Part shown: one piece after another, positions 1-36,986 of the stretch | Layout: the number at the start of each line of letters is the position of its first letter | Numbering within the stretch: position 1 is the stretch's first letter | Notes under the pieces: generated by a model | What the model was told of the DNA's origin: nothing | What the model saw: the letters and a program-made list of their open reading frames with translations, nothing else | The model's database searches: none | Position numbers and translations under genes: made by a program | Assembly: GCA_902594245.1 (NCBI GenBank) | Contig: CACJLM010000005.1 | Location: forward strand, 1 to 36,986 | DNA length: 36,986 nucleotides | DNA from: an uncultured Pelagibacteraceae bacterium | Lineage (GTDB): Bacteria > Pseudomonadota > Alphaproteobacteria > Pelagibacterales > Pelagibacteraceae | Direction: 5' to 3'

Positions 1-1612
1 ATAAAATATTTTCAATATTATTGTCAAATTTTTCAAGGTCAAAGCCAGCTTGTGAAATTTCAGGTAAAAGACCATTAAATAAAAATTGGTAAGGAGTTTT
101 TTCATTTCTTGATGAAATGATTTCTATTGCTTTATTTACAACAAAATTTTTATATTGCTCATTATCAGTAGTTAATTTTTTAGATTTTCCTTTAATACAC
201 CTTATGTAAAAATCAGATGATGAGGTTCCATATGGCATTGCAACTGCAGATTCACCAGATCTTTTATTTTGTTGATGGAGCATTTTCTCAATTTTAAGCC
301 CAGAATTAAAAATACTTTTCAAGAACATATTCCAAATTTCAGGTTTTTTATTATGAAATGTGAATACTATCTTTCCATTATCTTTTAAAACTCTAACTAA
401 ATTTATTAAACCATGCTCAAATCTTTTTTGATATGTTTCTAAATTTACTGTCTTTGTGTTTACAGTTATTTCATTAGAGAAGTCAGGCTCATAAAAATTA
501 TCTATTTTTTTTAACCAATTTAACCACATTAAGCTCAGATCAAAATATTTTACTAGTCCGCCATAAGGAGGATCGGTCATGATAAAATCTACTGATTTAT
601 CTTCTAGATAATCATTAATATTTTGAATATCTATACAACCAAATTTTAATTCAAAATTCTTTTCTTTAGATTTGTTACCTTTATTAAGAAATATTACTTT
701 AATGTCATTTCTTATATATTTTGATGCTTGATTAAGTGAAGATACAACAGATTGTTGTCCTTTTCTAAAACACGAACTTTTAAATACAACAAGTGGGTTG
801 CTATGGAATTGTCGATTTGGATATATATATGCTGACCTACCCCAGCTTGTTGAGTTAGGTCTATTAGCTGGACCTCTTCGAGGTGGTAACATTTTTGTGC
901 AAAGATGTATGGTCTGAATAAATGAACTTAAAAGCTGTATTTTTAAATCAGACTCCTCCTTTTTTTCAATATAATTAAAGATCTTTGCTAACACATATAG
1001 ATTTCTTTTGGGCCAAAGGTTAGAAAAATTATTTCCTCCTAATTTTTCTATAAAATTTTCTGAAAATGACTCAGATTCTGGAAATTTATCATTAGGAATA
1101 AAGTCTGTTATGGAAATATTTTTTTGATCAACAAATAGCTGATCGTCAATACTATCAGGTTTTTTTTCTAAAATTTTTTTTTGACATTTACATATAACCC
1201 TTATCTCATAAATCTTATCATTTTCTATTTTATGGTTATGAGCAATAGCATTCTGATTACATTCGATGCATTTCGTTTTAAAATAATCTTTATAAATTTG
1301 ATCATTTTCTATTAATTTTATTATTTGATTTGCTTCATTGGTAAATTCTTTTTCGTCAAATTTTGAAAGGTAAAATTTTAAAAAAAAAGTACTTAATGGA
1401 TTAAGATCAAATCCTATGGTTTTTCTTCCAGCTCTTAATGACTCTATAATACTCTCACAACTTCCAGAAAATGGATCTAAAAATACTCCTCCATCAGGTG
1501 TATAATTTTTGATATACTCATACCATATATTATGAGGTTTTTTTCCCCAGTATTTCATCGCACTGTAAATCGCTGGTCTAGTATCTTCTGGAAAAGAAAA
1601 ATTTATATCCAT
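1..1612 (-). CDS. Site-specific DNA methyltransferase (N6-adenine/N4-cytosine type), C-terminus runs off the left edge
   Basis: Not in the supplied ORF track because it has no stop inside the window. Hand translation from ATG at 1612..1610: MDINFSFPEDTRPAIYSAMKYWGKKPHNIWYEYIKNYTPDGGVFLDPFSGSCESIIESLRAGRKTIGFDLNPLST... Motif I-like DPFSGS, catalytic DPPY (FIMTDPPYGGLVKYF, about 563-574), and a CxxC...CxC pair (CIEC...CKC). I read the frame without a stop to position 1. Confidence 0.85.
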   Translation of the reverse strand, partial: MDINFSFPEDTRPAIYSAMKYWGKKPHNIWYEYIKNYTPDGGVFLDPFSGSCESIIESLRAGRKTIGFDLNPLSTFFLKFYLSKFDEKEFTNEANQIIKLIENDQIYKDYFKTKCIECNQNAIAHNHKIENDKIYEIRVICKCQKKILEKKPDSIDDQLFVDQKNISITDFIPNDKFPESESFSENFIEKLGGNNFSNLWPKRNLYVLAKIFNYIEKKEESDLKIQLLSSFIQTIHLCTKMLPPRRGPANRPNSTSWGRSAYIYPNRQFHSNPLVVFKSSCFRKGQQSVVSSLNQASKYIRNDIKVIFLNKGNKSKEKNFELKFGCIDIQNINDYLEDKSVDFIMTDPPYGGLVKYFDLSLMWLNWLKKIDNFYEPDFSNEITVNTKTVNLETYQKRFEHGLINLVRVLKDNGKIVFTFHNKKPEIWNMFLKSIFNSGLKIEKMLHQQNKRSGESAVAMPYGTSSSDFYIRCIKGKSKKLTTDNEQYKNFVVNKAIEIISSRNEKTPYQFLFNGLLPEISQAGFDLEKFDNNIENIL

Positions 1613-1616
1613 ATTT

Positions 1617-1642
1617 GAGCAGTACACTGCTGTGTATTGTTT
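1617..1642 (+). repeat. Hairpin overlapping an inverted 12-nt copy of the tRNA-Met anticodon-arm sequence
   Basis: GAGCAGTACACTGCTGTGTATTGTTTTT: stem CAGTACAC/GTGTATTG (one G-T pair), loop TGCT, then T-run. GAGCAGTACACT (1617-1628) is the exact reverse complement of + strand 1788-1799. Confidence 0.6.
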
Positions 1643-1668
1643 TTAAATTAATAAAGTAATTGTATTCG

Positions 1669-1690
1669 TTGGTAAATAGTTGGTAAATGA
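1669..1690. repeat. Imperfect tandem 11-bp direct repeat
   Basis: TTGGTAAATAG followed directly by TTGGTAAATGA (9 of 11 identical). Confidence 0.6.
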
Positions 1691-1696
1691 TTTTAT

Positions 1697-1712
1697 ACTT
1701 TAAATTTAAAGT
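1697..1712. repeat. Perfect 16-bp palindrome
   Basis: ACTTTAAATTTAAAGT equals its own reverse complement; lies upstream of the methyltransferase start. Confidence 0.6.
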
Positions 1713-1782
1713 TATTGTTTAAATTAATATTGATTTAGCTATACTTTTTAACTAATAAATTTGGTTTTAAGAAAATGATAGA

Positions 1783-1821
1783 TTATGAGTGTACTGCTCT
1801 AACCAACTGAGCTACAGGCCC
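1783..1821 (-). pseudogene. tRNA-Met(CAU) 5'-half fragment, truncated at the anticodon loop
   Basis: Reverse complement GGGCCTGTAGCTCAGTTGGTTAGAGCAGTACACTCATAA has acceptor 5' strand, D-arm, anticodon 5' stem GTACA and loop CTCATAA. It continues as TCTATCATTTTC, with no 3' anticodon stem, T-arm or acceptor 3' strand. Confidence 0.8.
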
Positions 1822-1912
1822 TAAAAGTTTTATTGATTACAACAATTTAATAACTTTAACAATAAATTTTCATGATATAAATTGTGTTAATTATAAAAAG
1901 ATAAAATAAATA

Positions 1913-2746
1913 ATGATTTACTCTTCTTTATTGAAAAACCTATTAGTAAAGTTAGATATTATCGTCTATAAAAAATGGAATAACCAACCATTAATATCTA
2001 AACCAATTGCAAATAAGCAAAAATATTATGACCTATGGAAAGAAGCATCTTTAAAAAATAATCCTGAAGTAACTGAATTCGAAAAAAATACAGGTTATAA
2101 AATTGAAAATGAGTGGTTAAATAATCTAGCTTTAAGAACACAAATTGTAGTTAAAGAAAGTCAACTCAATTATGCTCATGGAAAAGTTCTTTACAGTGCC
2201 CTACGTGAATATATTTCAAAAAATATTTCAAAATTACAAAATGTTACTATATTAGAAACTGGCACAGCTAGAGGATTTTCTAGCTTATGTATGGCAAAAG
2301 CTATGGATGATAGCGATATTTCTGGATCTATTTTAACTTTTGATGTTCTTCCACACAAAAAAAAAATTTTTTGGAACTGTATTACTGATCATACTGATGG
2401 ACCTCTTTCTAGACAGGAACTGTTAGAACCGTGGGATAATTTAGTTGGTAAATACATAATTTTTCACCAAGGTTATTCAATTATAGAATTAAAAAAATTA
2501 GGGCTTAAAAGAATAAATTTTGCATTTTTGGATGGCGCACACACATATAAAGATGTTTTTTTTGAATTTAATATTATTAAAGAATCTCAAAAAAAGGGTG
2601 ATGTTATAGTTTTTGATGATTATAATGAAAAACTTTTTCCAGGTATAGTTAAAGCTGTTAATGAAATTTGTAATAAATTTGGATATCAAAAAAACTTAAT
2701 TAAATCTTTTGATAATAGAAGTTACGTTGTAGCTAAAAAAAATTAA
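1913..2746 (+). CDS. Class I SAM-dependent methyltransferase (Methyltransf_24-like)
   Basis: ORF of 277 aa; SAM-binding-like ILETGTARGFSSLCMAKAM, LTFDVLPHKK and later INFAFLDGAHTYKDVFFEF. Confidence 0.65.
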   Translation: MIYSSLLKNLLVKLDIIVYKKWNNQPLISKPIANKQKYYDLWKEASLKNNPEVTEFEKNTGYKIENEWLNNLALRTQIVVKESQLNYAHGKVLYSALREYISKNISKLQNVTILETGTARGFSSLCMAKAMDDSDISGSILTFDVLPHKKKIFWNCITDHTDGPLSRQELLEPWDNLVGKYIIFHQGYSIIELKKLGLKRINFAFLDGAHTYKDVFFEFNIIKESQKKGDVIVFDDYNEKLFPGIVKAVNEICNKFGYQKNLIKSFDNRSYVVAKKN

Positions 2747-2751
2747 AATAA

Positions 2752-2826
2752 TGGTGGGCCGTGTTGGTTACGCTCCAACTACCCCTGCAATGTCAATGCA
2801 GTACTCTACTATTGAGCTAACGGCCC
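2752..2826 (-). tRNA. tRNA-Val(GAC), CCA encoded
   Basis: Reverse complement GGGCCGTTAGCTCAATAGTAGAGTACTGCATTGACATTGCAGGGGTAGTTGGAGCGTAACCAACACGGCCCACCA folds as a cloverleaf; anticodon loop TTGACAT. Confidence 0.9.
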
Positions 2827-2836
2827 TAATTGATTA

Positions 2837-4663
2837 TTAACTTTCTAAAAAACTCTTTAATTGTTTTGATCTACTAGGATGTTTTAATTTTCTTAAAGCT
2901 TTAGCTTCAATTTGTCTTATTCTTTCTCTTGTTACTGAAAATTGTAATCCAACTTCTTCAAGAGTGTGATCTGTATTCATTCCTACTCCAAATCTCATTC
3001 TTAAAACTCTTTCTTCTCTTGGTGTTAGTGTAGATAATATTTTTGTAGTTGCCTCACCTAAATTAGATTTAATTGCTTGCTCTAAAGGAGCAAGTGCTTT
3101 TGTATCTTCTATAAAATCTCCCAAGCTACTATCTTCTTCATCTCCAACAGGTTTTTCCAATGAAACAGGTTCTTTTGAAATTTTCAGTACTTTTCTTACT
3201 TTATCTAAAGGCATCCTTAGTTTTTTCGATAATTCTTCTGGGGTAGCTTCCCTTCCAAACTCACTAAGAATTAATCTTTGAGTCCTTACAATTTTGTTTA
3301 TTGTTTCTATCATATGTACGGGTATTCTAATTGTTCTAGCCTGATCTGCTATTGATCTTGTAATTGCTTGCCTAATCCACCATGTTGCATATGTTGAAAA
3401 CTTATAACCTCTTCTGTATTCAAATTTATCGACTGCTTTCATTAAACCAATATTACCCTCTTGGATCAAATCTAAGAATTGCAGTCCTCTGTTAGTATAT
3501 TTTTTTGCAATCGAAATAACCAATCTTAAATTAGCTTCAACCATTTCTTTTTTTGCTATTCTAGATTCTTTCTCTCCTTTTTGAACTCTGCTAACTAATT
3601 TTTTAAAATCAGTGACAGACATGCCTAATTTATGACTAATTTCTACTAATCTATCTCTTATGTCTTTAAATTCTTGTTTATGTTTTGAAAAAAACTGTTT
3701 CCATAAAGCGTTGGTATCCAAAAATTTTTTTAAGTTTGGGTTGATTTCATTTCCAATATAAAATTTTATAAATTCAGTTCTAGATATTTTGTTATCTATA
3801 GCTAGTCTTAAAAGATTTCCCTCTAAAGATATAATTTTTTTATTTTCCACATAATGTTTTTGAACTAAATCTTCAAGAACAGAAGGAGATAATTGTAATG
3901 ATTTTATATTTTCTAATATATCATTTACTAATTTATCATAACCTTTTTCTTTAGCTGGTGAAAAAATTTGAGAGTTTAAAACACATTCAAGTTTTTCCCT
4001 CTGATATTTAATCAATTTATTATATTCTTTTGTTAAAATATTAACAGTTTTTAAAACTTTTGGTTTTATTTCAGACTCCATTGCTGCAAGCGTTGGGTTA
4101 AAATCTTCATCTTCGTTATTATTTGCTGCCTCATCTTTCTCAGTCTCACCTGAGTTTTTTTGTTTTGCACTTGGACCGGTAGACTCATCTTCCATATAGT
4201 TAGTATCAATATCTATTATCTCTCTAACTAAGATTTCATCTTTTTGAAGTTTGATGTTCCATTCAAAAAACTGATTAGCTGTGATAGGGCTTTGTGAAAG
4301 TGCAATTAACATAATATCTTTTCCAGCTTCTATTCTTTTTGCTATTGCAATTTCACCCTCTCTTGAAAGGAGTTCTACCCCTCCCATTTCTCTTAAATAC
4401 ATTCTTATTGGGTCATCACTTTTTTCAATTGTTTTGCCTTCTTCTTTAGAAGAACTTTCTTTTTTTCTTAATACTTTGAAATCAGATTTTTTCTCAACTA
4501 ATGTAATTTTTTCATCTAAGATGTGAATAAAAGCTTGGGCTAAATTTTCATCTGAAAGATTTCTCTTCCCAAGAGATTTACTAAGCTCTTCATGAGTGAT
4601 AAAACCTCTGTGGGTTCCTCTGCCCATAAGTCTAGCAAACGATTTTGTAATTATTCTTTCCAC
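2837..4663 (-). CDS. rpoD: RNA polymerase sigma factor RpoD (sigma-70)
   Basis: [11 protein letters not shown] (region 1.2), [59 protein letters not shown], and C-terminal [22 protein letters not shown]. Confidence 0.98.
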
Positions 4664-4730
4664 AGTATCTAAGTTTGAAGTGTCTTATATAATGTCAAAT
4701 TTATAAAAATCCATTAATAATTTAGAAGGA

Positions 4731-6506
4731 TTAATTGATATTTTGCTTTTTTTTTAGCTCTTTTAGCTCGTTAAAGGTAGTTTCACTCATATCTTTAGAA
4801 AACTTAGATTCTAATTCCTGAATTCTGAACTCTAAATCATAGTTATTTAAATCTCTACTAACATCTTCTAATAGTTCAAAAATGTCATTGTCATTTTGAG
4901 ACTTATTTTTGAGTATATATTTAATAGGAGCAAATTTATTTATTTTTTCAATTAATTGATTATCAATTTGTAGATTATCAATATCAAGCTCTATATTTGA
5001 TTTTATTTTAGAAATTATTTTATCAAATATTTGTTTGTTGACCTCTGTAAAAAGCTTAACGTTTTCAACTAAATGAATATTTTCTCCAATCAATTTAAGA
5101 TTGTTCATTATAAGATATAATAGAGAGAATTCTTTCAATTCAACTCCAGACAAAGATTGGCTTTCCTGATAGTGTTTTTTTGTTGTTTCTAGGGATTTTG
5201 CTTTTTTCTTAAATTTATAATTTTTATTTTGACTAATATTAGGAGTTAATTCTGCTACTTTTTCCAAAAAATACTCCAATATATATTTTTTTATAAAATT
5301 ATCTTTTACTGTAGTAGCTATTGACCTAAGTTTTTTTTCAAAAACTGCCATTGATGAAGGATTATTTTTCGTTTGCTTCTTATAGTGCCTAAAAATAAAT
5401 TGATGAACTGGTATCTTGCTTTGTTTTACAAAATCTAAAAAATAATTTTTTCCATTTTTATTTACAAAACTATCTGGGTCTTCTTTATCAGGTAAAAATA
5501 AAAATGAAATTTGTTTTTCAGGCTTTAAATCTTTTATTGAATTTTCTGCAGCTCTCAAAGCAGCTTTATAACCACTTTCATCGCCATCAAAACAAATGAT
5601 GATATCATCAAAAAATTGATTCAAAGTTAATATTTGTTTATCTGTTAATGAAGTACCTAAATTAGCGACAGCGTTTTCTATTCCATTTTTACTAAGACCA
5701 ACTACGTCCATATAACCCTCAACAAGAAAAATATGATCAATTTTATTTGATAACTTTCTAGCTAAATCTAAATTATATAAATTTGATCCTTTTTTAAAAA
5801 AAATTGTTTCAGGTGAATTTATGTATTTTGCAAGATAATCACTCTCTTCAATAATTCTTCCACCTAATGCAATTGGTTGTCCCGAAATATTATTTATTGG
5901 AAATATTATACGGCCTCTAAATCTTTCTACATAACAATTTTTTTTCTCATCTAGATAAAATAAACCCGTTTCCATTAATGTTTCAGTGCTGAAGTCTTGG
6001 TTCAATTTTTCAAAAAGCTTTGGATTTTTTTCTATGTAACCTATCTTAAATTTTTTAACTTCTTCTTTACTTATTAATCTATCTTTCAAATAGTCTCTGA
6101 CATTTGAATAAGATTGATTTTTAATCAATTCATCATGATAAAATTCAACATATTGAGTAAAAATTGAAATATATTCCTTCCATTTTTTTTCTCTTTCAAC
6201 ATCTTGTTTTGTAAACATATATGGCTGCATTCCAGCGAGATTAGCTAAATATTTAACTGACTCACCAAATCTCAAATTTTGAGTTTTCATTACAAAATCA
6301 AAAATATTTCCATGTTCTGATGTTGCAAAACAATGATAAAATTCTTTTTCATCATTAACTGTGAATGACGGTGTTTTTTCATTTTTAAAAGGAGAAAGTC
6401 CAACATATTCTTTTCCTCTTTTTTTCAAACTTACAAACTTAGAAACTACTGTCGAAACTTTCAATCTTGTCTTAATTTCATCTAAGTATTCTTTAGGATA
6501 TTTCAT
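4731..6506 (-). CDS. dnaG: DNA primase
   Basis: Zinc-binding-like GLSPFKNEKTPSFTVNDEKEFYHCFA and TOPRIM-like VEGYMDVVGL...IICFDGDESGYKAA. Confidence 0.96.
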   Translation of the reverse strand: MKYPKEYLDEIKTRLKVSTVVSKFVSLKKRGKEYVGLSPFKNEKTPSFTVNDEKEFYHCFATSEHGNIFDFVMKTQNLRFGESVKYLANLAGMQPYMFTKQDVEREKKWKEYISIFTQYVEFYHDELIKNQSYSNVRDYLKDRLISKEEVKKFKIGYIEKNPKLFEKLNQDFSTETLMETGLFYLDEKKNCYVERFRGRIIFPINNISGQPIALGGRIIEESDYLAKYINSPETIFFKKGSNLYNLDLARKLSNKIDHIFLVEGYMDVVGLSKNGIENAVANLGTSLTDKQILTLNQFFDDIIICFDGDESGYKAALRAAENSIKDLKPEKQISFLFLPDKEDPDSFVNKNGKNYFLDFVKQSKIPVHQFIFRHYKKQTKNNPSSMAVFEKKLRSIATTVKDNFIKKYILEYFLEKVAELTPNISQNKNYKFKKKAKSLETTKKHYQESQSLSGVELKEFSLLYLIMNNLKLIGENIHLVENVKLFTEVNKQIFDKIISKIKSNIELDIDNLQIDNQLIEKINKFAPIKYILKNKSQNDNDIFELLEDVSRDLNNYDLEFRIQELESKFSKDMSETTFNELKELKKKQNIN

Positions 6507-6967
6507 TACTTATTTAATAATTGTTTTAAAAAAATACCTGCTTTTGCGAAATCTATTTCATCCGAATGCTTTTTTTTTAATTCGCCCATAACCTTGCCCA
6601 TATCCTTTATTGATGATGCGCCCAGTTTCAATATTAGGTCTTCACATATTTTTTTAGTTTCATCTTCACTCAATTGTTTTGGTAAAAAACTTGTTAAAAT
6701 ATCATATTCATTTTGCTCTACCTCTAAAAGATCTGTGCGATTATTATTTTTGTAAATTTCTATTGATTCGGCTCTTTGTTTAACCATTTTTTTAAAAAGT
6801 TTTTTTATATCTTCATCATCAGTCTCTTTTTTGTTGGGTCCAGATCTGTTAGCTATATCTAAATCTTTTATAGAGGATAAAATTAACCTATAAGTTGATA
6901 TTTTTGTCTTATCTTTAGATTTTAAGGCATTTTTATATTCAGTTTCGATTGTTTCTTTTAATGACAT
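6506..6967 (-). CDS. GatB/YqeY domain protein
   Basis: 153 aa, SYRLILSS-like N-terminus, QNEYDILTSFLPKQLSEDE and MGKVMGELKKK typical of YqeY; adjacent to dnaG. Confidence 0.9.
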   Translation of the reverse strand: MSLKETIETEYKNALKSKDKTKISTYRLILSSIKDLDIANRSGPNKKETDDEDIKKLFKKMVKQRAESIEIYKNNNRTDLLEVEQNEYDILTSFLPKQLSEDETKKICEDLILKLGASSIKDMGKVMGELKKKHSDEIDFAKAGIFLKQLLNK

Positions 6968-7093
6968 AATTTTTTAATTTACTTTAAAGAAAAAATTCTT
7001 CAAAAGAAAAATTGTTTTTTTACAATTTTATAATACATCTCTGTTGCGATAATAAACCAATTATTGTATTAACCTTTAACTTATGAGTTGTAA

Positions 7094-8287
7094 TTGATCA
7101 AAAAAGTAAAAAAAACTCACTTAAAAAATTCACAAATTAAAACAGGTATTTTAGTTCTTGAAAACAAGAAGGTTTTCATGGGCGTTGGATTTGGTTACCA
7201 AGGAGAAGCAACTGGTGAAGTTTGTTTCAATACTTCATTAACTGGCTATCAAGAAATTATATCGGATCCATCTTATGCAGGTCAGATTATTAATTTTACT
7301 TTTCCGCATATAGGAAATGTTGGAACAAATAAAGAAGATCATGAATCTGATAAAATTTGGGCCAGAGGTGTAATCATCAATTCAGAAATAACTTCACCAT
7401 CAAATTATAGATCTTTTTTACATCTGGATACATGGCTCAAAAAAAATAAAATTGTTGGAATTACTGGATTAGACACTAGAAGCCTCACAAACTTTATTAG
7501 GGATAAGGGTGCTCCAAAAGGAACAGTCGGTTTTTCAAAAAATGGCAAATTTAATATTAAAAAATTAACTAATAATACAATTAAATGGAGTGGATTAAAA
7601 AATTTAGATCTTGCAGAAACAGTCACAACTCAAAAAAATTATGTTTGGAAAGGTCTTAAAACTTGGGAAAAAAACATTGGATATAAAAAAAACAACAAAA
7701 ATTCTTTTCATGTAGTTGCTATTGATTATGGTATAAAAAAAAATATTCTTAGATATTTTTCTGACTTTAATTGTAAGGTGACTGTTGTATCTTGCAAAAC
7801 ATCTGCTGAAAAAATATTAAGTTTAAAACCTAATGGTATATTTTTATCAAATGGACCTGGTGATCCAGCTGCTACTGGAAAATATGCATTAGGAATACTT
7901 AAAAAGCTTATCAAAAAAAATTTACCAATATTTGGTATTTGTTTGGGGCATCAAATTTTAGCATTAGCATCAGGTGGTAAAACAAAAAAAATGAAATTAG
8001 GACACAGGGGTGCTAACCATCCTGTTAAGAATTTAATTCATGACAATGTTGAAATTACTAGCCAAAATCATGGTTTTGTTGTAGTTGAAGAAACTTTACC
8101 AAAAAATATTGAAATTACTCATAAGTCTCTTTTTGATGATACAATAGAAGGAATAAGAATTAAAAATAAACCGATATTTTCAGTTCAATATCATCCAGAG
8201 TCGAACCCTGGACCACAAGATAGTGTCTATTTATTTCAAGAATTTGTTAACAACATGAAAAAAAATGCCAAAAAGAAAAGATCTTAA
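7094..8287 (+). CDS. carA: Carbamoyl-phosphate synthase small subunit (TTG start)
   Basis: [25 protein letters not shown], glutamine amidotransferase triad FGICLGHQ...[10 protein letters not shown]. The called start codon is TTG at 7094-7096. Confidence 0.96.
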
Positions 8288-11200
8288 AAAAATATTAGTT
8301 GTTGGTGCAGGTCCAATTATCATTGGTCAAGCATGTGAATTTGATTATTCAGGCACTCAAGCTTGTAAAGCATTAAAAGATGAAGGGTATAAAGTTATTT
8401 TAATTAATTCAAATCCAGCAACAATTATGACTGATCCTGACATTGCTGATAAAACTTACATTGAACCGATTACGTTAGAAGTTTTAGAAAAAATTCTTAA
8501 AAAAGAAAAACCTGATGCAATTCTTCCTACTATGGGCGGACAAACAGCGCTCAATCTTGCAATGGAAGCTGAAAAAAAAGGAATTTTAAAAAAATATAAA
8601 ATTGAATTAATTGGAGCAAATTCTAGAGCTATTGCTAACGCGGAAGACAGAAAGAAATTTAGGAAAAATATGATTGATATTGGTCTTGATTTACCAAAAT
8701 CTGAGATTGTCAATAATTATAATCATGCATCAAAAGTTTTAAAAAAGATCGGATTACCTGCAATAATTAGACCTGCATTTACTCTTGGGGGGCTTGGAGG
8801 TGGAATTGCAAAGAATAAAAAAGATTATCTTAAAATCATAAAAAGCGGTTTACATGAGTCCCCTGTAAGCCAAGTATTAGTTGAGGAATGCTTAGAGGGC
8901 TGGAAAGAGTTTGAAATGGAAGTTGTTAGAGATAAAAAAGATAATTGCATAATTATCTGTTCAATTGAAAATATTGATCCTATGGGAATACACACTGGTG
9001 ACTCAGTGACTATTGCTCCTGCTCTAACACTTACTGATAAAGAATATCAGGTGATGAGAAATGCTTCAATTGCATGTTTGAGAAAAATTGGAGTTGAAAC
9101 CGGAGGCTCGAATGTTCAATTTGCAATCAATCCAAAAAATGGTCGAATGGTTGTAATTGAAATGAACCCAAGAGTTTCAAGATCGTCTGCACTTGCGTCT
9201 AAAGCAACAGGGTTCCCGATTGCAAAGGTTGCTGCAAAATTAGCAGTTGGTTATACTTTAGATGAACTTAAGAATGAAATAACTAAAGTTACCCCTGCTT
9301 CATTCGAACCAAGTATTGATTACGTAGTAACTAAAATTCCAAGATTTACTTTTGAAAAATTTCCTACCTCTCCAGCAACCCTGGGTACTTCAATGAAATC
9401 AGTTGGTGAAGCAATGGCTATTGGAAGAAATTTTAAAGAGTCACTTCAAAAAGCATTAGTTTCTCTTGAAACTGGATTTTCAGGTTTGGATAGAATAATT
9501 AATTTAAATAAAAAAGAGATAGGAAAAAAACTAAAAGAAAATATTCCTAACAAAATATTATTGGTTGCCGAAGCAATAAGAAAAAAAATTGACTTAAAAA
9601 AAATACACAGTCTATGCAAAATAGATCCATGGTTTTTAGGACAAATTAAAGAAATTGTTGACAATGAAGCATTAATAAAAAAAAGGGGGCTTCCTAAAAA
9701 CTTTGCTGAATTTAATAGAATTAAATCAATTGGATTTTCTGATAAAAAACTTTCAGAATTATCAAATACTTCCGAAGATATTGTCAGAAGAAAAAGAACA
9801 GCACTTAAGATTTTACCAGTATACAAAAAAGTTGATACATGTGCTGCTGAATTTAAATCTTTCACTCCATACATGTATTCCACATATCAACGAAACTTTT
9901 CTATCAATTCTGAATGTGAGGCTGAACCCTCAAGTAAAAAAAAGATAATTATTTTAGGTGGAGGGCCAAATAGAATTGGTCAAGGCATAGAATTTGATTA
10001 TTGTTGTTGTCAGGCTAGTTTTTCGTTAAAAAAAGCAGGTTTTGAAACCATAATGGTAAATTGTAATCCTGAAACAGTTTCAACTGACTATGATACCAGT
10101 GATCGATTATATTTTGAACCATTAAAGGAAGAATTCGTCTTTAATATAATCAAAAAAGAACAAGAAAAAGGAAATTTAATTGGAGTAATTGCGCAATTTG
10201 GTGGTCAAACTCCAATCAAATTGGCAAAATTTTTACATGAAAATAAATTACCTATATTAGGTACACAATATACTTCTATTGATCTTGCTGAAGATAGAGA
10301 TCGATTTAGAAATCTTTTAAATAAATTAAAATTAAAACAAGCAGAAAGTGGAATAGCTAGAAATTACAATCAAGCTATTAGAATTGCAGATAAAATTGGC
10401 TTACCATTAATCGTAAGGCCTTCTTACGTTTTAGGTGGAAGAGCGATGGAAATTGTTCATGAAAAAAATAAATTAAAAAAATTTATAGTTGAAGCCTTCA
10501 AGGCTGCTGAAGAAAACCCAATCCTTATAGATAAATTTATCAATCAAGCAATGGAAGTTGATGTAGATGCAATATCTGACGGTAAAAATGTGTTTGTTGC
10601 AGGGATCATGCAACATATCGAAGAAGCTGGTGTGCATTCAGGAGACTCTGCGTGTAGCTTACCTCCAGTTTCAATTAAACCATTTCTTGTCAAAGAAATC
10701 GAAAATCAAACAAAAAAATTAGCTTTATCATTAAAAGTAAAAGGATTTATGAATATTCAATTTGCTATTAAGAAAGATAAAATCTTTGTTATAGAAGTTA
10801 ATCCAAGAGCAAGTAGAACTGTACCTTTTGTGTCTAAAGCTAAAGGAATACCTCTTGCCAAAATTGCATCAAGAGTAATGACTGGAGAAAAATTGTCTAA
10901 ATTTAATTTAAAAGACAAATCTAGAGGTATGTTTGCTGTGAAAGAAGCTGTATTCCCTTTCAATAAATTTCCTAATAGTGATTTGCTTTTAGGTCCAGAA
11001 ATGAAATCAACAGGTGAAGTAATGGGATTTGATAAAGATTTTGGTATGGCATTTGCAAAAAGTCAAATAGCTGCTTCAAATTCTTTACCAAAAGAAGGTT
11101 TAGCTTTTATATCCTTGAAGAATGCTCACAAAGATGAGGGTATAATTTTGGCAAAAGAGTTAATAAAGTTAAAATTTTCTTTATGTGCGACTAAAGGGAC

Positions 11201-11492
11201 TGCAGAATACATAAGAAAATTTGGCATGAAATGTAAAATAATTAACAAAGTCAGCACTGGTTCTCCACATATTGTAGACGTGCTAGATGCAAAAAAAATT
11301 GCCTTAGTAATAAATACTGGTGGAGGTAATAAAGCTCATCGTGTAAGTGATGCTATCGCTCTTAGAAGAGCAACTCTTAAAAATAAAGTTCCATATTGTA
11401 CAAATATGTCTACAGCATATGCGTGTTTGAATGCTATTAAATCATTAAAAACAAAAAAATTGGAAGTAACTTCACTACAGGATATAAATTAA
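8265..11492 (+). CDS. carB: Carbamoyl-phosphate synthase large subunit
   Basis: 1075 aa, two ATP-grasp halves ([20 protein letters not shown] and [20 protein letters not shown]) and a C-terminal MGS-like domain. Confidence 0.98.
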
Positions 11493-11536
11493 TAATTAAA
11501 ATTACAATTCTTAGTTGAGCCCATTTTGAATAATTT

Positions 11537-11557
11537 AGTCAATTGATCTTGTTGACT
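11537..11557 (+). terminator. Possible stem-loop downstream of carB
   Basis: AGTCAA-N9-TTGACT perfect 6-bp stem in the carB/small-ORF gap; no strong T-run. Confidence 0.25.
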
Positions 11558-11590
11558 TAAAATTAAAATAAATATTTATTTATTGTGAAT

Positions 11591-11767
11591 ATGAGTTCTG
11601 AAATTTCTACTTATATAGAAACTTTATTAAAAAAAAAAAACAAAGATAACAGTTATAAATTTTGGAAATTAGACGATGATGACCAAAAAAAAGCTGTAGC
11701 AGGTATTTGTTTTACTTTTGGTGCCCTATTTATAATTGGATTATTTGCTAACTTAATATCTATCTAA
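11591..11767 (+). CDS. Small hypothetical single-pass membrane protein
   Basis: 58-60 aa with C-terminal hydrophobic segment AVAGICFTFGALFIIGLFANLISI. ATG at 11591 (ORF track uses GTG at 11585). Confidence 0.55.
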   Translation: MSSEISTYIETLLKKKNKDNSYKFWKLDDDDQKKAVAGICFTFGALFIIGLFANLISI

Positions 11768-11776
11768 TTAAGTTAG
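11748..11776. terminator. Candidate bidirectional hairpin between convergent genes
   Basis: CTAACTTAAT (11748-11757) and ATTAAGTTAG (11767-11776) form a perfect 10-bp inverted repeat with 9-nt loop, spanning the small ORF stop and just before the convergent gene's stop at 11773. Confidence 0.4.
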
Positions 11777-12435
11777 TTAACTTTCCAATCTGTAGGGAAT
11801 GTAACATAATTAACTTGGATACATCGTCTCTCTTTTACAATTTTTTTCTTTTCCATACCATGCCAGGTATTAGGTCCACTTGTAAATAAATAACCATAAT
11901 TGTGTTTATATGGAACAGTTTTAACTTTTTCTAATTTTTCATTATAAAAATCGGTGCCTAAATCCTCAGACTCATCTACATGATTTACAAAAATTAAACC
12001 CGACATGAGTTTTTCTTTTATATCACAATGAGGTTTCAACCAAAATCCCTCACGATCACAAATTACCTCAACTCTAACATATGAATTGGACAAATCTCTA
12101 TTAATCATTTTTGAAATTGCCTCTTGTGTTTCTCGTGATTGTAATTCTTCAATAAATTTTACCAAATTTGGATATTGAGTTGCATTATCTTTAGTTACAA
12201 AACATCTGAATTTTAGAGCTTTACCTCCAGATGCAATACCCTTTCTAAATTCAGCTGCACCATCATCTATTGCTCTAGTGCCATCGTAACTTAAGTTGTA
12301 TTTAGTGACATCTGGTATATCAGCATTTATTATCTCTTGAATTGCTTCTTCTGTGAGTGGATTATTATATTCCCAGTGATCAAATGGATAATCACTTTTT
12401 TTTGATTGATTTAAAATTGAATTAAGAAAAGTCAT
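11773..12435 (-). CDS. 2-oxoglutarate/Fe(II)-dependent oxygenase-like protein
   Basis: HxD...H pattern: FWLKPHCDIKEKLMSGLIFVN ... FTSGPNTWHGMEKKKIVKERRCIQVNYV. Confidence 0.6.
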   Translation of the reverse strand: MTFLNSILNQSKKSDYPFDHWEYNNPLTEEAIQEIINADIPDVTKYNLSYDGTRAIDDGAAEFRKGIASGGKALKFRCFVTKDNATQYPNLVKFIEELQSRETQEAISKMINRDLSNSYVRVEVICDREGFWLKPHCDIKEKLMSGLIFVNHVDESEDLGTDFYNEKLEKVKTVPYKHNYGYLFTSGPNTWHGMEKKKIVKERRCIQVNYVTFPTDWKVN

Positions 12436-13372
12436 AATTTTTTAGTTGGTCTTTGATATAGCTTGAAATTCTATCTGTTTCATTAAGTTTTTTATAATTC
12501 CATTTTTCTACAGAATTTTCTAAATTTCTAATAATGTTTAGGGATTTAAAAAGTTCAAAAAACTTTTGAAACCTAGTATTTTTTTTTACATTTGGCATTT
12601 GTGCAACATAAATAGGTTTGCCAGTCATAGCTGCTTCTGAAATCATTGAGGTAGAATCGCATGTGACCACAATATGATCTGCTAATTCTAAAGATGAAAG
12701 ATAAGCTTTTTTATCAATATCTTGAATAATTATTTGGTTATGATCAAAATATTCCTTAGCTTTATTAATAATATTTTTAGGTGTTCTCATTGATGGAATA
12801 AAAATTAGTTGATAGTCATTATCGATAAAATTTTTTTTGACTTTTGAAAAAATTACATCAATTAAACTGTCTTCATAATTGTAATATTTATTAGGTCCAC
12901 CAACAATAAAACTAACTACTTTCTCTTTATTTATTTGAGATTTTAAATATGTCTTATTCTCATCTAATTCGTCATCTCTTAAATAATGAATAGCACCTTT
13001 GCTTTGTAAAACATTTGATCCAAAAAGACCATCGTGTTCAGGGGCAACAATATAATCAAAATTACCTAGTGATACTTTTGGATCTTGAATATGAATACTC
13101 ATAATTTTCCCTTTTAACTTTTTTTTTAGATAAATTGATGGGATAACACTTTTTCTGCCACAAGAAATGATAATATTAAAATCATTTACAATTTTATTTT
13201 TGAAAACAAAATCTTGTACTGGAGTAAATTTGGGTGGAATCATCTTCCAAAAATTATTAAGTTCAATTTTTTCGTGTATAAAATCAAGATCTAATGCTTT
13301 GGCTAATCCTTCAACTTGACTAATCATGCCGTGCATTCCCTCTGTTAATAATAAACCTTTTAATTTAGACAT
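12422..13372 (-). CDS. Mitochondrial fission ELM1-like family protein (GT-B-like fold)
   Basis: LTEGMHGMISQVEGLAKAL, SCGRKSVIPSIYLKK, HIQDPKVSLGNFDYIVAPEHDG, VTCDSTSMISEAAMTGKPIYVA. Confidence 0.75.
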   Translation of the reverse strand: MSKLKGLLLTEGMHGMISQVEGLAKALDLDFIHEKIELNNFWKMIPPKFTPVQDFVFKNKIVNDFNIIISCGRKSVIPSIYLKKKLKGKIMSIHIQDPKVSLGNFDYIVAPEHDGLFGSNVLQSKGAIHYLRDDELDENKTYLKSQINKEKVVSFIVGGPNKYYNYEDSLIDVIFSKVKKNFIDNDYQLIFIPSMRTPKNIINKAKEYFDHNQIIIQDIDKKAYLSSLELADHIVVTCDSTSMISEAAMTGKPIYVAQMPNVKKNTRFQKFFELFKSLNIIRNLENSVEKWNYKKLNETDRISSYIKDQLKNYDFS

Positions 13373-13393
13373 TAATTACTATATAGCTCTCAT

Positions 13394-14338
13394 ATGAGTG
13401 AAAATCCAACTAAACACACAAAAGTGTTAATAATTGGATCTGGTCCCGCCGGATACACAGCTGCAGTTTATGCTGCTCGAGCAATGCTAAATCCAATTTT
13501 AGTTTATGGTTCAGCCCCAGGTGGACAATTAACTACAACTACTGACGTAGAAAACTATCCAGGATTTGCTGATGTAATCCAGGGTCCATGGTTAATGGAT
13601 CAAATGAAAGATCAAGCTAAAGCAGTTGGAACTGAAATGATTGAAGATCATATTGCCTCTGTAAATTTAAAATCAAAACCTTTTGAGGCTTTAGGTGAAA
13701 GTGGTCAAAAATACACTGCTGACAGTATTATTATTTCAACTGGTGCACAAGCAAGATGGTTAAATTTAAAATCAGAACAAGAGTTTAGAGGTTTTGGAGT
13801 TTCAGCGTGTGCAACTTGTGACGGTTTCTTTTTCAAAAATAAAGAAGTTGCTGTTGTGGGTGGTGGTAATGCTGCAGTTGAAGAGGCTATGTTTCTTACA
13901 AAATTTGCATCTAAAGTAAAATTAATTCACAGAAGAAACTCTTTACGAGCAGAAAAAATGCTTCAAAAAAAATTAATGGAAAATAAAAAAATTGAGATTA
14001 TCTGGGACACAGTTGTTGAAGATGTTCTTGGTGATAACGAACCTAAAAATGTAAAAGGAATTAAAGTAAAAAATGTTAAAACAAATAAAGTTAGTGAACT
14101 GAAACTTGATGGTTTGTTTATTGCAATTGGACATGATCCAGCAACACAATTATTTAAAGATCAATTGAATATGGACAAAGAAGGTTATCTAATTACAAAA
14201 GCAGATTCAACAGAAACAAACATACCAGGTGTTTATGCAGCTGGAGATGTAAAAGATAAAACATTTAGACAGGCTGTAACTGCTGCTGGCATGGGATGTA
14301 TGGCGGCACTTGAGGCAGAAAAGTTTTTATCTCATTAA
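13394..14338 (+). CDS. trxB: Thioredoxin-disulfide reductase
   Basis: GSGPAGYTAAVYAARA, redox CATCDG, VVGGGNAAVEEA, GVYAAGDVKDKTFRQAVTAAGMG. Confidence 0.97.
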   Translation: MSENPTKHTKVLIIGSGPAGYTAAVYAARAMLNPILVYGSAPGGQLTTTTDVENYPGFADVIQGPWLMDQMKDQAKAVGTEMIEDHIASVNLKSKPFEALGESGQKYTADSIIISTGAQARWLNLKSEQEFRGFGVSACATCDGFFFKNKEVAVVGGGNAAVEEAMFLTKFASKVKLIHRRNSLRAEKMLQKKLMENKKIEIIWDTVVEDVLGDNEPKNVKGIKVKNVKTNKVSELKLDGLFIAIGHDPATQLFKDQLNMDKEGYLITKADSTETNIPGVYAAGDVKDKTFRQAVTAAGMGCMAALEAEKFLSH

Positions 14339-17718
<3,380 letters not shown>

Positions 17719-17737
<19 letters not shown>

Positions 17738-18474
17738 TTATTACTGGCGGAGCAACGAGAATTGGTGCTGCTATAGCTAAAAAATTATCAGGTCGAAATA
17801 AGCAAATTGTAATTCAATACCATAAATCTAAATCAAAAGCTGAAAATTTAAAGAAAAAACTTCAAAATTATGGAACAAAAATTTATTTAATTAAAGGGGA
17901 TCTTAGTAAGGAAAAAGATATCATTAAAATTATTAAATTCTCAAAATCAAAAATGAAATTTTTTGATTGCTTAGTAAATAATGCATCAGTATTTGAAAAT
18001 GACAAATTAGAAAATTTTAACTCTAAAAGCTGGGAAAAGCATATTTCTACAAATCTTAAAGCTCCTGCTCTTTTATCAAAAGAATTTTCAAAAAATGTTA
18101 GGGGTAAAAACAACAATATTATTAATATAATTGATCAAAGAGTATTTAAACTAACCCCATTTTTTTTCTCATATACATTAAGTAAAACTGGTTTACATAC
18201 TTTAACCAAAACTAGCGCGATGAGCCTTTCACCTAACATAAGAGTTAATGGGATAGCGCCTGGACCGACGATCAAAAATAAAAGGCAAACTGAAAAACAT
18301 TTCAAAAATCAATATTTAGCTACACCACTCAAACAACAAGTTGATGTTGATGAGATTTGTAATGCAGTTGACTTTTTTATAAAAAACAGCTCTATTACTG
18401 GTCAAGTTTTAGCGATTGATAGTGGTCAAAGCTTAAATTGGCAAACACCAGATATAATTAGAGGCAATGAATGA
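17719..18474 (+). CDS. SDR-family oxidoreductase (pteridine reductase/FolM-like by sequence and context)
   Basis: [35 protein letters not shown] (YxxxK), [22 protein letters not shown]; overlaps folB start. Confidence 0.8.
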
Positions 18475-18896
18475 AAAAAAATAATCTTAAGGTTGTAAAA
18501 ATAGATAAAAACAAAAGCTTATTTAATTACGAGAAAAAAATTCTAATTAATGATCTTATTTTAGATTTAAAACTTGGATATTATGATTTTGAAAAAGAAA
18601 AAGCACAAAAAGTAAAATTTAGTTTAGAGATTGATTATCAAGATAAAAAGCCTTCGAATGATAAAGATCTCAGATCAATCGTAAATTATGCAACCATTGT
18701 AAAATTAATAAAAAAACTTATTAAAAAGAAGCACTATAATTTTTTGGAAACTTTAGCTGAAGCTGTTTTTGATGAGTTATTTAAAGATAAGAGAATTGGT
18801 AAAATAATGTTAAAAATTGAAAAAATGGAAATTTTGAAAGAATGTTCATCAGTTGGTATTCAAATTACCAAAAAAAGAAGTCATGATAAGCTCTGA
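18471..18896 (+). CDS. folB: Dihydroneopterin aldolase
   Basis: [31 protein letters not shown]..., [23 protein letters not shown]. Confidence 0.8.
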
Positions 18897-20718
18897 GATC
18901 GGTAAAGAAGTAATTAGAAAAGAACTCACTCTTATTCCCAAACTACCTGGTGTTTATAGAATGTTGAATGAAAAAGGAGATATTCTTTATGTTGGTAAGG
19001 CAAAAAATTTACCTAATAGACTAAAAAGCTACATAGCTGAAAAAAATCACATCATTAGAACAGAAAGAATGTTGTCTCAAACAAGAAAGCTAGAAATAAC
19101 TACAACCTCAAATGAGAGTGAAGCTTTACTTCTTGAAGCTAATTTAATTAAAAAACATAAACCAAAATTTAATATTTTATTACGAGATGATAAATCTTTT
19201 CCATTCATTTTCATTGGTAACAAAGATAAGTGGCCTCAGATAAAAAGACATAGAGGAAAAAAAACCAAGGAAGGTTTTTATTTTGGACCTTTTGCCTCTG
19301 CTGGTTCTGCGAATTGGACAATCAAAATGATCCAAAAAATTTTTCACTTAAGAGTTTGTGACGACACTGTATTTAAGAATAGAAAACGTCCATGTATATT
19401 ATATCAAATCAAAAGGTGTTCAGGACCATGCGTTGGATTCATAAAAGAAAATGAGTACAAAAGAACTGTCGAAGACTCTATAGAGTTTGTTTCTGGAAAA
19501 TCACGAAAAATACAAAAAAGTCTCTCAGACCAAATGGAAAGAGCTAGCAATGACTTGGACTTTGAAAAAGCTGTTATTTTAAGAGATAGAATAAAATCAT
19601 TAAACATCATTCAGTCATCTCAAAGAATTAATGAAGCAAATTTAATAGAAGCTGATGTGATTGCGGGTTACAAAGAGTCTGGTAAAACTTGTATTCAAGT
19701 TTTCTTTTATCGTTCAAAACAAAATTGGGGTAATCAAGCTTTTTTTCCAAAGCATGATCCTGATGAAAAATTGAGTGATATATTAAATTCTTTTGTTTCA
19801 CAATTTTATGAGAATAAAAGTGTTCCTTCATCGATAATATTATCTGAAGAAATAAAAGAAAAAATTTTGATTGAAAAAACTCTTTCTCAAAAAGAGGAAA
19901 AGCAAATCAATATTTCTGTTGCAAAAAAAGGATCAAAATTAAAAATAATTCATCAAGCAATTAAAAATGCAAAAGATAGTTTAAATAGAAAACTTTATGA
20001 AAGTCAGAATAATAGAGAATTATTTGATGCAGTTGCAGGTAAATTTAATCTAGAAACAAATGTTAATTTGATAGAAGTTTACGATAATAGTCATATTCAA
20101 GGAACTGATAGTGTTGGAGCATTAATCGCCTATGGTGATGAAGGGTTCATAAAGAAACGATATAGAAAATTTAATATAAAAATACAAAAAAATGAACAAG
20201 ACGACTATGGTATGATGCGAGAAGTATTAAATAGAAGATTTAAAAGAGCTATCCAAGAAAAAGATAATTATCTTACATTTCCTGATTTGATTCTCATTGA
20301 TGGGGGGAAAGGTCAATATTCTGTGGCAAGAGAGACACTAAATGAGCTAGGGCTTCATGACTTACCAATAGTAGCTATTGCAAAAGGTAAACTAAGAAAT
20401 AGTGGAAATGAAACTTTTTTCCATAATGGTAAAGAATTTAAGTTTTTAAAAAACGACCCTACTTTATTCTTTCTTCAAAGAATAAGAGATGAATCTCACA
20501 GATTTGCCATTAGTGCGCATAGAGCTAAAAGAAAAAAAGGAATTAGTAAATCCTTACTTGACCAAATTGAAGGAATAGGATCTATAAGAAAAAGAGCTTT
20601 ATTAAATCATTTTGGTTCAGCAAGAGCAGTTGAATCTGCAAGTCTTGATGAAATTAAAACAGTTGAGGGAGTGGAGGAAAAAGTTGCAAAAAAGATATAT
20701 AATTTCTTTCACGAATAA
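18883..20718 (+). CDS. uvrC: Excinuclease ABC subunit C
   Basis: GIY-YIG-like [39 protein letters not shown]-like [24 protein letters not shown]-terminal HhH. Start placed at ATG 18883 (MISSEIGKE). Confidence 0.97.
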
Positions 20719-20723
20719 AAAAT

Positions 20724-21308
20724 ATGCTTAAAAAAATTCCAAATATTTTAACTGTTGGTCGGATCTTAATTGTACCATTTTTTGTATTAGCCTTTTACTT
20801 ACCAGGTTTTTATGGAGATTTGACTGCTTTGATTTTATTTATTACTGCATCATTTACAGATTTTCTTGATGGAATGTTGGCAAGGTTATTAGGAGAAGAG
20901 TCTAAACTTGGTGAATTGCTAGACCCGATAGCAGATAAAATCATTGTAGCTACCGCACTCATTCTCCTAGTAATGGATGGAACAATTAAAGATTATGAAG
21001 TAATCGCTGCAATAATAATATTGACAAGAGAAATATTAATATCAGGACTTAGAGAATTCTTAGCAAAAGGTAAAATAAAATTACCAGTATCAAATTTAGC
21101 TAAGTTAAAAACAGTTTTACAAATGGTTTCTATTGGTCTTTTACTTTCTGGAGAGACAGGAAATAAAATTATAAATTTTCAAAATTATAACGCACAGACT
21201 ATAGGTATGATACTGTTGTGGCTTTCAGCTGCTCTAACACTTTTCACCGGATATGAATATATGCGAAAAGGTATAGATCATGCTATTTCAGAAGACAATA
21301 AAGATTAA
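20724..21308 (+). CDS. pgsA: CDP-diacylglycerol--glycerol-3-phosphate 3-phosphatidyltransferase
   Basis: CDP-alcohol phosphotransferase motif FTDFLDGMLARLLGEESKLGELLDPIADK. Confidence 0.93.
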   Translation: MLKKIPNILTVGRILIVPFFVLAFYLPGFYGDLTALILFITASFTDFLDGMLARLLGEESKLGELLDPIADKIIVATALILLVMDGTIKDYEVIAAIIILTREILISGLREFLAKGKIKLPVSNLAKLKTVLQMVSIGLLLSGETGNKIINFQNYNAQTIGMILLWLSAALTLFTGYEYMRKGIDHAISEDNKD

Positions 21309-22186
21309 GCAGCTTTTTTCTTTTTTACAAGAGCTTGGTAACTCTCATTTAAATCTATAATCATTTCACAAACTTTAAATTGATTTTCTGCTATACATGA
21401 AACTGGAGTCACTTCTGCAGCTGTTCCAGTCAAAAAACAACCTTCAAAATTTTTAAGTTCTTCAGGTTTAATTTTTCTTTCGTGAACTTTGATATTTTTT
21501 GATTTTGCTATTTCGATTACAGTTCTTCGAGTAATCCCGTCTAAAAATGAGTCAGGTATTGGGGTATGTAATGCACCTTTTTCATCTTTAAAAAATATAT
21601 TTGCTCCTGTTGCTTCGGCCACATTTCCCTCATGATCAAGCATGAGAGAATCTGTATAACCCTGTTTTTCAGCTTCATGTTTTGATAAAGTGCAGATCAT
21701 GTAAAGACCTGATGCTTTTGTATCCCAAGGTATTGTATTTGGAGCTGGTCTTCTCCAACTTGAAATATTAAGTTTAATTCCTTCAACTTTTAATTTTGGA
21801 TCAAAATAAGATCCCCATTCCCAAGTCGCAATAGCAACATGTATTTTTGTTTGTTGCGCGGATATAGCCATCATCTCACTCCCTCTCCAAGCAACAGGTC
21901 TCACATAACCATTTTCTACTTTTTGAGTGGCGATAATTTTTTTACATGCAGCATTTATTTCGTCTTCACTATATGGAATTTCAAAACCCATCCTTCTCGC
22001 TGAATGAAATAGTCTTGAAGTATGTTCTTCTAATTTAAAAATTGAACCGTCATATACTCGTTCACCCTCAAAAACACAACTTGCGTAATGTAATCCGTGG
22101 CTTAATACGTGTACTTTAACTTCTGACCAATTAACTAATTCGCCATTGTACCATATTTTTCCTGTTCTCTTGTCGTAGGGTATCAT
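21305..22186 (-). CDS. ilvE: Branched-chain amino acid aminotransferase
   Basis: KIWYNGELVNWSEVKVHVLSHGLHYASCVFEGERVY, VAEATGANIFF, LDGITRRTVIEIA. Start probably MIPYDKRTG (22186). Confidence 0.94.
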   Translation of the reverse strand: MIPYDKRTGKIWYNGELVNWSEVKVHVLSHGLHYASCVFEGERVYDGSIFKLEEHTSRLFHSARRMGFEIPYSEDEINAACKKIIATQKVENGYVRPVAWRGSEMMAISAQQTKIHVAIATWEWGSYFDPKLKVEGIKLNISSWRRPAPNTIPWDTKASGLYMICTLSKHEAEKQGYTDSLMLDHEGNVAEATGANIFFKDEKGALHTPIPDSFLDGITRRTVIEIAKSKNIKVHERKIKPEELKNFEGCFLTGTAAEVTPVSCIAENQFKVCEMIIDLNESYQALVKKKKAA

Positions 22187-22260
22187 TTTTGAAATATTAA
22201 AAAAAAATATTAACAAAAAATATCTTTGTATCTATAATATGTCAATATAACTTACCTATA

Positions 22261-22698
22261 ATGAAAGAACTTTTATATCTAAAAGATGATCAATTAAAAG
22301 ATTTAATTGAAAAGTTATTCATTGGTTATAGAGAAACGTTTTCAGATTCAAAAAAAATTTTGGATAAATACTCAATTGGCTTAGCCCATCAAAAAGTGAT
22401 CCATTTGCTCTCGATGTATGAAGGTATTTCAATATCAGAACTTTTAAAAAAATTAAAGGTAACAAAACAAAGCTTGAATAGAGTTTTGAAGGATTTGATC
22501 AAATTAGAAATTATAACTTTTAAAAAAGACGATCAAGATACTAGAATAAAACATGTCTTTTTAAATCAAAAAGGAAAAAAAATATTTGATGAAATTTTTA
22601 TTATACAAAAAAAGAGAATTTATAATGCTTTATTAAATTCTAGTTCAGAAGAAGTTATTAATTTTGATAATGTATTAAGAAAGATAATTAATGGATAA
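22261..22698 (+). CDS. MarR-family transcriptional regulator (PetP-like)
   Basis: 145 aa, wHTH: ISISELLKKLKVTKQSLNRVLKDLIKLEIITFKKDDQDTRIKHVFLNQKGKKI; overlaps the response regulator by 8 nt. Confidence 0.8.
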   Translation: MKELLYLKDDQLKDLIEKLFIGYRETFSDSKKILDKYSIGLAHQKVIHLLSMYEGISISELLKKLKVTKQSLNRVLKDLIKLEIITFKKDDQDTRIKHVFLNQKGKKIFDEIFIIQKKRIYNALLNSSSEEVINFDNVLRKIING

Positions 22699-23368
22699 TA
22701 ACATTGCACATATATTAGTGGTTGATGATGATGACGGAATAAGGTCATTAGTAAAAAAATATTTATCAGAAAATAATTTTTTAGTCTCAACTGCAGAAAA
22801 TGCTGAAGATGCAGCCAAAAAAATAGAAATTATAGAATTTGATTTAATTATTTTAGATATAATGATGCCAGGTAAAAGTGGTCTTGATTTTATTAATGAA
22901 AATAGAAAATTTTTTGATACTCCAATAATTCTTTTGACCGCCAAAGGAGAACCTGAGGAAAGAATTGAAGGTTTAGAGATTGGAGCTGACGATTATCTTC
23001 CAAAACCATTTGAGCCAAAAGAATTGATTTTAAGAATACAAAATATATTGAATAAAACGAAAAACATTATCCAAAAGAGAGTTATCGAATTTAACAATAT
23101 AAAAATAGATCTAAATAAACTTATAATTTTAAAAAATAACAAAGAATACAAAATTAATAATACTGAGAAAATAATATTGGAAAAGATGATTGATAATCCT
23201 GGGAAAACTTTTGCAAGAGAGGATATCGGTTTACTTATAAAACTTGATAAGGAAAGATCTATTGATGTAATCATTACAAGACTGAGAAAAAAAATAGAAC
23301 TTGACCCAAAAAATCCAAAATTCTTACAAACAATTAGAGGAGAAGGTTATGTTTTATGGATTGAATAA
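22691..23368 (+). CDS. OmpR-family response regulator (PetR-like)
   Basis: Receiver VVDDDDGIR...LIILDIMMPGKSGLDF...LLTAKGEPEERIEGLEIGADDYLPKPFEPKELILRI plus winged helix RSIDVIITRLRKKIE...IRGEGYVLW. Confidence 0.93.
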   Translation: MDNNIAHILVVDDDDGIRSLVKKYLSENNFLVSTAENAEDAAKKIEIIEFDLIILDIMMPGKSGLDFINENRKFFDTPIILLTAKGEPEERIEGLEIGADDYLPKPFEPKELILRIQNILNKTKNIIQKRVIEFNNIKIDLNKLIILKNNKEYKINNTEKIILEKMIDNPGKTFAREDIGLLIKLDKERSIDVIITRLRKKIELDPKNPKFLQTIRGEGYVLWIE

Positions 23369-24668
23369 ATTCTTAAAAAATATTCTTCCTAAAAGTTTAT
23401 TTTATAGAGCATTATTAATTGTTGCTGTGCCGGTAATAGTCTTGCAACTTGTGATAACAATAGTTTTTTTCGACAGCCTTTGGATTAAAACAACTAAAGG
23501 AATGACTAGGGCTCTTGTAAATGAGATAAGTACGTTTTTAGAGTTTTATAATTCTGAAAATTATGACAAAACAGAAATAACAAAACTTTTTTCTGTTTAC
23601 CAAGATTTGAATTTTGAATTAGTTGAAGATGAAGAGTTTAATTTCACATATAATGAGAGATGGTTTAGTCCAATTGATAGAACTTTAAGAAGAGAACTAA
23701 AATCAAGATTTAAGCTAGATAATTTTTGGTTTGATACGACAAATTATAAGGAATTAATTGATATAAGAATAAATTACGAGTCTGGTTATTTTAAATTTTT
23801 AGTTCCAAGAGATAGAATTACTAGTTCCTCAGCAAGAATATTTGCATTATGGATAACCGTTCCTGCATTAATAATGGTATTTATATCACTCATATTTTTA
23901 AAAAATCAGACAAGACCGATTACTAATCTCGCTAGAGCAGCTGAAAAATTTGGTAAGGGTGAGGAAATTGAGGAGTTTAAACCGTCAGGTGCCTCGGAAA
24001 TAAGACAGGCAGGATATGAATTTGATAAAATGCGTAAAAGAATTAATAGACATTTAAATCAAAGATCTGAAATGCTTTCTGGAATAAGTCATGATTTAAG
24101 AACACCTTTAACTAGAATGAAATTACAAATCGCATTTATTAAAGATAAGGAGTTAACAGAGAAACTAGCTGAAGATATTAATGAAATGGAAAAAATGCTT
24201 AATGAATATCTTCAGTTTACAAAATCTTCTTTTCAAGAAAAAGATGAGATGTTTAACCTTACTGAACTCTTAGATGATATAAGTAAGAAATATAGTCGAA
24301 AAAATATGTCGATACGACTGATGCCAAGAATTTATTTTAATGGAAGAAAAAATTTAATTAGAAGATGTATTAATAATTTATTAGATAATGCGACAAAATA
24401 TGGGGAAAAAGTAAATATTGAACTAAGTAAAAATAACAATAATCTATTTATTAAAATAGAAGATGATGGTCCTGGTATTCCAGAAAATGAATACAACAAT
24501 GTCTTTAAACCATTTTATAAGATCAACAAAGGTAGAGCAGATTCAAAGTCTAGCGTAGGTCTGGGTTTATCTATAGCATCTGATATTATAAGATCCCACG
24601 GAGGAAATATAAATTTAGAAAAATCAAAAATGAATGGTCTTGAAGTTAGGATCTTTTTACCCGTTTAG
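23349..24668 (+). CDS. Sensor histidine kinase (EnvZ-like)
   Basis: Two TM segments, HAMP-like region, H-box GISHDLRTPLTRMKLQ, NNLLDNATKYG, DDGPGIPENE, SSVGLGLSIA. Start likely ATG 23349 (MFYGLNKF). Confidence 0.93.
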   Translation: MFYGLNKFLKNILPKSLFYRALLIVAVPVIVLQLVITIVFFDSLWIKTTKGMTRALVNEISTFLEFYNSENYDKTEITKLFSVYQDLNFELVEDEEFNFTYNERWFSPIDRTLRRELKSRFKLDNFWFDTTNYKELIDIRINYESGYFKFLVPRDRITSSSARIFALWITVPALIMVFISLIFLKNQTRPITNLARAAEKFGKGEEIEEFKPSGASEIRQAGYEFDKMRKRINRHLNQRSEMLSGISHDLRTPLTRMKLQIAFIKDKELTEKLAEDINEMEKMLNEYLQFTKSSFQEKDEMFNLTELLDDISKKYSRKNMSIRLMPRIYFNGRKNLIRRCINNLLDNATKYGEKVNIELSKNNNNLFIKIEDDGPGIPENEYNNVFKPFYKINKGRADSKSSVGLGLSIASDIIRSHGGNINLEKSKMNGLEVRIFLPV

Positions 24669-24897
24669 ATTCAGTCTTTTTTTTAGATTTTATTTTATCA
24701 ATTTTTTTTTCCAAAATTTCTACTCTTTTTAATAATACCTCAAATTCATCTTTGCTTGTTAATTTTAATCTGAACACTAACTCATCCCTCTTTGATTTCA
24801 GAATTGTCAATAATTCAGAAGAAAGATCTTTTGTAGATATCATTCCTTGTTCAATTAATTTAGCTAGCCTATCAATAATAAACTTAGAATTTTTCAT
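24646..24897 (-). CDS. UbiK-family accessory factor (BMFP domain)
   Basis: 83 aa, SKDEFEVLLKRVEILEKKIDKIK C-terminal coiled coil typical of BMFP/UbiK; adjacent to lgt. Confidence 0.75.
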   Translation of the reverse strand: MKNSKFIIDRLAKLIEQGMISTKDLSSELLTILKSKRDELVFRLKLTSKDEFEVLLKRVEILEKKIDKIKSKKKTESKRVKRS

Positions 24898-24946
24898 ATA
24901 TTATTTAATTACTTTTTTTAATTAAAGATTATAATTATTATATAAA

Positions 24947-25729
24947 ATGTTCACTAATAATTTTGACCCAGTAGCTATTGAAATTTTTTCTTTAGAAATA
25001 AGATGGTATTCTTTAGCATATATTATTGGAATTTTAGTTGGATGGGTTTTAAGTAAAAAATATTTTATCTCAAAAGTCGAAATTAAAGAGAATTTTGATG
25101 ATTATTTAACTTATGCAATTTTAGGTATAATCATTGGTGGACGATTAGGATATGTATTGTTTTATAATCTAAAATATTATCTTAGTTATCCAATTGATAT
25201 TTTGAAAATTTGGCAAGGGGGCATGTCATTTCATGGCGGACTTTTGGGCATTATCTTTGTGACAATTTGGTTTGCAAAAAAAAATAATCACAATCCATTC
25301 TATTATCTTGATACAATTTCAATGGTAGCTCCAATCGGTATATTTTTGGGAAGAATATCAAATTATATAAATTCTGAATTATATGGAACTGTGACTGATG
25401 TTCCTTGGGCAGTAAAATTTATTCAAGTAGATAATTATTTTAGACATCCATCTCAGTTATACGAAGCAACACTCGAGGGTGTAATTTTATTTATAATTTT
25501 ATTAATTTTTAAAAAGAGAGGTTTTTTAGATTTTCCCGGATTTATATCTGGTATATTCTTAATATTTTATTCATCATTTAGATTTTTTATTGAATTTTTT
25601 AGAGTTCCTGATGAACAATTGGGTTATATGATTTTTAATTTAACTATGGGACAAATTATTAGTTTTATCTTTTTTATTGTTGGTATTTATTTAATAACGA
25701 CAAAATATGAAATCAAATCAAAAAATTAA
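24947..25729 (+). CDS. lgt: Prolipoprotein diacylglyceryl transferase
   Basis: IRWYSLAYIIG, IIGGRLGYVLFYN, WQGGMSFHGGLLG, GRISNYINSELYGTVTD, FRHPSQLYEA. Confidence 0.97.
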   Translation: MFTNNFDPVAIEIFSLEIRWYSLAYIIGILVGWVLSKKYFISKVEIKENFDDYLTYAILGIIIGGRLGYVLFYNLKYYLSYPIDILKIWQGGMSFHGGLLGIIFVTIWFAKKNNHNPFYYLDTISMVAPIGIFLGRISNYINSELYGTVTDVPWAVKFIQVDNYFRHPSQLYEATLEGVILFIILLIFKKRGFLDFPGFISGIFLIFYSSFRFFIEFFRVPDEQLGYMIFNLTMGQIISFIFFIVGIYLITTKYEIKSKN

Positions 25730-26753
25730 TATTCCACTAGATGAATATATAAATTTATGTCTCTACGACAAAAAGAATGGATACTATATAAAAAAAAATC
25801 CTTTTAATAATAAAAGTGATTTTATTACTGCACCAAATGTTTCTCGATTATTTTCGGAGATGTTAGCTGTATGGGTTATAAATTTTTGGCAAAGTTTAGA
25901 CTCACCAAAAAATTTTAATTTAGTTGAATTGGGAGCTGGAAATGGTGAAATGATGAAAATTCTAATTGAAAGTTTCAAAAATTTTCCTACTTTTTTTAAA
26001 TCGTCTAATATATTCATTCATGAAAAAAGTCCTTTATTAACTAAAATCCAAAAAAAAATACTAAAAGGAAATGAAATTATTTGGGTATCAAATCTAAAAG
26101 AAATTAAAAAAAATCCAACAATGTTCATTGCAAATGAATTTTTTGACGCGATTGCAATTAAACAATTTATAAAAATAAAAAATTCGTGGTTTGAGAGATT
26201 TGTAAATATAGAAGATAAAAAAAAGGCATTTTTTTTTGATAAGAAAATTAATATAAAAAACTTTGAAAAAAAAATAGGGTATCAAATTAGTAATAGACAA
26301 AATTTTATTGAATACTCTGAAACTGGAATAGACTATTTAAGAAATATTTCACAAATAATAAAAACAAATAATGGTGGTGCTTTAATAATTGATTACGGAT
26401 ATTTTGACGAAAAAATGAAAAATACTCTTCAAGCTATGAAAAATCACAAATACTATGATGTTCTTAAGAACATTGGGAATTGTGACATAACCCATAATAT
26501 CAATTTTAGATTATTCAAAAAAATTATTAAAAATATTGATGGAATTAAAGAATTAACAACCACTCAAAGAAATTTTTTAATTCAAATTGGTATAAAAAAA
26601 AGGGCAGAAATAATTTCAAAAAATCTCTCCTTCTTAAAGAAAGTTGATGTTTACTATAGATTAAACAGATTAATAGATGAAAGACAAATGGGAAATTTAT
26701 TTAAGGTAATGATGATTAAAAATAGAAATAATAAATTTAGTTTAGGATTTTAA
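25707..26753 (+). CDS. MidA/NDUFAF7-family SAM-dependent methyltransferase
   Basis: NGYYIKKNPFNNKSDFITAPNVSRLFSEMLAVWVINFW, LVELGAGNGEMMKI, ANEFFDAIAIKQF, ALIIDYGY. Confidence 0.88.
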   Translation: MKSNQKINIPLDEYINLCLYDKKNGYYIKKNPFNNKSDFITAPNVSRLFSEMLAVWVINFWQSLDSPKNFNLVELGAGNGEMMKILIESFKNFPTFFKSSNIFIHEKSPLLTKIQKKILKGNEIIWVSNLKEIKKNPTMFIANEFFDAIAIKQFIKIKNSWFERFVNIEDKKKAFFFDKKINIKNFEKKIGYQISNRQNFIEYSETGIDYLRNISQIIKTNNGGALIIDYGYFDEKMKNTLQAMKNHKYYDVLKNIGNCDITHNINFRLFKKIIKNIDGIKELTTTQRNFLIQIGIKKRAEIISKNLSFLKKVDVYYRLNRLIDERQMGNLFKVMMIKNRNNKFSLGF

Positions 26754-26755
26754 GG

Positions 26756-27517
26756 ATGTTTAAATCAAAAAAATTAAATAAACTAAAAGGAATAAGTCAT
26801 GGTTTCTTTAATAAAAAAGGTGGTAAATCAAAAGGTATTTATAAAAGTCTGAATTGTGGGCCTGGATCGAATGATAAAAAAATAAATGTTATAAAAAACT
26901 TAAAAATTGTTAAAAATAAATTAGGTAAAAAAACAAAAGAAATTTTTTTACTTTACCAAATTCATAGTAATAAATTTGTCTATATATCCAAAGATCAGAA
27001 GATTAATAAAAAAAAAATTCAGGCTGATGCTATTATTACTGATCAAAAAAAATTACCAATTGGTATTTTGACAGCTGATTGTGTACCAATTTTAATTTAT
27101 GACAATAATTCAAAAATAATTGCAGCTATACATGCTGGCTGGAGAGGAGCTTATAAAGGTATTGTAGATAGAGTGATTAAATTTATGGTTAAAAAAGGTT
27201 GTGATCGAAAAAATATTCATGCTGCGATTGGTCCCTGTATTTCTCAAAAAAACTATAATGTTGGGGAAGATTTTCTAAGAAAATTTATTAAAAAAAACAA
27301 AAGAAATAGAGTTTTTTTTAAAAAAAGAGGAAATTCAATTTATTTCAATTTACCAAAATACGTAAAATCTCAACTTAAATTGAATAAAATTTCAAATATT
27401 GACCAAATAAAGCTCGATACTTTTGATAAAAAAAATAATTTTTTCAGTGCAAGACGATCTTTGAGACTAAAAGATGATGATTATGGTAGAAATATTTCAA
27501 TAATTATGATTAATTAA
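26756..27517 (+). CDS. pgeF: Peptidoglycan editing factor PgeF (YfiH/laccase-domain)
   Basis: [63 protein letters not shown]. Confidence 0.9.
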
Positions 27518-27525
27518 AGTTTTCA

Positions 27526-28458
27526 ATGAAATTATTAACAGGAAACAGCAATAAAGCATTAAGTAAAAATATTGCGAAATATCTTAAGACTAAGATTGTC
27601 AATTCTAGTATTAGAAAGTTTGCTGATGGTGAAATATATATAGAAATTAATGAAAATATTAGAGGTAATAGTATTTTTATCATACAATCTATCTCTTCAC
27701 CCGCTAACGATAATTTGATGGAACTATTGCTTTGTATAGATGCTTTAAAAAGATCCTCAGCAAAAAATATAACAGCTGTTATTCCTTATTTCGGATATGC
27801 AAGGCAAGATAGGAAAGTTGTCCCTAGGACTTCAATTTCTGCTAAACTAGTTTCTAACTTAATTACTAAAGCTGGTGCTGATAGAGTTGTTACTGTAGAT
27901 TTACATGCGGGACAAATACAAGGTTTTTTTGATATACCAGTCGACAACCTCTTTGCTACCCCAATATTTGCAAGGCACATAAAAAAAAGAATCAAAAGTA
28001 AAAATATGATTTGTGTTGCACCAGACGTTGGTGGAACTGAAAGAGCTAGAGCACTTGGAAAAATTTTAAATGTAGGGCTTGCGATAGTTGACAAAAGAAG
28101 ACCTAAACCAGGACAATCTCAGGTAATGAATATAGTTGGAGATGTGAAAGGTAAAACATGTATAATTGTAGATGATATAATTGACTCAGGTGGAACAATT
28201 GTTAATGCTGCAAAAGCTTTAAAGGATAGAGGTGCTAAAGAGGTTTTTGTTTATATTACTCATGGGGTATTAAGTGGTGAGGCTGTAAAAAAAATTAAAA
28301 AATCAGCTATCAAAAATTTAGTGATAACAGATACCATCGATAATACTTCTAGAACAAAAAATGTAAAAAATATAGAAGTTTTGCCTATTTCCGGTCTTAT
28401 GGGAGAGGCAATTAAAAGAATTTCTAATTCAACTTCCGTATCAGATTTATTTAAATAA
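27526..28458 (+). CDS. prs: Ribose-phosphate pyrophosphokinase
   Basis: [58 protein letters not shown]. Confidence 0.97.
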
Positions 28459-28501
28459 TTACCTTGATTATTTACAAACATGGGGTAAAAACCTGTGGTT
28501 T

Positions 28502-29236
28502 ATGAATACTTTAGATGCCAACATTAGAGACAACACTACCAAAGGTCAGCTAAACGCCATAAGAAAGAATGGCGATGTTCCTGGAATAATTTATGGTGGC
28601 GAAGATAAAAATCAAAAAATTTCAATATCAAAAAAATTATTGAAAATATTAATTGAAAAAGAAAATTTTCTTTCAAATATACTTACATTAAATGTTAACG
28701 GAAAACCTCAAAATGTATTACCAAGAGAGGTTAAGTATCATATTATAAGTGATGAACCAACTCATGTTGATTTTTTGAGAGTTTTACCTGGGGTAAAAAT
28801 TAAAATTGAAGTACCAGTTAATTTTATTAATCAGGAAAAATCTCCTGGTCTTAAGAGAGGTGGGGTTTTAAACATAGTTAGAAGAAAAGTTGAATTAAAA
28901 TGTCCAAGTGAAAAAATTCCAGAAAGCTTAACTCTTGATCTTGATGGAATTGATATAGGTGAGAGTTTTAAGATCTCATCTGTTAAATTAGACCCTGAGG
29001 TACTTCCCACTATTCAAGGACGAGACTTTGTGATTGCAACTCTTGCAGCACCAACCGTAATGAAAGAACCCGAGAAACCTGCAGAAGCTGAAGGAGCAGA
29101 AGGGGAAGAGGGAGCTGAGGGTACTGAAGCAGCGGCGGCAGCAGACGGTGAAAAACCTGCTGCAGATGGTGAGAAAAAAGAAGGTGAAGACAAAAAACCT
29201 TCTGATAATAAAAAGCCTTCGGAAGAAAAAAAATAA
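28502..29236 (+). CDS. rplY: 50S ribosomal protein L25/Ctc with extended low-complexity C-terminal tail
   Basis: NGDVPGIIYGGEDKNQKISI, THVDFLRV, VPVNFINQEKSPGLKRGGVLNIVRRKVELKCPSEKIPESL. Confidence 0.93.
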   Translation: MNTLDANIRDNTTKGQLNAIRKNGDVPGIIYGGEDKNQKISISKKLLKILIEKENFLSNILTLNVNGKPQNVLPREVKYHIISDEPTHVDFLRVLPGVKIKIEVPVNFINQEKSPGLKRGGVLNIVRRKVELKCPSEKIPESLTLDLDGIDIGESFKISSVKLDPEVLPTIQGRDFVIATLAAPTVMKEPEKPAEAEGAEGEEGAEGTEAAAAADGEKPAADGEKKEGEDKKPSDNKKPSEEKK

Positions 29237-29269
29237 TCAATTAAATTTGAATATACATCTTTATAGTTT

Positions 29270-29830
29270 ATGCTTTTATTTGTAGGCTTAGGTAACCCAA
29301 CACCAGATAGCGAAAATAATAGACATAATGTTGGTTTTAAAATTATAGACTCAATAAATAAAGAGTTTGGACTTTCTAAACAAAAACCTAAATTTAAGGG
29401 TTTATTAACAACTGGGAATATAAACAATAAAAAAGTCTACGCCATTAAACCATTAACCTTTATGAACAATTCTGGAATTTGTATTAGAGAATTAATCGAG
29501 TATTTTAAAATTGATGCAGAAGATGTAATAGTTTTTCATGATGACCTTGATGTTGAATTTGGTAAAATCAAAACAAAGTTTGGTGGATCCAGCGCTGGTC
29601 ATAATGGAATAGCATCTATCGATAAATTTATTGGAAAAGATTACTCAAGAGTTAGGATAGGTATTGGAAAACCTAAAAGCAACATTGAAGTTGCAGATTA
29701 TGTTTTGCAAAATTTTGATGAAGATGAGTCATTAGGGATTGAGAAAATTTCAAAAAATATAACAGAATCTATTTCAATTCTAGTGGAAAAAAAGTTGGAT
29801 TTATTTTCAAGTACAGTAAATAACAAATAA
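29270..29830 (+). CDS. pth: Peptidyl-tRNA hydrolase
   Basis: LFVGLGNPTPDSENNRHNVGFKIID, PLTFMNNSG, VFHDDLDVEFGKIK, GGSSAGHNGIASI. Confidence 0.96.
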   Translation: MLLFVGLGNPTPDSENNRHNVGFKIIDSINKEFGLSKQKPKFKGLLTTGNINNKKVYAIKPLTFMNNSGICIRELIEYFKIDAEDVIVFHDDLDVEFGKIKTKFGGSSAGHNGIASIDKFIGKDYSRVRIGIGKPKSNIEVADYVLQNFDEDESLGIEKISKNITESISILVEKKLDLFSSTVNNK

Positions 29831-30903
29831 TGAGTTTTAAGTGTGGAATCGTTGGATTACCTAATGTAGGTAAATCAACTTTATTTAATGCTCTAACAAA
29901 CTCTAATAAAGCTCAAGCAGCAAATTTTCCATTTTGTACGATTGATCCAAATATTGGAGTTGTAGCCGTGCCTGATAACAGGTTAGAAAATTTAGCGAAA
30001 ATATCAAAATCAAAAAAAATAATTAATACAACTATTTCATTCGTTGATATTGCTGGATTAGTAAAAGGTGCATCCAAAGGTGAAGGTTTAGGAAATAAAT
30101 TTTTATCACATATAAGAGAAGTTGATGCAATAATTCATATGATAAGATGTTTTGACTCAGATGACATTCAAAACGTAAATCCTAATGTTGATCCAGTTAG
30201 AGACCTTGAAATAATTGAAACAGAAATGATGTTGGCTGATTTAGAGTCTATCCAAAAAAGACTAGAAAAAAATAATAAAAAAAATGTAGATGAAGAACAA
30301 ATTAAAATACTCGAAACTGCGTTAGATTGCTTAAACAATGAAAAAAATATTGATTTATTAAATTCTCAATTTGAAAAAAAAAGATTAAATCAAAGTGGTT
30401 TATTATCTATAAAACCTAAAATATTTGTTTGTAATGTAGATGAACAGAGTGTTCAAAAGGGCAATGAATATACCAAAAAATTCATTGATAAATTTGGAAA
30501 TGAAAACACTTTGATTATCTCTGCAGATATTGAAAACCAAATCAATGAATTAGATTCAAGTGAAAGAAAAAATTACATGGACATGATAGGATTAAAAGAA
30601 ACTGGTTTAGATAAGTTGATTCAAAATGGATATAAAATTCTTGAATTAGATACTTTTTTTACTTCTGGGCCCGAAGAAACACGTGCTTGGACTATTCAAA
30701 AAAATTGTATTGCCCCAAAAGCTGCTGCTGAAATTCATACAGATTTTGAAAAAGGGTTTATTAGAGCTGAAACAATTTCCTATAAAGATTTTATTGAAAA
30801 TGATGGATGGGTAAATTCAAAAACAAATGGCAAGATGAGGTTAGAAGGAAAAGATTATGTTGTAAAAGATGGAGATGTTTTAAATTTTCGTTTCAATACG
30901 TGA
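29830..30903 (+). CDS. ychF: Redox-regulated ATPase YchF
   Basis: CGIVGLPNVGKSTLFNALTNS, FVDIAGLVKGASKGEGLGNKFLSHIREVDAIIHMIRCF, C-terminal TGS-like domain. Confidence 0.97.
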   Translation: MSFKCGIVGLPNVGKSTLFNALTNSNKAQAANFPFCTIDPNIGVVAVPDNRLENLAKISKSKKIINTTISFVDIAGLVKGASKGEGLGNKFLSHIREVDAIIHMIRCFDSDDIQNVNPNVDPVRDLEIIETEMMLADLESIQKRLEKNNKKNVDEEQIKILETALDCLNNEKNIDLLNSQFEKKRLNQSGLLSIKPKIFVCNVDEQSVQKGNEYTKKFIDKFGNENTLIISADIENQINELDSSERKNYMDMIGLKETGLDKLIQNGYKILELDTFFTSGPEETRAWTIQKNCIAPKAAAEIHTDFEKGFIRAETISYKDFIENDGWVNSKTNGKMRLEGKDYVVKDGDVLNFRFNT

Positions 30904-31659
30904 CCAAATTCTCTTCATACTAAAATAGACTAAAACTGTAAGAATAATTAAATACACAATAGCCTTAAATCCCATTCTATGTCTTGACTCTAAATGCGGT
31001 TCCGCTGCCCACATTAAAAATGTAGTCACATCTTTGGACATTTGTTCAACTGTTGCGCTTGTTCCATCATTATATTCTACTAATCCATCAGATAGTTGAT
31101 TGGCCATTTTAATTTTATTTCCATACATATATTTATTGTAATAAACTCCATCATCTAAAGTAACTCCAACTGGCGGGTCTTCATATCCTTGAAGTAGTGA
31201 ATATATATAATCAACTCCGCCCCCTCTGGCTTTAACTAAAACTGACATATCCGGTGGATAAGCTCCTCCGTTAGCCGCTTGAGCAGCTTGAACATTTTCA
31301 TATGGCATTATAAATTTATCAGATAATTTTCCAGGTCTTGTAAACATGTCACCATCAGCATTAGGTCCATCTTTAACCTCAAAAGATGCAGCTATTGCTT
31401 TTGCTTGTGCCTCTGTAAATTCAGGTCCACCTTTTTCTGCTAAATTTCTATAACTTAAATATTTCATAGAATGGCAAGATGAACACACTTCTGTATAAAC
31501 TTGGTACCCTCTTTGAAGTGCACCTCTATCAAATTTGCCAAAAAGACCTTTAAAACTCCAATCAGTTTTTAAGTATTCCACTTTTTCAGCAGCATTAGTG
31601 TTGTATTGAAAACTAATAAAAAATATTGATAAGATTAACGCTTTAAAAAAATTTTTCAC
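30880..31659 (-). CDS. petC: Cytochrome c1
   Basis: RGYQVYTEVCSSCHSMKYLSYRNL (CxxCH), YPPDMSVLVKARGGGVDYIYSLL, C-terminal TM anchor. Confidence 0.96.
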   Translation of the reverse strand: MKNFFKALILSIFFISFQYNTNAAEKVEYLKTDWSFKGLFGKFDRGALQRGYQVYTEVCSSCHSMKYLSYRNLAEKGGPEFTEAQAKAIAASFEVKDGPNADGDMFTRPGKLSDKFIMPYENVQAAQAANGGAYPPDMSVLVKARGGGVDYIYSLLQGYEDPPVGVTLDDGVYYNKYMYGNKIKMANQLSDGLVEYNDGTSATVEQMSKDVTTFLMWAAEPHLESRHRMGFKAIVYLIILTVLVYFSMKRIWSRIETKI

Positions 31660-31667
31660 TAATTATT

Positions 31668-32921
31668 TCAACTCTCTTTTTTTTTTGCTGCAGCTAAATT
31701 TGGACTTCCACCTAAAATAGGTTCGGTAATACTTAAAGGAATTGGAAGGGTTTTTTCTTTAAAACCTAAGACTGGTAAAATTACTAAGAAGTGTAAGAAA
31801 TAATATGCGGTAGCTATTCTAGCTATCAACAAATATAGTCCTTCTGCAGGCATTGCACCTACGTAACCTAAAATTAAAACATCAGCAACAAGGATCCAGT
31901 AAAATTGTCTATACAATGGTCTGAATACTGCTGATCTAATTTTAGAGGTATCTAACCAAGGTAGTGCAGCTAAAATTAAAATTGCAGATAACATAGCCAC
32001 AACACCTAATAATTTGTCTGGAACTGATCTTAAAATTGCGTAGAAAGGTAATAAATACCACTCAGGCACTATATGCGCTGGAGTAACTAATGGATTAGCC
32101 TCAATATAATTATCTGCGTGACCTAATATATTTGGTGTATAAAAAACAAAAAATGCAAACACAATCATAAACATTAGTAAAGCAAAGCCATCTTTAATTA
32201 CAATATAAGGGTGAAATGGTACTGTGTCTTTTGAAGGTTTTTTTATATCGATACCTACTGGATTGTTGTTTCCAGGAACATGTAATGCCCAAATATGCAA
32301 AACAACTAGACCTAAAATCAAAAAAGGAATTAAATAATGAAGTGTAAAAAATCTTGTTAATGTTGGATTATCAACTGAATAGCCGCCCCATAGCCAAGTA
32401 ACAATTCCTTCGCCTATTAGAGGAATAGCGCTAAATAAATTTGTGATTACTGTTGCACCCCAAAAACTCATCTGTCCCCAAGGAAGCACATATCCCATAA
32501 ACGCGGCTGCCATCATTAAAAGATAAATAATAATACCTATAATCCAGATTATTTCTCTTGGTGCTTTGTAAGAACCATAAAAAAGAGATCTAAATATATG
32601 AATATAGACAGCTAAAAAAAACATTGATGCACCATTTGCATGAATGTATCTAATTAACCAACCATAATTAACATCTCTCATTATGTGTTCAACACTATCA
32701 AAAGCCATATCTGCGTGAGCAATATAATGCATGGCCAATACTAAGCCCGTAACAATTTGTGTAATTAAACAAAAAGTTAAAATTCCACCAAAAGTCCACC
32801 AATAATTCAAATTTTTAGGAGTTGGGTATTCAGTTAAATGGTTGGCTAGAGTAAGTAAAGGTAAACGATCGTTAAACCATTTTCCAACTTTTGATTTAGG
32901 TGTATATTCGTGATCACTCAT
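31668..32921 (-). CDS. petB: Cytochrome b of the bc1 complex
   Basis: [76 protein letters not shown]. Confidence 0.97.
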
Positions 32922-32926
32922 AATTT

Positions 32927-33436
32927 CTATCCAATCTTAATTGTGTTAGCATCTACAAATTCATACTTTGGAATTTCCATGTTTGTTGGTGCTGGTCCTT
33001 TTCTAATTCTTCCTGATGTATCATAATGAGATCCATGACATGGGCAAAACCATCCATTGTAATCTCCTTTTTGATCTAAAGGTACACAACCTAAGTGAGT
33101 ACATACCCCAAGCATCACAAGCCACTCTGGATTTTTAGCTCTATCTTCATCTTTCTCTGGATGTTTTAGGTCTTCCATTTTCACGGCTTTAGCTTCTGCA
33201 ATTTCTTCGTTGGTTCTTCTTCTAATAAATACAGGCTTACCTCTCCAAAGAACTGTGATTGTTTTTCCTGGACTTACAGAACTAACATCTACTTCTGTGC
33301 TTGCTAAAGCTTTCACAGAAGCATCTGGGTTCATTTGATCAATCATTGGCCAAACTGTAGCACCTACCCCGACTGCACCAACAGCATAGGTAGCTGTAAA
33401 TAAAAAATCTCTTCTATTAGTTTTTTTTTCCGCCAT
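32927..33436 (-). CDS. petA: Ubiquinol-cytochrome c reductase Rieske iron-sulfur subunit
   Basis: Rieske motifs CTHLGCVP and CPCHGSHYD. Confidence 0.97.
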
Positions 33437-33524
33437 TTGTAAGTCTGTATAATTAAATATATTGATTTTGCTAGTTAATATATGATTACATATAATAAAA
33501 AAGTATTATTTTTCTACTGAAAGA

Positions 33525-33998
33525 ATGACACATAATCTCTTAAATCAAGGCCCCAAAATTGCATTATTTGAACCAGATATACCACAAAATACAGCTGCAA
33601 TAATAAGGACATGTGCTTGTCTTGGAGCAAAACTAGAGATTATTGAGCCATGTGGCTTTCTGCTGAGTGATAAAAGGTTTAAAAGAGTAGTTATGGATTA
33701 TATGCATGAAAATGAAATAAAATTCTATAAAAGTTCAGATCATTTTTTTAACCTCAAAAAGGATGAAAGAATTATATTGATGACTACGAAGGCAAAGATA
33801 AATTACACAAATTTTAAATTTAACAAAAATGATACTATTTTATTTGGAAGAGAAAGTGCTGGTGTCCCAGAAAAAGTCCATAAAATATTGAAAAATAAAT
33901 TAAAAATACCTATGAAAAAGAACATGCGCTCACTTAATATTGCTTCTTCAGTAGCAATAGTACTAGCGGAAAGTTTAAGACAAACTGAATTAATTTAA
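33525..33998 (+). CDS. trmL: tRNA (cytidine(34)-2'-O)-methyltransferase, SPOUT
   Basis: ALFEPDIPQNTAAIIRTCACLGAKLEIIEPCGF, LFGRESAGVP, RSLNIASSVAIVLAE. Confidence 0.92.
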   Translation: MTHNLLNQGPKIALFEPDIPQNTAAIIRTCACLGAKLEIIEPCGFLLSDKRFKRVVMDYMHENEIKFYKSSDHFFNLKKDERIILMTTKAKINYTNFKFNKNDTILFGRESAGVPEKVHKILKNKLKIPMKKNMRSLNIASSVAIVLAESLRQTELI

Positions 33999-33999
33999 A

Positions 34000-34827
34000 A
34001 TGGAAATAGAGATTAAAAAAGATTTAACAAGCAACTGGTTTAAAATGCTGCAAGATTCTATATGCCAGTGTATAGAAAATTTGGAAAAAAATAACATTAA
34101 ATTTAAATCAACAAAATGGAAAAGAAGTCAAAAAAAAGATGAAGGTGGTGGTGAATTTAGAATTTTAGAAAATGGAAAAATTTTTGAAAAAGTAGGAGTT
34201 AATTACTCCAAAGTATATGGAAAATTCCCAAAAAATTTTCAAAAAAAAATACTTGGAGCAAAAAACGATCCAAGATTTTGGGCTTCTGGAATTTCTGTGG
34301 TAATGCATATGAAAAATCCCCTTATTCCAGCTATGCATTTTAATACTAGATACATTTGCACAACACAAAACTGGTTTGGTGGAGGCATGGATGTAACACC
34401 TTCAAAAATAGATAATAAAGAGAAAAAAGAATTTCATAAAACATTGAAAAAGATGTGTGATCGTCATAATAAAAATTATTACTCAAAGTATAAAAAATGG
34501 TGTGATGAGTATTTCTATTTGCCTCATAGAAATGAACCAAGGGGAATAGGAGGAATTTTTTTTGACTACAAAAAAGATCATTTCGAAAAAGATTTTAAAT
34601 TCGTAAGAGATGTTGGTGTAACATTTCAGTCAATTTTTCAAAAAATTATTAGGAATAAAATAAAAAAAAGATGGACAGTTAAAGATAAAGAAATGCAATA
34701 TGTTAAAAGAGGCAGATATGTGGAATTTAATTTATTATATGATAGAGGAACAAAATTTGGATTACAAACTGGTGGGAATGTTGAGGGTATATTAATGTCT
34801 TTACCACCTATTGTTAAATGGAAATAA
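34000..34827 (+). CDS. hemF: Oxygen-dependent coproporphyrinogen oxidase
   Basis: [80 protein letters not shown]. Confidence 0.96.
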
Positions 34828-34828
34828 T

Positions 34829-35305
34829 ATGGATAAAGAACCAATTACTTTAAATGGTCTAAATAAATTGAAAGAAGAATTAGTTTTTTTGAAAGAAAAA
34901 AAAAGACCAGAGATTGTTGCTGCGATTGCTGAAGCTAGGTCACATGGGGATCTTAAAGAAAATGCTGAATATCATGCAGCTAAAGAGGAACAGTCTCACA
35001 ACGAAGGAAGAATAACTGAAATAAATGATATAATAGCAAGAGCCAATGTCATTGATGTAACCAAAATAAATAACGATGGTAAAGTAATTTTTGGTTCGAC
35101 AGTATTTTTAGAAAATTTAGATACAGGAGAAAAAATTAATTATAAAATTGTAGGTAAAGATGAAGCAGATCTAAAAGAAAAATTAATTTTTTTTCAATCA
35201 CCTATAGGAAAAGGTTTAATAGGAAAAAATAAAAACGATTTAGTAGAAATAAGTACGCCCGCAGGGAAAAAAAATTTTGAAATTAAAGACGTGAAATATC
35301 TTTAA
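34829..35305 (+). CDS. greA: Transcription elongation factor GreA
   Basis: [37 protein letters not shown]. Start likely [10 protein letters not shown] (34829) rather than 34811. Confidence 0.96.
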
Positions 35306-36576
35306 TTATTTATAATATTTTCAACTTGTTGATCAGATATCTTAAAATTGTTATTTACCCACTCTTCTTCAATCATTCTAAGTTTATCCCCCAAAACTTT
35401 ACCCTCTGAAATTTTATATTTTAATATTAAATTATCTGCTTTAATTGGCATATTGGGCCTTGCCATATCTTTATATAATTTAATGAGTTCTATTAAATCA
35501 TTATCTAATTTTTTAAACTTAAATATTCCAAAATTTAAAATATCAATAATAGTCTCTTTTCCTTTATAGTAAAAAACTCTATTTAAATTTTCTTTTGTAA
35601 AAGCTTTAGATGTAATTTTTTCTTTATAAAATTCATGAATATTTTTTAACCTCTTTTGGTCTTTTTTTGAAAGATTAAATTTATATAAAAAATAATCCAC
35701 ATTATCAGTTTGATCAATTACCAATAGCGAGATTATAAAAATAAAATCATTTTCTTTTAAAACATTACTTGAGTAAGAATTTAATTTTGTGAAAACATTA
35801 AAATACTTTAATTGGGGGAATATTGACGTTAAAATCTCCAAGCTAAATTTGTCTTTAGTAATCTTTGTTAAAACTTTTGAACAAAGTATTTTTTTTAATT
35901 CATCTAGTAATCTTTCTTTTGATAATTTTGAAATTCCATCTAAATGCATTTTTAAATACTTAATTATTTCAGGCTTATGTTTTTGTTTTGAATAGGTTAA
36001 AAAAAATCTAATATATCTTAAGATTCTTAAATAATCTTCTTTAATTCTTTTTTCAGGGTTTCCAATAAAATTAATCTCCCCTTTTTCTATATCATCTTTC
36101 CCATTATACGGATCAAATAAATTACCTTCTCTATCAGAATAAATTGCATTAATTGTAAAATCTCTTCTGGATGCATCTTTTTTCCAATCGTTAGAAAATT
36201 TTACTACTGCATGTCTGCCATCTGTAGAAACATCTTCCCTTAAGCTTGTGATTTCAAATTTATAATCATCAATCAGTGCTGTTATAGTTCCATGTTTAAT
36301 ACCAGTTTCATAAAAATTTATTTCATTCTTTTTTAAAGCATTACATACATCTTTTGGTTTTAAATTTGTTGCTAAATCAATATCATCGATTTTATCTTTA
36401 TTTATTGTTTTTCTTACACACCCACCAACATACCTTACTTCACTCAAGTCTGAGTAAGAATTTATCGACTCGAAAATTTTGTTTGCCGGGGTTTTTAAAG
36501 TTAAGTTTTTTAGGTCGTAACTTACATTATCTAGATTATTGCTTCTAAAGAATAATTTATCTAATAAATATTTCAT
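35302..36576 (-). CDS. cca: CCA tRNA nucleotidyltransferase / poly(A) polymerase family
   Basis: [64 protein letters not shown]. Confidence 0.92.
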
Positions 36577-36579
36577 ATC

Positions 36580-36653
36580 TGGCTGGGGCGCTAGGATTCG
36601 AACCTAGGATGCAGGTACCAAAAACCCGTGCCTTACCGCTTGGCTACGCCCCA
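36580..36653 (-). tRNA. tRNA-Gln(TTG), CCA encoded
   Basis: Reverse complement TGGGGCGTAGCCAAGCGGTAAGGCACGGGTTTTTGGTACCTGCATCCTAGGTTCGAATCCTAGCGCCCCAGCCA; T-loop GGTTCGAATCC; anticodon TTG. Confidence 0.93.
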
Positions 36654-36685
36654 ATAATATTTTCGTATAACATAAAAAATAAAAT

Positions 36686-36986
36686 TTATATAGTTTTTGA
36701 ACTGATACACCAATATTTTTTATATTGTTTATTAAACTGTTTTTGAGCCATATCACATTGCCTTTTTGATGCATAGTAAGCAATAAAAGCAGATCCAGAT
36801 CCCGACATTCTAACAAAAATTGGTTTCTCTAAATTTCTTAAGTAAGACTTTATTTTAGTTAAAACTGGATACTTTTTTGAGACAACATTTTCTAGGGAAT
36901 TATTAGTTTTTTTCAAATAATCTGAATTGAACATTTTTTTCTTAGGATTGTAGAATTTTGCTTTATCAAATTTCCTAACCTGTGAA
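36686..36986 (-). CDS. ispE: 4-diphosphocytidyl-2-C-methyl-D-erythritol kinase, C-terminal part running off the right edge
   Basis: Frame stays open to the edge (..SQVRKFDKAKFYNPKKKMFNSDYLKKTNN...). GHMP-kinase C-terminal motif VRMSGSGSAFIAYY. Confidence 0.8.
   Translation of the reverse strand, partial: SQVRKFDKAKFYNPKKKMFNSDYLKKTNNSLENVVSKKYPVLTKIKSYLRNLEKPIFVRMSGSGSAFIAYYASKRQCDMAQKQFNKQYKKYWCISSKTI

What the first reader, a model, noticed from the sequence alone, without database searches (positions are those of the whole stretch)
1..1612. DNA methyltransferase missing from the ORF track, possibly the first gene of a defence or epigenetic module
A 537+ codon open frame with DPFSGS and DPPY motifs and a Cys-pair region starts at 1612 and leaves the window. 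No cognate nuclease is visible here. Streamlined SAR11-type genomes carry few restriction systems, so a DNA methylase beside a broken tRNA is a good candidate for an accessory defence or orphan methylation system.
Basis: partly seen in the sequence, partly recalled or inferred. Interest (0 to 1): 0.7.

Follow-up and report, generated by a model that had tools for sequence, protein, structure and literature searches.

The report
Methylase on a SAR11 mobile element
The cut-off DNA methylase at the start of this ocean-bacterium contig is the first gene of a mobile element that inserts at one methionine tRNA gene; sister elements in related SAR11 genomes carry swappable anti-virus restriction systems at the same spot, usually led by a DNA methylase.

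Summary
An open frame on the minus strand (ATG at 1612, 537+ codons, DPFSGS and DPPY motifs, PF01555 above cut-off) runs off the contig start. The 'broken tRNA' is the exact 5' half (nt 1-40, through the anticodon loop) of tRNA-Met(CAT) at 1782-1821. Relatives have this tRNA intact between rpoD/tRNA-Val and mlaC.

The same displaced half, ending at the same base, occurs in 17 of 399 genus genomes. In all 21 insertions examined first, a paired motif TTACCAAC-N3-TTACCAAC follows it at 75 or 94/95 bp. Where both ends are held (13), a second pair and an intact tRNA-Met close the far end, 1.6-19.6 kb away. This is a family of site-specific integrative elements. No tyrosine recombinase gene lies inside them, and no gene is common to all.

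Cargo is often restriction-modification: 15 of 23 elements carry a DNA methyltransferase, in 13 as the first gene. The window's methylase is rare (2 of 297 family genomes). It is therefore accessory and element-borne, most likely the modification half of a restriction system. Its nuclease is not visible because this half-complete assembly lacks the element's other end.

The parts
2..1612 (-). DNA methyltransferase (N6_N4_Mtase type; motif order X/I, Cys-rich insert, IV), start ATG 1612 (GTG 1627 possible), C-terminus cut by the contig end
   Evidence: homologue L029 aligns over residues 7-530, so few residues are missing
1665..1686 (-). paired TTACCAAC repeats (TTACCAACTATTTACCAACGAA), arm-type integrase site by position and sharing; 95 bp inside the tRNA half
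1782..1821 (-). displaced 5' half (nt 1-40) of tRNA-Met(CAT): attachment-site remnant and outer boundary of the element
1613..1781 (-). element end between attachment core and methylase start (contains the arm pair), no other ORF of 60 aa
2752..2826 (-). intact tRNA-Val(GAC), chromosomal flank (outside the element)
2837..4663 (-). rpoD, chromosomal flank (outside the element)

Best explanation
The methylase is the first cargo gene of an integrative element inserted at the tRNA-Met(CAT) gene between rpoD/tRNA-Val and mlaC. The element's attachment site carries a copy of the 5' half of the tRNA. Recombination in the anticodon loop leaves the host's own 5' half stranded on the rpoD side (window 1782-1821) and rebuilds an intact tRNA-Met from the element's 5' half and the host's 3' half on the mlaC side (shown in sister elements; inferred for this one, whose far end is not assembled). 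Paired TTACCAAC sites 75 or 94/95 bp inside one end and about 101-125 bp inside the other are the likely arm sites of a tyrosine recombinase (inferred). The sampled elements have no such recombinase gene, so it is probably supplied in trans by a phage or another element (inferred). The methylase most likely modifies a short DNA motif and protects host and element from a nuclease encoded further left, past the contig end (inferred from sister elements and from homologues elsewhere).
For: Intact tRNA-Met next to tRNA-Val/rpoD and mlaC in relatives. Displaced half ending at the same base in 17/399 genus genomes, reversed control 0. Paired motif at 75 (17), 94 (3) or 95 (the window) bp in 21/21 elements, 13/13 closed by a second pair and an intact tRNA-Met; pair pattern in 20/300 genomes, control 0. 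Cargo: two C5 methylases + HNH (G035), NgoFVII nuclease (G149), AspBHI-type nuclease (G274), type IIG + PLD-helicase (G531), Z1 + GHKL ATPase with methylases (G244, G468, G361, G404). Methylase in 2/297 of the family, no further one in 337 genomes of the class. Homologues sit with AAA + DUF2357 or with a C5 methylase and an N-terminally nuclease-like DEAD helicase. No PF00589 gene inside the elements.
Against: This element's far end, rebuilt tRNA and nuclease are not in the held assembly, so the defence role is by analogy. About a third of sister elements show no methylase (PrsW, trypsin-like and membrane cargo: G312, G436, G574, G206, G415). No helper with matching sites was found in viral contigs. 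Methyltransferase activity and motif are untested. Recombinase families other than PF00589 were not scanned by profile.
Confidence: 0.72

Rival explanations
1. Element-borne orphan methylase: the element carries a modification enzyme without a nuclease, used for regulation or to shield the element and its carrier from other restriction systems.
For: No nuclease is seen in the held sequence. Most methylases in Pelagibacter MAGs lack a visible nuclease (PMC9516812). Some sister elements are short.
Against: In most sister elements with a methylase whose neighbouring sequence is held, a nuclease or defence ATPase follows it. Close homologues elsewhere sit beside nuclease-like or ATPase partners.
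Confidence: 0.2
2. Assembly or amplification chimera: an unrelated methylase fragment was joined by chance to the tRNA half at a contig end.
For: Contig end; half-complete, fragmented genome.
Against: The junction falls at the same base as in 16 other genus genomes, with the shared arm pair at the family spacing. Chance of the motif in the window is about 0.02 even with 3 mismatches allowed.
Confidence: 0.02
3. Conserved chromosomal cell-cycle methylase (CcrM-like, GANTC), not accessory.
For: Same Pfam family, and SAR11 do methylate GANTC (PMC9516812).
Against: CcrM model 18.8 bits against a cut-off of 830. Present in 2/297 family genomes.
Confidence: 0.01
4. BREX/Pgl or DUF1156-type defence methylase, part of a larger multi-gene phage-exclusion system rather than a simple restriction pair.
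For: PglXI-type PADLOC model E 7e-34; DUF1156 model E 3e-11.
Against: Matches cover only part of 919-960-residue models; DUF1156 scores 42 against a cut-off of 1000. The protein is about 540 residues. No PglZ or Brx genes are in the held sequence.
Confidence: 0.05

Closest known systems
tRNA-integrated genomic islands (Islander definition, PMC4383910)
   Same: tRNA fragment on one side, intact tRNA on the other, direct orientation, swappable cargo; anticodon-centred crossover
   Different: 5' fragment displaced (159 of 3919 islands in Islander, the rest 3'); no integrase gene inside, so Islander's integrase filter would reject them
Tycheposons (Prochlorococcus; reported in OM43/Methylopumilus at tRNA-Met, PMC10872708)
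   Same: marine streamlined host, tRNA site, cargo-bearing
   Different: no tyrosine recombinase in the elements; cargo is mostly restriction-modification here; 5'-half duplication
CIMEs, cis-mobilizable elements (PMC7563491)
   Same: att-delimited, lacking all recombination genes, moved by another element's integrase
   Different: CIMEs are decayed ICE/IME remnants; no conjugative relative was seen, and more than twenty insertions keep matching arm sites and varied cargo
Marine phage satellites (VEIMEs, PICMIs; named in PMC11389934)
   Same: small, no capsid genes noticed, marine, defence genes common
   Different: satellites normally encode their own integrase (own knowledge); no helper and no packaging gene identified here
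N6/N4 methyltransferases with AAA/hypothetical + DUF2357 neighbours (Kurthia, Thiospirochaeta plasmids)
   Same: homologous methylase over most of its length (25-28% identity)
   Different: partner genes not seen here; the Thiospirochaeta protein has an N-terminal HTH-like extension that the window protein lacks

Membership tests
N6_N4_Mtase DNA methyltransferases (PF01555) | profile match above curated cut-off | tested here: met
   48.8 bits against 26.7
N6_N4_Mtase DNA methyltransferases (PF01555) | AdoMet-binding motif I and catalytic motif IV | tested here: met
   DPFSGS and DPPYG; DPPYG invariant in five homologues
N6_N4_Mtase DNA methyltransferases (PF01555) | methylates adenine N6 or cytosine N4 in a specific motif | not testable with these tools
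   needs SMRT/nanopore data or an assay
Type II restriction-modification system | cognate nuclease next to the methylase | not testable with these tools
   left side not assembled; no other element genes in the contig sequence fetched
tRNA-integrated genomic island | displaced tRNA fragment at one end | tested here: met
   1782-1821, nt 1-40 of tRNA-Met
tRNA-integrated genomic island | intact tRNA at the other end | tested here: inconclusive
   true in 13 closed sister elements; this element's far end is not held
tRNA-integrated genomic island | integrase gene inside | tested here: not met
   no PF00589 inside the fetched element sequence of 17 sister genomes; none in the held half of G000
Tycheposon | deep-branching tyrosine recombinase hallmark gene | tested here: not met
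   (sister elements; the rest of this element is not held)
CIME | att-delimited without recombination genes | tested here: met
   (sister elements)
CIME | derives from an ICE or IME | not tested
   no relaxase or conjugation gene noticed among the cargo proteins scanned, but no dedicated search
CcrM | equivalog score | tested here: not met
   18.8 against 830 bits
DUF1156 anti-phage methylase | equivalog score | tested here: not met
   42.3 against 1000 bits
BREX/Pgl (PglX) | full-length PglX plus PglZ | tested here: inconclusive
   partial PglXI match only; PglZ not visible, sequence cut

The most novel reading that the evidence does not exclude
SAR11 bacteria share a family of integrase-less, att-delimited elements at tRNA-Met that duplicate the 5' half of the tRNA, are moved in trans by an unidentified helper's recombinase, and act as exchangeable immune cassettes in which a DNA methylase usually comes first; the window's methylase is one such cassette with a so far unseen partner.
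Probability: 0.5. Interest if true: 0.75.

Novelty: new variant of a known kind. Interest (0 to 1): 0.6.

Why it matters
SAR11 are among the most abundant cells in the ocean and heavily infected by phages, yet how streamlined genomes gain and swap defence genes is poorly known. A single chromosomal site with exact ends, shared recombinase-type sites and interchangeable restriction cargo makes that exchange directly traceable in existing genomes and metagenomes. It also predicts a specific missing partner, the helper recombinase. Because the elements lack an integrase and some are under 2 kb, island finders that require an integrase would not list them.

Tried and rejected
1) Other end of this element in the same genome: mlaC to murE region, arm pairs, and fetched contigs C3, C4, C6-C43 against element genes and plasmid partners (C3, C4, C6 and C7 only their first 20 kb, C1 and C2 not read this way). 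Nothing found. 2) Helper phage: exact motif and exact tRNA half in viral contigs gave no hit; 28 viral contigs with the loose arm pair had no tRNA-Met half nearby; the best tRNA-Met-like hits in phage records are annotated as phage tRNAs where annotated. 3) Extra integrase in G149: lies beside tRNA-Leu(CAA), no arm pair, unrelated. 4) The 695-aa protein alone in the 2.4 kb G434 element looked like a mobility gene, but it is missing from most closed elements and has only weak LRR matches. 5) Methylase relatives: no viral-contig relative, one weak phage record, one Clostridia MAG. 6) Structure prediction from three sequences was too poor to use (mean pLDDT 47). 7) Broken tRNA as gene loss or a group I intron: rejected, because sister genomes show a duplicated half and an intact copy at the far end.

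Full report
WHAT IS THERE. The window is contig C5 of a 629 kb, 43-contig, about half-complete genome, and window base 1 is the contig start. The flanking gene order (rpoD, dnaG, carA, carB) and the relatives found fit a SAR11-type host (inference from gene content). On the minus strand an open frame with GTG at 1627 and ATG at 1612 runs off the contig start after 537 residues from the ATG. It matches PF01555 N6_N4_Mtase above the curated cut-off and carries DPFSGS (motif I), DPPYG (motif IV) and a CxxC/CxC insert. DPPYG is invariant among five homologues. A 42% identical Clostridia protein of 520 residues aligns over residues 7-530, so only a short C-terminal piece should be missing.

THE BROKEN tRNA. 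Bases 1821 down to 1782 are nt 1-40 of tRNA-Met(CAT), identical to the intact gene in 12 relatives, and the sequence then departs from the tRNA just past the anticodon loop. In relatives the intact tRNA-Met lies between tRNA-Val/rpoD and mlaC-mlaA-amidase-mraZ-ftsZ. The held half of this genome has no intact copy and no mlaC contig.

IT IS AN ATTACHMENT SITE. One relative (G312) has the same 40-nt half, 4.3 kb of extra DNA, then a complete tRNA-Met and mlaC. Its extra DNA has TTACCAACTATTTACCAAC near both ends, and the window has the same motif at 1668-1686. The exact motif occurs in 7 of 297 family genomes, while the reversed control occurs in none. Every genome with the motif also has a stranded tRNA-Met half. 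Searching for the half itself with any base other than G after it found 17 of 399 genus genomes, control 0. In all 21 elements examined, the paired TTACCAAC motif starts 75 bp (17), 94 bp (3) or 95 bp (the window) after the half. Thirteen elements are closed at both ends. Each has a second pair about 101-125 bp before an intact tRNA-Met, and they span 1.6-19.6 kb. A looser pair pattern found 20 of 300 genomes, control 0, and added two elements with decayed halves (G475, G404) and two with only the far end seen (G449, G358). Repeated insertions with a fixed junction base, fixed spacing and varied cargo are what site-specific recombination leaves. A chimera or a simple tRNA loss does not explain them.

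HOW IT PROBABLY WORKS. The stranded fragment is the 5' half, and the complete gene stands on the other side, so the incoming element must bring a 5' half while the host keeps its 3' half. In the Islander survey only 159 of 3919 tRNA islands leave a 5' fragment (PMC4383910). Repeated 8-mers in pairs at fixed distances inside both ends look like arm sites of a tyrosine integrase (inference). No PF00589 gene lies in the fetched element sequence. Each genome has at most one Xer-like gene of 310-325 residues elsewhere, and one genome (G149) has a second integrase, at tRNA-Leu. No cargo gene is shared by all elements. Movement in trans is therefore the simplest reading, as known for CIMEs (PMC7563491). 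No helper was found, so this step is inferred.

CARGO AND THE METHYLASE. By profile or by BLAST link to a profile-confirmed protein, 15 of 23 elements carry a DNA methyltransferase, and in 13 it is the first ORF of 60 aa or more after the tRNA half. Partners include HNH (G035, G489), NgoFVII (G149), AspBHI-type methyl-directed nuclease (G274), a type IIG enzyme with a PLD-SNF2 helicase (G531) and Z1 plus GHKL-ATPase sets (G244, G468, G404; in G361 the Z1 protein only, before the contig end). Other elements carry PrsW-type, trypsin-like and membrane proteins instead. For background, 42 of 201 whole genus genomes have a C5 methyltransferase above cut-off. The window's own methylase type is rare: 2 of 297 family genomes, and no other of 337 genomes drawn from the class. 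The second family copy (G110) lies with a C5 methylase and a DEAD helicase whose N-terminus looks nuclease-like (reading of the sequence), near tRNA-Leu. Plasmid homologues in Kurthia and Thiospirochaeta lie beside an AAA ATPase or hypothetical protein and DUF2357. The most likely role is the modification enzyme of a restriction system whose nuclease is beyond the contig end.

WHAT IS SHOWN AND WHAT IS INFERRED. Shown: the open frame and its family; the exact tRNA half; its recurrence with the arm pair; closed sister elements with rebuilt tRNA; restriction-type cargo in sisters; rarity of this methylase. Inferred: that this element is closed by an intact tRNA-Met; that a tyrosine recombinase acts on the repeats and comes from a helper; that the methylase has a nuclease partner. 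Not tested: enzyme activity, target motif, excision.

NOVELTY. The methylase itself is a new member of a known kind. The element family is a variant of tRNA-site islands: 5'-half duplication, no integrase, restriction-rich cargo, in SAR11. Ten searches of the open-access library found no description of it, but subscription papers are mostly missing there. From memory, the original tycheposon paper mentions similar elements in co-occurring marine microbes, so prior notice cannot be excluded.

Noticed in passing
window 1913-2746: Methyltransf_24 (class I SAM methyltransferase) gene between tRNA-Val and the stranded tRNA-Met half; it lies outside the element in a second variable interval that ranges from about 50 bp to 4.6 kb in relatives.
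   Followed up: partly
L106:15637-17724: 695-residue protein of unknown function (weak LRR matches) that is the only gene of the 2.4 kb G434 element; homologues near the far end of the G043, G531, G580 and G449 elements, no phage hit.
   Followed up: partly
L076:12835-13173: 112-residue ORF, 93-98% identical between G404 and five other elements (G035, G149, G274, G295, G468) despite different restriction cargo; no Pfam or PHROG match.
   Followed up: no
L113:12636-13535 and L108:3968-5636: Recurrent small module: 62-aa (possible RHH), PD-(D/E)XK nuclease 259 aa, 94-aa, and 148-aa with a weak HTH match; in the smallest element (1.6 kb) it is the only content, without the nuclease.
   Followed up: partly
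L048:2046-4712, L105, L112: Second cargo class: CII-like 153-aa regulator, PrsW-type protease and a large membrane protein in the G312, G574 and G206 elements, trypsin-like protease in G206; function of this set unclear.
   Followed up: no
L146:9111-11377: G149 has an insertion beside tRNA-Leu(CAA) with a 425-aa tyrosine integrase and a serine-recombinase-like protein; separate element type.
   Followed up: partly
L056:15024-19360 with L057:2-1891: G110 (sister genus): homologue of the window methylase with a C5 methylase and a DEAD-type helicase near tRNA-Leu(TAA); apparently a complete restriction-type locus.
   Followed up: partly

What the first reader, a model, noticed from the sequence alone, without database searches (positions are those of the whole stretch)
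1783..1821. tRNA-Met(CAU) gene severed at the anticodon loop
The minus strand carries 39 nt of a tRNA up to the end of the anticodon loop, then unrelated AT-rich sequence with no 3' half. Tyrosine integrases are known to use tRNA anticodon-loop sublocations as attachment sites, so a clean break here fits an island boundary (attL/attR) or a decayed integration scar. If so, the complete or complementary tRNA half may lie beyond the left edge.
Basis: partly seen in the sequence, partly recalled or inferred. Interest (0 to 1): 0.75.

Follow-up and report, generated by a model that had tools for sequence, protein, structure and literature searches.

The report
Left end of integrated tRNA-Ile2 island
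The half tRNA gene is the scar left where a small mobile DNA island, here carrying DNA-methyltransferase genes, inserted into an essential tRNA gene of a SAR11-like ocean bacterium and rebuilt that gene at its other end; about two dozen related genomes carry similar islands, nearly all without the enzyme needed to insert them.

Summary
Confirmed and explained. Window 1821-1782 (minus strand) is the first 40 nt of a tRNA(CAU), broken just past the anticodon loop; no 3' half is in the contig. It sits at the native tRNA(CAU) locus beside tRNA-Val and rpoD. The intact gene is on another contig of the same genome (C36), followed by the native neighbours mlaC-mlaA and preceded by a second DNA methyltransferase. 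So 1782 is the left end of an integrated island that brought its own 5' half and promoter.

Relatives show this is a family. At least 25 genomes have the same boundary. All 24 left ends examined carry the repeat TTACCAAC, as a pair 11 bp apart in 23, at one of two fixed distances. Right ends carry it too, and are up to 97-100% identical between species whose rpoD region is about 80-83% identical. Of 17 complete elements, only one encodes an integrase; that one looks like a phage satellite. The rest carry cargo such as restriction-modification genes, so integration in trans is likely but unproven.

Correction: acceptor-stem pairs C4-G69 and C5-G68 mark the target as tRNA-Ile2 (lysidine type), not tRNA-Met. 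Restoring a 5' half is rare (159 of 3919 islands in Islander).

The parts
1782..1821 (-). 5' half of the tRNA-Ile2(CAU) gene, chromosomal side of attL; anticodon loop 1783-1789
   Evidence: Identical to the first 40 nt of the intact gene on C36
1668..1686 (-). Repeat pair TTACCAACTATTTACCAAC, putative arm-type integrase sites, 96 and 107 nt inside the junction
   Evidence: binding function inferred
2..1627 (-). Island cargo: N6/N4 DNA methyltransferase (P0001), cut by the contig end; likely start ATG at 1612
   Evidence: PF01555 1e-12; PADLOC methyltransferase and PglX models; no other match in 349 genus genomes
1617..1639 (+). Inverted near-copy of the tRNA anticodon arm, role unknown
   Evidence: Only non-tRNA copy in 1.19 Mb of loci; hairpin
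1913..2746 (+). SAM-dependent methyltransferase gene (PF13578) between tRNA-Val and the half tRNA; outside this island, in the variable tRNA-Val side interval
   Evidence: the interval varies among relatives
2752..2826 (-). tRNA-Val(GAC), conserved left neighbour of the target
   Evidence: same neighbour in relatives
2837..4663 (-). rpoD (sigma-70), conserved flank
   Evidence: Pfam sigma-70 domains

Best explanation
Position 1782 is the left attachment site (attL) of a small genomic island that a tyrosine integrase inserted into the anticodon loop of the tRNA-Ile2(CAU) gene. The chromosome's 5' half stayed beside tRNA-Val. The island brought an equivalent 5' half with its own promoter, so the gene is whole again at the right end (C36), next to mlaC-mlaA. 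Shown: both boundaries, the empty site in relatives, the conserved repeats with fixed spacing, end sequences shared between species, and stacking of two islands in one genome. Inferred: catalysis by a tyrosine integrase of the G256 type. Less certain (about 0.5): that this island and most relatives lack an integrase and are moved by one acting in trans.
For: Intact gene with native right neighbours on C36. Empty sites, with tRNA-Val about 0.1 kb from the intact tRNA and then mla genes, in relatives. Same severed half in 17 of 399 genus genomes, and the repeat pair in 16 of 398 order genomes with zero control matches. All 24 left ends have the repeat 76 or 95-96 nt from the junction. Right-end 112 bp is 97.3% identical between this genome and G214, whose rpoD region is 82.6% identical; G195 and G256 are 100% versus 80%. 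G256 has two stacked islands, the one next to the intact tRNA with a tyrosine integrase whose R-K-R-H-Y residues are conserved in its relatives. Those relatives sit at tRNA-Thr with the same layout in G175 and G360.
Against: C5 and C36 are not joined by sequence, so the window's island is seen only at its ends and the gap could hold an integrase. The genome is only about 50% complete. No excision or transfer was observed. The repeats as integrase binding sites are inferred from position and spacing. C36 shows one exact repeat copy rather than two.
Confidence: 0.88

Rival explanations
1. The integrase-less islands are dead remnants: each once had an integrase, lost it, and no longer moves.
For: 16 of 17 complete elements show no PF00589 match; no movement was observed.
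Against: Repeat spacing and end sequences stay intact across divergent species, and right ends of integrase-less islands match other species at 97-100%, which suggests recent movement. No integrase remnant was noticed among the island ORFs, though remnants were not searched for specifically.
Confidence: 0.3
2. Islands spread by homologous recombination between the conserved flanking genes (rpoD side and mla side), not by site-specific recombination.
For: All occupy one locus with shared flanks.
Against: The rpoD flank is about 20% divergent in the same genome pairs whose ends are near identical; the junction is always at the same nucleotide; in G256 a second island lies inside the gene rebuilt by the first.
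Confidence: 0.1
3. The break is an assembly or amplification chimera at 1782.
For: A short inverted copy of the anticodon arm lies at 1617-1639, and amplification chimeras often involve inverted short matches (from memory); the contig ends nearby.
Against: The same junction with the same repeats occurs in about two dozen other genomes; the right boundary is also present on C36.
Confidence: 0.02
4. The gene is split by an intron or is a trans-spliced or permuted tRNA.
For: The break is at the anticodon loop, a usual intron site in tRNA genes.
Against: No 3' exon in the contig, no Rfam intron match, and an intact gene elsewhere in the same genome.
Confidence: 0.01

Closest known systems
tRNA-targeted genomic islands of tyrosine integrases (Islander set)
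   Same: Anticodon-loop site, tRNA fragment at one end, restored tRNA at the other, tandem arrays
   Different: A 5' fragment is displaced (159 of 3919 Islander islands, PMC4383910); most islands here have no integrase, a feature Islander requires
Cis-mobilizable elements (CIMEs) and other integrase-less att-flanked islands (from memory)
   Same: Cargo between attL and attR without an integrase
   Different: Here they form a large family with conserved end geometry at one tRNA, with the likely helper a satellite-like element
Phage satellites and related marine elements: PICI, PICMI, VEIME, tycheposons
   Same: The G256, G175, G360 and G243 elements are about 8-9 kb with an integrase; G256 and G243 also have PolA-type polymerase and terminase-like genes, and no capsid gene was identified. 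Tycheposons are marine and are reported at tRNA genes including tRNA-Met(cat) (PMC10872708)
   Different: Integrases were not compared with those of tycheposons; in the integrase-less islands no integrase or packaging gene was found
pTN3-like archaeal integrases
   Different: Archaeal elements; no sequence relation was tested

Membership tests
tRNA-targeted integrative island | tRNA fragment at one end and restored tRNA at the other, in correct order and orientation | tested here: met
   5' fragment upstream of the intact gene, same orientation, on one contig in 16 relatives; in this genome on two contigs
tRNA-targeted integrative island | Empty site in relatives | tested here: met
   tRNA-Val, intact tRNA(CAU), mla genes with about 0.1 kb between the tRNAs
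tRNA-targeted integrative island | Integrase gene inside the island | tested here: inconclusive
   None in the sequenced ends of this island, and no PF00589 match in the held half of the genome; the gap is unsequenced. Not met in 16 of 17 complete elements of relatives
CIME | att ends retained without an integrase | tested here: inconclusive
   Met in 16 complete elements of relatives; the window's own island is not closed
CIME | Mobilised through a related element | not testable with these tools
   Needs excision or transfer assays
PICI-like phage satellite | Integrase, replication and packaging-redirecting genes without capsid genes | tested here: inconclusive
   The window's sequenced ends carry only methyltransferases and one 113-aa ORF; G256 island 2 does have integrase, PolA and PF03592
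Tycheposon | tRNA-associated marine cargo element with the tycheposon recombinase | not tested
   Reference recombinase sequences were not compared
tRNA-Ile2(CAU) | CAU anticodon with C4-G69, C5-G68 and A73 | tested here: met
   Read from the intact gene; rules from PMC12514573 and PMC9976931, established mainly in E. coli

The most novel reading that the evidence does not exclude
SAR11-like bacteria carry a family of integrase-less cargo and defence islands that parasitise the integrase of phage-satellite-like elements by keeping only its attachment ends, all aimed at one tRNA-Ile2 gene whose promoter and 5' half are replaced at each insertion.
Probability: 0.5. Interest if true: 0.7.

Novelty: new variant of a known kind. 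Interest (0 to 1): 0.52.

Why it matters
SAR11 bacteria are among the most abundant cells in the ocean and have very small, streamlined genomes, so how they gain defence genes is an open question. A fixed insertion site with readable end signals lets such islands be found in any SAR11 genome or virus sample, and the trans-integrase idea can be tested with short DNA substrates.

Tried and rejected
Rfam and ARAGORN on the window: only tRNA-Val and tRNA-Gln. Viral-contig scans for the repeat, the tRNA half and the integrase all failed because the search machine gave no answer, so no helper phage could be looked for there. The G256 integrase has no match in the phage collection. A phage search with the right end plus the whole tRNA returned matches to the tRNA part in the rows listed and says nothing about the ends. 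The small core proteins have no informative family match. A background count of the repeat in islandless loci returned nothing because the script did not find the files, so the reversed-pattern control is used instead. Split tRNA, intron and chimera readings were rejected as stated under rivals.

Full report
What was claimed and what is there. The finding names a tRNA-Met(CAU) gene cut at the anticodon loop at 1783-1821 (minus strand). The sequence confirms it: 1821-1782 reads as the first 40 nt of a tRNA with anticodon CAU, then unrelated AT-rich DNA. ARAGORN and Rfam list only tRNA-Val and tRNA-Gln in the window, as expected. The window is the whole contig C5 of a 629-kb, 43-contig, about 50% complete genome. 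The SAR11 assignment is my inference from gene order, composition and genome size; no tool gave a name.

The other end. One intact copy was found in the same genome, on the 2.5-kb contig C36. Its first 40 nt are identical to the window's half. To its right are mlaC and mlaA. To its left are a 113-aa ORF and a second N6/N4 DNA methyltransferase. In relatives with no insert the order is rpoD, tRNA-Val, intact tRNA, mla genes. So C5 and C36 hold the two flanks of one site with something inserted between them. The link is inferred; no sequence joins the contigs.

It is a family. The repeat pair TTACCAACTATTTACCAAC (up to one mismatch) was found in 16 of 398 genomes of the order, with no match to the reversed control pattern; the hits lie near the ends of an interval bounded by the half tRNA and the intact tRNA, wherever the contig reaches that far. 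The severed half itself is in 17 of 399 genus genomes. Together at least 25 genomes carry such an island. Seventeen elements in 16 genomes are complete on one contig, about 1.6 to 19.6 kb; the 19.6-kb one may be two merged. In G256 two are stacked: the 5' half brought by the first was itself severed by the second.

Geometry. In all 24 left ends the repeat lies 76 nt (18 cases) or 95-96 nt (6 cases) inside the junction, with its partner 11 bp on in 23 of them; one of the six has a third copy. The two positions differ by about two helical turns. At right ends it lies about 101-124 nt before the tRNA in 18 of 20 cases; two have degenerate copies. The break is always at the same nucleotide. This is what arm-type sites of a tyrosine integrase would look like, with the 7-nt anticodon loop as the crossover region. 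The binding function is inferred.

Movement between species. In several pairs the 112 bp before the tRNA at the right end are far more alike than the hosts: G195 and G256 100% against 80% in the rpoD region, G000 and G214 97.3% against 82.6%, G067 and G107 98.2% against 82.8%. Other pairs show end identity no higher than rpoD, so there are several end types. Island gene content differs from genome to genome.

Integrase. Among complete elements only G256 island 2 has a tyrosine integrase (474 aa; PF00589 3e-7, phrog_216 3e-14), with a PolA-type polymerase and a PF03592 terminase small subunit, and no capsid gene was identified. Relatives of this integrase occur in G243, G175 and G360; in the last two they sit beside tRNA-Thr with the same layout, a 5' half on the left and the intact gene on the right. 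Arg299, Lys340, Arg417, His439 and Tyr449 are invariant among the four. The other complete islands show no PF00589 match, although the same search recovers the divergent integrases of G256, G175 and, weakly, G243 (it missed G360). One genome has a serine recombinase, but on another contig.

Cargo. Islands carry C5 and N6/N4 DNA methyltransferases, Z1-domain, DUF4420 and HATPase genes, proteins scoring to Mokosh and MzaC models, CHAT and PrsW proteins. About nine share small genes related to the 62-, 94- and 148-aa set in various subsets; the 1.6-kb G560 element has only these three. The window's methyltransferase had no other match in 349 genus genomes. Calling this cargo defence rests on family names.

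Which tRNA. Three near-complete relatives each have three CAU tRNAs: an initiator type, one with G2-C71 and C3-G70, and this one with C4-G69 and C5-G68. C4:G69 and C5:G68 are the dominant TilS identity pairs in E. coli, and Met identity lists G2-C71 and C3-G70 (PMC12514573, PMC9976931). The target is therefore most likely tRNA-Ile2, one copy per genome and needed for AUA codons, which would explain why the insert must rebuild it.

Novelty. Islands leaving a 5' fragment are 159 of 3919 in Islander (PMC4383910), and element-driven expression of the rebuilt tRNA is described as seldom met in bacteria (PMC8371274). Integrase-less att-flanked islands and marine satellites are known kinds. I found no description of this SAR11 tRNA-Ile2 family in the searches of the held library, which lacks most subscription journals, so it may overlap with reported tycheposons or VEIMEs.

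Left open. The inverted anticodon-arm copy at 1617-1639 is unexplained. Whether the islands are active, and which integrase moves the window's type, is not shown.

Noticed in passing
window 1617-1639 (+): Inverted near-copy of the tRNA anticodon arm with its central bases changed, upstream of the methyltransferase; forms a hairpin followed by TTTTT. Unique to this genome among the loci held.
   Followed up: partly
L120:7311-15545 (G175) and L121:6497-14655 (G360): Elements of about 8 kb with a related integrase at tRNA-Thr(TGT), with the same 5'-half arrangement.
   Followed up: partly
G243:C1 about 294893-303000 (L117, L118): Element with much the same gene set as the G256 satellite (integrase, PolA, terminase-like) but no tRNA gene within the 54 kb read; its insertion site was not identified.
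   Followed up: partly
L112:12636-13535 (G560): A 1.6-kb element with only three small conserved genes, perhaps the minimal form; the 62-aa protein may be a small DNA-binding protein (by eye).
   Followed up: partly
tRNA-Val to tRNA-Ile2 interval in L024, L027, L029, L030, L031: Relatives without the half tRNA still hold 2-5 kb of variable genes here, many apparently for sugar or surface biosynthesis (judged by eye).
   Followed up: no
L028:3177-4712: 511-aa protein of the G019 island that resembles a ligand-gated ion channel by eye; no Pfam match.
   Followed up: no
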